Positions 1-64,000 of a DNA stretch of 64,000 bases are shown in pieces. This DNA comes from Bernardetia sp. ABR2-2B. GTDB lineage: Bacteria > Bacteroidota > Bacteroidia > Cytophagales > Bernardetiaceae. The stretch spans positions 3,762,001-3,826,000 of the forward strand of contig NZ_CP147020.1 in assembly GCF_037126435.1 (NCBI RefSeq). Direction: 5' to 3'. Made by a program: the position numbers and the translations under genes. How positions within the stretch are numbered: the first letter of the stretch is position 1; every line of letters starts with the position of its first letter. The notes under the pieces were generated by a model. It was not told the DNA's origin. It ran no database searches and was given only the letters and a program-made list of their open reading frames with translations.

Positions 1-534
1 TTTTAAACGATGGCTAATATCTTGTAGAGCCTCTAACCAACGATAACTTTCTTTTTCTTCTATTGGAAGGTGAGGAATTACTTTTTTTTCTTTACTGCCC
101 ACTGTAGGCGCCCATATCTTTTGTGAAATCAAACCCAAAGGAATACCTGCTTCCGTAGTAACTAAAGCACTATGAACACAAAGACCTAGAATAGGCTTGC
201 CAGTACTACCTCCTAAGTCACCTAAACCTTCACTAGCCAAATGACCTCCAAAATTCAAATCTGTTGTATCCTGGTGAACCAAAACCATAGATTCAGAAGA
301 ACAACGAAGAGAAGATTGACGATAATGTCCGTAGCTAATATCTACTTCTTCCTTTGAAAAAATACGCCAAGCTGCTTTTCGTAGGCTATTACCTACGCTA
401 CTACTGAAAGAGTTTTCTGGAGTAGCTAATAATTTATCTGCCATCTTCGAAATACTCTTCGCTTCTCGTAAGTCTTCAACACCACAACCCATAAATTCTC
501 GTTCGCTCCAATGTTCCAAAGGTTGATATAACAT
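1..534 (-). CDS. IS4-family (Tn5/IS50-like) transposase, N-terminal part, cut by window edge
   Basis: An open leftward frame of 178 codons starts at an ATG at 534 and runs off the left edge without a stop. The N-terminus (WSEREFMGCGVEDLREAKS) resembles the DNA-binding domain of Tn5-type transposases. HQDTTDLNF, with Asp at about residue 89, matches the first DDE catalytic Asp, and the following Gly-rich stretch, VHSALVTTEAGIPLGLI, is typical of the IS50 group. The enzyme would excise and insert its own element. The C-terminal catalytic residues lie outside the window, so whether it is intact cannot be judged. The right end of the element should lie between 534 and about 740, but only one end is present, so no terminal repeat can be defined. 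Confidence 0.85.
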   Translation of the reverse strand, partial: MLYQPLEHWSEREFMGCGVEDLREAKSISKMADKLLATPENSFSSSVGNSLRKAAWRIFSKEEVDISYGHYRQSSLRCSSESMVLVHQDTTDLNFGGHLASEGLGDLGGSTGKPILGLCVHSALVTTEAGIPLGLISQKIWAPTVGSKEKKVIPHLPIEEKESYRWLEALQDISHRLK

Positions 535-703
535 AAAATGAAGGTAAGAATAGTAAACAAATAAAATCAATACAAAACAATAGCCAAAATTGAAAAGTTT
601 ATGGGACAGGATAAGGTCTAAGACTTGACGAACTGATAGGTCGTAGTCATCGCTTCGCTAAAGACAACGCCCAACATTCATTTTTTATTTTTCTTTTGAT
701 GGA

Positions 704-737
704 AGACTACGAGCAACAGAAGACTACGAGCAACAGA
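704..737. repeat. 17-bp tandem duplication at a gene-truncation point
   Basis: The 17-mer AGACTACGAGCAACAGA occurs twice, back to back (704-720 and 721-737). Likeness of the adjacent leftward reading frame to its protein family stops where this repeat begins, so it probably marks a rearrangement or insertion junction near the transposase gene. Confidence 0.7.
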
Positions 738-1000
738 GGGCTATTGAATCTTGATTTATTTTATTTCCGTTCAATAAGTCTCTAAAAATTGAATCAGCTT
801 TTAAACTCAATTTGTTTCCATATATATTATTGTTGAAATCGTGTGCATCGATTTTTAAACTATTTTTTATTTCGGAAAGAATTTTTTGTTCAGAATGACT
901 ACTAATCCTATTTTCATTCCAATTATTCAGAGCAAAAGCTGAAATAACAGCAATAAAAATTGATAAAAATTCAAGTCCGAACTTTCTCCAATATTTGGGT
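724..1000 (-). pseudogene. Truncated membrane-protein gene (N-terminal anchor fragment)
   Basis: The frame encodes KPKYWRKFGLEFLSIFIAV and then SAFALNNWNENR, a single N-terminal membrane helix followed by a charged helix. This resembles a common Bacteroidota family of short membrane-anchored proteins of unknown function (DUF6090-like). No ATG sits at the natural start: the frame is open upstream only because it overlaps the end of the next gene. At the other end the protein-like sequence stops within the 17-bp repeat, giving an unnatural LCCS tail. I read this as a gene lost at its 3' end, and perhaps its 5' end, during the rearrangement that brought in the transposase. The family assignment is from memory of its style only. 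Confidence 0.5.
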
Positions 1001-1201
1001 TTAAACTTCTTTTTCAAAATAGAGATAAAAATAAACAGCAATTCCAAAATCTGTTGCATCGGTTGATACCAGTCTGTAACCTTTCGATGCAAGTTCGTTT
1101 AATTTTTCCTGAATGTCTTTTGTTGACTTTTCAATTATATGCTCTTTATTGGCAAACATCTTTGAGTAGTAAATCAATGATTCTAATTTGTATTCTTTCA
1201 T
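1001..1201 (-). CDS. Small DUF4177-like protein
   Basis: This is a 66-residue protein starting MKEYKLESL. It has the layout of the DUF4177 family: an N-terminal EYK strand, the helix IQEKLNELASKGYRLVS, and a final hydrophobic strand YFYLYFEKEV. The family's usual form is EYKVV...LNELGAEGWELVS...YLVFKR, about 60 residues, so the length fits. Function is unknown. Its stop overlaps the start of the degraded membrane-protein frame. It sits between mobile-element debris and the ApeA gene and may itself be a relic. Confidence 0.5.
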   Translation of the reverse strand: MKEYKLESLIYYSKMFANKEHIIEKSTKDIQEKLNELASKGYRLVSTDATDFGIAVYFYLYFEKEV

Positions 1202-1327
1202 ATTGTTTGTTTTCAGTTCGTAAATAATAGCTAACCTGCGTAGGCTATGCGTATTTTTTTGTTTTAAGTTTTCGTAGAAAGCTTAAAGATAAAAAAACAT
1301 TTTGAATCTGTGAAAACACAAAAACCA

Positions 1328-1370
1328 CGGCTACAAGCCGAATACATATAAATCACTCGTTAAAAACGAG
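1328..1370 (-). terminator. Two short hairpins downstream of the ApeA gene
   Basis: CGGCT-ACA-AGCCG (1328-1340) and CTCGTT-AAA-AACGAG (1356-1370) are perfect short stem-loops 60-100 bp past the stop of the leftward ApeA gene. Neither has a strong U-tract on the leftward strand, so termination is only a possibility. The rest of the 1202-1430 gap shows nothing recognisable. Confidence 0.3.
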
Positions 1371-1430
1371 CGATAGCAATTTTTGGATAGCCGAGAAAGG
1401 GCAGGGTGACTTGATAAATGATAGGTAGGT

Positions 1431-2909
1431 TTATAAGGCTTTTTTATAATATCTTCTAAACTTATCAGACTTCTTCAATATTTTATTGATTTCAATTTGT
1501 TCTATTCCTATTAGGTTTACTATCATTGTGTAAAATAGAATTTGAGAATAATTAAACAGATACCACAAGTTATATTTTGTTTCAATATTTCCATCATGAT
1601 TTACATGAGTTAGTGTATTTCGACAATTCTTTATCTCTTTAGCAAATTCTTCAAACTCATTTTCATCAATAAAACCATCTAAAGCCACTTTTAATTTGTT
1701 CAGATAGTGCATTACCTTGCGCTTATAATCTATATCATCCACTTGTTTAGGTACTTTAAAGTATTTATTATAAAACTCTAGCTCTTCATCTGTAAGTTTT
1801 AACAATTCCTTATTTTTCCTAATTTTATCATACCCTTTTTGCTTCAGTTCATTTAATCGCTTTCTATTTTGAGGATAATCTATTTCATTATCTCGGTTAT
1901 AAAATGTTTCAATGGCTTGACAGATATTAAGTAAACCATTAGTAAATTGAACATTTGTTAACCTAGTATTTCCTTTTTTCCAAAAAGGTAAAACAGCATG
2001 TAAAAAAATATCAATAGAACTATGATATGTATCGTAACTTTCAAACCACTTAGATAAATAATTAATTAATACTTCCTGTCTATTGTGTTGAGAGCAAAAA
2101 AACATATAATGAGCAGTAAGTCTCTTATTATCAACTTTTTGATTTGAAAAAGTATTAAAAACTCTAATAGCTCCTCCCTTATGCCATTCATCTGTATTAT
2201 CTGTTACAGCAAATTCATCTATAGTCGAAATTGGATAACCAACAGCAAATGCTAAAAATGCCCTAAACTTTGCTGATAAATTGAAATACTCTTGAAGAGA
2301 AGTAGCAGTATCAAAACTAAACTTAACATAATGTTTGACTTCTAAATCATAGTTTCTGAGTAGTAAACCTCCTTTAGAGTAAAGGTTTCTACTTATAGTT
2401 GCAGAGCAATTTTCTCCAACTTGAAACTCTGTATGAGGAATAGAAGGTATAACTACACTATTATTTTGAGGAGTATATTTGTTATGGAAAAAAATCTGTG
2501 TAGTATCAATCCAAGAGTCTAGATAGTTGTAACGAAATGAGTAACTATTAAATTTAATGTCTTCAGGAGAATAGAAATGTGTGCCAATAAAAGCAATTTG
2601 AGGTCTGTAAACAGATTCATAGAAGTTATTAGTGATTTGTTGTTCTAATATTGGTGCACCATCCTCACCTTTAGAGTGATCGTAAAGGGTTATATGTTTG
2701 CCTCCAGAAACTATTCCTAAAATAATTTTATAGTAATTATTGACTTCCTGTTCTCTTTCAATTATAATTTCACCTGCGATATCTCTTTCAGAAAAAAGTA
2801 TTAATTTAATTTCGTTCTCTTTCTGATTAATAGTAAGAATGCCAGGAATTTTGACTTCTTGTTTTTTTGGAGAAAACCATTCTCCCCTATACTCTTGTAT
2901 TTCTTTCAT
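1431..2909 (-). CDS. apeA: ApeA-type HEPN anti-phage (abortive infection) protein
   Basis: The 492-residue protein begins EYRGEWFSPKKQEVKIPGIL, matching the start of the ApeA N-terminal domain 1. Its C-terminal third is helical and carries R430-N-T-L-T-H435, which fits the HEPN RNase motif R-x4-6-H, within an ApeA-like HEPN domain. ApeA is a single-gene defence system whose HEPN RNase is thought to stop growth on infection. No signal peptide or membrane helix is seen, so it is cytoplasmic. The gene stands alone next to transposase debris, as expected for a defence gene gained by transfer. It lies downstream of uvrA on the same strand with an 81-bp gap, so readthrough is possible. The family call rests on these motifs and was not searched. 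Confidence 0.75.
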   Translation of the reverse strand: MKEIQEYRGEWFSPKKQEVKIPGILTINQKENEIKLILFSERDIAGEIIIEREQEVNNYYKIILGIVSGGKHITLYDHSKGEDGAPILEQQITNNFYESVYRPQIAFIGTHFYSPEDIKFNSYSFRYNYLDSWIDTTQIFFHNKYTPQNNSVVIPSIPHTEFQVGENCSATISRNLYSKGGLLLRNYDLEVKHYVKFSFDTATSLQEYFNLSAKFRAFLAFAVGYPISTIDEFAVTDNTDEWHKGGAIRVFNTFSNQKVDNKRLTAHYMFFCSQHNRQEVLINYLSKWFESYDTYHSSIDIFLHAVLPFWKKGNTRLTNVQFTNGLLNICQAIETFYNRDNEIDYPQNRKRLNELKQKGYDKIRKNKELLKLTDEELEFYNKYFKVPKQVDDIDYKRKVMHYLNKLKVALDGFIDENEFEEFAKEIKNCRNTLTHVNHDGNIETKYNLWYLFNYSQILFYTMIVNLIGIEQIEINKILKKSDKFRRYYKKAL

Positions 2910-2990
2910 CTAAAATTATTTTTTTATAAAAAGTTTTACATTAGAATGGTTTTTAGATTTATAAAGTTCATTTTCAAGATAGAAAACAAT

Positions 2991-5900
2991 CTACAAAAAC
3001 TCCCCAGTATAATTCTCCTTCAATTCAGAAAGTTCCTTTGGCGTTCCTTCAAAACAAAGATAGCCACCATTTTTTCCTCCTTCTTTTCCTAAATCAATGA
3101 CCCAATCGGCTGCACGAATAACCTCTACATTGTGTTCGATGATGATAGCAGAATGTCCGTGTTCTATCAAGGCATTGATGGATTTGAGCAGCTTCGAAAT
3201 ATCGTGAAAATGCAAACCTGTGGTAGGCTCATCAAAAATAAATAAAATATGCTCTCGGTTGGCTCTATCACTTGCACTTTTGGTAAGAAAGGCTGCCAAC
3301 TTCACACGCTGCGCCTCACCTCCAGAAAGTGTGTTGGAAGACTGCCCCAACTGAATATAACCCAAACCTACCTCTTGCAAGGGCTTCAAACGTGCCATAA
3401 TTGGTTTTGATTCTGCAAAAATTTCTATGGCTTCATCTACGGTCATATCCAAAACATCAGCGATATTTTTTTCTTTGTATTCTACCTCCAAAACTTCCGA
3501 CTGAAAACGCTTTCCTTTACAGGCTTCACAGGTCAGATAAATATCAGCCATAAACTGCATTTCTATTTTTATCTTGCCTTCGCCTTGACAGTTTTCGCAG
3601 CGTCCACCCTCTACATTGAAAGAAAAATAAGCAGGTGTAAATCCTCGCTGTTTCGAAATGGTTTGGTCTGCAAAAAGTGCACGGATATAATCATACGCCT
3701 TCACATACGTAACAGGATTGGAACGAGAAGATTTACCAATCGGATTTTGGTCGACCATTTCTACGCTCGTTACTTTCTTTAGATTTCCTGCTAGTTTATC
3801 CATTTTTCCACTCTCGTCATTGTGGTTTCCCAAATGCTTTGAAAGCGCAGGATAAAGCAGTTTTCTGACCAAAGTAGATTTTCCAGAACCCGAAACGCCT
3901 GTAACTGTCGTCAAGATTCCCAAAGGAAATTTTACAGAAATATTTTTAAGATTGTGTTCCCTTGCGCCCACTACTTCAATATATTCATTCCAATTTCGTG
4001 GCTTTTGAGGAATAATTACTTGCATTTCATCACGCAAATATTTGGCTGTGTAACTATCCGAATCCTTTATAAGTTCTTCTAAAGTTCCTTGAAAAGTAAG
4101 ATTTCCACCATTTGCACCTGCATCTAATCCAATATCTATGATTTGGTCGGCTGCTTTCATTACCTCTTCCTCGTGTTCTACAACGATAACTGTATTTCCC
4201 AAATCACGCAGTTTTTTCAAGACCTTTATCAAATTTTGTGTATCTCTTGGGTGCAGACCAATACTTGGCTCATCCAAAATGTACATCGAACCCACCAAAG
4301 CAGAACCCAAAGAAGTTGCTAGTTTTATACGTTGAAATTCTCCACCTGAAAGTGTAGCTGTTTTTCTATTTAAAGTAAGATATTGCAAACCAACTTCTCC
4401 CAAATATTGCAAACGGTTTCTTATCTCTATCAAAATTCGTTTCGAAACGCTTTCTTGATGTTCTGTAAGTTGTAGTTGTGCAAAAAAGTCTATCAGCTCG
4501 TCTAAGGGAAGTAAAACCAATTCTTGAATAGATTTTGAATCAATCTTGACATAACCTGCTTCTTTTCTGATGCGTGTTCCGATACAGTCTGGACAGGTTT
4601 TTCTACCTCTATATTTTGATAATAAAACTCTGTACTGAATCTTGTAACTTTCACTTTCCATAAAAGCAAAAAACTCATCTAATCCTTTGAAATATTTATT
4701 TCCTGTCCAAAGAAGTTGTTGCTGCTGCTCTGTCAAGTCTTGATAAGCTCTGTGAATAGGAAAATCAAAATCAATTCCTTTTTTTATGAGTGGATTGAGC
4801 CATTTACTCATTTTTGGTGTTCTCCAAGGCGCAATTGCACCCTCATAAACCGACATTGTTTTGTCTGGAATAATCAAATCTTCATCAATTCCCAAAACAG
4901 TTCCGAAACCCTCACACGTACGACACGCACCATACGGACTATTAAAACTAAAAAAGTTGATATTTGGCTCTTCGAAAAGCATTCCGTCGGCTTCAAAACG
5001 GTCTGAAAAACTTCTCGTTTCCATATCTTTTCCTTTTTGATAAATCTCAACGACACAATCGCCCTTACTTTCATAAAATGAAGTTTGCACAGAGTCAGCA
5101 ATTCTGAAACGGTTTTGCTCGTCATCTTTTCTAACAACTCCTCTATCAATCAGAATAAATAAATCTAATTTTGAAATTCTCTTTAGTTCTGCTGTCTGTT
5201 CTTTTGTGAGTTTTGAAACAGGAGCTTTTGATTTTTTTGCTGTTGTTTTCTTTGTCTTACTTGCTTTTTTTAGCTTTTTCTTCTCTTCTTCGTAATCTTT
5301 TTGTTTATCGCCTTTGTGTTCGTCTAAAAAGGATTCTAGGTTTTGTTCCGTTTGATCTTTTCCAGACTGTGCTTCTGGGTCTATTTCTTTTGGCAATAAC
5401 TGCTCAATAAAAATAACATCTTCCCCTGCTTTTATTCTTGTAAAACCTTGTTGTAATAGGATATTTAATTGGTCTTCAAGCGTTCTTTCTGCTGGAACTA
5501 CCAAAGGCGCAAGTACCATATATTTCGAACTTTCCTCAAAACTCTCTATAAAATCTACCACATCAGAAACATTGTCTTTCTTGACCATCTCTCCAGAAAC
5601 AGGCGAATAAGTAACTCCAATTCTTGAAAAAAGAAGCTTTAGATAATCATAAATTTCTGTCGTCGTTCCTACCGTAGAACGTGGATTTCTTGTATTCACT
5701 TTCTGCTCCACAGCAATAGCAGGGGAAACGCCACGAATCCAATCTACATCAGGCTTTTCCATTCTCCCCAAAAACTGACGTGCATAGCTACTCAAACTCT
5801 CCACATACATGCGCTGACCTTCTGCAAAAAGTGTATCAAAGGCTAGTGATGACTTCCCAGAACCCGAAACGCCTGTAATGACAATCAGTTTGTTTCTCGG

Positions 5901-6059
5901 CACAGCAAGACTAATATTTTTAAGATTGTTTACTCGTGCGCCCTTTATGACTATATTTTTCTTGGTATCGTAGTTTTCTAGTTCGTTTACTCGTTTTTCT
6001 TCTGCTTCTTTTGCTGCTATTTCTTCTTTTGTGAGAGATTTTTCTGTTGTAGTGGGCAT
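2991..6059 (-). CDS. uvrA: Excinuclease ABC subunit A (UvrA), nucleotide excision repair
   Basis: This 1022-residue protein scans DNA for bulky damage and loads UvrB. It has two ABC ATPase modules: Walker [17 protein letters not shown] near residue 65 with signature [12 protein letters not shown], and Walker [18 protein letters not shown] with signature [12 protein letters not shown]. The second zinc finger is complete (CENC...CEAC). The first finger keeps only its distal half, CRTCEGFG, and its proximal CxxC is replaced by [12 protein letters not shown] believe this is common in Bacteroidota UvrA and not a sign of decay. A lysine-rich insert lies at about residues 235-290. The start at 6059 leaves an acidic/basic leader of about 35 residues before the first conserved strand. 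Confidence 0.96.
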
Positions 6060-6094
6060 TTTGGGAGTAATCTATATTTTGAAATTATGTAAAA

Positions 6095-6156
6095 CAGACA
6101 TTCCTGTCTGTTTGAATTTATATTTATCATTTTTTAGACAGATTGGGAAGTCTGTC
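6095..6156. repeat. Two small related palindromes upstream of uvrA
   Basis: CAGACA-TTCC-TGTCTG (6095-6110) and GACAGA-8 nt-TCTGTC (6137-6156) are stem-loops sharing the AGACAG core, about 40-100 bp before the uvrA start. They look like dispersed REP-type repeats; a regulatory role for uvrA is not excluded. Confidence 0.5.
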
Positions 6157-6292
6157 ATACAAAGTTCAATTAGCAAAAATAACCAATTTTAGACGAAAAA
6201 GTTAGCAAGAATCATAATTTTGTCAAGGAGCTATTTACTTCTCAACCTATTTTATTAAATTAAAGAATCATTTTTAACTAGAAAGAATAGCT

Positions 6293-6847
6293 ATGAATCC
6301 GTATTTTATCTTGCCAACTATGCGACTGTATCTAAGACCTATTGATATAGAGGATGCAGAAGAAGTTTTTGAATATAAATCCAATAAAAAAGCTAATAAA
6401 TTTCAAGGGTTTATTCCAAAAAATAAGGAAGAAGTAGAAGATTTTATTCAAAAAAAAACAGCTAGAGAAATAAATATTGAAAATACTTGGTTTCAGTTTG
6501 TCATCATTCACGAACGAGATACTAAAATTATTGGAGATGTTGGACTTCATTTTTTGGAAGGAGGAAACAACCAAGTCGAATTTGGAATTACACTAAATTC
6601 AGAGTATCAACAACAAGGATATGCAAAAGAAGCAATGAAAACAGTTATTTCATATCTTTTTAGAGATTTGAATAAACATCGAATTATCGCATCAATAGAC
6701 CCAAGAAATATATCTTCTATAAAATTAATGAAAAGTCTGAATATGAGAAAAGAAGCTCATTTTGAAAAAAGTTTGTTCTTCAAAAATGAATGGGTTGATG
6801 ATTTGATTTATGCGATTTTGAAAGAAGAATATGGGAAGGTTTTGTAA
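6293..6847 (+). CDS. GNAT acetyltransferase, RimJ/RimL type
   Basis: A 184-residue cytoplasmic protein opening with LPTMRLYLRPIDIEDAEEVF, the standard start of RimJ/RimL-like N-acetyltransferases. Mid-protein it has GDVGLHFLEGGNNQVEFGITL, then the acetyl-CoA-binding loop QQQGYAKEAMKTVISYLF and the C-terminal ASIDPRNISSIKLMKSLNM. Members acetylate protein N-termini, small amines or antibiotics; the substrate cannot be read from sequence. It appears monocistronic, diverging from uvrA across a 233-bp gap. Confidence 0.88.
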   Translation: MNPYFILPTMRLYLRPIDIEDAEEVFEYKSNKKANKFQGFIPKNKEEVEDFIQKKTAREINIENTWFQFVIIHERDTKIIGDVGLHFLEGGNNQVEFGITLNSEYQQQGYAKEAMKTVISYLFRDLNKHRIIASIDPRNISSIKLMKSLNMRKEAHFEKSLFFKNEWVDDLIYAILKEEYGKVL

Positions 6848-7018
6848 TCAATTCATTAAAAAAACAAAAAAATTAATACATTATACAATTTATATCAAAA
6901 AATATAAATAGTTTTAGATTGATTTTGTAACTAAATCAATGTCAAAGTCAGTACAACAAATAAAAATAAGGGGAGAGCGTAATTTTTTAGATTCACTTTA
7001 TCAAAATTTACAATCTCA

Positions 7019-7945
7019 ATGCAATTATATTCATTCAAAAAATCATTTCAAATTCTTGCCTTTCTAGGTGTTTTCTCAATTGTCCTAATTTCCTGTAAAG
7101 AAATTTCAGAAGATGTTGCTCCGATAGAAATTCCAGAGCGTTTAGAAATTTCTCCTACTTCTCAAAGTGTAATGATTGGAGAAACAGCAACCTTTACTAC
7201 AGCTTTTTTCGATAATATGGGCAATTCTATCGCTAGTCCTTCCGACATTGGTTGGACAAGTAGTGATTTATCTGTTGCCAGTATAACTCAAGATGGAGAA
7301 GCTACAGGACTTTCAGCAGGACAAACCACTATCAAAGCCACCTACCAAACCGTAGAAGCCACAGCACTTCTGACCGTTGTGTCTGATAATAATCAGGTAG
7401 CTACCGTAACAATAACGCCTTCATTGAGTGAAATTACTCTTACAGAAATGGCAAGTTTAGAGTTTTCTGTAAAGAATAATTTGGGAGAAGAACTCACAGG
7501 AAAAACAGCTACTTGGACAAGTGGAAATATAGAACTGGTAACTGTAGAAAACGGACAAGTAACGGCAGAAGATTATGGAACAGCAAACGTTACAGCAACA
7601 GTAGATGGAATACAAAGCAGCCCTGCTACTGTTCAAGTAGTTAGAAAGGCTGATTTTACTAACAGAAGTAATGGAAGCGCAAAATTGAGGATAGAAAACG
7701 ATGTACTGCAAGTTGTTTTGAGTGAGGATTTTTCTACTTCTACTTCTCCACCAGACTTGAGAGTTTATTTGGGAGATAATAGTGGTAATGTAAATGATGC
7801 CGTAGAGTTGGCAACTTTAAATACGAGAAGTGGAGGAAAAACTATAAATGTTCCTTCTGAAATTTCGATTACAGAGTATCGTTATGTTCTTATCTGGTGC
7901 AAACAACTTGGTGGAATGTATGGTGTGGCTGATTTGGGAGAGTAG
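7019..7945 (+). CDS. Lipoprotein with two Ig-like (Big_2) domains and a DM13 domain
   Basis: The leader ends in the lipobox LISC, giving a lipid-anchored Cys at about residue 26. Two bacterial Ig-like domains follow (about 40-120 and 125-205), each with the Big_2 pattern such as WTSSDLSVASITQDGEATG followed by G.T.I.AT. The last 100 residues (RSNGSAKLRIENDVLQVVLS through DLRVYLGDN to YVLIWCKQLGGMYGVADL) match DM13, a domain proposed to have a redox role through its near-terminal Cys, present here in IWCKQ. The protein is likely cell-surface exposed or periplasmic, with the Ig domains as spacers. Its function is not known. Confidence 0.8.
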   Translation: MQLYSFKKSFQILAFLGVFSIVLISCKEISEDVAPIEIPERLEISPTSQSVMIGETATFTTAFFDNMGNSIASPSDIGWTSSDLSVASITQDGEATGLSAGQTTIKATYQTVEATALLTVVSDNNQVATVTITPSLSEITLTEMASLEFSVKNNLGEELTGKTATWTSGNIELVTVENGQVTAEDYGTANVTATVDGIQSSPATVQVVRKADFTNRSNGSAKLRIENDVLQVVLSEDFSTSTSPPDLRVYLGDNSGNVNDAVELATLNTRSGGKTINVPSEISITEYRYVLIWCKQLGGMYGVADLGE

Positions 7946-7972
7946 AATCTACAAACTAAATTTTATCTAACT

Positions 7973-8003
7973 TTGTCAGTAGTCTGTAACCAGACTCTGA
8001 CAA
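7973..8003 (+). terminator. Stem-loop after the DM13 lipoprotein gene
   Basis: TTGTCAG-T-AGTCTG, loop TAAC, CAGACT-CTGACAA forms a 13-bp stem with one bulge, 28 bp after the stop. No clear T-run follows, so it may be a dispersed palindrome as much as a terminator. Confidence 0.45.
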
Positions 8004-8068
8004 TAGTTTAGTTTGTGTATGTTAAACTGCTAACAAAGCTTTCTCACTTCATTTAATTTTATCAAAAA

Positions 8069-8803
8069 ATGAAATTTAAAAACCGTTCCTATAAAAAGGA
8101 GCTAATGGACGACCTCAATCTCGCTTCTGCTGATCTCAAAAAAAATCTTGATGAATTAGAATTTATAAATACAACTTTAGGAGGCTATAAGGTCTTGACT
8201 TCGGCTTTAGATACGCTCTATAAAGAAAATAAAATTAAGAAGAATCAAGAAAGTCAAAATCAAAAAACGGTAACTCTTGCAGATATTGGAAGTGGGGGAG
8301 GAGATACGCTTCGTCAGATTGCGAAATGGTTTGATAAGAAAAATATTACTACCAAACTAACAGGAATTGATGCTAATGATTTTATGATAAATTATGCTCA
8401 AAATAAATCAAAAGACTTTCCTCAAATTAGCTATGAAAAACTAAATGTGTTTGATATTGATTCTTCCAATGAAAATAAATACGATTGGGCTACGATGTCA
8501 TTATTTTGCCATCATTTTACAGATGAAGAACTGATTTCTATTTTTAAGAATGTTTCTAAACTGACCTCAAAAGGATTTATAATTAATGATTTACATAGAA
8601 ACCCAATAGCTTATTACAGTATTTATTTTCTTACTCGTCTCTTTAATGGTTCTTATTTAGTGAAAAATGATGCTCCTCTTTCTGTTCTTCGTGCCTTCAA
8701 AAAGCAAGATTTGATTACTCTTTTAGAACAAGCAGGAATAAAAAAATATAGAATAAAGTGGCAATGGGCATTTCGTTTTCAAGTAATTGTTGAGAAAAAA
8801 TAG
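8069..8803 (+). CDS. Class I SAM-dependent methyltransferase
   Basis: A 244-residue protein whose SAM-binding motif I is ADIGSGGGDTLRQIAKW (about residues 71-87), followed by the acidic ribose-binding position in LTGIDANDFMINYAQ and motif II/III-like CHHFTDEELISIFKNV. The N-terminal RSYKKELMDDLNLASADLKK resembles the UbiE-like methyltransferases found in Bacteroidota pigment or lipid gene clusters. No such cluster lies beside it, so the substrate is unknown. It reads in the same direction as its neighbours but has its own gap of more than 70 bp on both sides. Confidence 0.82.
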   Translation: MKFKNRSYKKELMDDLNLASADLKKNLDELEFINTTLGGYKVLTSALDTLYKENKIKKNQESQNQKTVTLADIGSGGGDTLRQIAKWFDKKNITTKLTGIDANDFMINYAQNKSKDFPQISYEKLNVFDIDSSNENKYDWATMSLFCHHFTDEELISIFKNVSKLTSKGFIINDLHRNPIAYYSIYFLTRLFNGSYLVKNDAPLSVLRAFKKQDLITLLEQAGIKKYRIKWQWAFRFQVIVEKK

Positions 8804-8880
8804 TGATTAATGAATTTCTTTTGAAGAATGGTAGTTATATGCTTAATTAAACCTCTCTTAAAATTTTAATTTATAGCTGT

Positions 8881-9444
8881 ATGAATTACTCTCTCTCTTG
8901 GCTCATTTCAGAACATGAAAAGCTACAAAAGCAAGACAAAAATCTTAATTATTTATTCTTTTGGGGACATCGCCCAACTAATGACGGAAGTTTGAGCAAA
9001 ACTATTTTTAGTCAATGGTGGGAAAAGGAATTTTCTGTAAATGGAATAATTTATCCAACAGCAGAACATTTTATGATGGCAGAAAAAGCTCGTTTGTTTG
9101 AAGATAATAAAATTTTAGAAGAAATCTTAAAAGCCAAAACACCAGCAGAAGCCAAAAAATTAGGCAGGAAAGTGAAAAAATTTAACGATACAGTTTGGAA
9201 AGAAAATCGCTTCAAAATCGTCGTAGAAGGAAATTATCATAAATTTTCTGACCCAGATTATAAAGCATTTTTACTTGGAACAGGAACTAAAATTCTTGTG
9301 GAAGCAAGTCCAGTAGATGCAATTTGGGGAATTGGTTTGGCACAAGATGCAAAAGGAGTTTATAATCCAAATACGTGGCGAGGACTGAATTTATTAGGTT
9401 TTGCACTGATGGAGGTTAGGGATAGACTGATACACGAGGCTTAA
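8881..9444 (+). CDS. NADAR-family protein (YbiA-like N-glycosidase)
   Basis: A 187-residue protein with the NADAR signature. It has LFFWGHRP near the start, then FSQWWEKEFSVNGIIYPTAEHFMMAEKA, a helical KTPAEAKKLGRKVKKF, and the C-terminal VDAIWGIGL and WRGLNLLGFALMEVRDRL. YbiA-type members cleave the N-glycosidic bond of damaged riboflavin intermediates, and others remove ADP-ribose from nucleic acids. Length and order fit a stand-alone domain. No ribosylating toxin or riboflavin gene is adjacent, so either role remains open. A strong hairpin follows the stop. Confidence 0.88.
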   Translation: MNYSLSWLISEHEKLQKQDKNLNYLFFWGHRPTNDGSLSKTIFSQWWEKEFSVNGIIYPTAEHFMMAEKARLFEDNKILEEILKAKTPAEAKKLGRKVKKFNDTVWKENRFKIVVEGNYHKFSDPDYKAFLLGTGTKILVEASPVDAIWGIGLAQDAKGVYNPNTWRGLNLLGFALMEVRDRLIHEA

Positions 9445-9456
9445 TTTTTAATTAAA

Positions 9457-9485
9457 AAAGCCATTACAAAAATTGTAATGGCTTT
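9457..9485. terminator. Bidirectional intrinsic terminator between convergent genes
   Basis: AAAGCCATTACAA-AAA-TTGTAATGGCTTT is a perfect 13-bp stem with a 3-nt loop, flanked by A- and T-rich sequence. It lies between the rightward NADAR gene and the leftward secreted-protein gene and probably serves both. Confidence 0.85.
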
Positions 9486-9492
9486 ATAGATT

Positions 9493-9520
9493 CGCTACTA
9501 CTACGTGTGCGAGTTGTCTT
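9493..9520 (-). repeat. CTA-rich 3'-UTR element, copy 1 (three CTA units)
   Basis: The sequence contains CTACTACTACGTGTGCGAG followed by TTGTCTT. The same element recurs at 25648-25670 and 27672-27702 with two and four CTA units. Here it lies 38 bp past the stop of the leftward gene and 7 bp before the terminator stem. Confidence 0.8.
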
Positions 9521-9557
9521 AAATATTTTGTAGTATTTTTATTGTATTTTCAGAGAA

Positions 9558-10784
9558 TTATTCATCATACCACTCTCTGAACATTTTGAACCATTTTTCC
9601 ATTTTTTTCTCTTTATAAACAAAGCTAATTGTACCTTCTGCGATTTGTTCTTCGTTGTTTCCATCATTATTAGAAAACATTTTTACATTCATTTTGTAAG
9701 TTTGTCCTTCTTTGAAAGTAGCTTTGTTTTGGTATAAAGTGTACATAAAAGCATAGTCAAGGATGTTTTCACGAGAAGAAATCATTTGATGACCGTGGTT
9801 ATAGCAGAAAATATCTGTTTTCTTTTTAGCAGAAATCATTTTATTCCATTTTGCAGTAGAATTACGAAGAGCTACACGGTCACCTTTTTTACCATTCATT
9901 TCATAAACGATATTCAACTGGCAATCCGAACCACAACTTGTTCCGATTTTTTCTTTGAAATAAGCTCCTAAGAAAATATCATCTCCCATATCTCTTGTTT
10001 TGATGAAATTACTAGGATTTTCTGTTGGCTTATCTCCATATTTATAATTGAAACGAGTGTAGCTATCTACAAAAACTACTTTACCTACATTTTCTTTATA
10101 GGCTTTGTATTCCATTAGTTGCGCTCGTTTTTTCTCATCTGCTTTTGCTTTTCCTTTGCTCATCATTTGCTCAAATTTTGCTTGAGCAGTTTCGATGTCA
10201 TAGACCTCTAATTTAGATTCATCTTTAGCAAAAACGTCTGATACAGTTTCTGTTCCATCTAATTCGTATCTGTGTGTACTTTTGTTATTTACGCCTATCA
10301 AAACTCCATCTTCTGCTTCTACAAGCCAAATAGATTGAAAGCTACCATAACGATAAACATTTGTTCCTAGTTTTTTTGTTTCTTTGTCATTAAGTTTGAA
10401 CTCATATTTAGCCCCTTCTTTGTTATAAAAGACCTCTAACTTGTTTACAAACTTATCGCCATCACGCCCAGTGAACTTCATTTTTAATGTTCTCTGACGA
10501 CGTTTTGCGCCCATTGCATTTTCAAACTCCACACCGTCTAGTGCTTTGTATGTTCCAGATATTCCTTTGTCATCTGAAAAATCTTCGCCGTAAGGGTCAC
10601 CAGCTTCTTTTGCTTTCTTTGCCTTTCCAGCAGCAGCTCCACCACCTTCAGCAGCAGCAGCAGCTTTAGCTAATTTTGCTTTGAGTTTTTTTCCAAATTG
10701 TGCATTTGCATCATTCGACACACCTACTGCACATAACATTGCCGTAGCAAGGGCAGCACTTTTGAATAAATTGACTAATTTCAT
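9558..10784 (-). CDS. Secreted protein of unknown function, basic/alanine-rich N-terminus
   Basis: I start at the ATG at 10784 because MKLVNLFKSAALATAMLCAV begins a clean signal peptide ending ANA; the frame is open further upstream without a sensible leader. The mature protein (about 385 residues) begins with a low-complexity KKLKAKLAKAAAAAEGGGAA tract, then a globular part without a domain I recognise. Cys residues occur in TSCGSDCQLNIVY and IFCYNHGHQM. The end, TISFVYKEKKMEKWFKMFREW, is helical. It is convergent with the NADAR gene. Its 3' region carries the same CTA-rich element as two other leftward secreted-protein genes here. Unlike them it shows no paired-repeat promoter in its 155-bp upstream gap. 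Confidence 0.75.
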   Translation of the reverse strand: MKLVNLFKSAALATAMLCAVGVSNDANAQFGKKLKAKLAKAAAAAEGGGAAAGKAKKAKEAGDPYGEDFSDDKGISGTYKALDGVEFENAMGAKRRQRTLKMKFTGRDGDKFVNKLEVFYNKEGAKYEFKLNDKETKKLGTNVYRYGSFQSIWLVEAEDGVLIGVNNKSTHRYELDGTETVSDVFAKDESKLEVYDIETAQAKFEQMMSKGKAKADEKKRAQLMEYKAYKENVGKVVFVDSYTRFNYKYGDKPTENPSNFIKTRDMGDDIFLGAYFKEKIGTSCGSDCQLNIVYEMNGKKGDRVALRNSTAKWNKMISAKKKTDIFCYNHGHQMISSRENILDYAFMYTLYQNKATFKEGQTYKMNVKMFSNNDGNNEEQIAEGTISFVYKEKKMEKWFKMFREWYDE

Positions 10785-10903
10785 AATAAAATTTTTGTTA
10801 GTAGTACGATTAAATAAATTTGAAGTAATTGCTCTGCTCAATACAGAACATTAAAATTGATTTTTGAATAAATGAGATTGATATTTTTTGGCTTTGTGAT
10901 ACC

Positions 10904-10927
10904 TCAACGACGGCAAAGCCTCGTTGA
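10904..10927. repeat. Short inverted repeat between two secreted-protein genes
   Basis: TCAACGA and TCGTTGA are perfect 7-bp arms around a 10-nt loop, 13 bp after the stop of the leftward gene at 10940. It could end that transcript, or be a REP-type repeat. Confidence 0.45.
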
Positions 10928-10939
10928 CGGTTAAATAAT

Positions 10940-12259
10940 TTACCAGCTAAAACTGACAGCAGAAGTACGAACATTTATAGAACCTTTTGAACCTCTTTTT
11001 CCATCATAAGGACTATGGTTTTCGTGTTTTCCACCATTTCCACCTTGATTATTTATAGTGTAAGTGAATGTTCTGACGCTTGGGTCTTTGATGATAGTTA
11101 CATCTCCACCATCTCCACCATTTCCTCCTCGTGTGTTATCTCTGCCATAGCTGCCACTTCCTCCTTGTAAATTTAGTGTCAGAGGAGCATTCGGACTCAT
11201 TTTTAATTTTCTCAAAACCTGTCCCGAACTAGCATCTTTAATTTCTATTTGATTTACTTTCTCGCCATTTCCTGTTGTAGTTGCTTTTACAGACATAATT
11301 ATATCTTTTCCATTTTTTCCTCTATATCCTGCCGAAACAGTCAAGTGAACAACTCCACCACGTTCTCCAAAATAATTGACGTGCAAACCAGTATTGTAAT
11401 GAACAGGAAGTTTAGCTGATGTTTTGATATTGGATTGATACTTCGATTGTGCACTTACAACGACATTATCATTTGGGATTACATTTGCATTTTCTGCTAT
11501 TGTGAGCGTTTCCTCTCCAAATAATCCACCTTTTACAGTAATTTTGAAGTCATCCCAAGGCATTTTGCCACCTAAGTTTTTTGTTTTCAAGACTGTTCCA
11601 TCAGCTAGAGTAGCTTGGATTCCATAATTCATTTTTACTAAATGTCCTGTTTCGTCTTTGTCACTAATCCATTTTACAGCGATATTTTTGACTTTTTTTC
11701 CTTTGAGTGAGTTGGCTAATGCTTCTGCTGCATCTATTTCAGCTTGTTTTTCTACAAGTTCTGCACGGTCTTCTGATTGTGCAGCAACTGTTTTGCGAAT
11801 GTAGTTTTCTATTTTACTGATATGACCTGCGTGGTCTTTATCTACACTTTCCTTTTCTGTAAGGATGTATTTTATAGTTGCTTTTCCTCCAGACCATTTG
11901 ATATAATAAAAATTATCATCAATGAATACCACTCGGTGTTTTTTATCTTTGAAATAAGCAGGATATTCTTTCAAGTCAGGAGCGTAAGGCTCTTCTATAA
12001 TTCCTGCTCGGTTGATAACCAATTTAGAAATAGAATTACCATTTTTCTCTAAACTGATAGGCCACGGCTTAGATACTTTTTCAAATTTGTATTTGTGATA
12101 CTTTGGCTCTGTAAGTTTGAAAATGTTGAGCGAAGTGGCTGTAAAGTTCTTGAGGAGTTCGTTTTGGCTTTGTTGTGCTTCTACTTTTGGAGTATTGAGA
12201 AATAGAGAAATAAAAATCCCTACTGTGAGAAGACATAAAGATTTAGAGAGTGAGCTCAT
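10940..12259 (-). CDS. Secreted protein with glycine-rich C-terminal segment, unknown function
   Basis: A 439-residue protein with a signal peptide (SLCLLTVGIFISLFL, cleavage near VEAQ). The middle is beta-rich and contains VVFIDDNFYYIKWSGGKATI. That stretch weakly resembles YIVLDGVIYSVTYLDELDEI in the secreted protein at 27723-28757, so the two may be distant relatives. The last 75 residues are glycine-rich (GGSGSYGRDNTRGGNGGDGG, later GGNGGKHENHSPYDGKRG), a surface-fibre or collagen-like style, and end on a hydrophobic strand, VSFSW. Function is unknown. Its upstream region has paired direct repeats and a TAnnTTTG element like those of two other secreted-protein genes, suggesting LytTR control. 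Confidence 0.75.
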   Translation of the reverse strand: MSSLSKSLCLLTVGIFISLFLNTPKVEAQQSQNELLKNFTATSLNIFKLTEPKYHKYKFEKVSKPWPISLEKNGNSISKLVINRAGIIEEPYAPDLKEYPAYFKDKKHRVVFIDDNFYYIKWSGGKATIKYILTEKESVDKDHAGHISKIENYIRKTVAAQSEDRAELVEKQAEIDAAEALANSLKGKKVKNIAVKWISDKDETGHLVKMNYGIQATLADGTVLKTKNLGGKMPWDDFKITVKGGLFGEETLTIAENANVIPNDNVVVSAQSKYQSNIKTSAKLPVHYNTGLHVNYFGERGGVVHLTVSAGYRGKNGKDIIMSVKATTTGNGEKVNQIEIKDASSGQVLRKLKMSPNAPLTLNLQGGSGSYGRDNTRGGNGGDGGDVTIIKDPSVRTFTYTINNQGGNGGKHENHSPYDGKRGSKGSINVRTSAVSFSW

Positions 12260-12336
12260 ATTCGTAGTAGTTTTTGTTTGTAATTAATTTGTTCTGAATG
12301 ACTTATTTTGGTGTGATTCAGATAAATAACTTGTTA

Positions 12337-12412
12337 CAAACTTATAGCTTGGCTACTAGAATAAATTGGCTTTCGAACAAACGTCTAGCCTTTTCGAATA
12401 AACGTTGTTAGT
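12337..12412 (-). promoter_or_regulatory. Predicted LytTR-type promoter for the gene at 10940-12259
   Basis: Two direct repeats, TTCGAACAAACGTCTAG and TTCGAATAAACGTTGTTAG, have their AAACGT cores at 12379 and 12400, exactly 21 bp apart, two helical turns. A leftward -7 element TAAGTTTG (fits TAnnTTTG) occupies 12344-12337, 39 bp from the G of the nearer core. The spacing and order match the sites at 28885-28962 and 29480-29555. Start of translation is about 78 bp further left. The remainder of the 12260-12637 gap shows no gene. Confidence 0.6.
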
Positions 12413-12637
12413 TTTTGTAGGAGTGAAGTGAGCAAAACAAAAATTAACTATTTTTTGATTAAAAAAATACAGATTTACTTTGTTTCTTACAGAAGAGGTA
12501 AATGTACTTTGTTGAGTGGTCAGAATAGTCCTAATTACTAAGCAAATAATAAAACTTAGAGGTTTTTGATTAAATCTTTCAAAAACTCAAAACTTATTAC
12601 TCACTTTTCTGTTCTACATCCATACTTAATACCGTAT

Positions 12638-15600
12638 ATGAAACAGACATTTTTTACCACTCTATTTTTTAGACTTCTGGTTTTTATTTTTCTCGGTATC
12701 AGTATTTTTTCTTCTACACTTTCTTTTGCACAACAACAAAGTAAGCAAGACCAAAATACTCAAAATCTGCCTAATGTTCCTTATCAGGAGGCAGGTCGTC
12801 TTTTTGTGAAAAATTATTCACCAAAAGAATACAATGCTGCTACTCAAAATTGGGCAGTTGAGCAAGGTGAAAATGGAATAATCTATATAGGAAATACAAC
12901 GCATTTACTTTCCTTTGATGGTAAAACATGGGAACGCACCAAAATTGGAGGTACGGGCTTAGTACGTTCATTAGGCTATTCTTCTAGTAAAGACAAGATG
13001 TATATTGGTGGTGTTGGTGATATTGGTTATTCTTACGTTGATTCTTTGGGCAAAGTAAAATACATTTCACTTCTCAACCAAGTTCCAAAAAAATATAAAA
13101 AATTTGATGATGTTTGGAAAACATTAGTCTTGGAAGAAGAAGTGTTTTTCCTTACAAAAGACTTTATACTAAAATATGCTGCAAATAAATTTGAGGTCAT
13201 TGAGCCAAGAGTAAATACATTTTTGTCTGCTTTTGTAACAAATGGAAAGTTATATGTTCAAGAATCAAAATTAGGAGTATTCGAATATAAAAATGATTTT
13301 CTCAAAAGTATAGAAAACACAGATTTTATCTATCAAGACCTTATTGTAGGAATGATAAACTATTCTGAAAATGTATCATTGATAGCAACTCAAAGTGGTA
13401 ACTTCTACACTTATAATGTAATAGAAAAAACAATCAATAAATTTGAAATTGAACAAAAAGAGTTTTTTGAAAGAAGTCAGGTTTATAGTATTGAAGCGCT
13501 TAAAAACGAGCAAATTGCAATAGGTACAGCGAATGAAGGAATTGTAATCATCAATAAAAATGGAACATGGAAAAATCAAATTTCAGAATTAAAAGGTTTA
13601 CAAGATAAATCTGTTTGGAATCTTCATGCAGATAAAAATGGTGATTTATGGGCTGCACTAACACAAGGTGTTTCACATATTCAAACTTCGTGGGCTTATA
13701 CCTATTTTGGAGAGCAAAGTAGAATAAATAAGGCAAATGAAGTAATTCGTTTTAATGATATATTGTATACAGCTACCGAACAAGGACTTTCTTATTATGA
13801 TACTCAAACACAAGTTTGGGAAAATATAGATGGAATTTTGGGGCAAGTTTGGGATTTGGAAATCTATCAATATAATGATAAAAATTCTGCTTTATTGATT
13901 GCAGGACAAGCAGGTATATTTGTTCTAAACCCACTAAGAAGAAAAATAGAAAAAGTAAGTGAGATAGAAAGCAGACATTTTCTAATCGACCAGACAGATA
14001 GACGAAGAGTATTTATTTCTACTTCTGAAGGACTAAAAGTAATGGTAAATTCTTATGAAATAACAGACACATATTTAGAAGAACCCTTAAATAGAATAGT
14101 ACAAATAAAAAGTAACCAGCTTTGGGCAGAAACGCAGTATAAAGGAATACTAAAAATTGATGTGGATTTTAGCAAAGAAAAAGAATATGAAATAACTGCG
14201 TATGACTCCTTGACTGACATTCCAAATGTAGAAATCAACCAATTAGTTGCAAGTAATAATCAATTATTTTTAGCCACATCAGAAGGGATTTATTATTTAG
14301 ACACGCTCAAAAATGAGTTTACTTCTGCTATTGTTTTAGATAACACAAAAGAAAACACTAATTTCTCGGCAAGTAATTTCATTAATGCTGATGTTTCATT
14401 AATTAATAAATTTATTCATTATTCGAAGAAGAGCAATGAAATTATTAAATCTTATTGGGTTGTCAAAAATAATCACCTCTTATATTATAAAAACGATACA
14501 TTGATTGAAAGTGCAATTTTAAGTTTGCCTTCTGTTGAGTTTTATTCTATCTATGAAGACCCAAAATATACTTTTGAAGATAATAATAATGTAACAAAAC
14601 CTATTTTTACTTGGGTATCCACTTCAGAAGGATTGTATAGATATGATAATACACAAATAAAAAAAGTAGTACAAGATTCTTTAAAAATATTCTTACGTCA
14701 TATAAAAATTAGAGATTCACTAGTTTCTAATTTTAAAAAGCATAAACTACCTAATGATTTCAGTAGTTTTACTGTACAAATGTCAAGTCCTGCTTTTGGA
14801 AAAAATGAAAAACTGCTTTATAGGTATCGTTTGCTTCCCTCAACAACAAAGTGGTCGCCTTGGCTAAAAAAAGATAATTTTGAATTTGCTATTCTTCCCT
14901 TTGGAGAATATACGCTAGAAATTCAAGCAAAAAATGAAGAGGAACAATTAAGTAATACTTTTCTAGTAGATTTTGAAGTTGCAACAGCTTGGTATCAACG
15001 TTGGTGGGCATATCTAATCTATGTCGGGATTATATTTTTAATAGCTGTTGTTTTTACATATTTATATGACAAAAATCTAAAGACTAAAAACAAAGAATTA
15101 AATGCACTAATAACAGAACGTACACAAGAAATTAGTCAGAAAACAGAAGAGTTAGAGGCTCAACAACAAGAGTTATTGAATCAAAGTCAAGAAGTATATA
15201 ATCAAAAAGAAGAATTAGCCTCGCAGGCTGAATATCTAAAAAAGGCAAATAAAGAGGTCGTAAAACAAAAACGTGCTTTAGAAAGCTCTAACAAAAGACT
15301 AAAAAAACTAAGTGACATTACACAAGAAATTACCTCTATTCTTGATACAAAAGAGCTTGTTGCGATAGTATTTCAACGTGTAATTGCTCTTATGCCAGCA
15401 GAAGGTTTTGGTGTTGGACTTCTAAACGAAAATAAAAACACAATTGAATTTAATGATTTTATAGAGAAAGGTGTACAGCTTGAAGCTCACGAAGATTCTA
15501 TGGAAGATACGAACCGTCCTTCTGTCGAATGTCTGATAACAGGAAATACAATAGCAGTTAATAATGTTGCTAAAGTTTGGAAGGAGCGATTCGAAGAGCA

Positions 15601-16576
15601 AAATATACAAGTAGAAAAAGGAGATTTACCTTATGCTTTTATTTATGTTCCTCTAATTGCAGAAGGACATAAATTTGGTGTAATGACCGTTCAGACGTTC
15701 TACGAAATGGATTATTCAGAGCAAGATATTTTGCTTTTGCAATCCATTGGTTCAGCTACGGCTATTGCACTTTCAAATATTAAGGCATATAATTTAATTG
15801 AACAAAAAAACAGAGAAGTAACTGATTCTATTCGTTATGCTCAAACAATTCAAGAGTCAATTCTCCCAACTGAAAAAGAAATAAAGCGTTCAGTAGGCGA
15901 CCATTACATAATTTATCAGCCTAAAGATATTGTAAGTGGAGATTTTTATTGGATTGGTTATAGTGATGGTTATCAGTATGCAGCCGTTGTAGATTGTACA
16001 GGACATGGAGTTCCAGGGGCATTTATGTCAATGGTAGGAAGTTCACTTTTAAGAGAAATCTTGTATGAAAAAGAAATAACTTCGCCAGCTGATATGTTGG
16101 AGCATTTGGATGACAGTATTCGCCTTTCACTCCGACAAACAGGAAAAGAAGGAAGTAATACTGATGGAATGGATATGATTTTGATTCGTTATACATATAA
16201 AGATGATGGTAAAATAGAACTTGAGTTTGCAGGTGCAAAACGTCCACTCATTTATAAAGAACCAGAGGGAGAAATTATTCAATTACGTGGTACTTCTCGC
16301 TCTATTGGAGGTATTCAGCGCAAGAAAAAACCTTTCAAGGAGGAGCATTTGGTACTTTTACCTCGCACAATGCTTTTCCTTACTTCTGATGGATTAATAG
16401 ACCAACCTAATAAAGAGCGTAAAAAGTACGGTACAAAACGCTTTTTAGAGAAAATCTCTGAATGGGGACATTTACCTATTTCTCTACAAAAAGCTTCTTT
16501 ATTAGAAGACCTAGAAAGTTTTAGAGAAGAGGAAGAACAGCGAGACGATATTACAATAATGGCAATTAATTTGTAA
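12638..16576 (+). CDS. Propeller/Y_Y_Y sensor with GAF domain and SpoIIE-type phosphatase output
   Basis: The ATG at 12638 is preferred because MKQTFFTTLFFRLLVFIF starts a signal peptide ending SFAQ; an upstream TTG adds an unlikely leader. Order in the 1312-residue protein: a periplasmic two-component-regulator-type beta-propeller (about 30-690, with repeats such as VWNLHADKNGDLWAAL), a Y_Y_Y domain (about 700-785), one membrane helix (about 790-812), a coiled coil (to about 900), a GAF domain (about 905-1060) and a PP2C/SpoIIE phosphatase (about 1080-1312). The phosphatase has SGDFYWIGYSDG, AAVVDCTGHGVPGAFMSMVG, DGMDMILI, FLTSDGLIDQ and RDDITIMAI. Its metal-binding Asp residues look intact. 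It should convert an external signal into dephosphorylation of an anti-sigma antagonist or similar target. Confidence 0.9.
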   Translation: MKQTFFTTLFFRLLVFIFLGISIFSSTLSFAQQQSKQDQNTQNLPNVPYQEAGRLFVKNYSPKEYNAATQNWAVEQGENGIIYIGNTTHLLSFDGKTWERTKIGGTGLVRSLGYSSSKDKMYIGGVGDIGYSYVDSLGKVKYISLLNQVPKKYKKFDDVWKTLVLEEEVFFLTKDFILKYAANKFEVIEPRVNTFLSAFVTNGKLYVQESKLGVFEYKNDFLKSIENTDFIYQDLIVGMINYSENVSLIATQSGNFYTYNVIEKTINKFEIEQKEFFERSQVYSIEALKNEQIAIGTANEGIVIINKNGTWKNQISELKGLQDKSVWNLHADKNGDLWAALTQGVSHIQTSWAYTYFGEQSRINKANEVIRFNDILYTATEQGLSYYDTQTQVWENIDGILGQVWDLEIYQYNDKNSALLIAGQAGIFVLNPLRRKIEKVSEIESRHFLIDQTDRRRVFISTSEGLKVMVNSYEITDTYLEEPLNRIVQIKSNQLWAETQYKGILKIDVDFSKEKEYEITAYDSLTDIPNVEINQLVASNNQLFLATSEGIYYLDTLKNEFTSAIVLDNTKENTNFSASNFINADVSLINKFIHYSKKSNEIIKSYWVVKNNHLLYYKNDTLIESAILSLPSVEFYSIYEDPKYTFEDNNNVTKPIFTWVSTSEGLYRYDNTQIKKVVQDSLKIFLRHIKIRDSLVSNFKKHKLPNDFSSFTVQMSSPAFGKNEKLLYRYRLLPSTTKWSPWLKKDNFEFAILPFGEYTLEIQAKNEEEQLSNTFLVDFEVATAWYQRWWAYLIYVGIIFLIAVVFTYLYDKNLKTKNKELNALITERTQEISQKTEELEAQQQELLNQSQEVYNQKEELASQAEYLKKANKEVVKQKRALESSNKRLKKLSDITQEITSILDTKELVAIVFQRVIALMPAEGFGVGLLNENKNTIEFNDFIEKGVQLEAHEDSMEDTNRPSVECLITGNTIAVNNVAKVWKERFEEQNIQVEKGDLPYAFIYVPLIAEGHKFGVMTVQTFYEMDYSEQDILLLQSIGSATAIALSNIKAYNLIEQKNREVTDSIRYAQTIQESILPTEKEIKRSVGDHYIIYQPKDIVSGDFYWIGYSDGYQYAAVVDCTGHGVPGAFMSMVGSSLLREILYEKEITSPADMLEHLDDSIRLSLRQTGKEGSNTDGMDMILIRYTYKDDGKIELEFAGAKRPLIYKEPEGEIIQLRGTSRSIGGIQRKKKPFKEEHLVLLPRTMLFLTSDGLIDQPNKERKKYGTKRFLEKISEWGHLPISLQKASLLEDLESFREEEEQRDDITIMAINL

Positions 16577-16641
16577 TTTTGTAGCAAAACAACTCATCAA
16601 CCAAAATCCTAACACTTTTTAAAGAATAGTAGGATTTAGAC

Positions 16642-17337
16642 ATGAAAATTATGCGTATAGATATTATTACTTGCCTTCCTCAACTCATCGAAAGTTTTAT
16701 TGGTCATTCTATTTTACAAAGAGCGCAAGAACGCAATATTGTAACCCTAAATCTTCACGACCTCAAAAAATATAGCCAAGACAAACACGGACGAATTGAT
16801 GATTATGCCTTTGGAGGTGGCGCAGGAATGGTAATGACACCAGAACCACTAGCTGCCTGTATTGAAGGATTACTGAGTGAAAGAAAGTATGATGAAATAA
16901 TTTATATGACACCAGATGGCGTTACGTTCAATCAAACAATGGCAAATTCGTATTCTTTGAAGGAAAATATAATGATGATTTGTGGGCATTATAAAGGAAT
17001 AGATGAAAGAATACGCCAAAAATATGTAACTAAAGAACTTTCAGTAGGTGATTTTGTAGTTTCTGGTGGCGAAATTCCTGCTGCTTTGGTGGCTGATGCT
17101 ATTATTCGATTAGTTCCTCGTGTGATGAATGATGAAACCTCTGCCCTGACAGATTCTTTTCAAGATGATTTATTAGCTCCCCCTGTTTATACTCGTCCTG
17201 CCAACTGGGAAGGAATGGAAGTTCCACCAATTTTACTTTCTGGACACGCTGCCAAAATTGAAGATTGGAGATTGCAACAAGCAATGGAAAGAACTAGAAA
17301 ACGTCGTCCTGACTTATGGAGAAAATATAGTGAATAG
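16642..17337 (+). CDS. trmD: tRNA (guanine-37-N1)-methyltransferase TrmD
   Basis: A 231-residue SPOUT methyltransferase making m1G37 in tRNAs reading CNN codons, which prevents +1 frameshifts. Recognised from MRIDIITCLPQLIESFIGHSI, HGRIDDYAFGGGAGMVMTPEP, the knot region ICGHYKGIDERIRQKYVTKELSVGDFVVSGGE and the C-terminal VYTRPANWEGMEVPPILLSGH and WRLQQAMERTRKRRPDL. The length is normal. Two ATGs three codons apart are possible (16642 or 16651). It is not in the usual rpsP-rimM-trmD-rplS operon here. It lies 65 bp after the phosphatase sensor and may be co-transcribed with it. Confidence 0.96.
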   Translation: MKIMRIDIITCLPQLIESFIGHSILQRAQERNIVTLNLHDLKKYSQDKHGRIDDYAFGGGAGMVMTPEPLAACIEGLLSERKYDEIIYMTPDGVTFNQTMANSYSLKENIMMICGHYKGIDERIRQKYVTKELSVGDFVVSGGEIPAALVADAIIRLVPRVMNDETSALTDSFQDDLLAPPVYTRPANWEGMEVPPILLSGHAAKIEDWRLQQAMERTRKRRPDLWRKYSE

Positions 17338-17556
17338 CATGGTTTTGCAGTACAAATATTCAAAAATTAAAAGCCTTTTGATTACGAAGAAATAGAATAA
17401 AAAATGATACAACAAAGAATAATTTTTAATTCGCATAAAAAATGAATACATTTAGTGTATTAAAATTATTTCAACTATCTTCTTTATCAAAGTAAATTTT
17501 TTTAAGTTATAAGTTGCTAGTATTTAGTGAATTATATTCGTAATTGTTTCTTATTT

Positions 17557-20070
17557 ATGAAATCAGTTTCTACTTTCATTACTTTTTGTTTTCTCATACT
17601 TGTTTTTGTTCTCTCAATTACTCAAATTACGCCTGTTGCACCACAAAACACAGATGTAAATTTTTCGGCTGATAGAGCTTTTACGTATGTTCAGAAAGTA
17701 GCAAAAGCTCCCCACCCAACAGGTTCGGAAGCGCACGACAGTGTTCGTAATTACATTGTTTCTCAAGCTAGAGCAATGGGGTATCAAGTTGAAGTACAAT
17801 CGGCTAGGTTTACAAATTATGGAAAAGTACCTCAAATAGCTTTTTTAGAAAATATTTTAGTGCGAATAAAAGGCAAAAATTCTATTGACCAAATAGAAAA
17901 CCCTGTTTTGTTAGATTCTATTTCAGTAGATTCTACTATCAATTTGGTAGATGTCGCAACGCCAAAAAACACAGTTTTGATAGCCTCTCATTACGATTCA
18001 CGCAGCAATGCAGCAGGAGCAGCCGATGATGGAGCAGCCGTAGGAGCAGCCTTGGAAATAATGGATATGCTCAAAACACAAGTAACTAATCAACCTTTCG
18101 AAAATGATATAATCTTTCTCTTTTCGGATGGTGAAGAAATTGACCTTTTAGGCGCACAGGCATTTATGGAGCAACACCCTTGGGCAAAAGAAGTTGGTGT
18201 TGCCTTTAATTTTGAAGCACGAGGAGCAGGAGGAATGTCAGTTCTTTTTGAAACATCTGATAAAAATCAAAACCTTCTTCATCATACACAAACAGCCTTT
18301 AAAGAGGCTCAAAAAACAGGGAAACTAAGAGCTTTTGGAAGCTCTGTTGCTAATCTTGTCTATCAAAATATGCCTAACGGAACAGATGCAGCTGTTTTTG
18401 GCGCACATAATGTTCCTTTTCTAAATTTTGCTTTCATAGGAAAACACACCCATTATCACACGCCATTAGATACTCCTGAAAATTTAGATAAGCGTTCGCT
18501 GCAACAGCACGGTAATTATATGCTTTCCTTGATTCGCTATTTTGGAGACTTGAAAAATCTTAAATCTGAAATCAGTTCAGAAGAAAATGTTACTTTTTTG
18601 GGTGTTCCTGGAAATCTTATGATTGGGAAAGTATTTGATGGAAATATCTTAGCTTTTGACATCAATCAGAAACATTTGGAGTGGACAGTTTATGGAATGC
18701 TTATCTTTTTTGCTTTGCTGTTTTTATCTGGTCTGCGTTTTTGGTCTTGGAAATTGGCTTTGGGTAGCTTGTTTGGGTATTTGGTTATTGTTATTTTTAG
18801 TGGAGGACTTGCAACACTTCTGTGGGAAGGAATTTTACTAACACATTCTGCCTATTCTTGGATTCCTTATAACACTACTTATTTTGCTTCTGAATATCAG
18901 ATTGCCTTTGCTCTTATTTTTGTTGGTGTTTCTTTGCTTGTTTATTCTTTATTTTTTAGAAGTAAAAAACCTGCTTCTGTTCTTTTAGGAGTGCTTCCTT
19001 TTTGGATTGGGCTAAGTGCCTTGACTGTCTTTGGGCAAGATTGGATTGGGATGGATTTGCGTCCTGCTGCTTATCTTTTTGTTGTTCCTACTCTCTCAAT
19101 GCTTATAGCTTGGCTTTATTTATTGCTTCGTAATAACGCTGATTATCTCAACCCATTTGATACAGTATTTTTATTAGTTCTTTCTGCCCCTACGATTTAC
19201 ATATTCTTTCCTGTGTTGGCGATCGTTCCAGAAGCTCTTGAAGCCTTGAATATAGGAGGCTTTGTTTTGTATGGTTTTGCCATAATGGCTCTCTTGATTG
19301 CACTTTTGGGTGGGCTTTTAGTTCCTATTATGCAACTTCTTACGCAAGGGTGGCGTTGGTCGCTTTCTTTATTTCTGATGTTGTGTGGAATAGGAATTCT
19401 ATTTTGGGGAGCTTTAGAAGCTAGTTTTACATCAGAAAAACTAAAGCCAAACAGCATTTTTTATCTCTATAATCTTGATGAAAACAAACAAACTTGGCTT
19501 TCTTACGATGAAGAAAGTGATGATTTTACAAATCAGTTTTTGAGTGATTCAGCTACTTTTGATTCTATTCCAAAAGGGATTTATCCTAGAAGAACAAAAA
19601 ACCTAAGTGGAAATTGGAACTTTCTGCAAGAGAGCAAGATAATAGAATTAGATTCTTCTTTGAGTTTTGAAGCTCCTTTAGTTTCTTTGGTTTCTGATTC
19701 GATGATGAATGATACCACCTATCGCTATCAGTTTTCTATAAAATCGGCTCGTAAGGGAGAATGGATTCAAATTCATAGTGATGTTTTGGAAGCCATTTGG
19801 AGTGATACAACAAGAATACCTTTAGTCGATATTGATAAATATTACAGAACTGTTAGCATTTGGGCATTGCCAGATTCGGGTGCTGTGATAGATATAGAAA
19901 CTTCAAAGCCTAACCCAGAAATTTGGGTAAGTGAGTTGAATTATGGTTTGGAGGAAGTAGATAGCTTAATTACGACCAAAAGGCAAAGTAATATGATGGC
20001 AGCTCCCTATCCATATAGTGAAAGTGTTATTATTCAGAAAAAATATAGTTTTCTGAAAGAAGAGAATTAG
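17557..20070 (+). CDS. Membrane-anchored M28-family metallopeptidase
   Basis: The start is placed at the ATG at 17557 (MKSVSTFITFCFLILVFVLS, an N-terminal membrane helix); a GTG at 17527 adds ten codons. The peptidase domain (to about residue 340) has the full M28 zinc set: IASHYDSR (His), ADDGAAVG (bridging Asp), FLFSDGEEIDLLGA (catalytic Glu and ligand Glu), FNFEARGAGG and HTHYHTPLDTPENL (final His). The second half has about eight to nine membrane helices and a final extracytoplasmic domain. This layout resembles eukaryotic ER metallopeptidase 1 and bacterial membrane M28 enzymes. It probably removes N-terminal residues from peptides outside the inner membrane. Confidence 0.9.
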   Translation: MKSVSTFITFCFLILVFVLSITQITPVAPQNTDVNFSADRAFTYVQKVAKAPHPTGSEAHDSVRNYIVSQARAMGYQVEVQSARFTNYGKVPQIAFLENILVRIKGKNSIDQIENPVLLDSISVDSTINLVDVATPKNTVLIASHYDSRSNAAGAADDGAAVGAALEIMDMLKTQVTNQPFENDIIFLFSDGEEIDLLGAQAFMEQHPWAKEVGVAFNFEARGAGGMSVLFETSDKNQNLLHHTQTAFKEAQKTGKLRAFGSSVANLVYQNMPNGTDAAVFGAHNVPFLNFAFIGKHTHYHTPLDTPENLDKRSLQQHGNYMLSLIRYFGDLKNLKSEISSEENVTFLGVPGNLMIGKVFDGNILAFDINQKHLEWTVYGMLIFFALLFLSGLRFWSWKLALGSLFGYLVIVIFSGGLATLLWEGILLTHSAYSWIPYNTTYFASEYQIAFALIFVGVSLLVYSLFFRSKKPASVLLGVLPFWIGLSALTVFGQDWIGMDLRPAAYLFVVPTLSMLIAWLYLLLRNNADYLNPFDTVFLLVLSAPTIYIFFPVLAIVPEALEALNIGGFVLYGFAIMALLIALLGGLLVPIMQLLTQGWRWSLSLFLMLCGIGILFWGALEASFTSEKLKPNSIFYLYNLDENKQTWLSYDEESDDFTNQFLSDSATFDSIPKGIYPRRTKNLSGNWNFLQESKIIELDSSLSFEAPLVSLVSDSMMNDTTYRYQFSIKSARKGEWIQIHSDVLEAIWSDTTRIPLVDIDKYYRTVSIWALPDSGAVIDIETSKPNPEIWVSELNYGLEEVDSLITTKRQSNMMAAPYPYSESVIIQKKYSFLKEEN

Positions 20071-20149
20071 AAATAATTACGAAGATGCTTTAGATTTTTT
20101 TGAAAAAAGATAACATACTTATTTTGAAACAATAAGTCATTCTTATTCA

Positions 20150-20333
20150 AACGTGAACTCGGTATTATATCTGCTGATTGTCAAATAGTTAGCCTGTTCT
20201 TTTTAATCTTCGGTGCTGCCCTTTCGGGCTGACCTTGATTAAAAGTAGGTCAGTCTCGTTAGAGCAGACCGAAAGTAGCTTTCTTAGTAGATAGAGAGAT
20301 ATTTCAGACTGTTTCTAATACCGAGTTCACGTT
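20150..20333. repeat. MITE-like element with 18-bp terminal inverted repeats
   Basis: AACGTGAACTCGGTATTA at 20150-20167 is inverted exactly at 20316-20333, bounding 184 bp with no ORF. The inside is highly structured: TTTTAATC/GATTAAAA arms enclose a GCCC-TTTC-GGGC hairpin (about 20201-20244), and GGTC..GTCTC-GTTA-GAG.AGACC forms another (about 20249-20271). This could be a miniature inverted-repeat element or a structured RNA. A third terminal copy lies at 20495-20512. Confidence 0.65.
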
Positions 20334-20421
20334 ATTCAATATATCATATTCGTACTTTGTAAGTGTTTCTTAAGTATCTTGTATCAGTATAATTTATGAA
20401 TGTGTTTGACAAAATCCTGCC

Positions 20422-20455
20422 GTTGTTGGTGTTTTAGCGTAGCGACACCAACAAC
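20422..20455. repeat. Perfect 11-bp hairpin in the 20071-20514 gap
   Basis: GTTGTTGGTGT and ACACCAACAAC flank a 12-nt loop, TTTAGCGTAGCG. An A-run lies just to its right. It is between the convergent M28 and phosphatase genes and might stop transcription, although the U-tract side does not fit well for either. It looks like a REP-type repeat. Confidence 0.55.
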
Positions 20456-20494
20456 AAAAAAAGAACACACTAACTAATTGATAATCAATAAGTA

Positions 20495-20512
20495 TAATAC
20501 CGAGTTCACGTT
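20495..20512. repeat. Third copy of the MITE-like terminal repeat
   Basis: TAATACCGAGTTCACGTT is identical to the right terminal repeat at 20316-20333 and in the same orientation. It ends 2 bp before the stop codon of the leftward gene at 20515. Confidence 0.75.
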
Positions 20513-20514
20513 AA

Positions 20515-22710
20515 TTACTCTTTACCAACAGCAAAACCAACTACCAAAACATCGTCAATCTGAGGTTCATCACCTTTCCATTTCTCCATAACGTCTTCCA
20601 AAACAGAAGATTGATATTCTAAATTTTGAGATGTTTTTTCTTTACCATTAATATCTAACAATAACCTTTTGAAGTTTTTGGACATGAATTTTTTACTTGT
20701 TTGTCCATCTCCTCCAAACTGATCAACATAGCCGTCTGAGGATAAGTATATATTCATCTCTTCCTCCAAGACAAGAGAATGTGTTGTAAATTCTTGGTTT
20801 TTGCCTTTATTTTGCCACCCTCCAATCGCTCTTCTATCTCCTTTTATTTCTTCAAAATTTCCATTTTTTATAATCCATAAAGGACGATTTGCTCCAGCAA
20901 ACTCTAGTATATTTTCTTTTTTATTAATGACACAAAGAGCTATATCCATTCCATCTCTAGACGTATTTAGCGTAGAACTTGAATCATAATCTTGTTTTAA
21001 GATAGTACGAACTCCTCTGTGTAGTTCTTCTAAAATTTGAGAAGGATGGAATACCTTTTTCTCATTTATGATTTGATTTAATAAATTATTTCCAATAATA
21101 GACATGAACGCCCCTGGAACTCCGTGCCCTGTGCAATCTACGGCAGCAATAACTATTTTTTGTTCTTCTTTATGTTCAGAGACCCAATAAAAATCTCCAG
21201 AAACAATATCTTTTGGTTTGAAAAATACAAAGTGATTTCCCAAAATAGTATCTCGTTCTTTTTTAGGAGGTAAAATTGCTTCTTGAATACGCTTTGCATA
21301 CTTCAAGCTATCTGTTATTTTCTGATTCTGACTTTGTAATTCTACTGTTTTTTGTTCTAAGTCAGCTGTCCTTTCTGCTACTAACTCTTCTAATTTTTGA
21401 TTTTGAGATTCTATCAAATAACGCTGTTTGATTTCATTTTCAATCTTCTGATTCTTTTCACTAATCATTTTTTCAGCAAGTTGAGTTTGAAGCGTATTTA
21501 TACGGTCTGCAAGTCCTAGAGATAACAAAATCACTTCTAAAGCCGAACCAATCTGTATAGCATATGTAGTAATAAAATTAGTAGATAAGAGTCCGAAACC
21601 TTTAAAAATACTACACAAAATACCCATCCAAAACAACGACCACGCTATTAAGAAATAAATAGCCGATTTATAACCTTTTCTATAACTCATCACACCCATA
21701 TAGAAAAGTAAAGTTGTGGCAACAATTCCAGTAATAGAACTAACTTTTATCATTACTTTATAGGGAAGGAAAAAAGTTAGGAAAAGCTCAATGATAATCA
21801 AGGCAACAAAAACCAATACTAATTTATCGATTTTGGGTAATAACTCTGTTAAATGCAAAAATTGCCTTGCAAAAAGAAGCGAAATAAAGGAAAAAAAAGT
21901 AATGGAAAAAGGAATTGCAATATCATTAAAAGGATAGAAGTTGTACCACAAATATTGAAACCCTAACCCATTAAAGGCAAGTTGGAAAAGAGCAATTGAA
22001 GCAATTGTAAGTACATAATAAAGATAAGCCCTATCTCTTAAAGAAAAGAAAATAAATAAATTATAGAAAATCATTACGACAATAATTCCATAATAAATTC
22101 CAAATCCGAATCTATCATTGGCTGTCTGCTCACTAAATGCTTGAGATTTCCAAAGAACTAAAGGAAAAGTCATTGTTCCTTGTGTTCTGATACGCATATA
22201 ATACGTTTTATTTTTTCTAGCATCAATATTTAATACAAAAATCAAGTCTGCATCTTTTATCTCTCGCTTATTATAAGGCATTTTATCTCCTATCAACTGT
22301 ACTTGTATAACGTTTTGTGAGCTATCTACTTCATAGAGCCAAACCGAATCTAGGGCAGGATACTGAATTTCTAACCAACGTTGCTGATTGATATTAGAAG
22401 TGTTTTCAATGCTAAATCTACACCAATAAGTAGAAGAAGTATAACCAAAATTAGGTTTTTCTTCAGTAGAGTTTTTAAAGTCTAAATTTTTGATGGCTTG
22501 TTGAATAGACAAAAAACCTGTTTTGTCTTCTGCAATTTGTGAGGAACTAGAAACAATTATTTTTTCTTGTTGTGTTGAGAGCCAAATTTTTTTGAGAGAA
22601 GTAGAGTTATCTTTTTGAGCTTTTACTAAAAAAATGGGAATAAAGATAAGAAAAACTACTATAAATAGTCTTAAATAGGTTTTATAATGATTGTATTCTC
22701 TATTTATCAT
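20515..22710 (-). CDS. 7TMR-DISM sensor with SpoIIE-type phosphatase output
   Basis: A 731-residue membrane protein. It has a signal peptide (to about 32), a periplasmic 7TMR-DISMED2 domain (about 35-180: NFGYTSSTYWCRFSIENTSN, LEIQYPALDSVWLYEV), then seven membrane helices (about 195-400), a coiled coil (405-470) and a SpoIIE/PP2C phosphatase (490-731). The phosphatase has SGDFYWVSEHKEEQKIVIAAVDCTGHGVPG, DGMDIALCVI, IYLSSDGYVDQF and QIDDVLVVGF. The catalytic Asp positions are present. It shares its output module with the protein at 12638-16576 but has a different sensor, probably ligand or carbohydrate binding. It converges on the M28 gene. Confidence 0.92.
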   Translation of the reverse strand: MINREYNHYKTYLRLFIVVFLIFIPIFLVKAQKDNSTSLKKIWLSTQQEKIIVSSSSQIAEDKTGFLSIQQAIKNLDFKNSTEEKPNFGYTSSTYWCRFSIENTSNINQQRWLEIQYPALDSVWLYEVDSSQNVIQVQLIGDKMPYNKREIKDADLIFVLNIDARKNKTYYMRIRTQGTMTFPLVLWKSQAFSEQTANDRFGFGIYYGIIVVMIFYNLFIFFSLRDRAYLYYVLTIASIALFQLAFNGLGFQYLWYNFYPFNDIAIPFSITFFSFISLLFARQFLHLTELLPKIDKLVLVFVALIIIELFLTFFLPYKVMIKVSSITGIVATTLLFYMGVMSYRKGYKSAIYFLIAWSLFWMGILCSIFKGFGLLSTNFITTYAIQIGSALEVILLSLGLADRINTLQTQLAEKMISEKNQKIENEIKQRYLIESQNQKLEELVAERTADLEQKTVELQSQNQKITDSLKYAKRIQEAILPPKKERDTILGNHFVFFKPKDIVSGDFYWVSEHKEEQKIVIAAVDCTGHGVPGAFMSIIGNNLLNQIINEKKVFHPSQILEELHRGVRTILKQDYDSSSTLNTSRDGMDIALCVINKKENILEFAGANRPLWIIKNGNFEEIKGDRRAIGGWQNKGKNQEFTTHSLVLEEEMNIYLSSDGYVDQFGGDGQTSKKFMSKNFKRLLLDINGKEKTSQNLEYQSSVLEDVMEKWKGDEPQIDDVLVVGFAVGKE

Positions 22711-22776
22711 ATCAATTTTTATTGCTTTCTAACAAACAAGATTCTTTTAGGCTTCAAATAACAAACGTTTTGACTA

Positions 22777-22808
22777 GCTTTCTATTTTGTTTGGACAAAC
22801 TAGAAAGC
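22777..22808. repeat. Nested inverted repeat in a divergent intergenic region
   Basis: GCTTTCTA and TAGAAAGC enclose TTTT plus an inner GTTTG-GA-CAAAC hairpin. It lies between the leftward phosphatase gene and rightward porP/sprF, about 70 and 160 bp from their starts, so it could be an operator or a REP-type palindrome. Nothing else is recognised in the 260-bp gap. Confidence 0.45.
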
Positions 22809-22970
22809 AAAAACAGTTATTATTCAAACTTAATTAACACTAATTTAGGCTTTATTTTTGTATTTTCAACTAAAAAAACTCTTGTAAGTTTAATTAATAT
22901 TAGCTTTTAGCCCAACTTTTACTTTAAAGAAGAGGTTGCTCTTTATTCTCACTTTGCACATCATAAAATT

Positions 22971-23963
22971 ATGATAATTCGCTCACTTTTTTTATTCTCT
23001 TTTGCTCTTCTAAATTTTTTTTCTCTTAGGGCGCAAAACTCACTCTACTCTGGAAATTACCTTTGGAATTGGGCAACTGTTAATGCAGCTGCGCTTGGTG
23101 CTGATAATGCTTTAGATATAAAAATGAATTATCGAAGACAATGGTCTGGAATAGAGGGCGCACCAACTAGTTTTTCATTTTTGGCACAAAGTCCACTTTC
23201 TCAAAACAAAATGGAGGTTTTGTCAGCAGCTTATCATGCGACAGGAGTAGAAGCCTATTATAATGGGGCAGGATTATGGTCTGAAACAGGTATTTATGCT
23301 CGTTATGCTTATCACCTTACACTTTCGCAACGTGATGAATGGGATGCAAAAACAAGGTTGCGAATGTCTTTTGGAGCTAGTTTCGGACTCAGAACAATTG
23401 GTTTTGATGCTTCAAAGGCTACTTTATTCAATCCAAATGATAATGCCATTCAGAACAATCAACAAAGCACCATTCCAGATGCAAATATCGGTATTTGGTT
23501 ACGTAACGATCGTTTTTTTGGTGGCTTTGGTGTCTATCAATTATTTGAAAATAACATAAACATAGGAAGCTCTGATACAGAAGCTAATAATTTGGAACGC
23601 TATTATAATGTTTCAACAGGTGCAAATATAAATCTAAGTGAAAGTTTAATATTATCGCCTTCATTAGTAATGAACATAAACAAGATAACAGATATAAATT
23701 GGAATTTGAACACCAAACTTTCTTATACTAATTTGATTTGGACAGCCGTAAATTACCGTCATAAAAGAGCTATTCAGACTTTTTTGGGAACTCGTATTAC
23801 TTCTTGGTTAGATATTGCGTATTCGTATGAGTTTTCTAGTTTCATAAAAAGCAATGAGAATAATTTTAATTCATTAGGAACAACAAATGAAGTTTTGTTA
23901 GGGATTCGAATTTTTAATAAAAAGACGGACTCTGACACAAAAAGAAATTCTATTTTTAGATAG
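22971..23963 (+). CDS. PorP/SprF-family type IX secretion/gliding membrane protein
   Basis: A 330-residue outer-membrane beta-barrel protein with a signal peptide (LFLFSFALLNFFSLRAQ). It shows the PorP/SprF hallmarks: Y..N....NPA-like spacing in NYLWNWATVNAAALG, then LDIKMNYRRQWSGIEGAPTSFSFLAQSPL. Repeated amphipathic strands follow, for example FFGGFGVYQLFENNI and LIWTAVNYRHKRAIQTFLGTRI. Family members attach or export T9SS cargo such as SprB, usually encoded next to a large adhesin. Here the neighbours to the right are T9SS-tailed beta-helix proteins on the opposite strand. Which cargo it serves is an inference. Confidence 0.85.
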   Translation: MIIRSLFLFSFALLNFFSLRAQNSLYSGNYLWNWATVNAAALGADNALDIKMNYRRQWSGIEGAPTSFSFLAQSPLSQNKMEVLSAAYHATGVEAYYNGAGLWSETGIYARYAYHLTLSQRDEWDAKTRLRMSFGASFGLRTIGFDASKATLFNPNDNAIQNNQQSTIPDANIGIWLRNDRFFGGFGVYQLFENNINIGSSDTEANNLERYYNVSTGANINLSESLILSPSLVMNINKITDINWNLNTKLSYTNLIWTAVNYRHKRAIQTFLGTRITSWLDIAYSYEFSSFIKSNENNFNSLGTTNEVLLGIRIFNKKTDSDTKRNSIFR

Positions 23964-23967
23964 AAAA

Positions 23968-23994
23968 AACCCTTTCCGAAAGTCAGAAAGGGTT
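23968..23994. terminator. Bidirectional terminator hairpin
   Basis: AACCCTTTC and GAAAGGGTT form a 9-bp stem with a 9-nt loop, directly after the stop of the rightward PorP/SprF gene and 28 bp from the stop of the convergent beta-helix gene. Confidence 0.8.
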
Positions 23995-24021
23995 GAATAA
24001 CTCTTGAAATTTATCAACTTA

Positions 24022-25602
24022 TTACTCTTTAATTATACGTTTGGTTTGTATTCCTTTATCGGTTGTTATTTTTAAGAGATACATTCCTTTAGCTACATTT
24101 TTCAACTGTATCGAATTAGAGTTTTTAGTAGAGCTAATAGTTTGTCCTTGTACATTCAAAACTTCAATAGAAAGAATTTTGTCAGAAGATTTGATTTTGA
24201 CCACATCTTTTACTGGATTTGGATAAACTAGCAAGTCATTAGTTATATCTTTCATGTTATTGGTTGTTATTTTTCTTGACGTATAACCACCTCCAGTTGG
24301 AGAATTATTTATGCAAGATGTTCCACTTGGACAAAACTCATACGCTCCAATATCTACTGTTCCTTCTAATACTCTATCATTTCCTCCATATCCTTTGCCA
24401 GTTGCATAAGCATTATTTCCTGCATTACGAGCTGGTGAAGTAGCAGAAAGTTTTAAATAATCTGGAGATGTTGGATTGGTACTAATGAATTGAGGATTTT
24501 GGTTGTATATATTATTAGAACAGTTTGCAATACTTGAAGTATGTGTAAGTAAGAAATTACAATCATTTTTATCTATTAGACAGTTATCCAGACTAGTGCT
24601 TCCTACATTTATACTAAAGACTTGTCCTCCACCCCAAAAAATACAGTTATAAAAATAAGATGAACTCATGTTCATTTGGTTATTCACATAAGATTTTGTG
24701 TTGTAAAAAGTAGAGTTGTAAACATTTACATCTACAACACTTCTGTTGATTATTCCTGATGAAAAAGCAGGATCTGAAGAGCCATCAAATATAGAGTTTT
24801 CAATGTTAAGCCGAACATTATTATTTACTAAAAGGAAATTTAAATCTAAACCAACACTATTCAAAAATCTTGAGTTTTGAACTTTTATATTAATACTACT
24901 GCTAGTTACTGCAAATGTATTTTCCATTTTTATAGCTGTAAAACCTTCAAATTCAGAATTGCTAATTTGGGTAAGTACAGTTGAGTTTCCTGTAAACCTT
25001 ACGTATATTCCGAAGCTAGTAGCAAAATACGAATTAGTTATTTCAGGAGAGAAACTACCTTGATAATTGCTTAATCTCATAAAATGACTTGTAAACCCAT
25101 TATCTTTGAAAAAACTACAATTATTGATTTTCATTTCGAAAATTGAAACGTTACTTCCTAAGCCAATCGCTACATTACTGATATTAATTACTTTCAAACC
25201 ATCTAATAGGGTTTGCTTATCTAAGTTTTGATTAGACGAAAACGCAGGGTTTCCTTCAATTACTGTATCTAAGTTTCCGAAGAAACGTGTTGCATTAATA
25301 AGCCATTCAGCTACAAGTATATTAGTGTTAGGAATATAACGTACATTGTATCCTCCGTATATCTTTACACCATTTATTAAAGTAAATCCTCCAGTAGGAG
25401 CTATATAATTACCTTGGTCTACACGAATTATATCACCATAACGAGCATTTCTGAGAGCTGTACCAAGATTGTGATAAGCATTTTTCCAAGTTTGTCCATC
25501 ATTTGAGCCTTGCGAGTCGTTATCCACATAAATAATAGCTGCTTGTGAATAAGAGAAAAACAAGAAAAATAAAATTGATAAGTAAATTCTTTTTTGGTTC
25601 AT
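24022..25602 (-). CDS. T9SS-secreted right-handed beta-helix protein, paralog 1
   Basis: The 526-residue protein has a signal peptide (ILFFLFFSYSQAA), then the start typical of right-handed beta-helix surface proteins: IIYVDNDSQGSNDGQTWKNA, GDIIRVDQGNY and GVKIYGGYN. Many short N/S-rich strand repeats follow. ARNAGNNAYATGKGYGG plus VDIGAYEF is a choice-of-anchor Q-type end, and the last 75 residues are a Por secretion sorting tail (LLVYPNPVKDVVKIKS to KGMYLLKITTDKGIQTKRII). It should cross the outer membrane by type IX secretion and be surface-attached or released. The ends are nearly identical to the neighbour at 25930-27594, while the helix repeats have diverged. Confidence 0.88.
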   Translation of the reverse strand: MNQKRIYLSILFFLFFSYSQAAIIYVDNDSQGSNDGQTWKNAYHNLGTALRNARYGDIIRVDQGNYIAPTGGFTLINGVKIYGGYNVRYIPNTNILVAEWLINATRFFGNLDTVIEGNPAFSSNQNLDKQTLLDGLKVINISNVAIGLGSNVSIFEMKINNCSFFKDNGFTSHFMRLSNYQGSFSPEITNSYFATSFGIYVRFTGNSTVLTQISNSEFEGFTAIKMENTFAVTSSSINIKVQNSRFLNSVGLDLNFLLVNNNVRLNIENSIFDGSSDPAFSSGIINRSVVDVNVYNSTFYNTKSYVNNQMNMSSSYFYNCIFWGGGQVFSINVGSTSLDNCLIDKNDCNFLLTHTSSIANCSNNIYNQNPQFISTNPTSPDYLKLSATSPARNAGNNAYATGKGYGGNDRVLEGTVDIGAYEFCPSGTSCINNSPTGGGYTSRKITTNNMKDITNDLLVYPNPVKDVVKIKSSDKILSIEVLNVQGQTISSTKNSNSIQLKNVAKGMYLLKITTDKGIQTKRIIKE

Positions 25603-25647
25603 GATTTTAAATAAATTTGAATTGAAATTGAATTAATTTTTATATAT

Positions 25648-25670
25648 CTACTACGTGTGCGAGTTATCTT
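25648..25670 (-). repeat. CTA-rich 3'-UTR element, copy 2 (two CTA units)
   Basis: CTACTACGTGTGCGAGTTAT is followed by CTT. It is the shortest of the three copies. It lies 15 bp past the stop of the remnant at 25685-25885 and about 45 bp upstream of the beta-helix gene start. Confidence 0.8.
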
Positions 25671-25684
25671 TGATAGAATGGAGG

Positions 25685-25885
25685 TTATTGAGTAGTTACA
25701 GTTCCTCCACATTTTTGATCGACACCTACAATCAAGCGACTTTTTGAACTTCTACATCCAGAGCCATTATCTACACCATAATAGATGTCTTTATCACAAG
25801 AAAATGTTGCTGAACCATAACCACTAATGGGTTCTGTTCCTCCTGAGTGAGAAATACAAACACTTCTACCACTTGTGTTTTTTAA
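25685..25885 (-). pseudogene. Remnant of a secreted protein: C-terminal Asn-x-Thr/Ser-Gly domain without a start
   Basis: A 66-codon leftward frame has a stop immediately upstream and no start codon. Its product begins LKNTSGRSVCISHSGG, continues SATFSCDKDIYYGVDNGSGC and ends LIVGVDQKCGGTVTTQ. It aligns with the C-terminal domain of the protein at 27723-28757 (IKNSTGRDIYIYRS...FPCGVELYYDF...DKCADKMGG) and with the whole mature part of the one at 29105-29428 (IKNDTGSKLSIYTGSG...SCNTGKKVYTA...MCGKTV). The same gene order (domain gene, then beta-helix gene) occurs in both tandem units. I therefore take this as the left-over 3' end of a duplicated copy of the 27723 gene. Confidence 0.65.
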
Positions 25886-25887
25886 TT

Positions 25888-25917
25888 ATCTCCCTATTTT
25901 TTGAAAAGTAGGGAGAT
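25888..25917 (-). terminator. Stem-loop after the second beta-helix gene
   Basis: ATCTCCCTA and TAGGGAGAT form a 9-bp stem with a 12-nt loop, 12 bp past the stop of the leftward gene at 25930. The T-tract is weak on the leftward strand. Confidence 0.6.
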
Positions 25918-25929
25918 ATTAATGAAAAA

Positions 25930-27594
25930 CTATTCTTTTACAATACGCTTAGTTTGTATTCCTTTATCAGTAGTTACCTTTAAAAGATACATTCCTTTAG
26001 CTATATTCTGTGTATTCAATTCTTTAGAATCTTTAGTAGAATTTATTAGCTGTCCTTGTACACTCAAGAGTTCAATAGAAATAACTTTATCAGTAGTTTT
26101 GATTTTTATTATATCTTTTACTGGGTTTGGATAAACAAGTAAATTTTCTGTACTGTTTTCTAGGTTTTGGGTAGCTATTTTTCTACTTGTATGTCCTCCA
26201 CCTCCAGTCGGAGAAGTATTTATACAAGATGTTCCACTAGGACAAAACTCATAAGCTCCAATATCTACTGTTCCTTCTAGTATTCTATCATTTCCTCCAT
26301 ATCCTTTTCCAGTAGCAAAAAGATTATTACCTGCGTTACGAGCTGGTGATGTTGCAGAGGGTTTTAGATAGTCTGCATTATTTGGGTCTGTACTTATGAA
26401 TTGAGGGTTTTGATTGAAGATAGAATTAGTACAATTCACTGTTCCTGTAAAATTTGTTCCAAATATAGATGTAGGACAAGTAGTACCATTAAACAAACAA
26501 TTATTAAATCTATAATAACCTTTAGAACTAGCTATACCAAATACAGTTCCTCCTCCATTGACGATTATACTGTTATTAAAATTTGCAGCAACAAGGTCAT
26601 TTCCAAAAGTCATTATTATACTGCTAGGATTATAAAGAGTGCTATTATCTACATACACATTACAAAGCGAACCTATCTCAAAAGGACGAATGAGATAGTT
26701 AGATGATAAACTAGAAAAAATAGAATTAGTAATTTTAACATCACTAATTATACCAGTTGATGATGCTACATTTTTCAGTGCTAATTTTAATCCGTAAAAA
26801 TTACTAAGGAGGGAGTTGTTTACACTAATTTTTGGTCTAGACAAAATGTCCATTGTGCTGCCATCAAATTGCAAGGCTACATTTCCTGATGAATTTGATC
26901 CTGTATTCTTGAAATTGGTATTATCTACTTTGATATCTAATGAAGAATTCATACCAAATTCTATCTTTATTCCTGTCATTGTTTCAAAATTACAGCCATT
27001 GATTACTGGACTGAAAGACCCTGTGAAAGTAGAACCACCGTTTGAAATTCCTCGTGAAAATGGAGATGTATTTGATATACTCTTAAACGTACAGTTATTG
27101 ATATGTAATGCAAATGTGATTGGAGTAGTGCTTATTAATCCAATAATTGGATTAGAATACTGGGTAGAGTTGTTACTTTTTAAAATTAAACCATCAATAA
27201 TAGTCTGATTACTCAGATTTTGATTAGCTAAGAATACAGGGTTTCCTTCAATAATTGTAGTTGCAGGTGGACTACCAAAAAATCGTGTAGCATTAATGAG
27301 CCACTTAGGAATTATAGTTCCATTGTTATATCGTACATTATAACCTCCATATATTTTTACACCATCTTTTAATATGAAACCTCCAGAGGGAGCTGTATAA
27401 ATACCTTGATCCATACGAATAATATCTCCAGAATTAGCATTTGATAGAGCTGTACTCAAGCTGTGATAAGCATTTGCCCAAGTCTGTCCGTTATTATTTC
27501 CTTGTGAGTCATTATCTACATAAATAATAGCTGCTTGTGCATAAGAGAAAAACAAGAAAAATAAAACTGATAGGTAAATTCTTTTTTTGTTCAT
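25930..27594 (-). CDS. T9SS-secreted right-handed beta-helix protein, paralog 2
   Basis: The 554-residue protein has the same plan as its neighbour at 24022-25602. It has a signal peptide, IIYVDNDSQGNNNGQTWANA, a beta-helix of N/S-rich repeats (about 130-420), ARNAGNNLFATGKGYGG with VDIGAYEF, and a Por sorting tail (NLLVYPNPVKDIIKIKT to GIQTKRIVKE). The roughly 40 bp before its ATG are almost the same as those before the neighbour, so the duplication included the leader. The first 90 and last 130 residues are conserved between the pair while the helix has drifted, as expected if the helix determines what is bound. Surface location by type IX secretion is inferred from the tail. Confidence 0.88.
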   Translation of the reverse strand: MNKKRIYLSVLFFLFFSYAQAAIIYVDNDSQGNNNGQTWANAYHSLSTALSNANSGDIIRMDQGIYTAPSGGFILKDGVKIYGGYNVRYNNGTIIPKWLINATRFFGSPPATTIIEGNPVFLANQNLSNQTIIDGLILKSNNSTQYSNPIIGLISTTPITFALHINNCTFKSISNTSPFSRGISNGGSTFTGSFSPVINGCNFETMTGIKIEFGMNSSLDIKVDNTNFKNTGSNSSGNVALQFDGSTMDILSRPKISVNNSLLSNFYGLKLALKNVASSTGIISDVKITNSIFSSLSSNYLIRPFEIGSLCNVYVDNSTLYNPSSIIMTFGNDLVAANFNNSIIVNGGGTVFGIASSKGYYRFNNCLFNGTTCPTSIFGTNFTGTVNCTNSIFNQNPQFISTDPNNADYLKPSATSPARNAGNNLFATGKGYGGNDRILEGTVDIGAYEFCPSGTSCINTSPTGGGGHTSRKIATQNLENSTENLLVYPNPVKDIIKIKTTDKVISIELLSVQGQLINSTKDSKELNTQNIAKGMYLLKVTTDKGIQTKRIVKE

Positions 27595-27636
27595 AATTTT
27601 AAATAAATTTGAATTGAAATTGAATTAATTTTTCTA

Positions 27637-27667
27637 AAAAATCCCTCCAAAAATCAGAGGGATTTTT
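27637..27667 (-). terminator. Intrinsic terminator of the gene at 27723-28757
   Basis: AAAAATCCCTC and GAGGGATTTTT form an 11-bp stem with a 9-nt loop and a T-run on the leftward strand. It lies between the domain-bearing secreted gene and the beta-helix gene, so the two are probably separate transcripts. The equivalent hairpin is missing in the other tandem unit. Confidence 0.85.
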
Positions 27668-27671
27668 ATAT

Positions 27672-27702
27672 ATCGCTACTACTACTACGTGTGCGAGTTG
27701 TC
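27672..27702 (-). repeat. CTA-rich 3'-UTR element, copy 3 (four CTA units)
   Basis: CTACTACTACTACGTGTGCG is followed by AGTTGTCTT. It starts 20 bp past the stop of the gene at 27723 and ends 4 bp before the terminator stem, the same arrangement as copy 1. Confidence 0.8.
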
Positions 27703-27722
27703 TTGAATATATTTTAGTTTTA

Positions 27723-28757
27723 TTATTTGACTTCGTAGGCTTTTCCACCCATTTTGTCAGCACATTTGTCATATACTCCTGCTCGTGATATTCTTATAAC
27801 TTTATTAGGGTAGTAGAAGCGTTTGCCTGTAAAGTCGTAATATAGTTCTACTCCACAAGGAAAATTGAGTGTAACTCCTGCTCCCATAACTGAACCTTCG
27901 TTGCTATCACTTCTATAAATGTATATATCTCTACCAGTAGAGTTTTTTATTAGCATTGAATTTTGCTGATTAATGACAGCATCCATTTTAGCTCCTTTTC
28001 CTTCTACTATGGCTTTATACTTTTGTCCTTCTGCTGATTTTTCCCAAACAGGAATAACTTCTTGCTGTTTCTTGTAAGCAGCTTTGTAGTATTCTTTTAC
28101 TTTATCATAGGCTTTCATTTCATGTAACTTACTAGCACCAGCATCACCCAATGAATTTTTCAGAGCTTTCATACGCTCTTTTAAAGACATTTTCTTCTTT
28201 TTTTTGCTACTATCTTCAGTTTTTTCTTCTTTTTTCGCAAAGTCTTCGTGTACAAAAATATGCCAAACCTTAATTTCATCTAGCTCATCTAAGTAAGTAA
28301 CACTATAAATTACCCCATCTAAAACAATATACGTGTACGTTCCTGATGATTTGAGCTTATTTCTACTGAATTTGCGAGGAGTATAACCAATTTCCTTTTG
28401 CATTTTTGCATTTCCTTCATAATACCTTACTGGATATGAAATAGGAAAAGCAAAATGGTCTGGTAAGTGAGCTTTAGGAACTTCATTGATTGAGCGTCCT
28501 AGCTTTATTTTTAGATAAAAATGTTTGTTGGGGAAGTTTTTCTCTGGTTCTATTGAAGTAACTTCTAAAGGATACTCTTCTGTAATATTATAGAGTGAAG
28601 TGTGTCCGTTACTTTCTTCTACTTCATAAGTGATATACTTGCCTTCTTTCAAGGATTTCATATGCTCACTCTGACTTTTCACACCTTCGTCTGTACCTTT
28701 AAAAGCAAAAAGAGTAATTGCTAAAATGGTAATGATTGATGATACTAAATATTTCAT
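27723..28757 (-). CDS. Secreted protein with C-terminal Asn-x-Thr-Gly domain, unknown function
   Basis: A 344-residue protein with a signal peptide (YLVSSIITILAITLFAFKG). The N-terminal half is beta-rich (HFYLKIKLGRSINEVP, YTYIVLDGVIYSVTYL), then comes a lysine-rich helical linker (about 175-255, SSKKKKKMSLKERMKALKNS). The last 75 residues form a small domain: IKNSTGRDIYIYRSDSN, LNFPCGVELYYDFTG, IRISRAGVYDKCADKMGG. That domain recurs alone at 29105-29428 and as a remnant at 25685-25885. Two Cys at matching positions suggest a disulfide. The promoter region has the paired-repeat design predicted for LytTR control. Export and function are inferred only from the signal peptide. Confidence 0.75.
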   Translation of the reverse strand: MKYLVSSIITILAITLFAFKGTDEGVKSQSEHMKSLKEGKYITYEVEESNGHTSLYNITEEYPLEVTSIEPEKNFPNKHFYLKIKLGRSINEVPKAHLPDHFAFPISYPVRYYEGNAKMQKEIGYTPRKFSRNKLKSSGTYTYIVLDGVIYSVTYLDELDEIKVWHIFVHEDFAKKEEKTEDSSKKKKKMSLKERMKALKNSLGDAGASKLHEMKAYDKVKEYYKAAYKKQQEVIPVWEKSAEGQKYKAIVEGKGAKMDAVINQQNSMLIKNSTGRDIYIYRSDSNEGSVMGAGVTLNFPCGVELYYDFTGKRFYYPNKVIRISRAGVYDKCADKMGGKAYEVK

Positions 28758-28884
28758 AATTTTTGACTTAATTAAAATGAATAATGATTTTTAAATAAAA
28801 AAAATGTGATTGTTAATTTGATTTTGCTACTAAAAAGTAGCTTTGTTTCTGTGGCTACACGTAGTTTGTTGTTTGATTATGTTT

Positions 28885-28962
28885 CAAAACTAGGGGATTA
28901 TGATGGAAGTACCATGTTAGTGTTTATGAATGGTAGGTTTTATTCCACGAATGGTAAGGTTT
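28885..28962 (-). promoter_or_regulatory. Predicted LytTR-type promoter for the gene at 27723-28757
   Basis: Direct repeats TATGAATGGTAGG and CACGAATGGTAAGG have AATGGT cores at 28929 and 28950, 21 bp apart. A leftward -7 element TAGTTTTG occupies 28892-28885, 40 bp from the G of the nearer core. No TTG-type -33 element is obvious, which fits an activator-dependent promoter. The untranslated leader would be about 125 nt. Confidence 0.65.
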
Positions 28963-28979
28963 TGTATTTTGATAAAGTA

Positions 28980-29012
28980 AAACCCTAAGGGTCTTGGAGA
29001 CCCTTAGGGTTT
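28980..29012. terminator. Perfect 14-bp hairpin, dispersed terminator-like repeat
   Basis: AAACCCTAAGGGTC and GACCCTTAGGGTTT flank a 5-nt loop. A diverged relative serves as a terminator at 50087-50119. Here it lies between the LytTR-type sites and the main terminator of the gene at 29105. Confidence 0.7.
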
Positions 29013-29024
29013 AGGAACAAAAAA

Positions 29025-29055
29025 AACCAACCTAAAAACGCATTTTAGATTGGTT
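29025..29055 (-). terminator. Intrinsic terminator of the small secreted protein gene
   Basis: AACCAA-C-CTAAAA and TTTTAG-A-TTGGTT form a 12-bp stem with one mismatch, followed on the leftward strand by a run of T residues. Confidence 0.8.
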
Positions 29056-29104
29056 TGAGAAATAATTATTAGGGTTAATTGTAAGACTGAAAAAATACTT
29101 AGGA

Positions 29105-29428
29105 TTACATATAATCAGAAAGGTTTACAGTTTTTCCACACATACTGCTTTCTATTTTGAAAAGAAAATCGTCTTTTGTTCCTTTAGAAGCTGTATAAAC
29201 TTTCTTTCCTGTGTTGCAGCTTACACTTGTAGAACTTCCATTGTTGAGTGTTACATAACCCGAACCTGTGTAGATACTTAGTTTACTTCCTGTATCATTC
29301 TTGATTTTGAAAGATGCTTTTGGCGCAGAGATTTCTGTGTCCGTATTTACGTTGTTGTTTGTAGGCGCAACAAAACTCATCAAAGAAACTGATGCTGCAA
29401 GAGATAATGTCAAAAATAATGCTTTCAT
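29105..29428 (-). CDS. Small secreted protein consisting of the Asn-x-Thr-Gly domain
   Basis: The start at 29428 gives MKALFLTLSLAASVSLMSFV, a good signal peptide; the frame is open 18 codons further but without a leader. The mature protein is about 85 residues: a spacer (TNNNVNTDTEISAPKAS), then IKNDTGSKLSIYTGSG, STSVSCNTGKKVYTASKG and LFKIESSMCGKTVNLSDY. This is the same domain as the C-terminus of the protein at 27723-28757, here free-standing. The two Cys match in position. Small size, export and a dedicated regulated promoter divergent from a LytS kinase gene suggest a surface or signalling role, which is inference. Confidence 0.78.
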   Translation of the reverse strand: MKALFLTLSLAASVSLMSFVAPTNNNVNTDTEISAPKASFKIKNDTGSKLSIYTGSGYVTLNNGSSTSVSCNTGKKVYTASKGTKDDFLFKIESSMCGKTVNLSDYM

Positions 29429-29479
29429 AAAATTAAATTTAAGAGTTAAAATAAATAGGTTTTTATTGAATTGATACTC

Positions 29480-29555
29480 CAAAACTAAGCTGTTTATTCT
29501 TGAATTATGATGTGTTTTTCACGAACGGTAGGTTTGACTTCATAAACGGTGGTAT
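29480..29555 (-). promoter_or_regulatory. Predicted LytTR-type promoter for the gene at 29105-29428
   Basis: Direct repeats CACGAACGGTAGG and CATAAACGGTGGT have AACGGT cores at 29524 and 29545, exactly 21 bp apart. The leftward -7 element TAGTTTTG occupies 29487-29480, 40 bp from the first G of the nearer core. This is the same element and spacing as at 28885-28962. No TTG -33 element is seen. The sites also lie about 90-110 bp upstream of the kinase start, so they may affect both genes. Confidence 0.7.
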
Positions 29556-29584
29556 TTTTTGTATCTATAAATTCTTGTAAGTCG

Positions 29585-29592
29585 TATATTTG
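29585..29592 (+). promoter_or_regulatory. Possible -7 element of the LytS-type kinase gene
   Basis: TATATTTG fits TAnnTTTG and lies about 44 bp before the ATG at 29636. A TTTTTTG stretch ending at 29561, next to the second LytTR-type repeat, could be its -33 element, with spacing of about 23 bp, at the long end. Confidence 0.35.
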
Positions 29593-29635
29593 TATAACTA
29601 CTAAAAAAAAATCAAACTACTACAATTATTATTTT

Positions 29636-31642
29636 ATGATTTTTAGAAAATTACTACTACTCTTCTTCTTCTTTTCTTACTTTTCTTTCGGATTTTCCCA
29701 AAATGCTACTATAGATTCGTTACTTGCTTTATCAGAAACTAAAGAAGAAGAAGAAAAAGTAAAAATCTTGAAAAAAGTATTCTTTCTTCAATTTTACACA
29801 GCTCCTCAAGAGGCAAAAAAAACAGCTCACAGAACATGGAGAATAGCTAAATCTTCTACAAATAAAAGAGTTAGAGCAGCAGCAGCTTCTAGTTTAGTAA
29901 TTACATATTCTTTACTTGCTCAAAAACACGATAGTGCCGTGTATTGGGCAGATAGGTCAATTAAACTACATCAACAAACAGGTGACTCTGTAGCTATTTC
30001 ACAAGATTTACACAATATAGGAGTAAGCCATTGGATGAATAATAGATATGATAGTGGACTTTATTATTATTTAGAATCAACAAATATTATAGAAAATCTT
30101 AGTTTACCAAAAGAATTAGTCAGTTCTTACGCTAATATAGGTATAGCTTATCAAACACTAAAAAAATATAAAAAAGGTTTTGAGTACTTACAAAAATCAT
30201 TAGAACTTGCTTCTCAACACTCTTCACCAGAATTTGTAATGCAAGTACAACTCAATATTTCTAAATCATACAAAAATATTGGTAAGTTAGACTCTGCTAG
30301 TTGGTATGCAAAAAAAGCACTAAAAATAGCTAATGATATAGAGTCAAGTGTAGGTTTGCATCATATTTATGTTACGTTAGCTAGTTATAACTATTCAGTA
30401 AAAAATTATGAAAAAGGAATAGAATATATAATTCAGTCTGTAAAAATCCCAAGTCACTTAAAAGACCCAACATATAGTATGGAATCAGAGTATGTACATG
30501 CCAAACTATTAATAGGTTTGCATAAATACATTGAAGCAAAAGATATTGCACTTAGAGGAATTAAATTATCTAAAAATACACAAACAAAAAATGATGCTAT
30601 TTTGGTGCAGCTTTATCAACTTATGCCTATCATTTATTCTTATTTAGAGCAGCCTAATAAAGTAACTACTTTCATGGAGAAGTTTATTTCTCTAAGTGAT
30701 TCAATAGATGCAACAGAAATACTTACTAAGACCTCTGAACTCCAAACCGAATACGAAACCGAAAAAAAAGAACAAAAAATAAAAGAGCTAGAGCAAGAAA
30801 AGGAAATAGAAAAACTAGAAATTGAAACCTTACAAAAACAACGAACCATTTTAGCACTTTCATTTCTTGCACCACTAAGTTTTATTTTTGCTGGTGGCTG
30901 GTATGTAAATCGTCGTCGTTTGAAGTTACAACTAGAGGCAGAACAAAGAGAAAGAGCCAAACAGATTAGTGAACTAAAAGCTCTACGCTCACAAATGAAC
31001 CCTCATTTTATCTTTAATGCCCTCAATTCTATTCAAGATTTTATTATGCTTTCGGAAAAAGAAAATGCACAACATTATTTGGGAAAGTTTGCTATACTGA
31101 TGCGTGGATTTTTGGATTCTTCTTCTAAATCAAAAATTAGCTTAGAAAAAGAATTGCCTTTAATCAAGTCTTATATAGAATTAGAAGGTCTGCGTTTGGG
31201 AGAAGAATTTAGCTATGAAATCAATTTTGATTCCAATATTGATGAAGATGAATTAGATGAAATTGAAATTCCACCACTCTTGATTCAGCCTTACTTGGAA
31301 AATGCTTTCAAACACGGACTTTTACACAAACAAGGAGAAAAGAAATTGACTTTAGATTTTGATAAAATAGAAAAATCAGATGAGCAGTTTTTACAACTAA
31401 AAATTACAGACAACGGAGTAGGAAGACAAAAATCAGCCGAAATAAATGAACGTAAGCGCAAAACGCACAACTCTACACACACTTCTTTTGCTACACAGGC
31501 GACACAAGAGCGTTTGGAACTCTTGAAAAGTCAGTCTGTTTCGAATGCAACTATTGAAGTAGAAATAAATGATTTGCAAGACAACCAAGGAAATGCAAAA
31601 GGAACAGAAATTATAATTCTGATTCCAATGAATAATTATTGA
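29636..31642 (+). CDS. LytS-family sensor histidine kinase with TPR domain
   Basis: The ATG at 29636 gives a signal sequence (LLLLFFFFSYFSFGFSQN); upstream in-frame codons have no leader. The 668-residue protein has periplasmic TPR repeats (about 25-360, e.g. YANIGIAYQTLKKYKKGFEY), a coiled coil, one membrane helix (TILALSFLAPLSFIFAGG, about 400-420) and a LytS-type His_kinase domain. The phospho-acceptor is H457 in QMNPHFIFNALNSIQDF. The ATP site shows IPPLLIQPYLENAFKHGLLH and LKITDNGVGRQKS. It should phosphorylate the LytTR regulator encoded 62 bp downstream. The signal sensed by the TPR part is unknown. Confidence 0.93.
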   Translation: MIFRKLLLLFFFFSYFSFGFSQNATIDSLLALSETKEEEEKVKILKKVFFLQFYTAPQEAKKTAHRTWRIAKSSTNKRVRAAAASSLVITYSLLAQKHDSAVYWADRSIKLHQQTGDSVAISQDLHNIGVSHWMNNRYDSGLYYYLESTNIIENLSLPKELVSSYANIGIAYQTLKKYKKGFEYLQKSLELASQHSSPEFVMQVQLNISKSYKNIGKLDSASWYAKKALKIANDIESSVGLHHIYVTLASYNYSVKNYEKGIEYIIQSVKIPSHLKDPTYSMESEYVHAKLLIGLHKYIEAKDIALRGIKLSKNTQTKNDAILVQLYQLMPIIYSYLEQPNKVTTFMEKFISLSDSIDATEILTKTSELQTEYETEKKEQKIKELEQEKEIEKLEIETLQKQRTILALSFLAPLSFIFAGGWYVNRRRLKLQLEAEQRERAKQISELKALRSQMNPHFIFNALNSIQDFIMLSEKENAQHYLGKFAILMRGFLDSSSKSKISLEKELPLIKSYIELEGLRLGEEFSYEINFDSNIDEDELDEIEIPPLLIQPYLENAFKHGLLHKQGEKKLTLDFDKIEKSDEQFLQLKITDNGVGRQKSAEINERKRKTHNSTHTSFATQATQERLELLKSQSVSNATIEVEINDLQDNQGNAKGTEIIILIPMNNY

Positions 31643-31670
31643 TTACAAAAAACGTAAATGTGTATTGCCT

Positions 31671-31698
31671 TGAACTGGTAACTGCTAACTGATAACTG
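31671..31698. repeat. Heptamer array, four units of NTAACTG
   Basis: TGAACTG, GTAACTG, CTAACTG and ATAACTG follow one another in exact 7-bp phase in the 62-bp gap between kinase and regulator, ending 6 bp before the regulator ATG. Confidence 0.75.
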
Positions 31699-31704
31699 AT
31701 TAAA

Positions 31705-32448
31705 ATGAAAGCCATAATTATAGACGACGAACTCCGTGCAAGAAGAGTTTTGAAAACTCTCTTGACAGAACATTGCCCTCAAATAAATATTGTTGGAGAA
31801 GCTGAAAATGTACCTGATGCTGTACAGCTCATTCACAAGACAAACCCTGATATTGTTTTTTCGGATATCGAAATGCCCGAATATTCTGGCTTTGAACTCT
31901 TAAAGTTTATTACCAATATAGATTTTGCCCTTATTTTTGTAACAGCCTATCAAGAGTATGCCATTCGTGCCTTTGAGGTTTCGGCAGTAGATTATCTTCT
32001 CAAACCTATTCAAGTAGAACTCTTGAAAAAAGCTGTCGAAAAGGTAGAAAGTCGCCTACAATTAACAGGAAATGTAGAAAATAATCAGAAAATGGAAACG
32101 CTACGAGAAAATCTCAAGGGAGAATATATCACTCGTTTTGCTCTTCCGATGGCAGACGGACTTATGTTTGTAGAAGCTGATGATATTATGTATTTGATTG
32201 CAGAAGGCTCTTATACAGAAATTATTTTTTCCGACAAAAAGCGTGTTTTGATTACCAAAAAAATCAAATATTTTGAAGAGAATTTAATCAATCCTTGTTT
32301 TTTTCGTTCTCATCGTTCGTATATTGTCAATCTAAACAAAATCAGTCAGTATATCCGAACAGGAAATTACATCATAATGGACGACGGTTTTAAGGCAAGT
32401 TTAGCTAGAGATAGAAAAGAGCAGTTTTTGAAAATCTATCAAGGGTAG
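31705..32448 (+). CDS. LytTR-family response regulator
   Basis: A 247-residue two-domain regulator. The receiver (1-120) has acidic D7/D8 in AIIIDDE, phospho-acceptor D54 in IVFSDIEMPEYSG, and K100 in AVDYLLKP. The LytTR DNA-binding domain (about 145-247) shows IMYLIAEGSYTEIIF, FFRSHRSYIVNLNKI and a GNYIIMDDGFKASLARDRKE end. LytTR proteins bind pairs of about 9-bp direct repeats on one face of the helix. Three such pairs, 21 bp apart, lie nearby at 12379, 28929 and 29524 in front of secreted-protein genes. Those are proposed targets, not proven ones. Confidence 0.95.
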   Translation: MKAIIIDDELRARRVLKTLLTEHCPQINIVGEAENVPDAVQLIHKTNPDIVFSDIEMPEYSGFELLKFITNIDFALIFVTAYQEYAIRAFEVSAVDYLLKPIQVELLKKAVEKVESRLQLTGNVENNQKMETLRENLKGEYITRFALPMADGLMFVEADDIMYLIAEGSYTEIIFSDKKRVLITKKIKYFEENLINPCFFRSHRSYIVNLNKISQYIRTGNYIIMDDGFKASLARDRKEQFLKIYQG

Positions 32449-32453
32449 AATAA

Positions 32454-32481
32454 AGTCAGCAGTCAGATTTCAGAAGTTAGA
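32454..32481. repeat. Heptamer array, four units near AGTCAGA
   Basis: AGTCAGC, AGTCAGA, TTTCAGA and AGTTAGA follow in 7-bp phase just after the regulator stop, in the gap before the CorA gene. Confidence 0.6.
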
Positions 32482-32537
32482 ATTTTCAATGTAGGTTAAA
32501 GACTTGCCTTTGACAATCATATATTTTAAAAAACAAT

Positions 32538-33518
32538 ATGCCAAAAACATTTTTAGAAAATACAACGCTTATTCAGTACAATGAAACTGGCTATCAAACA
32601 AGTAGTTATGATAAACTAGAGGATATTGTCGTAACTCAAAAAGATGGTTTCATACGTTGGATAAATACGTATGGAATGGAGTATGAAGACCAATTAAAAG
32701 CTGTAATTAATCAAAATAAATTAGATGATTTTTTATTAAAATTAATCAAAGATGACGAGCAATCCAATAAAGTAATTGAGCTTGAGCATTTACTTTTTGT
32801 TTCGATTAGAGTTTTGAAAACAGATAAAGAAGAGTTAGATTCCGAACAGATGTTTTTTATCGTTTCGCCAGATTTTGTGTGGAGCATACAAGAGCAGAAG
32901 GGAGATTATTTTGGTTGGATCAGAGAGCGTATTAGAGAAAACAAAGGTATTATTAGAAAGAAAAAAGCTGATTATCTGTTGTTTTTTTTGATTGAATCGC
33001 TTATTGATAATTATTATGCTATTCATCAGAGTTATGTTGATTCTTTTACCGATTTGATGGACACAACGAAAATAAAACCAACGCCAGAATTTACAAATCA
33101 AATTGAAAAACAAAGAAGGAATTTATTAAATCTCAAAAAATCTGCAAACAGCCTTCGCACGATGCTACTTCGTTTGGAAAAAGTAAAACACAAGGATATA
33201 AAATCAAGTTATTTCTCTGAACTAAAAGAACAAACTGGTGACCTTATCACAGATATTGATTTTGAGTTACAAACTCTTGAAAGCAGTTTAAATCTTGTCT
33301 TTAGCATTCAAGGGCATCGCCTTAATGAAGTAATGAAGACACTTACCATCTTTTCAGTAATTTTTATTCCTCTTACTTTTTTGGCAGGTATTTATGGAAT
33401 GAACTTTAAGAATATTCCCGAGCTTCAAACAGAAAATGGATATTTTATTTTGTTAGGCGTAATGCTAATCACTACTTTAGGAATTATTTATTATTTTAAA
33501 CGAAAAAACTGGTTTTAA
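32538..33518 (+). CDS. corA: CorA-family magnesium/cobalt transporter
   Basis: A 326-residue protein with the CorA plan: an N-terminal alpha/beta cytoplasmic domain, a long helix (about 150-255) and two C-terminal membrane helices (VIFIPLTFLAGI and FILLGVMLITTLGIIYYF). These flank the signature GIYGMNFKNIPEL, which contains the GMN selectivity motif, and the protein ends on basic residues. It forms a pentameric channel for Mg2+ in the inner membrane. It lies 89 bp after the LytTR gene and may be read through from it, but a functional link is not evident. Confidence 0.93.
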   Translation: MPKTFLENTTLIQYNETGYQTSSYDKLEDIVVTQKDGFIRWINTYGMEYEDQLKAVINQNKLDDFLLKLIKDDEQSNKVIELEHLLFVSIRVLKTDKEELDSEQMFFIVSPDFVWSIQEQKGDYFGWIRERIRENKGIIRKKKADYLLFFLIESLIDNYYAIHQSYVDSFTDLMDTTKIKPTPEFTNQIEKQRRNLLNLKKSANSLRTMLLRLEKVKHKDIKSSYFSELKEQTGDLITDIDFELQTLESSLNLVFSIQGHRLNEVMKTLTIFSVIFIPLTFLAGIYGMNFKNIPELQTENGYFILLGVMLITTLGIIYYFKRKNWF

Positions 33519-33521
33519 GAA

Positions 33522-33600
33522 AATTGTAAAATATAAGTGATAAATTGTAAATGAATTAGTATTTTGCATTCATCATTTATAATTTACCATTCATCACTTT
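33522..33600. repeat. Palindromic heptamer array between CorA and coiled-coil genes
   Basis: The left half reads in 7-bp steps (AATTGTA, AAATATA, AGTGATA, AATTGTA, AATGAAT). The right half is built of the complementary units (ATTCATC, ATTTATA, ATTTACC, ATTCATC). The halves can fold into a long imperfect stem with the arms AGTGATAAATTGTAAATGAAT and ATTCATC...CATCACT. It fills nearly the whole gap. Confidence 0.7.
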
Positions 33601-33604
33601 AGAG

Positions 33605-34843
33605 ATGTCGCATTTAGAAAATCTACAAAACACCATTTCCCAGCTCCAAAATCAAAGTAAAACTCTAAATTCTTTGACGGAAGTGTATGCAAAAGCTGAA
33701 AAAACGGAGGAAAATTACAGACAAAACTTAGAGCTTTTCGAAAAACTGCGACAACAATTAGAAAGTTATGAAAACCTGCTTGACCAAAAAATAATCTCTA
33801 TTTCAAAGCAAAATACAGATTCGGTTTCGGCACTTCAAGCAACAAACCAAAAAATAGAACAAGCTGAAAGTCAAATCAAAAAAACAAAAGAAGATTTAGA
33901 CAATCAAGGTAGTTCGATAGAAGCACACTTAAAAGAAGTAAAATCTCAAAACAAGGCATTTTATGAGCAAACACAAGATTTGCTTGTCCAAAAGACAGAT
34001 AATCTACATGCGAACCACGAAAAGTTTTATTTAGAAACGACGGAAAGAATACAAAATAGGTTAGCTGCCCTCACACAGAAAAATGAAGATTTTTATTCGC
34101 TCACTTCGCATACTTTAGCGACTCAATTAGAAAATTTAGACAAACAGACCACAGCTTTTTATGAACGTTCGACGGAAGGAATTAGAAATAATTTGTCTGA
34201 CTTTGCTTCTCATACAAAAGAACGTGATGAAGAGTTAGAAAAAATGCTAGTTTCTAAAGTGGATATTATTCAACAGGAAAATCAAACCTTACACATTCAA
34301 GCTAACTCACTTTTCGAAAAGCTAGAAAAAACATATAGTCAGTTTAAGGCTGTTTTGGATAGATTGAGTGAGTTTCAAATGCAGTTTGATACCATTGGAG
34401 CAAACCTAGAAAATCAAGAGCAAGAAATTCACAATCAATCTGAATCTTTAAAAGAAGCACAAGAAAATTTACAAGAAAACCAAAAAAGTCAGTTTGATAC
34501 TTTTTCAGATTACCAAAAAAAGGCATTGAAGTTTATTTATGACAATCAAAGCAAAGAATTTAAAGAAATAAAAGAAGAATTGGTAAACAAGTTTGAACTA
34601 CAAAGTGAAAGCTATACTCAAAATCAGAAAAAATTAGAAGAAGAAATTTCTTTACAGCAGAAAAATCAACTTGTTTCGCTACAAACAGCTCAAAATGAAG
34701 CTATTACTCCAATAAAAGAGCAGATATCAGAAGAGCTAACTCTACAAAAGTCAAAAATAGAAAAGATTAGTACGTTTCAAATCGTTATTTTTATAACTTT
34801 ATTGATTAATATAGGGCTTTTGATATATCTACTCTTTAAATAA
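33605..34843 (+). CDS. Long coiled-coil protein with C-terminal membrane anchor
   Basis: The 412-residue protein is almost entirely heptad-type coiled coil rich in Q, E, K, L and N (for example LENLQNTISQLQNQSKTLNS). It ends in one membrane helix, IVIFITLLINIGLLIYLLF, with a one-residue tail: a tail-anchored protein with a large cytoplasmic rod. I do not recognise a named family. It starts 5 bp after the palindromic heptamer array and is followed after 27 bp by the carotenoid-oxygenase-like gene, so those two are likely co-transcribed. Confidence 0.8.
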   Translation: MSHLENLQNTISQLQNQSKTLNSLTEVYAKAEKTEENYRQNLELFEKLRQQLESYENLLDQKIISISKQNTDSVSALQATNQKIEQAESQIKKTKEDLDNQGSSIEAHLKEVKSQNKAFYEQTQDLLVQKTDNLHANHEKFYLETTERIQNRLAALTQKNEDFYSLTSHTLATQLENLDKQTTAFYERSTEGIRNNLSDFASHTKERDEELEKMLVSKVDIIQQENQTLHIQANSLFEKLEKTYSQFKAVLDRLSEFQMQFDTIGANLENQEQEIHNQSESLKEAQENLQENQKSQFDTFSDYQKKALKFIYDNQSKEFKEIKEELVNKFELQSESYTQNQKKLEEEISLQQKNQLVSLQTAQNEAITPIKEQISEELTLQKSKIEKISTFQIVIFITLLINIGLLIYLLFK

Positions 34844-34870
34844 ACTTACTCAACTTTTACATATTACTTT

Positions 34871-37117
34871 ATGGATTTATCTTATTTCACAGCAGCAAGT
34901 AGAGAAGAACTAGACCTAGAACTTAAGCTATTAGAAGGTGCTTTACCCAAAGATATGACTGGAGTAGTTTATATCAACTCTTCAGTTGGAACAGTAAATT
35001 CTGGTGGAATACCCTTTCCTAAAACTAATCCAGATGGGACATATAATAGAGAATTGGGTAGTCCACTTTTGGGAGGAGATGGAATGATTTATAAATTAGA
35101 TTTTAATCAAGAGGATAATATAAAACTCTCTTCTCGTCTTTTGAAGCCTCCTTCTTATTATGCCGATCACGCCACTCGTTATTATTTAGAAGACAAAAAG
35201 AAGAAGAATTCATTATTCAAAATGTATGGTTTTAGAAACCTTGGACTGACACGTATGTCTTTTACTCTAGGGGTAAGAAATGAACTTTGTACAAATGTTA
35301 CGCCTTTTCAATTTGAAAGAGATGAAAACCCAAGAATTTTAGCTAACTATGATGCAGGTCGTCCGTATGAGTTTGATACCACAACAATGGATATCAAAAC
35401 TCCTATTGGAGCAAATTCTGAATGGATAACAAGTACGCCTCCTTTTTTAGTCTATCCATTTCCAGTCGTTCAAAGTACGGCGCATCCTTTTTTTGACCCT
35501 AATAAACAAGAGCTTATTTCGGTAAACTTTGTTAAGTCTATCAAGACAATGGTTAGCCAAATCAAGTGGTTAGAACTTTTGAAGGGCGACCCTAAAAATC
35601 TAGAAAAAAGTCTTGAGAAATATATAGATAATTTAGAAGATAAGAGTGAAGAAGAGGTACAACATGACTTGACACACAAGCACAAACTTGTACAAAACCT
35701 CAATGATTTTTTTGAAAATGTAGAAGAACATGTAAGTATAAAATCTAAGTGGTGGAAAAACTTGATTCATCAATTAGAAGAAAGAATAGAGGAGCATATC
35801 AAAAAAGAAACAACCGTCGTAGATACTACATATTTGATGAGTTGGAAAGGTACAGGAGAATGGAAAAAGTGGACGTTGATAGACAATACCACACAAAAAC
35901 CGTTAGTTATTCAGCAATGTATGCACCAGTTTGCTGTAACAAAAGATTACGTAATTCTGATAGATGCAGGTTTCAAACTTACGTTGGATATTATGTTTAA
36001 TAATCCTTTTCCTCATAATCCAAAAATAGATAAGTTTTTTAGAAAAATTCTGACTGCTCCAATGTTAGCTTCTACGGATACTTATTTGGTAAAAAGATCT
36101 GATATGAGAGAAGATACAGATACAATTGTAATAAAAAAACTGCCTATTGATTTGCCTTTCGAAACTATTCATATTACAGCAGATTATGAAAACCCAAATA
36201 ATGAAATTACAATTCATGCAGCTCATAATGCTACGGCTTGTTTGGCAGAGTGGATTCGTATTTATGATATTAATGAGTTTACAAAAAAAGTAATTGATGA
36301 GAAAATTTCTGGTATTCCTCCAACGGGTATTTTGGATATTAGTAGAATTGGTAAATATAAAATAGATGCCAAAACAGGTAGCGTCATCGAACAAAATATT
36401 GTTACCAAAAAAGGAAATATAGATGACCCACAAAATGTAGGTTCACATACTTGGGGAATTGCGCTTTTTACCTACAAAAATATGATTGATGCCAACAGAA
36501 CGGTATCAAAAATAAAAGATATTTATTGGCAGTCATTTGGTTTGGACAAGGATTTTTTGACCGAATTTATTTATCGTCTTTATAAAGACTATCCACATCG
36601 ACAAGTGCCTCTTGAAGAAATCAGAAAATATACAGAAAGAGGTGTTCCTTTTGTAATTAGTAGAATGAATACAGAAACTATGGAATTTGAAGATTATTAT
36701 CAATTTCCAAAAGGAATATCTTATAGAGCAATGCAATTTGTACAAAAAGAAGGAACTGACTTTGAAAGTAGAGAGGGATATATGACTTGTGTGGTTACAA
36801 ATCCACAACAAATAGACGACAAAACAGAGCCTACTTACCGAACAGAACTTTGGGTTTTTGATGCTATGAACTTAAAAAAAGGAGCTATTTGTAAACTTCA
36901 TCACCCAGATTGGGTTGCTAATACGACGCTTCATTCGGCTTGGCTTCCTAAAGCACAACCTTCATCTTCTTACTACGATATAAATGTCAGAGAAGATTAT
37001 CAACATTTGATTGATGATACGTTATTTGGAGAATTTTTGGGTGGTATTTTGTTTTCCAAACAACGCAAACAAATCCAGAAAATCTTTGATAAATATGTAT
37101 ATCCTCATTTTGAATAA
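34871..37117 (+). CDS. Carotenoid cleavage oxygenase family protein, long form
   Basis: A 748-residue cytoplasmic enzyme of the RPE65/carotenoid-oxygenase propeller family. Members use a four-His non-haem Fe(II) centre to split carotenoids or stilbenes. Family features seen are GALPKDMTGVVYINSS and LLGGDGMIYKLDF at the N-terminus. Likely iron-ligand regions are STAHPFFD (H205), MHQFAVTKDYVILIDAG (H352), IHAAHNATACLAEW (H449 or H452) and a C-terminal NTTLHSAWLP. The usual length is near 500. Residues about 222-318 are an extra charged helical insertion, which is odd. The substrate is unknown; retinal or apocarotenoid production is a possibility. Confidence 0.8.
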   Translation: MDLSYFTAASREELDLELKLLEGALPKDMTGVVYINSSVGTVNSGGIPFPKTNPDGTYNRELGSPLLGGDGMIYKLDFNQEDNIKLSSRLLKPPSYYADHATRYYLEDKKKKNSLFKMYGFRNLGLTRMSFTLGVRNELCTNVTPFQFERDENPRILANYDAGRPYEFDTTTMDIKTPIGANSEWITSTPPFLVYPFPVVQSTAHPFFDPNKQELISVNFVKSIKTMVSQIKWLELLKGDPKNLEKSLEKYIDNLEDKSEEEVQHDLTHKHKLVQNLNDFFENVEEHVSIKSKWWKNLIHQLEERIEEHIKKETTVVDTTYLMSWKGTGEWKKWTLIDNTTQKPLVIQQCMHQFAVTKDYVILIDAGFKLTLDIMFNNPFPHNPKIDKFFRKILTAPMLASTDTYLVKRSDMREDTDTIVIKKLPIDLPFETIHITADYENPNNEITIHAAHNATACLAEWIRIYDINEFTKKVIDEKISGIPPTGILDISRIGKYKIDAKTGSVIEQNIVTKKGNIDDPQNVGSHTWGIALFTYKNMIDANRTVSKIKDIYWQSFGLDKDFLTEFIYRLYKDYPHRQVPLEEIRKYTERGVPFVISRMNTETMEFEDYYQFPKGISYRAMQFVQKEGTDFESREGYMTCVVTNPQQIDDKTEPTYRTELWVFDAMNLKKGAICKLHHPDWVANTTLHSAWLPKAQPSSSYYDINVREDYQHLIDDTLFGEFLGGILFSKQRKQIQKIFDKYVYPHFE

Positions 37118-37144
37118 CTATTAACCACTTCAAACTAAAAAATC

Positions 37145-37549
37145 ATGCAATATTTTTATGATAATTCGTATTGTCAAGTATATTATATTCCTGAAAAAGG
37201 ATATATACACACAGACTGGAAAGGGTTTTGTCCGAGCAAAATATTTAGAGAAGCCTCTAATTCTATTATCACAGCAATAGAAGAAACAGGTACAGGGCGT
37301 GTTTTGTTTGATGCCGTAAATACAAAATCAGCAGCTCCAGAAGACCAAAAATGGCTCTTTGAAGATTGGATGCCTAGAGCAATAGCAGCAGGTTACAAAC
37401 GATATGCTTATATTTTACCTAATGATGTTTTTGGTAAATTTACTTCTAGTAGTGTGTTACAAAAAATGGAAGTAGTTAATCCTCATGTAGAAGGTGCAAC
37501 TTCGAATGACACAGAAACAGCATTAGAATGGTTACTCAAAGAAGATTAA
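37145..37549 (+). CDS. STAS/SEC14-like domain protein
   Basis: A 134-residue single-domain protein. GYIHTDWKGFCPSKIFREAS, TGRVLFDAVNTKSAAPEDQKW and WMPRAIAAGYKRYAYILPNDVFGKF follow the alternating strand-helix pattern of the SpoIIAA-like/STAS-SEC14 family common in Bacteroidota. The function of this family is not established; regulatory or lipid-binding roles are proposed. It lies 27 bp after the carotenoid-oxygenase-like gene and ends the transcript at a clear terminator. Confidence 0.7.
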   Translation: MQYFYDNSYCQVYYIPEKGYIHTDWKGFCPSKIFREASNSIITAIEETGTGRVLFDAVNTKSAAPEDQKWLFEDWMPRAIAAGYKRYAYILPNDVFGKFTSSSVLQKMEVVNPHVEGATSNDTETALEWLLKED

Positions 37550-37570
37550 AACAAAAAAAACAAAAAAACA

Positions 37571-37601
37571 AAAAACCAAGTAGATAAATTACTTGGTTTT
37601 T
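37571..37601 (+). terminator. Intrinsic terminator ending the kinase-to-STAS run
   Basis: AAAAACCAAGT and ACTTGGTTTTT form an 11-bp stem with a 9-nt loop and T-rich tail. It lies 13 bp before the methylase ATG and overlaps the earlier TTG in that frame, supporting the ATG. Confidence 0.85.
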
Positions 37602-37613
37602 CTTATCTCAAGA

Positions 37614-38675
37614 ATGAATTACATCGGCTCAAAACTTCGTCTTTCAGATTGGATAATAGAAACTATTACCAAAACTTATACAAAATCAAACCCTTCAAAA
37701 CCTCTTTCTCAAACTACTTTTGCAGAACTTTTCGCAGGAACAGGAATCATAAGCAGAAAATTAAAACCCTCTCTACATCAGATTATTGCAAATGATTTAG
37801 AACCGTATAGTTATGTTTTATTGAAAAATTATATTGGAAACATAGAAGCCATTTCAAATGAAAGAATAGTCTTTTTGATTGAAGAATTAAATAATCTATC
37901 TATAAAAAGTGAAGAGAATGGTTTTATTTATAAAAACTACTGCCAAGGAAGTGGAAGCGAACGCCTTTATTTTAGTGATGATAATGGAAAAAAAATTGAT
38001 GTAATCAGACAGAAAATAGAAGAATGGAAAACTGGACGTGGGTTCAACTCCCACCAGCTCCACAACACTAAGGTTACAGATTCAGAATACTATTTTCTCT
38101 TAGCTTCTTTGTTAGAAAGTGCTGATAAAGTAGCCAATACGGCTTCTGTTTATGGTGCATTCTTAAAGCAACTCAAAAAATCAGCTCAAAAAAATCTAGT
38201 TCTTTCTCCTGCACATTTTCCAAAGACTGAACACCAAGAAAATAAAATTTTTAGAGAAGATGCAAACGAATTGATAAAAAAAATAAAAGGAGATATTCTT
38301 TATTTAGACCCACCTTATAATGCTCGTCAATATGGTGCAAACTATCATCTTTTGAATACGATTGCACTTTATGATAATTTTGAGCCAAAGGGAAAAACAG
38401 GTTTAAGAGAGTATGAGCGTTCGAAATATTGCCAAAAAAATGAAGTAGAAACTGCTTTTGAAGAATTAATCAAAAATGCAGATTTTGACTTTATCTTTTT
38501 AAGCTACAACAACGAAGGCTTGATGAACTTAGAAACAATAAAAAGAATAATGAGCAAATACGGTTCATACTCGTTAGAAAAAACAGAATACCAACGTTTC
38601 AAAGCTGATAAAGACCAAAATAGAGAACACAAAGCCAACGCAACAATAGAGTATTTGCATATTTTGAGGAAATGA
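37614..38675 (+). CDS. D12-class adenine-specific DNA methyltransferase with in-frame tmRNA-like insert
   Basis: Starting at the ATG at 37614, MNYIGSKLRLSDWIIETI is the classic D12 opening. The SAM site is FAELFAGTGIISR and the catalytic motif is DPPY at residues 232-235 (ILYLDPPYNARQYGANYHLL). It should add N6-methyl groups to adenine at an unknown short site. No restriction enzyme gene lies beside it, so it looks like an orphan methylase. Between the helix ending EEWK and the conserved YYFLLASLLESADKVANTAS there are about 14 extra residues (140-153, TGRGFNSHQLHNTK). Their DNA matches the 3' end of tmRNA genes. The frame is kept and all motifs are present, so the enzyme may still work. Confidence 0.9.
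   Translation: MNYIGSKLRLSDWIIETITKTYTKSNPSKPLSQTTFAELFAGTGIISRKLKPSLHQIIANDLEPYSYVLLKNYIGNIEAISNERIVFLIEELNNLSIKSEENGFIYKNYCQGSGSERLYFSDDNGKKIDVIRQKIEEWKTGRGFNSHQLHNTKVTDSEYYFLLASLLESADKVANTASVYGAFLKQLKKSAQKNLVLSPAHFPKTEHQENKIFREDANELIKKIKGDILYLDPPYNARQYGANYHLLNTIALYDNFEPKGKTGLREYERSKYCQKNEVETAFEELIKNADFDFIFLSYNNEGLMNLETIKRIMSKYGSYSLEKTEYQRFKADKDQNREHKANATIEYLHILRK
38031..38065 (+). other. tmRNA 3'-end-like segment inside the methylase gene
   Basis: GTGGG-TTCAACT-CCCAC (38038-38054) is a perfect T-arm with a canonical 7-nt loop, followed by CAGCTCCACA, which matches the acceptor strand of ssrA. From memory the E. coli ssrA gene ends GGGTTCAACTCCCGCC then AGCTCCACCA, so about 24 of 27 positions agree. 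There is no matching 5' half nearby, so it is not a functional tmRNA. ssrA 3' ends are common integration targets. Confidence 0.65.
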
Positions 38676-38687
38676 TATCTCTTTTTT

Positions 38688-39086
38688 TTATTGATTCTTG
38701 CCTACCTTTTTTATAATTCTTCGTTTTCTTCCTTTAGTTAGAAGTTTTACCCAATAACATATTATTATATCATATCCTCCAGAGTCAATTTTTTCTTGTT
38801 CATTCAATGTTACAACCCAATTCATAACTTTTGAATCCTGTTTATTGTACTGTTTTACCTGATCAAAATAATTAGATTTTGTTTCGATACTTTGAGCTCT
38901 TTCCTGCGTTACAAAAATCACTTTTTTGCCAGTAAAGTCAAACATTTTATCATCAAAATAACTATTGAGAAATTCAGATTCTGCTTGTGAGAGTTTTGGG
39001 TTATCATCATTTCCACACTCATCTAAGTTTTGTCCGAAGGTAGTTAGAGAAACTAAAAGCAAAAGTAATGTTAGGCAGTTTTTCAT
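38688..39086 (-). CDS. Small secreted protein of unknown function
   Basis: I start at 39086 because MKNCLTLLLLLVSLTTFGQN is a clean signal peptide; the longer frame overlaps the upstream gene and has no leader. The mature protein, about 113 residues, starts LDECGNDDNPKLSQAESEFL, includes GKKVIFVTQERAQSIETKSN and ends strongly basic (LLTKGRKRRIIKKVGKNQ). I do not recognise a family. It converges on the methylase gene with a 12-bp gap. It forms a leftward pair with the serine hydrolase upstream (67-bp gap). Confidence 0.65.
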   Translation of the reverse strand: MKNCLTLLLLLVSLTTFGQNLDECGNDDNPKLSQAESEFLNSYFDDKMFDFTGKKVIFVTQERAQSIETKSNYFDQVKQYNKQDSKVMNWVVTLNEQEKIDSGGYDIIICYWVKLLTKGRKRRIIKKVGKNQ

Positions 39087-39153
39087 GTTTTTCTGTTTTT
39101 TTAGTAGGTTTCTGTATAGAGCAATATTGAATTGTTTTTTTTCTTGCAAATTT

Positions 39154-40380
39154 TTATTCCAATCTATCTTGATATTTTTCAAGTGTATTCCAAACATCCC
39201 AAAATGCTTTATGTGCTTCATCACTCTCACTTCCTGTGTTCTTAATTAATATTCGTCCAATTTTTTTTTCTGGGTCAAAAAACATTAAAGTAAAAACACC
39301 TGGATCTTCTCCACTATGACCAATGACATTTCGTGTAATAAGTTTTTCAATAAATATTCCCACATTATCATCATCTCCTTCTTCAAAATGCTTTTTTTCT
39401 AATTGCGATTTAAATAGCTCTGAGTAACTATCTTTATTGAGTAAAGTTCCATTACCAGAATATCCTTTTATGAGTTCGTTTAATAATTTAGATAAATCAC
39501 TACTTGAAGTTATGAGATGTCCATCTGGATAAGTGAGTCCGATATAATGAGGAAGCTCTGTTTTATCAAGGTAGAGTTTAGAGAATTTATCCAAATCAAC
39601 CTCATCAAAAAACCATCCTGTAGAATTCATTTCTAAAGGTGTAAAAATATGTTTTTCAGTAAATTCATTAAAAGGAGTCTTAGCAGCAGATTCTATAACT
39701 AAAGCACATAAAGCAGCTCCTATATTACTATACTCGTTAAATTCTCCAGGTTTTCTGTTTGCAAAAGTTTCTTTTTTAAACCACTCTGAATCTTTGTGCA
39801 ACATTTTTTCAAGAAACTCTGACAATGAAAGGTAGCTATCTGGAGTATTAAAAAAATCTACAAACTCTTTATTTTTGGCTTGCTCATCACTTAATTTATC
39901 TTTTAATACATAAACTTTTCCCCAGTAGAAATCCGAATCAACAATGGATGATGTATGTGTAGCCAACTGTCTAATTGTAATTTCTTCATTAGGAAAATAA
40001 GGATTAACAACCTCAAAAGGTAAGTGTTTATTGATTGCATCATCCAGTTCTAATAATCCCATTTCTTTGGCTTTGAGAAGTGCAACTGCAATAGAAATTT
40101 TAGAAATAGAGGCAATATTTTGAATCGTATTTTCAGTATATTCTTTTTTATCTTCAATATCAGCATATCCGAAACCGTTCTGATAAAGTGTTTGATTCTG
40201 ATTTACTATAGCTACAGAAAACCCATTGATATACCCTCTTTGATAAATTTCACTCAACTCATTTGTTAGTGAATCTACTGTAAGTGTATTTTTTTCTGTT
40301 GATTCTTTTGTTGAATTTGTTTTTTGATTACAAGAGGCAATCATAATTCCGATAAATAATAGAAAGATTGTATTTTTCAT
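39154..40380 (-). CDS. Serine hydrolase lipoprotein, beta-lactamase class C family
   Basis: A 408-residue protein with a lipoprotein leader ending IASC (Cys about residue 17). The penicillin-binding fold motifs are all there: SISK (nucleophile Ser, general-base Lys) in IASISKISIAVALLKAKEMG, YSN in EFNEYSNIGAALCALV, and HSGEDPG near the C-terminus in place of KTG. Relatives are D,D-peptidases or esterases more often than true beta-lactamases, and FTLMFFDPEKKIGRILIKNTG is typical of the esterase-like group. It is likely in the periplasm, lipid-anchored. Substrate unknown. Confidence 0.88.
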   Translation of the reverse strand: MKNTIFLLFIGIMIASCNQKTNSTKESTEKNTLTVDSLTNELSEIYQRGYINGFSVAIVNQNQTLYQNGFGYADIEDKKEYTENTIQNIASISKISIAVALLKAKEMGLLELDDAINKHLPFEVVNPYFPNEEITIRQLATHTSSIVDSDFYWGKVYVLKDKLSDEQAKNKEFVDFFNTPDSYLSLSEFLEKMLHKDSEWFKKETFANRKPGEFNEYSNIGAALCALVIESAAKTPFNEFTEKHIFTPLEMNSTGWFFDEVDLDKFSKLYLDKTELPHYIGLTYPDGHLITSSSDLSKLLNELIKGYSGNGTLLNKDSYSELFKSQLEKKHFEEGDDDNVGIFIEKLITRNVIGHSGEDPGVFTLMFFDPEKKIGRILIKNTGSESDEAHKAFWDVWNTLEKYQDRLE

Positions 40381-40527
40381 GTTTTTTCAATGTGTGTGAT
40401 TTAATTTTGTGCTTCAGAATTAAAGTTTCTTTGTTGTATAGACACGATAATTTAAAGATAGTTGCTTATTTTTTTAATAAAAATTTATTTTCTATTTAAA
40501 GCTATTCTATAATACTTGTCAGTACAA

Positions 40528-40644
40528 AGCAAATTATCGTTTTTTGAACCAAAAGAAAAAAAATGTTTCAAAGCTAATAAAGATATCAATAGATAAAATA
40601 AAGCCAATGTGAAAATGGAGCATTTGCACATTTTGGAAAAGTAG
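40528..40644 (+). pseudogene. Decayed copy of the D12 methylase 3' end, copy 1
   Basis: The sequence reads CFKANKDINR-stop-NKANVKMEHLHILEK-stop, lining up without gaps with the methylase end RFKADKDQNREHKANATIEY then LHILRK. About 70% of the last 80 bases match, including the stop position, and likeness fades upstream of about 40564. It lies just before the stop of the leftward DUF1963 gene. The rest of the 40381-40650 gap shows nothing. Confidence 0.75.
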
Positions 40645-40650
40645 ATTTGA

Positions 40651-41382
40651 CTATCCTGCATCGGATTTTATATAAGAAAAGTCTTTTTGTTTTAGCTTTT
40701 CTTTTTCAATAAATAGCATAAGAAAATCTCCATCATGCCAACACCAATCTAATTCATCAATAGAAGAAAGTGTAAGTAGAGAAATCCAATTTTCACTTGG
40801 TCTAGGGTCATAGGCTAACGACGAATAAAAGGGATAACCAAACATATAATCTAATTTTTTGTCTAGTTTTTCCATTATATCATAACTCAGCTCATCTAAC
40901 TGGCTCTGACTTAAAGGGTTTTCTTTAAGTAATTTATTTCTGAAAGGAATATCTACAGAATTTTTTAAACTTATTGACATACAAGGTTGATTTGAAAAAT
41001 ATTGATTTTTAGAGGGCTTCAAATCACTTTCATTATCAAAAAAATAAACTTTAGCATACCCATCATCTCCCCAAAAGTTTTCTCCTTCATCATCATCTGC
41101 AATAAAAACACTCAAAACTCCTTCCTTTGGAAGTTGAGAGAAAGGTGGAGAAATGTCTTTTAGATTAAATTGTGCTACAAAACGATAATATCCATACTCA
41201 TGTTGAGGACACTCAAAGCTAGGTGGAATATCTGGAATCCCTCCTAATTTACTACTACCTATTTTGATTTTAGAGTTACTTCTACTTATTTCAATGGAAG
41301 GAATTATTAAAGCTTTAATGTAATCTTTATGTATAGCAAAAGAAGATTCTTCGATTGCTTTTTCTATATCTTTGACATTCAT
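40651..41382 (-). CDS. DUF1963 (YwqG-like) protein
   Basis: A 243-residue cytoplasmic protein with the DUF1963 pattern: SSKLGGIPDIPPSFECPQH, then FVAQFNLKDISPPFSQLPKEGVLSVFIADD and the acidic FWGDDGYAKVYFFDNE. Near the end, GYPFYSS and SLDELDWCWHDGDFLMLFI-like sequence (here SIDELDWCWHDGDFLMLFI) match the family's closing strand. Function is unknown; members are often in polymorphic-toxin immunity or accessory settings. It is flanked on both sides by decayed methylase 3' ends, which suggests it came in as an insertion. Confidence 0.85.
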   Translation of the reverse strand: MNVKDIEKAIEESSFAIHKDYIKALIIPSIEISRSNSKIKIGSSKLGGIPDIPPSFECPQHEYGYYRFVAQFNLKDISPPFSQLPKEGVLSVFIADDDEGENFWGDDGYAKVYFFDNESDLKPSKNQYFSNQPCMSISLKNSVDIPFRNKLLKENPLSQSQLDELSYDIMEKLDKKLDYMFGYPFYSSLAYDPRPSENWISLLTLSSIDELDWCWHDGDFLMLFIEKEKLKQKDFSYIKSDAG

Positions 41383-41432
41383 ATTACTGTTTTTATTTAT
41401 TTCTAATGAGTTGTACCTCTAGCCCTTAAAAA

Positions 41433-41480
41433 TACAAACCTAATGAAACTACGGAATATTTGCATATTCTGGAAAAGTAG
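41433..41480 (+). pseudogene. Decayed copy of the D12 methylase 3' end, copy 2
   Basis: The frame reads YKPNETTEYLHILEK-stop, which lines up with the methylase end HKANATIEYLHILRK-stop. Only these 16 codons are recognisable, and an in-frame stop lies four codons upstream of the match. It lies upstream of the DUF1963 start and before the OmpA-family gene. Confidence 0.7.
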
Positions 41481-41567
41481 CTTTGTAGGATTGCTATAAA
41501 AATAACTACAAAATATTATAAGCTTGTTGGCGTTCTTTTAGCAAAAACTATCTCAATCTATTCATAA

Positions 41568-43214
41568 ATGAAAATAAATAAAACGTCTCTATTATCTTTC
41601 CTTCTACTAATTTTGATTTTCAAAGTTAGCTTTGGTTTTGCTCAAGATTCCGAACTTCCACCAATTTTGCAGCACCCAGATTCTGTTCAGATTGAAGCAA
41701 TTGATGTTCTTAATTCGGATAGTAGAGAAACAAATTTGTCCGTTACACCTGACGGAAAATATTTATTTTTTATGAGTATCAGAGGTGGACAAAGTTGGTC
41801 AATAAGGTCTGGAATGTATAAAAACAAACCTCGCTTTGATGGAGATATTTATTTTTCCAAAAAAGATGAAAACGGAAAATGGACAACAGCCCAAAATCTA
41901 AAAGCCATAAATAGTTCTTCTGGAGAAGATGAACCTTTTGTAAGTCAAGACGGACAACAAGTGGTTTTTCAGTCGTGGCGAAGAAACTGGATTGCTGAAG
42001 GAGGACCCTATTATCAAGCTAAAGCAAAGGGAAATTCTTGGACAAATATGAGAGGATTAGGACAAGGAATAAATACGTTTTTTAGAAGAGAATTTTCAAA
42101 ATATGGAGGTTATGCGACCGACGGCATGAGTGTTTCTTCTGACATGAATACTTTTATTGTGACTGCTGGAGCAAACTATAATGGCGATATGGATTTGTAT
42201 TGGAGTAAAAAAGATTCGACTGGGAAATGGTCTGTTTGTACAGAAATGCCTATTTCTACGCCAAAAAATGAGCGTTCGGTTTTTTTAGCTGCTGATAATA
42301 AAACGATTTATTTTGCTTCTGATGGCTATGGTGGTTTTGGTGGACTTGATATTTTTAAGGCTCTGCTTGATGAAAACGGAAATGCAATTGAGATTTTTAA
42401 TATTGGTGCACCCTTCAATACTGATAAAGATGATTATGGTTTTGTTTTGACGGCTTCTGGAGAGGCTGCTTATTTTGTGAGAGAAGGCGATATTTTTTAT
42501 GCTGATTTAATCAATGCTTCGCCTGAAATAAAACCTTCGCCAGTTTTGCTTTTGGAAGGAAATATTGTCGGTTGTGATGGAAATCCGATGGATGCAAAAG
42601 TGAGTTTGTATGATGAAAATGACAAAGAAATTAGTGTTAGTTTTACCAATGCAAGAAATAAAGGAGAGTATGTTTTGCTAGTTTCTAATCCTCCAAAAAA
42701 TAAAAAATCATACAAACAAATCATAGAAACCGAAAAAGGATTCAAACAAGAAACTTTTCAAGAAACCTTTTTTAAAACTAAGAAAATAGAAATTCCATCA
42801 ATAAAAAAATACACCAAAATTGAGTTAGGAAAAACGCAGATAAACGATTGTAAAGAAGAAAAAACAGAAATAATAAAGCTAGATAATGTATATTTTGATT
42901 TTGATTCCGACGAATTAAACCAAAATTCTATTACAGTTTTAGAAAATCTGATTGCTGTTTTTAATCAAAACCTAGAGAAAAATAATTCTCAAAAAATAAT
43001 TCTCACAGGACATACCGATTCAAAGGGAAGTAATGAGTACAATGAAATTCTATCACAAAAAAGACTTTTATCCGTTCAAAATTTTCTAGAAAGCAAAGGA
43101 ATTGATAAATCTAAAATTAAAATTACTCCAAAAGGCGAAAAAAGTCCTGTAAAAACAAACGCCACAGAAAACGGACGTAGTAAAAATAGGCGTGTAGAAA
43201 TAAGGATTGAATAA
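41568..43214 (+). CDS. OmpA-family protein with PD40 beta-propeller repeats
   Basis: A 548-residue outer-membrane-associated protein with a signal peptide (LLSFLLLILIFKVSFGFAQ). It has PD40/WD40-like repeats (about 45-310, such as VTPDGKYLFFMS, VSQDGQQVVFQS, LAADNKTIYFASDGYGGFGG), a carboxypeptidase-regulatory-like beta-sandwich (about 325-415) and a C-terminal OmpA domain. The latter has VYFDFDSDELNQNS and ILTGHTDSKGSNEYNEILSQ and ends SKNRRVEIRI. The OmpA domain binds peptidoglycan. The layout resembles PorE-type components of the type IX machinery, but many paralogs exist, so the role is uncertain. Confidence 0.88.
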   Translation: MKINKTSLLSFLLLILIFKVSFGFAQDSELPPILQHPDSVQIEAIDVLNSDSRETNLSVTPDGKYLFFMSIRGGQSWSIRSGMYKNKPRFDGDIYFSKKDENGKWTTAQNLKAINSSSGEDEPFVSQDGQQVVFQSWRRNWIAEGGPYYQAKAKGNSWTNMRGLGQGINTFFRREFSKYGGYATDGMSVSSDMNTFIVTAGANYNGDMDLYWSKKDSTGKWSVCTEMPISTPKNERSVFLAADNKTIYFASDGYGGFGGLDIFKALLDENGNAIEIFNIGAPFNTDKDDYGFVLTASGEAAYFVREGDIFYADLINASPEIKPSPVLLLEGNIVGCDGNPMDAKVSLYDENDKEISVSFTNARNKGEYVLLVSNPPKNKKSYKQIIETEKGFKQETFQETFFKTKKIEIPSIKKYTKIELGKTQINDCKEEKTEIIKLDNVYFDFDSDELNQNSITVLENLIAVFNQNLEKNNSQKIILTGHTDSKGSNEYNEILSQKRLLSVQNFLESKGIDKSKIKITPKGEKSPVKTNATENGRSKNRRVEIRIE

Positions 43215-43221
43215 AATGTAG

Positions 43222-43269
43222 CTTACTCTTTAGAGTGAGAAGCAAAGTACCGAAAACTTTAGTTTTCGG
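43222..43269 (+). terminator. Two hairpins after the OmpA-family gene
   Basis: CTTACTCT-TT-AGAGTGAG (43222-43239, one wobble pair) and CCGAAAACT-TT-AGTTTTCGG (43250-43269) follow the stop in tandem. Neither has a long T-run. They probably reduce readthrough into the next gene. Confidence 0.55.
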
Positions 43270-43303
43270 CTAAAAATCAAATCAATAAATTATAAAATCA
43301 ACT

Positions 43304-44254
43304 ATGAAAATCAAAGTATTGATTCTGTTTTGTGTTCTTTTTTTGGGAATTGGATTTGAGGGTTTTGGGCAAGTGACCTTTGAAGATATTTTTCCTAAAG
43401 TTGAAATAGAAACAGATACAGCACATGTTCCTTTGTATAAGAAACTTCAAATTTTGAGAAAACTTGAGTATGCAGGAGTATATGATAGTGGAAGACAGGT
43501 AGGACACTTTTATAGCAGAACATTACAAGCAGATTCTTCTTGGTATGTTTATGCAGGTCATTCTATAGTAAGTAGAATGATTCTTTTGAGTACTCAAAAG
43601 AATGAAATAATAGATATGGTTTTACAACCTCGCACTATAGATTATGGAGAAGGAGGACATGCAGCTATCTGGGTATTAAATAAAGAAGGGAAATATAAGA
43701 GGAGAAAACTTTTTCAAGGAGGAGATATTAAGAGAGTTTATAGAGATAAAAATAATATTTTGAAAATAGAGCTACAATCAAGAGGATGTTGTGATAATTA
43801 TTTTATGTGTGATGAAACCTATTCTTACAAAAACGAGAGCTTATTTTTAGAAAAACAAATATGTTATTTGTATGGACAAGATGGCTGTTTTAATATGAGA
43901 GAATTTAAAAATATTGGTACAATAAAAACGAATGATAGTACATTTTTATTTGGCTCTAGAGATTCTATAGCTGTAAATTATCCGTTGTCAGATATGATAA
44001 ATTACAGAATCAAATCAGACAGTTCGATATTCTATAATTACAAAGAAAATGTAGTTGCTCTTATCAAGCCAAATGAAAAGGGAGACGTTTTATATAAAGA
44101 AATTAAAGATAAAATGTATTGGTATTTAGTTGTTTTTCCTCCAAAAGCTATACAAAGAAGAGTTTGGGATCATATGATTGGTAGTCGTCATAAACAAATA
44201 CCTTTAGCAGGTTGGATAAAATCAAAAACTCCTCTAAAAATTGAATCTAAATAA
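43304..44254 (+). CDS. Secreted protein of unknown function, paralog A
   Basis: A 316-residue protein with signal peptide MKIKVLILFCVLFLGIGFEG ending FGQ. The middle includes SRGCCDNYFMCDETYSYKN, a CC...C motif shared with the neighbour. The end has KMYWYLVVFPPKAIQRR and AGWIKSKTPLKIESK. No known domain is seen; strand-rich segments around a CC...C disulfide-like core suggest a periplasmic beta protein. It is 15 bp before paralog B, clearly one transcript, and follows the OmpA-family gene. Confidence 0.75.
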   Translation: MKIKVLILFCVLFLGIGFEGFGQVTFEDIFPKVEIETDTAHVPLYKKLQILRKLEYAGVYDSGRQVGHFYSRTLQADSSWYVYAGHSIVSRMILLSTQKNEIIDMVLQPRTIDYGEGGHAAIWVLNKEGKYKRRKLFQGGDIKRVYRDKNNILKIELQSRGCCDNYFMCDETYSYKNESLFLEKQICYLYGQDGCFNMREFKNIGTIKTNDSTFLFGSRDSIAVNYPLSDMINYRIKSDSSIFYNYKENVVALIKPNEKGDVLYKEIKDKMYWYLVVFPPKAIQRRVWDHMIGSRHKQIPLAGWIKSKTPLKIESK

Positions 44255-44269
44255 TAATCAAAAATAACT

Positions 44270-45202
44270 ATGAAAATTAAAGTTTTTATTCTGTTTTGTT
44301 TTCTCTTTTTTTGGATTGGGTTTGAGGGTTTCGGGCAAAAACTGATAAGAGAATATCCTGCTTTTAGAGAACCGATTATTACTACTGATACAGTTACTCT
44401 TTCTGTAAAAGAAAAAGAGAGTGTATTAAGAAAATGTGAAAAAGTAAGAGTAATAGGAGATAGTGATTACAGAGGTTTTGCTTTTTACATAGCTAAAGCA
44501 AGTAAAAAAGGTTTACAGTATTCCCTATGTTATAATGGTATTGTTCAAGATTGGAAATTTATTGATTCTGACAATGACAAAAAGATAGATTTTATTGTTC
44601 TTCTCAAAGCTCATAATGCAAGTGGTGGAGATGACTATATGTGTGCTATTTGGAAGAAAAATAAAAAAGAAAAGTTTGACTTACTCAATTCTTGGGGTGG
44701 GACAATTGTAGAAATAAATAAAAAAGAAGGGAGTGTTGCTATAAAATTAATTGAACACAGTTGCTGTGCAGATTTTCTTCGTTGTGAAAATGTTTATGAG
44801 TATGAAAAACGAAAACTTAGAAGAAAATATCAATTATGTTATACATATAAGTTTGATTTGGTTGAAGCAAGAACTCCTATAGGTAATGTTACAACAATAG
44901 ATAGTATAAAACTTTATATAGCTAGTGATAGTGTTTTAGCTAAAAATACTGAAACTTATCTAAGTATTGCAGACATTGTTTATGATTATGAACAAGTTTA
45001 CAAAATGGGAAGCTATACTACAATAAAATCTAATCAAAAAGGAGAAGTGCTTTTTTCTAAAAAAGAAGGAAATATATATTGGTATTTTGTGGTTTTTCCT
45101 GAAAAATCCATGAAGAAAATAATAATGGGTTGGGGCAATGGAAAAAGAAATATAGCAGGTTGGATAAAATCAAAAACACCTCTAAAAATTGAATCTAAAT
45201 AA
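44270..45202 (+). CDS. Secreted protein of unknown function, paralog B
   Basis: A 310-residue paralog of the preceding gene. Signal peptide MKIKVFILFCFLFFWIGFEG and tail AGWIKSKTPLKIESK are almost identical to paralog A, while most of the middle has diverged, keeping EHSCCADFLRCENVYEYEKR. The tail also keeps NIYWYFVVFPEKSMKK. The pattern of near-identical ends and different centres suggests recent gene conversion at the ends, or strong selection on the export signal and tail. Function is unknown. Confidence 0.75.
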   Translation: MKIKVFILFCFLFFWIGFEGFGQKLIREYPAFREPIITTDTVTLSVKEKESVLRKCEKVRVIGDSDYRGFAFYIAKASKKGLQYSLCYNGIVQDWKFIDSDNDKKIDFIVLLKAHNASGGDDYMCAIWKKNKKEKFDLLNSWGGTIVEINKKEGSVAIKLIEHSCCADFLRCENVYEYEKRKLRRKYQLCYTYKFDLVEARTPIGNVTTIDSIKLYIASDSVLAKNTETYLSIADIVYDYEQVYKMGSYTTIKSNQKGEVLFSKKEGNIYWYFVVFPEKSMKKIIMGWGNGKRNIAGWIKSKTPLKIESK

Positions 45203-45301
45203 TCATCAAAAAAAGTTATTCGTATTTATCCTGCATTTAATCATAAAAATCATATAAAATCACTCGCTAATCAGTTATAGTATTTCAATCAAATAACACA
45301 A

Positions 45302-45338
45302 AAAACCAATCTCTGATTATTACTCAAAGATTGGTTTT
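45302..45338. terminator. Bidirectional terminator between convergent genes
   Basis: AAAACCAATCT and AGATTGGTTTT form an 11-bp stem with a 15-nt loop between the rightward paralog pair and the leftward ParA operon. Confidence 0.82.
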
Positions 45339-45363
45339 CATATTTAAAAAATGTTTTACCTTC

Positions 45364-45810
45364 TTAATCCCAAAATTTCTTCCAAATATTTTGAGAAGTT
45401 TCTAAGAATTTTTCGGTAGCCTTCAATTGTTCAGTACCACTTTCTGTAATATCTGATAAAATAGGAACTGAACGAAGCATTTCACTTCCTTTTACAGTTT
45501 CATCAATTGCTTTTGCCCATTGCATCATCGTCGAATCTTCTTCTTTTGCTTCTGGAACAAGATTATTGATGTGTTTTGGAGCTACATTTTTAGGAGCTGT
45601 TTTTACCTCAACGGTAGTATCTAGCTTTTTGCTTTCTTTTTTTGGAGCTTTTGTACTTTTTTCTGCTAAAATTTCAGTTTCTACAATCTGATGAGGATTT
45701 TTATTTACAAACTCTTCTTTTGATGTAGCTGATGTAGCTTTTTGTGTAGAAGAAGTTTCTTGTTCTTTCAAAAAAGCATCTAAATCTGCGAGTGTGCTGT
45801 TTTTTGCCAT
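45364..45810 (-). CDS. ParA-operon partner protein, unknown function
   Basis: The start at 45810 gives MAKNSTLADLDAFLKEQETS, which fits a cytoplasmic protein; upstream in-frame codons overlap the ParA gene's end and look like noise. The 148-residue protein has a helical N-terminus, a low-complexity K/T/S/E linker (about 20-95) and a C-terminal helical part (MQWAKAIDETVKGSEMLRS to FLETSQNIWKKFWD). There is no ParB or HTH motif. It lies 97 bp downstream of the ParA-like gene on the same strand, so it may be its adaptor or cargo link. That is inferred from position only. Confidence 0.65.
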   Translation of the reverse strand: MAKNSTLADLDAFLKEQETSSTQKATSATSKEEFVNKNPHQIVETEILAEKSTKAPKKESKKLDTTVEVKTAPKNVAPKHINNLVPEAKEEDSTMMQWAKAIDETVKGSEMLRSVPILSDITESGTEQLKATEKFLETSQNIWKKFWD

Positions 45811-45907
45811 AGTAGTAATAGGAATTAGACTAAAGTAAACGAATTTTGGATTGTTTTCACTGAAAATTATTTTTAGATAAATGCTTGATTGTGTGCTAGT
45901 TATATTT

Positions 45908-46534
45908 TTATTTGTTGAGCAAAGATACAATATTTTTCGCAATTTCTTTATATTCTGCAATAGGACTTAAAGTAGAAAACTCTGCCATTTTATTTTTAGA
46001 AACTACAAAAGGAGAAATAACAGGTGCTTCTAAGCTAGAAAGAGCATTTTCTACCGTCGTTTGGTTAGTTCTGTTATGAATTCGGCTAGGTAGAATAGCT
46101 ATCTTTAATTTTTTATTAATTTCTTGTGCAGGTTTTAAGTCTTGCAAAGTCTGATAAGCAACCAATAAATCATTCTGAGAAAGGCTTGTCGGCACTACTA
46201 CCAAATCAGATTCTAAACATAGTTTTCGTATAGATTCATCGGTTGTCTTTCCTGCGCTATCTACTAGAATATAATCGTATTTTTTGCCTCTCTTAAATTT
46301 TTTGAGGTTATCAATAATATGTTCGTCTGTTGAACCAAGAATAGGAAAAGGAGCATCTTTTTCAGTTATTTTCTTTTTGAAAAGCTCCATTTTCCGAAGT
46401 GTTGTGAGCGTATAGTTTGTGTCTGTTTCGATGAGCAATACTCGCTTTTTCTGACTAGCAAGTGTCGTGGCAAGATGCGTAATATTTGTTGTTTTGCCTG
46501 TTCCACCTTTTCGGCTGATGAATGAAATTATCAT
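45908..46534 (-). CDS. ParA/MinD-family ATPase
   Basis: A 208-residue P-loop ATPase. The deviant Walker A is RKGGTGKTTNITHLATTLA (signature Lys at residue 9), Walker A' lies in VLLIETDTNYTL, and Walker B in YDYILVDSAGKTTDESI. ILPSRIHNRTNQT and the short length put it with orphan ParA-like positioning proteins (plasmid or protein cargo), and not with chromosomal ParA of about 260 residues. It dimerises on ATP and binds DNA or membrane. No ParB or parS is seen. The downstream small gene is the likely partner. Confidence 0.88.
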   Translation of the reverse strand: MIISFISRKGGTGKTTNITHLATTLASQKKRVLLIETDTNYTLTTLRKMELFKKKITEKDAPFPILGSTDEHIIDNLKKFKRGKKYDYILVDSAGKTTDESIRKLCLESDLVVVPTSLSQNDLLVAYQTLQDLKPAQEINKKLKIAILPSRIHNRTNQTTVENALSSLEAPVISPFVVSKNKMAEFSTLSPIAEYKEIAKNIVSLLNK

Positions 46535-46716
46535 AATTGTAAAAAAAATAGTTTTGGAAGAAATAATAAAAACAAAAGTAAGAATTAGTTGATAAATAAT
46601 TTGTTACATCAAAATTTTAATCTCTATTATATCAAATTAATCTAAAAAATGAGTATATTGTTATTCTAAGATAACCAGTAAAGAATAATCGCTATTTCGG
46701 AATCTTAATTAAAAAT

Positions 46717-48021
46717 ATGCAGACAGTTTCTACTCCATCTCCTTCTACTCCTTATTTATTGACTGATTCTATTCGAATCGAAAAAACAGATTTTGATGCT
46801 TCTCACAAAAAGTTTTTGATTTTATATGGAAAAAAGCAGTTTTATTGTGGACTGCTTATTAAAGAGATTTTGGTAGAGCTAAGTGAAAACAAATCACTCT
46901 CTCAAGTTCATTCTAAAATTACTTCTTATGAATCTTATAAAAATCTAAGCATTCAAGACATAGAGATGATTATTGAGAAAAAAATAATTCCTTTAGGTGT
47001 TCTAAGAAATATGAATGAAATAGAAGCCACAAAAGAAGAAGAACTCACTTATGATGCCGATTCTATAAAAACTCAAAAAACACTTCTAAATGAATCAAAG
47101 ACAAATTTTTTAGCTTCCCTATTCAAATTTTTTTATCAGAAATGGGCTGTTATTTTATTTGTTTTGCTAGGACTTTTTACTCATATTTTTTATTTTTCTT
47201 CCCACTCTGTTTTCGGAGAACATAGCAAAATATGGACAGATTCTTCAGCCTTAGAGTATATGTTGATTTATTTTCTAATCATCTTCATATTTGTTTTTCA
47301 CGAAATTGGTCATGCTTCTGCTGCCTTACATTTCGGTATTCGTGCGCCCAAAATTGGTTATGGTTTTTATTTGGTTTATCCCGTCTTTTTTACTCAAATT
47401 AGTGAGGCTTGGAAGCTTCAACCCAAAAAAAGAATGATTATCAATTTGGGTGGTGTTTATTTTCAATGGATTGGAGGAAGCTTATTTATTTTATTAGATT
47501 ATTTTAATGTCGCTTCCACACATGTTTGGTCAGGAGTTGTAACCATGAATTTTATTCGTTTGATTTATTCTTTTGTTCCTTTTATGAAAGCAGATGGCTA
47601 CTGGATTTTTAGTGATGGTTTTGGATTGTCGAATCTTCGTAAAAAGTCGAATCAATTTTTAGGAGCTATTTTCAAATCATTTTCTATTAAAAAAGCTCGT
47701 CAGATTACAGAAACTAAGTTGCAATTTTATGCACTTTCTTTTTTTTCTTTAGGAACGGTTATTTTTTTTACTTTTTGGTTTGGGTTTTTATCAATCATGA
47801 TTTTGAAATTTGCGCCTATGCTTCCGAACATTTTGGTGTCATTTTATGAAAAATGGCAAAATGCAACACTTATTTCTCAATACCTCAAAGTAATGCTACA
47901 ATCTATTCTACTTACGATTACACTTTTAGGAGTCGTTATTTTTGTGGTCAGAATGAGTAGTTTAATGCGTTTTGCATTCAGTTTTTTAATAAAAAAAGAA
48001 AATAAGCCACAAGTTGTATAA
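46717..48021 (+). CDS. Site-2 protease family (M50-like) membrane metalloprotease with PqqD-like N-terminus
   Basis: The 434-residue protein has a soluble N-terminal part (1-100) that looks like the winged-helix PqqD-like region found in peptide-maturation proteins (YGKKQFYCGLLIKEILVELS, ITSYESYKNLSIQDIEMIIE). About six membrane helices follow. HEIGHA at residues 195-200 is the zinc-binding HExxH, and FVPFMKADGYWIFSD supplies the distal Asp (D293) as in M50 peptidases. Such proteins process or export RiPP-like peptides in other operons. No peptide-maturase or transporter gene is adjacent here. Confidence 0.82.
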   Translation: MQTVSTPSPSTPYLLTDSIRIEKTDFDASHKKFLILYGKKQFYCGLLIKEILVELSENKSLSQVHSKITSYESYKNLSIQDIEMIIEKKIIPLGVLRNMNEIEATKEEELTYDADSIKTQKTLLNESKTNFLASLFKFFYQKWAVILFVLLGLFTHIFYFSSHSVFGEHSKIWTDSSALEYMLIYFLIIFIFVFHEIGHASAALHFGIRAPKIGYGFYLVYPVFFTQISEAWKLQPKKRMIINLGGVYFQWIGGSLFILLDYFNVASTHVWSGVVTMNFIRLIYSFVPFMKADGYWIFSDGFGLSNLRKKSNQFLGAIFKSFSIKKARQITETKLQFYALSFFSLGTVIFFTFWFGFLSIMILKFAPMLPNILVSFYEKWQNATLISQYLKVMLQSILLTITLLGVVIFVVRMSSLMRFAFSFLIKKENKPQVV

Positions 48022-48143
48022 TAATTTGTTAAATATATTAGCATTGCTATTTTTATTAGCTTTTTTGTTTTGAATTTCCTATCTTGTTGTCAGTTTCTAC
48101 CAGCTATTTTTATTATTCAATTTTTTATTAAAGAAATTCAATC

Positions 48144-48506
48144 ATGACAACACAACAAATTGCCAACCGTTTAGTAGAGCTTTGTAGAGAAGGAAATTAT
48201 AGTCAAGCTCAAAAAGAATTGTATCATCAAAACACAATCAGCATTGAACCCGAAATGCTGCCCAATAATAGAGTACAAGGAATGGAAGAGCTCAATAAAA
48301 AATCAAAGCAATGGGACGAGAATCTAGTTGAAATGCACTCTACACACGTATCAGAGCCAATTATAGCAGGAAATCACTTTTCTTGTACTATCGGTTTTGA
48401 TGCTACTTTCAAAGATAGAGGAAGAAGCAAGGAAGAAGAACTTGCCGTTTATAAAGTAGAAGATGGAAAAATTACAGAAGAACGTTTTTTTTATTCTATG
48501 GGATAA
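48144..48506 (+). CDS. SnoaL-like/NTF2-fold protein
   Basis: A 120-residue single-domain protein. The N-terminal helix TTQQIANRLVELCREGNYSQ, IEGMEELNKKSKQWDEN-like region (here RVQGMEELNKKSKQWDEN) and the closing strands EELAVYKVEDGKITEERFFY are the usual pattern of SnoaL-type NTF2-fold proteins. Members bind small ligands or act as isomerases or cyclases, often with no assigned function. It appears monocistronic with a strong terminator. Confidence 0.8.
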   Translation: MTTQQIANRLVELCREGNYSQAQKELYHQNTISIEPEMLPNNRVQGMEELNKKSKQWDENLVEMHSTHVSEPIIAGNHFSCTIGFDATFKDRGRSKEEELAVYKVEDGKITEERFFYSMG

Positions 48507-48540
48507 ATAATAGGATTTAAAAATCAAAATGCTTTAATTT

Positions 48541-48601
48541 TTGCTAATCTCAAAAAGTGCTTTTCAATAAAGTAGTTTGTTGAGGTTAGCAATTTTTTTT
48601 T
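48541..48601 (+). terminator. Intrinsic terminator of the SnoaL-like gene
   Basis: TTGCTAATCTCAA (48541-48553) pairs with TTGAGGTTAGCAA (48580-48592), 13 bp with one wobble, followed by a run of nine T residues. Confidence 0.82.
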
Positions 48602-48668
48602 ATTGCTAATCAAGTCTTATCTTTGAAGTATAAAGAAATTAGAAAACCTTAATCCAATCAATACATTT

Positions 48669-50060
48669 ATGGCAACTTATGATTTATTAGTAATCGGTTC
48701 AGGACCGGGTGGTTATGTAGCTGCAATCCGTGCTTCTCAACTCGGAATGAAAGTAGGCGTTATCGAAAAAGAATCTCTAGGTGGAATTTGTCTAAACTGG
48801 GGCTGTATTCCTACAAAAGCACTTCTGAAATCTGCACAAGTATTTGAGTACGTACAACACGCAAAAGATTACGGCATCGAAGTAAAAGATTCTAAAGTGA
48901 ATTTTGGAGATATGATTGGTCGTAGCCGAAACGTTGCAGGAGGAATGAGCAAAGGAATTGAGTTTTTATTCAAAAAGAATAAAATTGAAAAAATAATGGG
49001 CTTCGGAAAACTTGCAGGAAAAGGCAAGGTAGAAGTAACCAAAGAAGACGGCAAAAAAGAAACATACGAAGCTAAAAATATTATCCTTGCAACAGGTGGA
49101 CGTGCAAGAGAATTGCCAAATCTTCCTATTGATGGAAAGAAAATCATTGAATACCGTAAGGCAATGTCTTTAGAAAAACAACCTAAAAAAATGGTGGTTG
49201 TAGGTTCTGGAGCTATCGGAGTAGAGTTTGCCTATCTTTATAATTCTATCGGAACAGAAGTAACTGTTGTAGAATTTATGGACAGAATCGTTCCCGTTGA
49301 AGATAAAGATGTTTCGAAAGAACTAGAAAGACAATACAAGAAAAAAGGAGTAAAAGTAATGACTTCATCAGAAGTAACAAAAGTAGATACGTCTGGAAGT
49401 GGTTGTAAAGTAACTGTCAAAACTAAAAAAGGCGAAGAAATTATCGAATGTGATGTGGTTCTTTCGGCTGTTGGTGTGGCTACAAACTTAGAAGGAATTG
49501 GCTTAGAAAGCACAGGCGTAAAAACTGAAAAAGGAAAAGTAATCGTAGATGATTATTACAAAACTTCTGTTGATGGTGTTTATGCAATCGGCGACATCGT
49601 ACATGGTCCTGCTCTTGCACACGTAGCAAGTGCAGAAGGAATCATTTGTGTAGAAAAAATGGCTGGACACCACCCAGAGCCATTAAATTACGGAAATATC
49701 CCAGGGTGTACGTATTGTGTTCCTGAAATTGCATCTGTTGGAATGACAGAAGCACAAGCAAAAGAAGCTGGTTATGAAGTAAAAGTAGGTAAGTTTCCGT
49801 TTTCTGCCTCTGGAAAAGCAAGTGCAGCAGGAGCAAAAGAAGGTTTTGTAAAAGTAATCTTTGATGCAAAATATGGCGAGTGGTTAGGCGCACACATGAT
49901 AGGTGCAAACGTAACAGAAATGATTGCAGAAGCCGTAGTAGCTAGAAAATTAGAAACTACTGGAATGGAGATCGTAAAATCTGTTCATCCACACCCAACC
50001 ATGTCAGAAGCTGTTATGGAAGCAGCAGCAGCAGCATACGGAGAAGTAATTCATATATAG
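48669..50060 (+). CDS. lpdA: Dihydrolipoyl dehydrogenase
   Basis: A 463-residue FAD flavoprotein, the E3 subunit that reoxidises dihydrolipoamide in 2-oxoacid dehydrogenase and glycine cleavage complexes. It has FAD-binding GSGPGGYVAAIRASQLG, redox disulfide GGICLNWGCIPTKALL, NAD-binding VVGSGAIGVEFAYLYNSIG, VYAIGDIVHGPALAHVASAEG and active-site His-Glu HPHPTMSEAVMEAA. All catalytic residues are present and the length is standard. It stands alone, so it probably serves several complexes. Confidence 0.97.
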   Translation: MATYDLLVIGSGPGGYVAAIRASQLGMKVGVIEKESLGGICLNWGCIPTKALLKSAQVFEYVQHAKDYGIEVKDSKVNFGDMIGRSRNVAGGMSKGIEFLFKKNKIEKIMGFGKLAGKGKVEVTKEDGKKETYEAKNIILATGGRARELPNLPIDGKKIIEYRKAMSLEKQPKKMVVVGSGAIGVEFAYLYNSIGTEVTVVEFMDRIVPVEDKDVSKELERQYKKKGVKVMTSSEVTKVDTSGSGCKVTVKTKKGEEIIECDVVLSAVGVATNLEGIGLESTGVKTEKGKVIVDDYYKTSVDGVYAIGDIVHGPALAHVASAEGIICVEKMAGHHPEPLNYGNIPGCTYCVPEIASVGMTEAQAKEAGYEVKVGKFPFSASGKASAAGAKEGFVKVIFDAKYGEWLGAHMIGANVTEMIAEAVVARKLETTGMEIVKSVHPHPTMSEAVMEAAAAAYGEVIHI

Positions 50061-50086
50061 AAATCTGATTTTTTGTGCTAATTATT

Positions 50087-50119
50087 AAACCTATAAGGTC
50101 TTGAAGATCTTATAGGTTT
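50087..50119 (+). terminator. Intrinsic terminator of lpdA, member of a dispersed hairpin family
   Basis: AAACCTATAAGGTC and GATCTTATAGGTTT form a 14-bp stem (one wobble) around TTGAA, followed by T residues. The sequence is a relative of the hairpin at 28980-29012. Confidence 0.85.
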
Positions 50120-50264
50120 TTTTCGTGTTTTGTAAAAACAAGTTTACATCCTTAATAGTGGTTCAAAGAAAATTCATATAAAAAACATCATAAAGTAAAG
50201 CTACAAAACCAACTTGCAAAGATTTTTAAAATCTATCACTAAAACAGTTTTAAAATAATTTGCA

Positions 50265-52349
50265 ATGAAAAAAATTACTTTATTTATCTTATTGTTGGTA
50301 ATTAGTTTTCCAACTTTTGCTCAAGATTTGGGTAAAATCACAAAGATTGTCAGTCCGACAGCACAAGCTGCTCCCATTTCTCTAAAAAGAAATATCTCAA
50401 AAATGAGTTCTCAAAATGGAGAAAATGAAGATTTGCCCTTTGAAGAGCATTTAAAGCCATTTTATCATGGCGTGGCTTCTGGTGATCCACTTTCTGACCG
50501 AGTAATCATTTGGACAAGAGTAACTCCAGATTCAGAAAATCAAACAAGCCAAATTCCTGTAAAATGGTATATTACTTCTGATATAGAGCTTCAAAATATA
50601 GTGGCAGAGGGAGAGTTTACAACAAATGCAGACCGAGACTTTACCGTCAAAATTGATGTAGTTGGTTTGCAGCCTAATACTACTTATTATTATTATTTTT
50701 CTGCTTTAGAAGCAAATTCACTTATCGGGCGCACCAAAACAGCACCGAATAGTACAAATGCAGAACATTTGAAATTTGCAGTTGTTTCTTGTCAGAATTA
50801 TGAAGCAGGTTATTTCAATGCCTTTGGTAGAATTGCAGACCGAAACGACCTTGATGCCGTTGTTCATTTGGGAGACTATATTTATGAATATGGAAAAGGA
50901 ACATATGGAGCAAACCTTATCGAACGCTCAAACTTCCCAGAAACTGAAATTCTGACGTTAGCAGATTATCGTACTCGTTATTCATTGTATCGTTTAGACC
51001 AAAACCTTCGAAGAGCACACCAACAACACCCTTTTATTACTATTTGGGATGACCACGAGTTTACAAACGATGCTTACAAAGATGGAGCGCAAAATCATAC
51101 GGATTCGACAGAAGGAAATTGGGCAAACAGAAAAGCAATTTCTCAAAAAGTGTATGATGAATGGATGCCTATCCGAACACAAAATACAGGAATTTATAGA
51201 GTTATCAATTATGGAAACTTGATGGATTTGATTATGATTGATACAAGAATTGAAGGACGTGATGAGCAAATCAATGATGTTACAAATCCACTTATGTATG
51301 CGCCAAACCGTACACTTTTAGGACAAACACAGAAAGAATGGTTTTTGGATAAACTAGGAAACTCAACAGCAAAATGGAAGGTAATCGGAAATCAAGTTAT
51401 TTTTTCAGAATTTAATGTCGGTTGGGCAGCTTCAGGACTTACTCCCCCACAAACTCCAGAGCAAGTAGAAAGTGGTTTTACCGATATTTGGGACGGTTAT
51501 CCGATAGAAAGAGATAATATTATTGATTTTATGTCAGATAATTCTATTGATAATGTAGTTTGGCTGACAGGAGATTTTCATTCTACTTTTGCATTTGATG
51601 TAGCCAAACGTCCTTCTATTTTTGGATTTGACCAAGCTACACCTACTTACAATGCTGAAACTGGCGAAGGTTCTGTGGCTGTTGAATTTGCAACGCCAAG
51701 TATTGCCTCTGCTAACTTCGATGAAAACGTAGGAGCAGCTACTTCGGCAGCGTTAGAGTTTCAGATTAATAAACCACTTCCTGCACCGTTTTTAGTTAAT
51801 CCAAATCCTCACATGAAGTTTGTTGATTTGGACAGACACGGATATTTTATTTTGGATGTTAAAGAAAGTGCCGTTCAAGCAGATTGGTTTTTTGTAGATA
51901 AAGTTTTAGAACCCTCTGAAAATGAAGAGTTTGGTGAAGGTTGGCTAACAACAGATGGAAGAAACCACCTTACAAAAGCAGATGTTCAAACAGCTCCAAA
52001 AACGACACAAGCAACAGCAGCACCCAATGAAGTTCCTGAATATGTTGATGAAGTTTTAGGTTTTTTTCCTTCAAAAAATGAGTTTACAGATATTGCTATT
52101 TTGAGTTTGTATCCAAACCCTTCTTCTACGATTGCACTCGTCAATTATGTCGTTGCTCGTCCAATGAATGTAAGTATAAAACTTGTTGATTCACAAGGAA
52201 AAGTTATCAAAACGATTAATGAACAAAAGAATGCAAGTGGAAACTTTGCACTTCAGTTTTCTGTAAAAGACCTTACAGCAGGAGTTTATTTTCTAAACTT
52301 TGAAACTGAAAAAGGACAAATTAGTCGTAGAATAGTCGTAGAGAAATAA
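50265..52349 (+). CDS. PhoD-family alkaline phosphatase/phosphodiesterase with T9SS tail
   Basis: A 694-residue secreted enzyme with signal peptide MKKITLFILLLVISFPTFAQ. PhoD N-terminal Ig-like domain: HGVASGDPLSDRVIIWTRVTP. Catalytic metal sites appear in VVHLGDYIYEYG, TIWDDHEFTNDAYKDG and VVWLTGDFHSTFAF. PhoD enzymes release phosphate from phosphoesters using Ca/Fe centres. The last 75 residues are a Por secretion sorting domain (LSLYPNPSSTIALVNYVV to LTAGVYFLNFETEKGQIS), so it is exported through type IX secretion in contrast to the Tat route of classical PhoD. Confidence 0.92.
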   Translation: MKKITLFILLLVISFPTFAQDLGKITKIVSPTAQAAPISLKRNISKMSSQNGENEDLPFEEHLKPFYHGVASGDPLSDRVIIWTRVTPDSENQTSQIPVKWYITSDIELQNIVAEGEFTTNADRDFTVKIDVVGLQPNTTYYYYFSALEANSLIGRTKTAPNSTNAEHLKFAVVSCQNYEAGYFNAFGRIADRNDLDAVVHLGDYIYEYGKGTYGANLIERSNFPETEILTLADYRTRYSLYRLDQNLRRAHQQHPFITIWDDHEFTNDAYKDGAQNHTDSTEGNWANRKAISQKVYDEWMPIRTQNTGIYRVINYGNLMDLIMIDTRIEGRDEQINDVTNPLMYAPNRTLLGQTQKEWFLDKLGNSTAKWKVIGNQVIFSEFNVGWAASGLTPPQTPEQVESGFTDIWDGYPIERDNIIDFMSDNSIDNVVWLTGDFHSTFAFDVAKRPSIFGFDQATPTYNAETGEGSVAVEFATPSIASANFDENVGAATSAALEFQINKPLPAPFLVNPNPHMKFVDLDRHGYFILDVKESAVQADWFFVDKVLEPSENEEFGEGWLTTDGRNHLTKADVQTAPKTTQATAAPNEVPEYVDEVLGFFPSKNEFTDIAILSLYPNPSSTIALVNYVVARPMNVSIKLVDSQGKVIKTINEQKNASGNFALQFSVKDLTAGVYFLNFETEKGQISRRIVVEK

Positions 52350-52387
52350 GTTTCGTGATATAAAATTAATATTTATTTATTGTACTC

Positions 52388-52420
52388 AAACACTTCTTTT
52401 TAGCTTAAAAAGAGGTGTTT
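52388..52420 (+). terminator. Intrinsic terminator of the PhoD gene
   Basis: AAACACTTCTTTTT and AAAAAGAGGTGTTT form a 14-bp stem with one wobble pair and a 5-nt loop, with T residues following. Confidence 0.82.
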
Positions 52421-52534
52421 TTTCGTTTCTGTTAAATATAGAGCAATCAAATTAGCAGTTTAGTTGTGTCTTTTTCAATAAAAAGTGATTGTAGAGATAA
52501 GAAAACCATTTTTATCATTCCAAACCTTTCAATT

Positions 52535-54337
52535 ATGAAAAAGAAACTTTCAAATTGTTACCTCAAAGTCATATTTTCTCTATCCTTTATAGCTATTTTC
52601 TCATCTTGTTCTAATCAAAAGCAAGTTTCAGATAATAATGCAATTTCAGATTCTACAAGTATAGATGTTCCTCTTACAAATATTCCAACGCCAATATCTC
52701 CAGAGGAAATAGTAGAAGTAGAAGACAATATAGAATTAGACGAAAGCATAGAAATGAAAATAGAAGATGTCGAAATAGAAATCGACAATATTGTAACTGA
52801 TGTAACAGCAATAGAAGCTCCAGTAGAAGAGGAAGAAGTAGAGCAACTATTTTCTATTGTTGAAGAAGTTCCACAATTAAAAGAAAGTCTAAGAACAAAA
52901 GAAGAAAACACTAACAACTATCAAAAAACAGCAGAAAATAAATTTATTCAACCCAAAAATCAAGCTCTTTCTACTTTTTCGATTGATGTAGATAATGCTT
53001 CTTATACTACTGCTCGTCGTTTTATTCAATCTGGACAGCTTCCAAATCCTAATTCAGTTCGTATCGAAGAGTTTATCAATTACTTTGATTATGATTATCC
53101 ACAACCAAAAAATGACGTTCCTTTTTCTATAAACACAGAAATTTCGGTTGCGCCTTGGAACACAAAACACAAATTAGTTCATATCGGACTTCAAGGAAAA
53201 GAATTGGATTACAAAAATCTCTCAGCTTCTAATCTTGTTTTCTTGATTGATGCTTCGGGTTCAATGACAAACCCAAACAAACTTCCTCTCTTGCGCTCGT
53301 CTTTGAAAATGCTTTTAAATGAAATGAATGAAAAAGACCATATTTCGATTGTTGCTTATGCTGGTGCTGCTGGTTTGGTTTTGCCTTCTACTTCGGTAAA
53401 AGAAAAAGCTAAAATCTTGAATGCTTTGGAAAATGTTTCGGCAGGTGGAAGTACGGCAGGAGGAGCAGGAATAACATTAGCGTACCAAATTGCAAAAGAA
53501 AATTTTATCAAAAATGGAAACAATAGAGTGATTTTGTGTACCGATGGGGATTTTAATGTAGGTGTTAGTTCGTCTGATGAACTTGTAAAACTTATAGAAA
53601 CAAAACGAGATGATGATATTTTCTTGACTGTTTGTGGTTTTGGAATGGGAAACTATATGGATTATCAGATGGAAGAGTTAAGTAATGCAGGAAACGGAAA
53701 TTATTTTTACATAGACAATATTCAAGAGGCAAAAAAAGTATTTGTCAGAGAAATGAGAGCTACACTTTTTACGATTGCAAAAGATGTCAAGATTCAAATT
53801 GAATTTAATCCTACAAAAGTAGCTGCGTATCGTCTTATCGGTTATGAAAATAGAATGCTCAAAAAAGAAGATTTTAACGACGACAAAAAAGATGCTGGAG
53901 AGCTTGGCGCAGGACATACTGTAACAGCATTGTACGAAATTATTCCTGTGGGTGTAAAAAGTGATTTTTTGAGTTCGGTAGATGATTTGCGTTATCAAAA
54001 TAACTCTAAAATAAGCACAAATTATACGGCTGTGGCTTCTTCTGATGAACTTCTAAATTTGAAATTACGTTATAAAAAACCTGATGAAAACAAAAGTAAA
54101 TTAATTGTAAGTCCATTAAAAGATGAAAATAGAGCTTTATCCAAAACATCTGATAACTTTCGTTTTTCGGCTGCTGTGGCAAGTTTCGGAATGATTTTGA
54201 GAAATTCAGAGTACAAATCAAATTCTTCGTATCAGCAAGTTATTGAGTTAGGAAAAAATGCAAAGGGAAAAGATACAGAAGGTTATCGAAGCGAGTTTTT
54301 GAAATTAGTAGAAAGCTGTATGTTGATGAGTAGATAA
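52535..54337 (+). CDS. VWA-domain lipoprotein (YfbK-like)
   Basis: The ATG at 52535 gives a lipoprotein leader, LSFIAIFSSCSNQ; an earlier in-frame TTG/ATG-like start has none. The 600-residue protein has an acidic disordered segment (about 30-130), then the YfbK-type N-terminal region STFSIDVDNASYTTARRFIQ with RIEEFINYFDYDYP. The von Willebrand A domain has MIDAS motif FLIDASGSMTN (about residues 250-430), and a C-terminal DUF3520-like region contains GAGHTVTALYEIIP. It binds a divalent metal and probably protein ligands at the cell surface or in the periplasm. Partner unknown. Confidence 0.9.
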   Translation: MKKKLSNCYLKVIFSLSFIAIFSSCSNQKQVSDNNAISDSTSIDVPLTNIPTPISPEEIVEVEDNIELDESIEMKIEDVEIEIDNIVTDVTAIEAPVEEEEVEQLFSIVEEVPQLKESLRTKEENTNNYQKTAENKFIQPKNQALSTFSIDVDNASYTTARRFIQSGQLPNPNSVRIEEFINYFDYDYPQPKNDVPFSINTEISVAPWNTKHKLVHIGLQGKELDYKNLSASNLVFLIDASGSMTNPNKLPLLRSSLKMLLNEMNEKDHISIVAYAGAAGLVLPSTSVKEKAKILNALENVSAGGSTAGGAGITLAYQIAKENFIKNGNNRVILCTDGDFNVGVSSSDELVKLIETKRDDDIFLTVCGFGMGNYMDYQMEELSNAGNGNYFYIDNIQEAKKVFVREMRATLFTIAKDVKIQIEFNPTKVAAYRLIGYENRMLKKEDFNDDKKDAGELGAGHTVTALYEIIPVGVKSDFLSSVDDLRYQNNSKISTNYTAVASSDELLNLKLRYKKPDENKSKLIVSPLKDENRALSKTSDNFRFSAAVASFGMILRNSEYKSNSSYQQVIELGKNAKGKDTEGYRSEFLKLVESCMLMSR

Positions 54338-54350
54338 AGTATAATCTTAG

Positions 54351-54386
54351 AAAGCCATTTTATAATTTTTCTTATAAAGTGGCTTT
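54351..54386 (+). terminator. Intrinsic terminator of the VWA gene
   Basis: AAAGCCATTTTATAA and TTATAAAGTGGCTTT form a 15-bp stem with one wobble pair and a 6-nt loop, followed by a T-run. Confidence 0.85.
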
Positions 54387-54506
54387 TTTGACAGCTTAAA
54401 CAAACATTTTTCTTATAATAGATAATTTATTTGTAGTTTTGTAGTTAAATAAACACACAAATACTATTTAAAAAAAATTACCAGCTAAAAAATCGAATCC
54501 TCTACT

Positions 54507-55088
54507 TTGACAACTCCTCTTAAAAAAAAATCCCGTTTATTTATTGCTATTCCTCTCCCTCAATTTTTAAAAGAAGCCTTACAAGAATGCCAAGAGTGGC
54601 TTTCTTCTTATCCAGAAATGAAGGAAATAAAAAATTGGATAGAACCTTCTAAAATGCATATTACGCTGCACTTTTTGGGTGATATTTCTCATCAAAGAAT
54701 TTCTCAAATACAGGAAATTGTTAATCAGACAGCAAAAGAGTTTCCCCTTACACTTACGATGAAAGACATAGGAACATTTGAAAAAAATGGTCTTCCTTAC
54801 GTGCTTTGGGTAGGAATCAATAAAAATGAAACGTTATCCAATCTATATCAAGAAATAGCCAAAAAGCTAGAAGAAATAGACGTAGAAGTTGAGAATACAA
54901 GTGCAGAAAATTATAATCCACATGTTACTTTAGCTTATCTCCGTACGGATAATGAAGTTAAAAAGGCTATCAAAAAACGCCTCAAAAAAATATTAGTGGG
55001 AGAAATTGGTGTTTGGGATAGCAATCAAATAGAACTCATCAGTAGTACACAAACTAGAGAGGGTTCGGTTTACAAAGTTATTAGCTAG
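54507..55088 (+). CDS. thpR: RNA 2',3'-cyclic phosphodiesterase (2'-5' RNA ligase family)
   Basis: A 193-residue 2H phosphoesterase: the two HxTx motifs are HITLHFLGD (about residues 50-58) and HVTLAYLR (about 142-149), flanking a central cleft. ThpR opens 2',3'-cyclic phosphates on RNA. The start appears to be TTG: it is the first possible start after an in-frame stop at 54486, it directly precedes the conserved RLFIAIPLP strand, and the next ATG would remove that strand. No clear Shine-Dalgarno is seen, as is usual in Bacteroidota. Confidence 0.9.
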   Translation: MTTPLKKKSRLFIAIPLPQFLKEALQECQEWLSSYPEMKEIKNWIEPSKMHITLHFLGDISHQRISQIQEIVNQTAKEFPLTLTMKDIGTFEKNGLPYVLWVGINKNETLSNLYQEIAKKLEEIDVEVENTSAENYNPHVTLAYLRTDNEVKKAIKKRLKKILVGEIGVWDSNQIELISSTQTREGSVYKVIS

Positions 55089-55113
55089 AGATTCTAAAAA
55101 TCTTATTTGTAGA

Positions 55114-55131
55114 GACAAGACGTGTCTTGTC
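55114..55131. repeat. REP-like palindrome between convergent genes
   Basis: GACAAGAC-GT-GTCTTGTC is a perfect 8-bp-arm palindrome with T-rich sequence to its right, 26 bp after the thpR stop. It may end transcription of either convergent gene. Confidence 0.6.
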
Positions 55132-55144
55132 CTTTTTATTATTT

Positions 55145-56458
55145 CTATTTTGGTCTGTTTTTATCTATCCACTTTTGATATTGCTCATTGATGGCTTCAT
55201 AAAACAAATCGCCTTGCAAATTATAACCTGTTTGTGAGAGGTGTATTTTGTCGTATTGTCCTAACCCTACTTTGTGCCAATCAATAATGGATTTGAAACC
55301 TCCCATTATCTGATAAAAATTCCAAAGAGCTACGCTTTTTTCTCTCATCAGTTCTTGTAAACGCTCTTCTGCTTTTTGTGTGTTATAATTTGCATACTTT
55401 TTATAACGATAGGTATCGTTTGGCGAAGTAAGCAGAATAGAAGTATTCGGATTAATATTTCTGACTTGTTCTATTATTTTTATTAAGTTTCCTTTGAAAG
55501 CAGTATCATCAAAACGGCTTGGATAAGCATCATTTGTTCCCAAAGAAATAACTACCAAATCAGGTTGAACACTTCTAAGTTGTGTTTCGAAATCTTCACA
55601 GCGCAAATAATGTCTTGTCTCTGCTCCATTTATTCCAACAGCGTGATACAAAATTCCTCCATCATTGGTTTCAAGAGATACTCCTTGCAGAATAAAATGC
55701 GTTTGAATATCATCTGTTTTATCTAATCCGATACTTATGGAAGTTTGAGGAACAGAAAAAATGACTTCCAAATAACCGTCTAGGTGCATTTTTTGAGACT
55801 TTATTTCATTTGTCGGTGCGATAATGACAGCCTCAAAAAGCTCTTCATTTAATATTGGATAATAAATTCTTACTTTTTCTATTTTTGATGGCTTACGTTC
55901 GTTGTATTCTATTGGTTCTAGTGTTATTGTAGATTTTGGGTTGGTTGTTTCTACATTTATTCCAGAGATTCCCCATTGAGATTGGTCTTTGTTACTAACC
56001 ATCTTTTGACTTGTCCAACTTCCTGTATAACGAGTTTTGTAATCAAATGGGTTGTTTGTTTTGGCTGCTGAATAAGGAAACGTAAATCCACGTCCTGCAT
56101 CTCCAAAACGTTTATCTTCTTGAAATAATCGTCTTACTTTCCCTGTAAAAAAATCAGCTTGAATGTGAGAATCTCCCATGTGAAGAATTTTCACTTGTTT
56201 TTTTTCTTCTTTTTTTTGAGTTTGAAGTGCGTAAAGTTTTTCAAAGAAATAATCTAAGGAAGAGCTATCTTTCATCTGAATTCGGTTTGCCCCATAATTA
56301 ACCACTTCAAAATAAGGGCGTTCTTTATAAAGCATCAAGCGAATCGAATCTTCTAAATTTTTTGTTTTTTCTTGTAAATCATCTTGACAAAATGCCAATG
56401 TGGGAATTGAAAGTATAATTATCAAAAACCAAATAACTCGTTTTTTTATCTTCATCAT
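55145..56458 (-). CDS. SGNH/GDSL-family hydrolase
   Basis: The start is at 56458 or one codon later (MMKIKKRVIWFLIIILSIP, signal peptide ending AFCQ). The SGNH blocks are ILHMGDSHIQADFFTG (Ser nucleophile, about residue 95), VVISLGTNDAYPSRFD (Asn block, about 300) and YDKIHLSQTGYNLQG (Asp/His, about 415). Between the first two lies a beta-sandwich-like insert of about 180 residues. Such two-part periplasmic SGNH proteins often de-acetylate or acetylate cell-wall or exopolysaccharide sugars. Substrate unknown; the neighbours do not settle it. Confidence 0.85.
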   Translation of the reverse strand: MMKIKKRVIWFLIIILSIPTLAFCQDDLQEKTKNLEDSIRLMLYKERPYFEVVNYGANRIQMKDSSSLDYFFEKLYALQTQKKEEKKQVKILHMGDSHIQADFFTGKVRRLFQEDKRFGDAGRGFTFPYSAAKTNNPFDYKTRYTGSWTSQKMVSNKDQSQWGISGINVETTNPKSTITLEPIEYNERKPSKIEKVRIYYPILNEELFEAVIIAPTNEIKSQKMHLDGYLEVIFSVPQTSISIGLDKTDDIQTHFILQGVSLETNDGGILYHAVGINGAETRHYLRCEDFETQLRSVQPDLVVISLGTNDAYPSRFDDTAFKGNLIKIIEQVRNINPNTSILLTSPNDTYRYKKYANYNTQKAEERLQELMREKSVALWNFYQIMGGFKSIIDWHKVGLGQYDKIHLSQTGYNLQGDLFYEAINEQYQKWIDKNRPK

Positions 56459-56609
56459 AAAATTGACCAACTTCTTTTCTATTTATAAGGGGAGATTTTT
56501 TTAATAAATTGTGTCTGTGTTATAATCTTTCAAATACATTTCCAAAAAAGCATAATGAAAGCACAAATTTACAGAAATATTGAATAAAAGAAGGAGTTTG
56601 ATAAAATGA

Positions 56610-56652
56610 AAAAACTCTTCAGAAATCTAAAAAAGAAATTTGAAGAGTTTTT
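56610..56652 (-). terminator. Terminator of the DUF2807 gene
   Basis: AAAAACTCTTCA and TGAAGAGTTTTT are perfect 12-bp arms around a 19-nt loop, 33 bp past the stop of the leftward gene, with T residues on the leftward strand. Confidence 0.75.
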
Positions 56653-56684
56653 ACAAAAATATTGATACTTGATTACCAGTTTGT

Positions 56685-57410
56685 TTATCCTTTGCGAACT
56701 TTTCCAGAGCCACTTACTTTTACAATTTGTCTTTCTAGCTCATTTCCTCCTGTTTTATAACGAACATCTCCAGAGCCTGAAATTTTTGCTTCTAATGTTT
56801 TGGTAACATAGATTTCTGCATCTCCAGAACCCGAAATTTTGATTTCTGTATCTTGTGTTTTAAGGTCTTCTGCTTGATAGTCTCCTGAACCTGCAATTTT
56901 TATTTCTTGTGTTGTTGCTGCTCCTTTCAGACAAGCTTTTCCAGAACCTGCAATACTTACTTCTAAATCAGAAACTGCAATTCTTCCACAGACTTTTCCA
57001 GAACCTGCAATCTTTATTTCTAAATCAGAGCTATGAAGTGAGCCGTCCCATTCCATTGAACCCGAACCAGCCATTGATAGTTTTTCTATTTTTTCGGTAT
57101 GATAAACCGTAATTGTTACTTTACCAGAACCATAAGATTTCCAGCTATTTCCTTTTTTGATGCCTATTTTTAGGCGATTTCCTTCTACTTCTGTTTCTAG
57201 TTTTTCTAAGAGTTTAGCATCTGCACCTTCAATTTTGACTTCATTTTTAGAAGATTTTACAATTTGAATATCAAAACTTCCTGCTGATGAAATAGCATCA
57301 AAGCTTCCTACACTTCGTGTTTCTTGAGCAGAAACTGTAGAGAATGAAAAAGCAAAAAGAAATAAGAAAGAAAATAAAAACGTAGTTAGCTTGTGATTGA
57401 GAGTTTTCAT
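56685..57410 (-). CDS. DUF2807 (head GIN domain) secreted beta-helix protein
   Basis: A 241-residue protein with a signal peptide (FLFSFLFLFAFSFSTVSAQ) and the DUF2807 pattern. It opens RSVGSFDAISSAGSFDIQIV and then shows repeated SGSG turns about 18-20 residues apart (MAGSGSMEW, IAGSGKVCG, IAGSGKACL, IAGSGDYQAE, ISGSGDAEIY, ISGSGDVRY, VSGSGKVRK), each one coil of a right-handed beta-helix. Common in Bacteroidota, it is called a putative auto-transporter adhesin, but experimental evidence is thin. It is monocistronic, 148 bp from the upstream gene. Confidence 0.9.
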   Translation of the reverse strand: MKTLNHKLTTFLFSFLFLFAFSFSTVSAQETRSVGSFDAISSAGSFDIQIVKSSKNEVKIEGADAKLLEKLETEVEGNRLKIGIKKGNSWKSYGSGKVTITVYHTEKIEKLSMAGSGSMEWDGSLHSSDLEIKIAGSGKVCGRIAVSDLEVSIAGSGKACLKGAATTQEIKIAGSGDYQAEDLKTQDTEIKISGSGDAEIYVTKTLEAKISGSGDVRYKTGGNELERQIVKVSGSGKVRKG

Positions 57411-57557
57411 AGAATTAAATAAATTTTGAATATAAATAATGAAATGTAGTTAAATTGATAAAATTAGTGAGTAGCTTTTTTATAAGCTTATTTACTACAA
57501 AGACAGTATTTTTTTCAATAGGTTGCATCAAAACTCTAAAGTCAATCAATTATTTTT

Positions 57558-59102
57558 TCATTCGTTTAAAAAAGCCTTTTCTTTTGAGTTACTTTGTTGA
57601 TAGATTTGGCTAAACTTTTTATTAGCATTTTCTAATAACCAAATTTGTGTTCCTTTTTCTCTTGCGTGTTTTTCTGTCAATTCTCCTATGAGTTTATAAC
57701 TTTCAAAAGCTTGTTTTAATTTATCACTAAGTTCGTCATTTACATAAACCAAGTTTTTTGGATTTGCTTTTTCAGGAGTCCAAAGTAAATAGCTACTTGA
57801 AAAACTATATGCTTTTGGCAGATTAAATTCTTTTTCTTTTCCATAAAAATCAATTGCCCCAGCTTGTCCGTAATTTTCAGCAAAAATAATAGTGTTTTTT
57901 CGCTCTTCTTGAGGAATTTCATAATATGCTTTTGCTGTCAGAGTAGCTATTTCTTTCCACCCCAACATATCAGCAAAATCTTGTGGAATAGGATGTATTT
58001 TGCCATCTTCCCAACGATTGAAAGATTCTACGCCTGTTTTTTCTGTAAAAGTAGCAGCATATTTTGTGAGTTTTTCAGGACTCAAAACAGGAATACTAAA
58101 AGGAAGTAAAGGTAAAATAAGCATTATCGGAAATACAACAGCAGGAACACGTAAGAAAGTACGGTTTTGCGTAAGACGTTCAATCGCAACTGCCCCAGCA
58201 GCCAACATGACAGGAAAAACACCTAGTGTATAATAACTTTTGCCGTGCAGAAAGAAAAGCATCAAGATAACGACTAAAAAAAAGACAGTTACCATTCTAA
58301 AAGGTTGAAGTGTTTTGCTTTTTAAAAAACCCGTAAAACCCAAAATCCAAACCCAAGTAATAGGAAGGTGCATCAAAAATTGGTCAATAACAAAGTCTAA
58401 CGGATTTACATTTTTGAGTTGTGTAACATTAAGCTCTTCCATATGATGAAAAACAGGAAAATTATGAAAGGCTTGCCAAATTAGATTCGGAAGAACAATC
58501 AAAAGCCCAATTCCTACACCTAACCACAGTTTTTTATTCAAAAACCATTGTCTTTCCTTAGAAAATAAAGTTGCTATCAGAATAGCAATGACACAAAAAA
58601 TAATACTGTATTTATTCAAAAAGAAAATTCCTGCAACTGCTCCCATTCCACCCAAATAGCGTCCTTTTTGAGTTTTGATATGACGAATCCAAAAATAAAT
58701 CAACCACGTCCAACCCAAAACATCCCAACCAACAGGCTGAAATAGCGTATGGATACGCAAAAAAGCAGGAGAGAAAATGACAATAAAACCAGAGAAAAGG
58801 ATAGCAAATGTTTTTCCTCCCATCTGATGTGCTATCATTCCTGTCAAAATTACTAAAGCCATTCCAGCCAAACCAGAAATCAGATGAATAGCCCAAAGAG
58901 ATTCTCCAATTGTATTTTGAATAAGTGAAGCAAAAAGCGCAATCATGGGAGGAACTTCTAAAAAACCAAAATCTAAATGTCTGCCCAAGGCAAGATAAAG
59001 TAACTCATCTCTATGAAAACCATATTCTTTACTTAATAAGAAAGGAGTTTGTAGTTTGAGAAGTGCAAAAAAAGAAAGTAAAAACCAGTTTTTGATTGAC
59101 AT
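57558..59102 (-). CDS. Glycosyltransferase family 39 (ArnT/PMT-like) membrane protein
   Basis: A 514-residue polytopic membrane protein with about 10-11 helices. The first periplasmic loop has FHRDELLYLALGRHLDFGFL, the acidic Asp-Glu pair used by GT39/ArnT enzymes, and PPMIALFASLIQNTIGESL. The C-terminal part (about 360-500) is a soluble periplasmic domain. Such enzymes move a sugar from a polyprenyl-phosphate carrier to lipid or protein acceptors outside the inner membrane. Two further glycosyltransferase genes follow on the opposite strand. The acceptor is not known. Confidence 0.88.
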   Translation of the reverse strand: MSIKNWFLLSFFALLKLQTPFLLSKEYGFHRDELLYLALGRHLDFGFLEVPPMIALFASLIQNTIGESLWAIHLISGLAGMALVILTGMIAHQMGGKTFAILFSGFIVIFSPAFLRIHTLFQPVGWDVLGWTWLIYFWIRHIKTQKGRYLGGMGAVAGIFFLNKYSIIFCVIAILIATLFSKERQWFLNKKLWLGVGIGLLIVLPNLIWQAFHNFPVFHHMEELNVTQLKNVNPLDFVIDQFLMHLPITWVWILGFTGFLKSKTLQPFRMVTVFFLVVILMLFFLHGKSYYTLGVFPVMLAAGAVAIERLTQNRTFLRVPAVVFPIMLILPLLPFSIPVLSPEKLTKYAATFTEKTGVESFNRWEDGKIHPIPQDFADMLGWKEIATLTAKAYYEIPQEERKNTIIFAENYGQAGAIDFYGKEKEFNLPKAYSFSSSYLLWTPEKANPKNLVYVNDELSDKLKQAFESYKLIGELTEKHAREKGTQIWLLENANKKFSQIYQQSNSKEKAFLNE

Positions 59103-59172
59103 GAGAAAAGCGTATTTTCGGTTCTGTATTTGTACAAACTTAGTAAAAAACTAGATTATAATTTTCGACAAA

Positions 59173-60105
59173 ATGATACATACAATAAAGAAAAAAATTA
59201 AGAGAATACTAGGCATAGAAAAATATTCTTCTGAGCGTATTGTCAAAGATACTTATTTTGGAAAAAAAATACAGGATACACAAAAAGGAAATAAAATTAT
59301 CTATGATTTGTTGCAGAGCAATAAACCTTGTATGATAGCTCGTTTTGGTAGCACAGAGCTTTCTTGTATCATCAACTATGAAAGGGAAAAAGGAAAAGAA
59401 TGGTGGGATTTTGTAGTCGAAAATATCAATGTTGCGTCAGGAGTTTTTCCCCCAACACCAAAAAACTTAGTTCGCTTTTCAGAAGATTTTTTGAATCATA
59501 CCAAAAATATTGATGGTTTGGGAGTTTGGTTTAACGAAGGCGAAGATACTATTTATAAAAAATATTGTCCAGATGCTGATTTATTCGAACTTAGAGCCAT
59601 TGAATCTTATTATTCTACAGAAAATGGAAATATTCCTTGGACAAGAGCATTAGAGAATAAAAAAATATTAGTAATTCATCCGTTTACGAAATCCATTGAA
59701 AAACAGTTTGAGAATAGAGAACATTTATTCCAAAACCCTGATATTTTACCTCCTTTTGAGCTGCAAACTCTACAAGCTGTTCAGTCTATTGCCACACAAA
59801 AAACACCATTCAAAGATTGGTTTGAAGCCTTTGATTATATGTGTAGTGAAATAAAAAAACGAGATTTTGATATTGCTATTATTGGAGCTGGGGCTTATGG
59901 ATTACCTTTGGCTTCTTTTATCAAACAACTGGGTAAAAAAGCTGTACATATGGGAGGAGCTACTCAAATTCTGTTTGGTATAAAGGGAAAACGTTGGGAC
60001 GAAATAGAGTTTTTTCAGAACTTATACAACGAATACTGGACAAGACCACTTGCAGAAGAAGTTCCTCAAAAAGCAAATCAAGTAGAAGACGGTTGTTATT
60101 GGTAA
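59173..60105 (+). CDS. GT-D fold (DUF1792-type) glycosyltransferase
   Basis: A 310-residue cytoplasmic protein. CMIARFGSTELSCIINYE is the RFGxxE-type motif of the GT-D fold; near the C-terminus, IIGAGAYGLPLASFIKQLGK with HMGGATQILFGIKGKRW is typical of polysaccharide-cluster members. The N-terminus (IKKKIKRILGIEK) is basic and amphipathic, suiting membrane contact. It would add a sugar during surface-glycan synthesis. It is upstream of a GT4 gene (133-bp gap) and divergent from the GT39 gene. Confidence 0.78.
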   Translation: MIHTIKKKIKRILGIEKYSSERIVKDTYFGKKIQDTQKGNKIIYDLLQSNKPCMIARFGSTELSCIINYEREKGKEWWDFVVENINVASGVFPPTPKNLVRFSEDFLNHTKNIDGLGVWFNEGEDTIYKKYCPDADLFELRAIESYYSTENGNIPWTRALENKKILVIHPFTKSIEKQFENREHLFQNPDILPPFELQTLQAVQSIATQKTPFKDWFEAFDYMCSEIKKRDFDIAIIGAGAYGLPLASFIKQLGKKAVHMGGATQILFGIKGKRWDEIEFFQNLYNEYWTRPLAEEVPQKANQVEDGCYW

Positions 60106-60238
60106 ATAAATCTTTGATGTGGAGAAACAAATATATAACTCCTAAAGGAGTAAAAATTGAAAAATATAATACTGATTTCACGTCAATTAGCTGTGTTTTT
60201 TTACTTATCAAAATTTTTCATAATCAATTTATAAATAA

Positions 60239-61384
60239 ATGAGTTTTAATATTGTCCACCTTTCTACTCCAAAAACATGGCGAGGAGGCGAACAGCAGAT
60301 TGCATATTTAGCTACAGAGCTAAACAAAAAACAAGAAAATAATGCTATAAAGCAAACCGTTTTGACACCTCAAAATTCTCCTTTGTCTGTTTTTTTGAAA
60401 GATTACAATAAAATAAATACATCTTCTAATATAAAAGTAGAAGATTTGAAGGGAAACTCAAAGTTTGGACAAGCAAAATTTTTGGCTAATTTTTGTAGAA
60501 GAAATCAAATAGATATTATTCATTTTCATGATGCTCATGCTCATACAATTGGTATTTTGTCGGCTGTTTTTTTTCAGAATAAAACTAAATTTATTTTAAG
60601 CAGAAGAGTAATTTTTCCTATCAAAAACAACTTTTTCTCTAAATATAAATACAATCATTCTTCTATCAAAAAAGTAATCTGTGTTTCGAATAAAGTAAAA
60701 GAAGTGGCTGCATTGAATATAAAAGATAAATCTAAACTGGTTACGGTATATAGTGGAATTGATTTAGAGAAATTTGAAGGTACAGACAAAGAAAAATCTG
60801 TTTTGAGAAGAGATTATAATCTACAAGAAGATACTATTTTGATAGGAAATGTAGCAGCTCTTACACCTGAAAAAGATTATATTACTTTCTTGGAAACAGC
60901 CAAAATTCTGATTTCTAGGCTAGAAAAAATAAATAAAAAGGTGCGATTTCTTTTGATTGGAAAAGAAGGAAGTTCAGAAGAAGAGGTTAAAGATTGGCTT
61001 ACTCAAAATCAAGAAATTAAAAGTTATTTTATCCTCACAGGTTTCAGAAATGATATTCCTGTTATCTTGAAAGAACTGGACATTTTTCTTTTTACAAGTC
61101 AGATAGAAGGATTGGGTACAAGCGTGTTAGATGCTTTTGCTAGTAAAGTTCCTGTTGTGGCAACGGCAGCAGGAGGGATTCCAGAATCAGTAATGGATAA
61201 TAAAACAGGTTTACTCTCAGAGATAAAAGATTCAGTTTCTCTAGCTGAAAATGTAGAAAAAGTATTGTTTAATGAAGAGTTGAGAAACAGATTAATAAAT
61301 AATGCTAATCTACACCTACAAAACTTTACAAAAGAAAATACAGCCAAGAAAACACTAGAAATTTATAAGAATGTAGTAAAATAA
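60239..61384 (+). CDS. Glycosyltransferase family 4 (GT-B fold)
   Basis: A 381-residue retaining glycosyltransferase. The N-terminal domain begins VHLSTPKTWRGGEQQIAYLA with HFHDAHAHTIGILSA. The C-terminal domain has the nucleotide-sugar site IGNVAALTPEKDYITFLE, then FTSQIEGLGTSVLDAFASKV and VPVVATAAGGIPESV, the E-x7-E region of GT4 enzymes. It acts in the cytoplasm at the inner membrane in glycan assembly, likely together with the GT-D gene before it. A terminator follows. Confidence 0.92.
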   Translation: MSFNIVHLSTPKTWRGGEQQIAYLATELNKKQENNAIKQTVLTPQNSPLSVFLKDYNKINTSSNIKVEDLKGNSKFGQAKFLANFCRRNQIDIIHFHDAHAHTIGILSAVFFQNKTKFILSRRVIFPIKNNFFSKYKYNHSSIKKVICVSNKVKEVAALNIKDKSKLVTVYSGIDLEKFEGTDKEKSVLRRDYNLQEDTILIGNVAALTPEKDYITFLETAKILISRLEKINKKVRFLLIGKEGSSEEEVKDWLTQNQEIKSYFILTGFRNDIPVILKELDIFLFTSQIEGLGTSVLDAFASKVPVVATAAGGIPESVMDNKTGLLSEIKDSVSLAENVEKVLFNEELRNRLINNANLHLQNFTKENTAKKTLEIYKNVVK

Positions 61385-61395
61385 AGGGCATAAAA

Positions 61396-61431
61396 AAATC
61401 CCTTTCTTTTATAAAAAATGAAAAGGGATTT
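61396..61431 (+). terminator. Intrinsic terminator of the GT4 gene
   Basis: AAATCCCTTT and AAAGGGATTT form a 10-bp stem with a 16-nt loop, directly after the stop. Confidence 0.75.
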
Positions 61432-61855
61432 CTCAATTATATCTTAAAAAAGTGTAACCGAATAGCTAAAAAATAAGGAGTTGTAAAAAATAAACTTTTG
61501 AAAGTTTCAACACACTTACTATTCAATTTTGACTTTTCTGTTTATTAGAATTTCTGAAAAATAAAGTTTCTGTTAAAAATTTTGAGAACTTTTGCCTCTA
61601 AGCACTCAATCAGACTCTTTTAGAATTTCTAAAAGCTGTTTTTCCTATTTACTTACTTGCCCTATATAGTTCAAAAGCTTTGCCAAGAGAGAAATATACT
61701 GTAATATTATTCAGAAAACCTCAAAAACCCCGTTTAATGCTCGTATAGAAAGGTTTTTCTTTTTTACAGTAAAATTCATCAATCTCTATTTTTCCATTAT
61801 GAAAAGGTTGTTTTTTCATTTTGGAAATATGAATAAGTTTTTGTTCGTCTATTTT
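61432..61855. other. 424-bp gap with no supported gene; possible decayed reading frame
   Basis: No complete ORF is credible. Leftward, near 61720-61816, an ATG opens a 32-codon frame, MKKQPFHNGKIEIDEFYCKK followed by EKPFYTSIKRGF and a stop. IEIDEF resembles a DDE-type transposase strand, but this is too short to assign. A palindrome, CTTTTAGAA-T-TTCTAAAAG, lies at 61617-61635. The rest is AT-rich sequence without recognised structure. Confidence 0.3.
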
Positions 61856-62293
61856 TTATTCTTTTAGCTTCAATGATTTAAAGCTTTTGTTCATAAACTT
61901 ATCAAATCCTTCAAATCCTTTATATTCTTGTTTACTGATTCCTATTTTTTTGATTGAATTACCCTTTTCAAAGTGTAATTCAATTATTTTATAAACATCA
62001 TTAAATGTTTTGATTTCTACAGCACTCCAATTTTTCAAATCATTGAAAAGCCATTTTTTTTTGGGTAGAAATAAATAAGAAACTGCTAATTCTTTCTTAG
62101 AAAAATGAAATGAGGTTGGCATAAAAGCAATTTTGAGCAGTAGCAATAACACAATAATCGTTGCTATACCAATAATTAAAAATTTCCAATTTGACTCTAG
62201 AGAAAGCGACCAAACAGCAATACCAATTACTCCGATAAAAAAAACAGCTAGAGAAAAAAGTGTTTGAAATTTGAAAGAAAGTTTATTACTCAT
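61856..62293 (-). CDS. Small membrane protein of unknown function
   Basis: A 145-residue protein with two adjacent N-terminal membrane helices (LFSLAVFFIGVIGIAVWSL and FLIIGIATIIVLLLLLKIAF), then a cytoplasmic domain of strands and a final helix (FHFSKKELAVSYLFLPKKKW, VEIKTFNDVYKIIELHFEKG, FEGFDKFMNKSFKSLKLKE). This resembles bacterial PH-like membrane proteins, but no family is certain. It is 27 bp downstream of the heptad-repeat gene, so the two are probably co-transcribed. Confidence 0.7.
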   Translation of the reverse strand: MSNKLSFKFQTLFSLAVFFIGVIGIAVWSLSLESNWKFLIIGIATIIVLLLLLKIAFMPTSFHFSKKELAVSYLFLPKKKWLFNDLKNWSAVEIKTFNDVYKIIELHFEKGNSIKKIGISKQEYKGFEGFDKFMNKSFKSLKLKE

Positions 62294-62320
62294 AAATGAA
62301 TAGTATGTTTGGTAATTGAT

Positions 62321-62947
62321 TTATTCTTCGTTTTGTTCTTCTTCTTCTATTTCATCATCATCTTCTACGTCTTCATCGTTTGACTCTTCTATCAAATTAG
62401 TGGCAGAAGCAATAGACTTAGGCAATGCAAACTCACTAGATGGCAATAATTTATCTACATATAAAAGCAAAATATCCAAATGCTCAAACATCTCTTCGGC
62501 ATGTGGGAGTAATCTTTCTCCATGAGGCAGTAAAATCTCACTATGAGGAAGTAATTTTTCAGTGTGTGGAAGTAATATATCTTTATATCTTAAAAGCAAT
62601 TCTGTGTAAGGCAATAAAATATCTAAGTACGGCTCAAAAAGATGAAAGTACGGCAACAACTCTTCAGAATGAGGCAAAAGTTGGTCTGCGTATGGAATTA
62701 ATTTTTCTGCATGAGGAGCTATCTGGTCAGCATACGGCAAGAGTTCGTCTTTGTAAGGCAACAGTTTTTCTATATGAGGCGCAAGCAAAGATGATTGAGG
62801 CAATAAATTATTAGCGTGTGGCATTAGCTCATCTGCATGAAAAAGCAAACGAATACTGTGAGGTAGCAAAGAAGGCGCATTTTTGAGAAGTTGAGGCGCA
62901 TTTTTGGCAAATCCTTTTATTAAATTTCTATATTTTTTATTAGCCAA
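62321..62947 (-). CDS. Heptad-repeat protein: 23 units of [HY]x[DE]xLLP
   Basis: A 208-residue protein made almost wholly of 7-residue repeats. After 15 basic residues (MANKKYRNLIKGFAK), 23 uninterrupted heptads run from residue 16 to 176, such as HIEKLLP, YKDELLP, YADQLLP, HTEKLLP, HSEILLP and HGERLLP. The tail of about 32 residues is very acidic (EDVEDDDEIEEEEQNEE). The Pro at each unit rules out a normal coiled coil, so a solenoid of short helices or a polyproline-kinked rod is likely. There is no signal peptide. Codon use varies between units, so the repeat is old and selected, not recent slippage. Function unknown. Confidence 0.85.
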   Translation of the reverse strand: MANKKYRNLIKGFAKNAPQLLKNAPSLLPHSIRLLFHADELMPHANNLLPQSSLLAPHIEKLLPYKDELLPYADQIAPHAEKLIPYADQLLPHSEELLPYFHLFEPYLDILLPYTELLLRYKDILLPHTEKLLPHSEILLPHGERLLPHAEEMFEHLDILLLYVDKLLPSSEFALPKSIASATNLIEESNDEDVEDDDEIEEEEQNEE

Positions 62948-63082
62948 ACCTTTTTATAGAGAGTAAATTATTTGATAGAAGATAATCATACAGTTATAGC
63001 AACTGAATTTAGAAAGAATTAGTTTTGATAAAAGGATAGGAATATTAAACCCTAAGGGCTTGTAAGAATAAAATTACAAAAA

Positions 63083-63472
63083 TTATTCCTTTGCAGCCAC
63101 ACAAGAAATCTCTACACGTACGTCTTTTGGCAAACGAGATACTTCGACAGTTTCTCTAGCAGGAGGATTTTCCTCAAAATACTCTCCGTACGCTCCATTG
63201 ATAGCTTGAAAATCATTCATATCTTTTACAAAAATTCCACATTTTATCACATCAGAAAAAGATAATCCAGCAGCCTCTAAAATCTGTTTCATGTTGTGCA
63301 TTACTTTGTGTGTTTCTTCTTCTATACTTTCACCGTTTTGTCCTGTGATTTTTCCACTTTTGGCATCCATGGCAATTTGCCCAGAAACAAAAAGTGTGTT
63401 TCCATTCCAAACAGCTTGACTATAAGGTCCTATGGGAGCAGGAGCATTTTCTGTAAATACTATTCTTGACAT
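63083..63472 (-). CDS. ridA: RidA-family enamine/imine deaminase
   Basis: A 129-residue trimeric cytoplasmic protein that hydrolyses reactive enamines and imines from PLP enzymes. The signatures are APAPIGPYSQAVWNGNTLFVSGQIA near the start, ILEAAGLSFSDVIKCGIFVKDMNDF, and the active-site Arg region NPPARETVEVSRLPKDVRVEIS. The length is standard. It reads leftward from a gap holding a palindromic heptamer array, 117 bp downstream of the thiolase stop. Confidence 0.95.
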   Translation of the reverse strand: MSRIVFTENAPAPIGPYSQAVWNGNTLFVSGQIAMDAKSGKITGQNGESIEEETHKVMHNMKQILEAAGLSFSDVIKCGIFVKDMNDFQAINGAYGEYFEENPPARETVEVSRLPKDVRVEISCVAAKE

Positions 63473-63484
63473 AATTTCTTGCGA

Positions 63485-63582
63485 ATTAGAGATTGGAATT
63501 TGGAAATTAGGGATTAGGAGTTGGGAACTGGAGTTAAGAATTAGGTAATTATCCTATTTCCTAATTCCCATCTCCTATTTAT
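63485..63582. repeat. Palindromic heptamer array between thiolase and ridA
   Basis: The left half is nine 7-bp units (ATTAGAG, ATTGGAA, TTTGGAA, ATTAGGG, ATTAGGA, GTTGGGA, ACTGGAG, TTAAGAA, TTAGGTA). The right half, 63552-63582, is made of complementary units (CCTATTT, CCTAATT, CCCATCT, CCTATTT), so the array can fold back. It fills most of the 117-bp gap. Confidence 0.7.
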
Positions 63583-63589
63583 TCTTTAG

Positions 63590-64000
63590 TTACTTCTTCA
63601 AGTTTTCAATAATGAGAGCCGAAGCACCACCACCACCATTACAGATAGCAGCCAAGCCGTATTTTCCATTATTTTGGCTCAAAACATTTGTAAGTGTAGT
63701 AACGATTCTTGAACCCGAGCAGCCAAGTGGATGCCCAAGAGAAACTGCACCACCATTTACATTTACGTTTTTTGGGTCAATATCTAGTTCTTTGTTAAAT
63801 GCCATCGTAACAGCCGAAAATGCTTCATTCACTTCAAAAAAGTCAATGTCATTTTTCGTAAGACCTGCACGTTTTAAGGCTTTTGGTGCTGCAATTGTTG
63901 GTGCAGTCGTAAACCATTGTGGCTCTTGTTCTGCATCTGCAAAATCTACAATTCTAGCTATTGGAGTAAGACCTAACTCTTTTACTTTCTCTCCACTCAT
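63590..64000 (-). CDS. Thiolase (acetyl-CoA acyltransferase/acetyltransferase), C-terminal part, cut by window edge
   Basis: The visible 136 residues are the C-terminal part of a thiolase of about 390 residues, and the true start lies beyond the window; the Met at 64000 is internal. Motifs are [19 protein letters not shown], active-site His region [35 protein letters not shown] and the catalytic Cys in [13 protein letters not shown]. It condenses or cleaves acyl-CoA chains. Biosynthetic and beta-oxidation types cannot be told apart from this part. Confidence 0.93.

Follow-up and report, generated by a model that had tools for sequence, protein, structure and literature searches.

Predicted LytTR operators with a 21-bp repeat step upstream of secreted-protein genes in Bernardetia

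Binding sites of LytTR regulators comprise direct or inverse repeats of 9–11 bp with 11–13 bp spacers and share no common consensus (PMC4847170). The sites of LytTR regulatory system (LRS) operons are 9-bp direct repeats, mostly with a 12-bp spacer (e.g., ACCACTTAT-12-ACCGCTTAT), that are located ~10 bp upstream of the -35 element (PMC6193735), which puts the repeats about 33 bp (10 bp + 6 + 17) from the -10 element. LytS-type kinases and LytTR response regulators are paired in YpdA/YpdB and BtsS/BtsR of Escherichia coli, where direct repeats (YpdB: GGCATTTCAT) precede few targets (PMC4847170). The LytTR protein CoxC represses via three direct repeats that overlap the -35 element (PMC11347149). 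Within the Bacteroidota, the main sigma factor of flavobacteria recognizes a -7 consensus of TAnnTTTG (PMC9723704) and only putative repeats have been given for LRS-like operons of Bacteroides (PMC6193735). In the openly licensed literature, we found no paper that treats two-component LytTR operators from Bernardetia or Flavobacteriaceae, nor characterized ones across the Bacteroidota.

We analyzed a stretch of 64,000 nucleotides (hereafter, the window) from the genome of the marine bacterium Bernardetia sp. ABR2-2B. The window encodes a sensor and regulator pair and several secreted proteins, as follows:

29636–31642, plus strand: LytS-A, a LytS-family histidine kinase with TPR repeats (PF06580)
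31705–32448, plus strand: LytTR-A, a response regulator with receiver and LytTR domains, the predicted binder of P2 and P3
29105–29428, minus strand: 107-aa secreted protein, target of P3; homologs adjoin LytS/LytTR in Bernardetia and Flavobacteriaceae
27723–28757, minus strand: 344-aa secreted protein, target of P2; the only homologs found are beside LytTR-B-type regulators in the Bernardetia genome G003
10940–12259, minus strand: 439-aa secreted protein, target of P1; the ortholog adjoins lytS/lytTR and a type-A operator in the genomes G001, G002, G004, and G006
9558–10841, minus strand: gene downstream of the 439-aa gene (408 aa in relatives), in one operon with the 439-aa gene in relatives

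The LytS/LytTR pair noted in a preliminary description of this locus was confirmed by Pfam, with a LytTR-domain match (PF04397, 1.4e-17) in 31705–32448 that places a LytTR regulator close to the repeats described below. LytTR-A was not classed with the LRS, in which a membrane inhibitor takes the place of a kinase: it is paired with a histidine kinase (PF06580) and itself carries a receiver domain. No Pfam family was found for the 107-, 344-, or 439-aa target proteins. The predicted structure of the 107-aa protein (pLDDT about 90 over residues 41–107) is a beta-sandwich whose thaumatin-like matches are weak (best E 0.016), and the predicted model of the 439-aa protein is of low confidence (pTM 0.35). 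As judged by eye, the C-terminal part of the 344-aa protein resembles the 107-aa protein (NxTGxxIxIY...).

The candidate operators and their promoter elements are as follows:

29542–29550, minus strand: P3 distal half-site, ACCGTTTAT, type A
29521–29529, minus strand: P3 proximal half-site, ACCGTTCGT, type A, 21-bp step from the distal half-site
29480–29487, minus strand: P3 -7 box, TAGTTTTG, 33 bp past the proximal half-site
29585–29592, plus strand: predicted -7 box of the divergent lytS, TATATTTG, 34 bp away on the opposite side of the P3 operator
28947–28955, minus strand: P2 distal half-site, ACCATTCGT, type A
28926–28934, minus strand: P2 proximal half-site, ACCATTCAT, type A, 21-bp step
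28885–28892, minus strand: P2 -7 box, TAGTTTTG, 33 bp past the proximal half-site
12398–12406, minus strand: P1 distal half-site, AACGTTTAT(TCGAAA), type B
12377–12385, minus strand: P1 proximal half-site, GACGTTTGT(TCGAAA), type B, 21-bp step
12337–12344, minus strand: P1 -7 box, TAAGTTTG, 32 bp past the proximal half-site

Read on the transcribed strand, P1, P2, and P3 each comprise 9-bp direct repeats and a 12-bp spacer (9+12+9), which is the layout of LytTR operators (two 9–11 bp direct repeats separated by 11–13 bp), and 32 bp (P1) or 33 bp (P2 and P3) separate the proximal 9-mer from TAnnTTTG. The three repeat pairs with an exact 21-bp step reported in the preliminary description were all present where it had placed them. 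Its distance of 39–40 bp between core and TAnnTTTG depends on how it is counted; the boxes themselves are as described and the distance is 34–36 bp when measured edge to edge from the 6-bp cores. TTG was also absent at the -33 position of P1, P2, and P3, as claimed, but it is present there in four of the five relatives with the promoter, and a missing TTG is therefore not integral to the design. Further, the P3 gene and P2 operator are separated by a strong GC-rich hairpin (AAACCCTAAGGGTCTTGGAGACCCTTAGGGTTT; 28980–29020) that looks like a bidirectional terminator.

The repeats fit the published LytTR layout and -7 distance, as had been proposed, and the reading of P1, P2, and P3 as LytTR operators is strongly supported by the joint fit of their sequence, 9+12+9 layout, -7 distance, conservation, and gene neighborhood. 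Among described systems, they share with those of the Firmicutes LRS regulators HdrR and BrsR (PMC6193735) and of the AgrA/ComE type two 9-bp direct repeats with a 12-bp spacer, half-sites resembling ACC[GA][CT]TTAT, a distance of about 33 bp from the proximal repeat to the -10 box, and autoregulation from one promoter region, which is putative in Bernardetia. Unlike in HdrR/BrsR, the box in Bernardetia is the TAnnTTTG -7 element of Bacteroidota, no -33 TTG is present in P1–P3, the place of the LRS membrane inhibitor is taken by a sensor histidine kinase (LytS with TPR repeats), and one operator faces two divergent promoters. The locus also shares with YpdA/YpdB and BtsS/BtsR (PMC4847170) a LytS-type kinase, a LytTR response regulator, and direct repeats ahead of few targets, with binding predicted here, whereas its targets are secreted proteins, its kinase has TPR repeats, and there is no sign of pyruvate sensing.

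Whole-genome pattern searches with reversed-pattern controls (5.38-Mb genome) revealed only two matches to AMCRTTNRT-N12-AMCRTTNRT, P2 and P3, and none to the reversed pattern. When N33-TAnnTTTG was appended, P2 and P3 matched with 0 mismatches and the next best match had 2. These pattern searches, used in place of the matrix scan proposed in the preliminary description, recovered exact type-A pairs at P2 and P3 only. At ≤3 mismatches, the pair with N33-TAnnTTTG was not in excess across the genome (22 matches versus 22 in controls), and the loose pair pattern (≤2 mismatches) was not significantly enriched in the 64-kb window (6 found versus 3.2 expected). The evidence for the pairs lies in their exact matching, their constant distance to the -7 box, and their conservation.

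Among the Bernardetia genomes, a search for the exact ACCRTTYRT pair identified exactly one each in G001, G002, G003, G004, and G006, always at the locus of lytS-A and the 439-aa gene, as well as two in the ABR2-2B genome (P2 and P3) and one at another locus in G005. In G001, G002, G004, and G006, the ortholog of the 439-aa gene is divergent from that of lytS-A and is followed by a small secreted gene and the 408-aa gene, with the type-A operator between the divergent genes, 33 bp from the target-side -7 box and 32–33 bp from the lytS-side TATATTTG (33 and 34 bp at P3 in the window). The operator is thus equidistant from divergent -7 boxes (33 and 32–34 bp) in five genomes, and G003 likewise has a type-A operator at its lytS-A locus. 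Across six genomes, this locus has 14 type-A half-sites, every one of which begins with ACC. Across the promoters of the genus, invariant columns made up 67% of the half-sites, 58% of the spacer, and 75% of the -7 box, as compared to 15% of the 33-bp gap and 10% of the upstream sequence, although part of this conservation reflects simple relatedness, since the congeneric genomes are close (LytTR-A orthologs are 90–94% identical; 94% in G006). The promoter that precedes the 439-aa gene in relatives can be aligned with P2, AACATGGTACTTCC and GAAACATAATCAAAC included. The type-A operator of relatives heads an operon of the 439-aa and small secreted genes, and the target genes of P1–P3 thus belong to one ancestral LytTR neighborhood.

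Relative to G002 and G006, the 439-aa gene and lytS are about 17 kb apart in the window. The intervening stretch, which does not separate these genes in G001, G002, G004, and G006, encodes two neighboring secreted proteins that carry sorting tails for type IX secretion (Por_Secre_tail; 24022–27594). The G005 type-A site (L245 1501–1551; G005:C383:1966–2016) comprises three half-sites at 21-bp steps and precedes an unrelated secreted gene (282 aa), with TAGTTTTG at a distance of 53 bp rather than 33 bp and a hairpin between.

The preliminary description had assigned all three promoters to one regulon under the LytTR regulator of the window. Control of P2 and P3, both exact ACCRTTYRT matches, by LytTR-A (31705–32448) is well supported by these comparisons. 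For P1, the same assignment is unlikely, even though in relatives a type-A operator precedes the ortholog of its gene, which is transcribed away from lytS-A, its geometry equals that of P2 and P3 within 1 bp, and it falls within one mismatch of the loose LytTR-A pair pattern. The P1 half-sites (AACGTTTAT/GACGTTTGT) do not match ACCRTTYRT: against the invariant ACC of type A, they begin with AAC or GAC and run on into TTCGAAA (type-B half-site, NACGTTYRTTCGAAA). Moreover, P1-like promoters directly adjoin a second regulator, LytTR-B, in G003 (AACGTTTATTCG.../TACGTTTATTCG, 32 bp before TAAGTTTG) and G005 (AACGTTCAT.../GGCGTTCGTTCG, 32 bp before TAAGTTTG). LytTR-B is encoded in the ABR2-2B genome 2 Mb from the window locus (G000:C1:1822330-1823091) and shares 80–81% identity with its counterparts in G003 and G005 and 33% with LytTR-A. 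When the genus was searched for type-B pairs with ≤3 mismatches, P1 and the copy in G003 were the only hits; the G005 copy, which is more diverged, came to light outside this search, on reading the LytTR-B neighborhood. Among the seven genomes, no type-B pair was found in the four that do not encode LytTR-B. A single motif comprising P1, P2, and P3 was accordingly dropped after the whole-genome search and the placement of P1 orthologs beside LytTR-B.

Since P1 orthologs adjoin LytTR-B in G003 and G005 and were found only in genomes encoding LytTR-B, P1 is most likely bound by LytTR-B rather than by LytTR-A. Two further LytTR-B paralogs in G003 adjoin homologs of the 344-aa gene (loci L066 and L067), and each of their promoters has three half-sites at 21-bp steps, the last 32 bp before TATGTTTG or TTTCTTTG. 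These promoters resemble those of RcoM/CoxC (PMC11347149) in having three direct repeats spaced by ~two helical turns, although no MHYT or heme sensor is present here and the repeats lie upstream of the -35/-33 region rather than over it. The P1 gene is nonetheless an ancestral neighbor, and a likely target, of LytTR-A. The simplest reading is that the 439-aa operon of ABR2-2B is now under a LytTR-B promoter and that the 344-aa gene, of LytTR-B kin, is under a LytTR-A promoter, an apparent swap of promoters between the two sister systems.

We propose that LytS-A phosphorylates LytTR-A, which would then bind ACCRTTYRT-N12-ACCRTTYRT at P2 and P3, with two LytTR domains occupying half-sites 21 bp, or two helical turns, apart on one face of the DNA. 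Bound LytTR-A would recruit RNA polymerase to promoters with a weak or missing -33 element and so activate the genes that start at 28757 and 29428, while LytTR-B would most likely bind P1. Because the P3 operator is midway between two -7 boxes, it probably also feeds back on lytS/lytTR; the sign of this autoregulation may be either, since the lytS-side repeats run opposite to those of characterized LytTR activator sites. Taken as a whole, the model of LytTR-A acting at P2 and P3, LytTR-B at P1, activation, and autoregulation from P3 is, on genomic comparison, quite probable. Repression from these operators, for which CoxC and its three direct repeats overlapping the -35 element provide a precedent (PMC11347149), is improbable: the operators stop 32–33 bp short of the -7 box, which leaves them upstream of the -33 region like those of LytTR activators, and the lack of a TTG -33 element in P1–P3 also counts against it.

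The 21-bp step of these putative activator sites was also detected more broadly. Near-identical 10-mers located 31–34 bp before a -7 box peaked at step 21 (20 versus 0–7 at other steps from 14 to 35) in LytTR neighborhoods that were mainly from the seven Bernardetia genomes and a few other relatives, a count that includes some low-complexity sequence and AATTCGT arrays. At 77 other loci encoding LytTR relatives, mostly from Flavobacteriaceae, 35 TTCAGAA pairs were identified at step 21, and no other step between 12 and 59 had more than two. The half-site in Flavobacteriaceae, TTYAGMAA, is unlike that of Bernardetia; the step is again 21 bp. Several of these loci encode homologs of the 107-, 439-, and 408-aa proteins beside LytS/LytTR (53.8%, 36.4%, and 28.7% identity, respectively). 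Upstream of 25 target genes, pairs with ≥8/9 identity numbered 12 at step 21 and 0 at other steps from 15 to 30, and those with ≥7/9 identity numbered 14 at step 21 versus 0–2 at other steps; many of these flavobacterial loci are interrelated, and the counts are thus not independent. The notion that the 21-bp pairs are a chance or low-complexity coincidence chosen by eye, which the unenriched loose pairs and the lack of a common consensus among published LytTR sites (PMC4847170) might favor, is already contradicted for P2 and P3 and can hardly be reconciled with whole-genome uniqueness, genus-wide invariance, the step-21 peak, and recurrence in another order.

It seems moderately likely that these operators belong to a module of LytS-LytTR and secreted proteins that is widespread in Bacteroidota, in which the geometry is fixed (21-bp step, about 30–33 bp to the -7 box), half-sites vary by lineage and paralog, and targets have been swapped within Bernardetia. 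If so, this would constitute a readable regulator-to-operator code for Bacteroidota, whose LytTR genes are numerous (11 by Pfam in this genome alone): the 21-bp and 32–33-bp rule would allow operators to be read beside each LytTR gene and targets to be predicted. The half-sites ACCRTTYRT, NACGTTYRTTCG, ACCACTYRT, and TTYAGMAA would provide natural paralogs for the study of DNA reading by the LytTR beta-fold, and the promoters that sister systems appear to have exchanged would offer a case in which regulatory rewiring can be tested.

AATTCGT 7-mer tandem arrays adjoin another LytTR gene in G002 (L149, about 5800–5850) and G006 (L154, about 6450–6540) and differ in length between these genomes, as in a phase-variable promoter; they also score at step 21 and were rejected as operators because they are simple tandem repeats. 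Near homologs of the small protein in the distant genomes G023 and G008, no type-A site was found at ≤4 mismatches. One type-A-like site was identified in G054 (L081, about 1370–1450; G054:C161), with 3 mismatches, comprising TCCATTGGT/CCCTTTAGT at step 21 followed by TACCTTTG at exactly 33 bp; it is suggestive only, and the gene behind it, from another family, encodes a homolog (48%) of the 107-aa protein.
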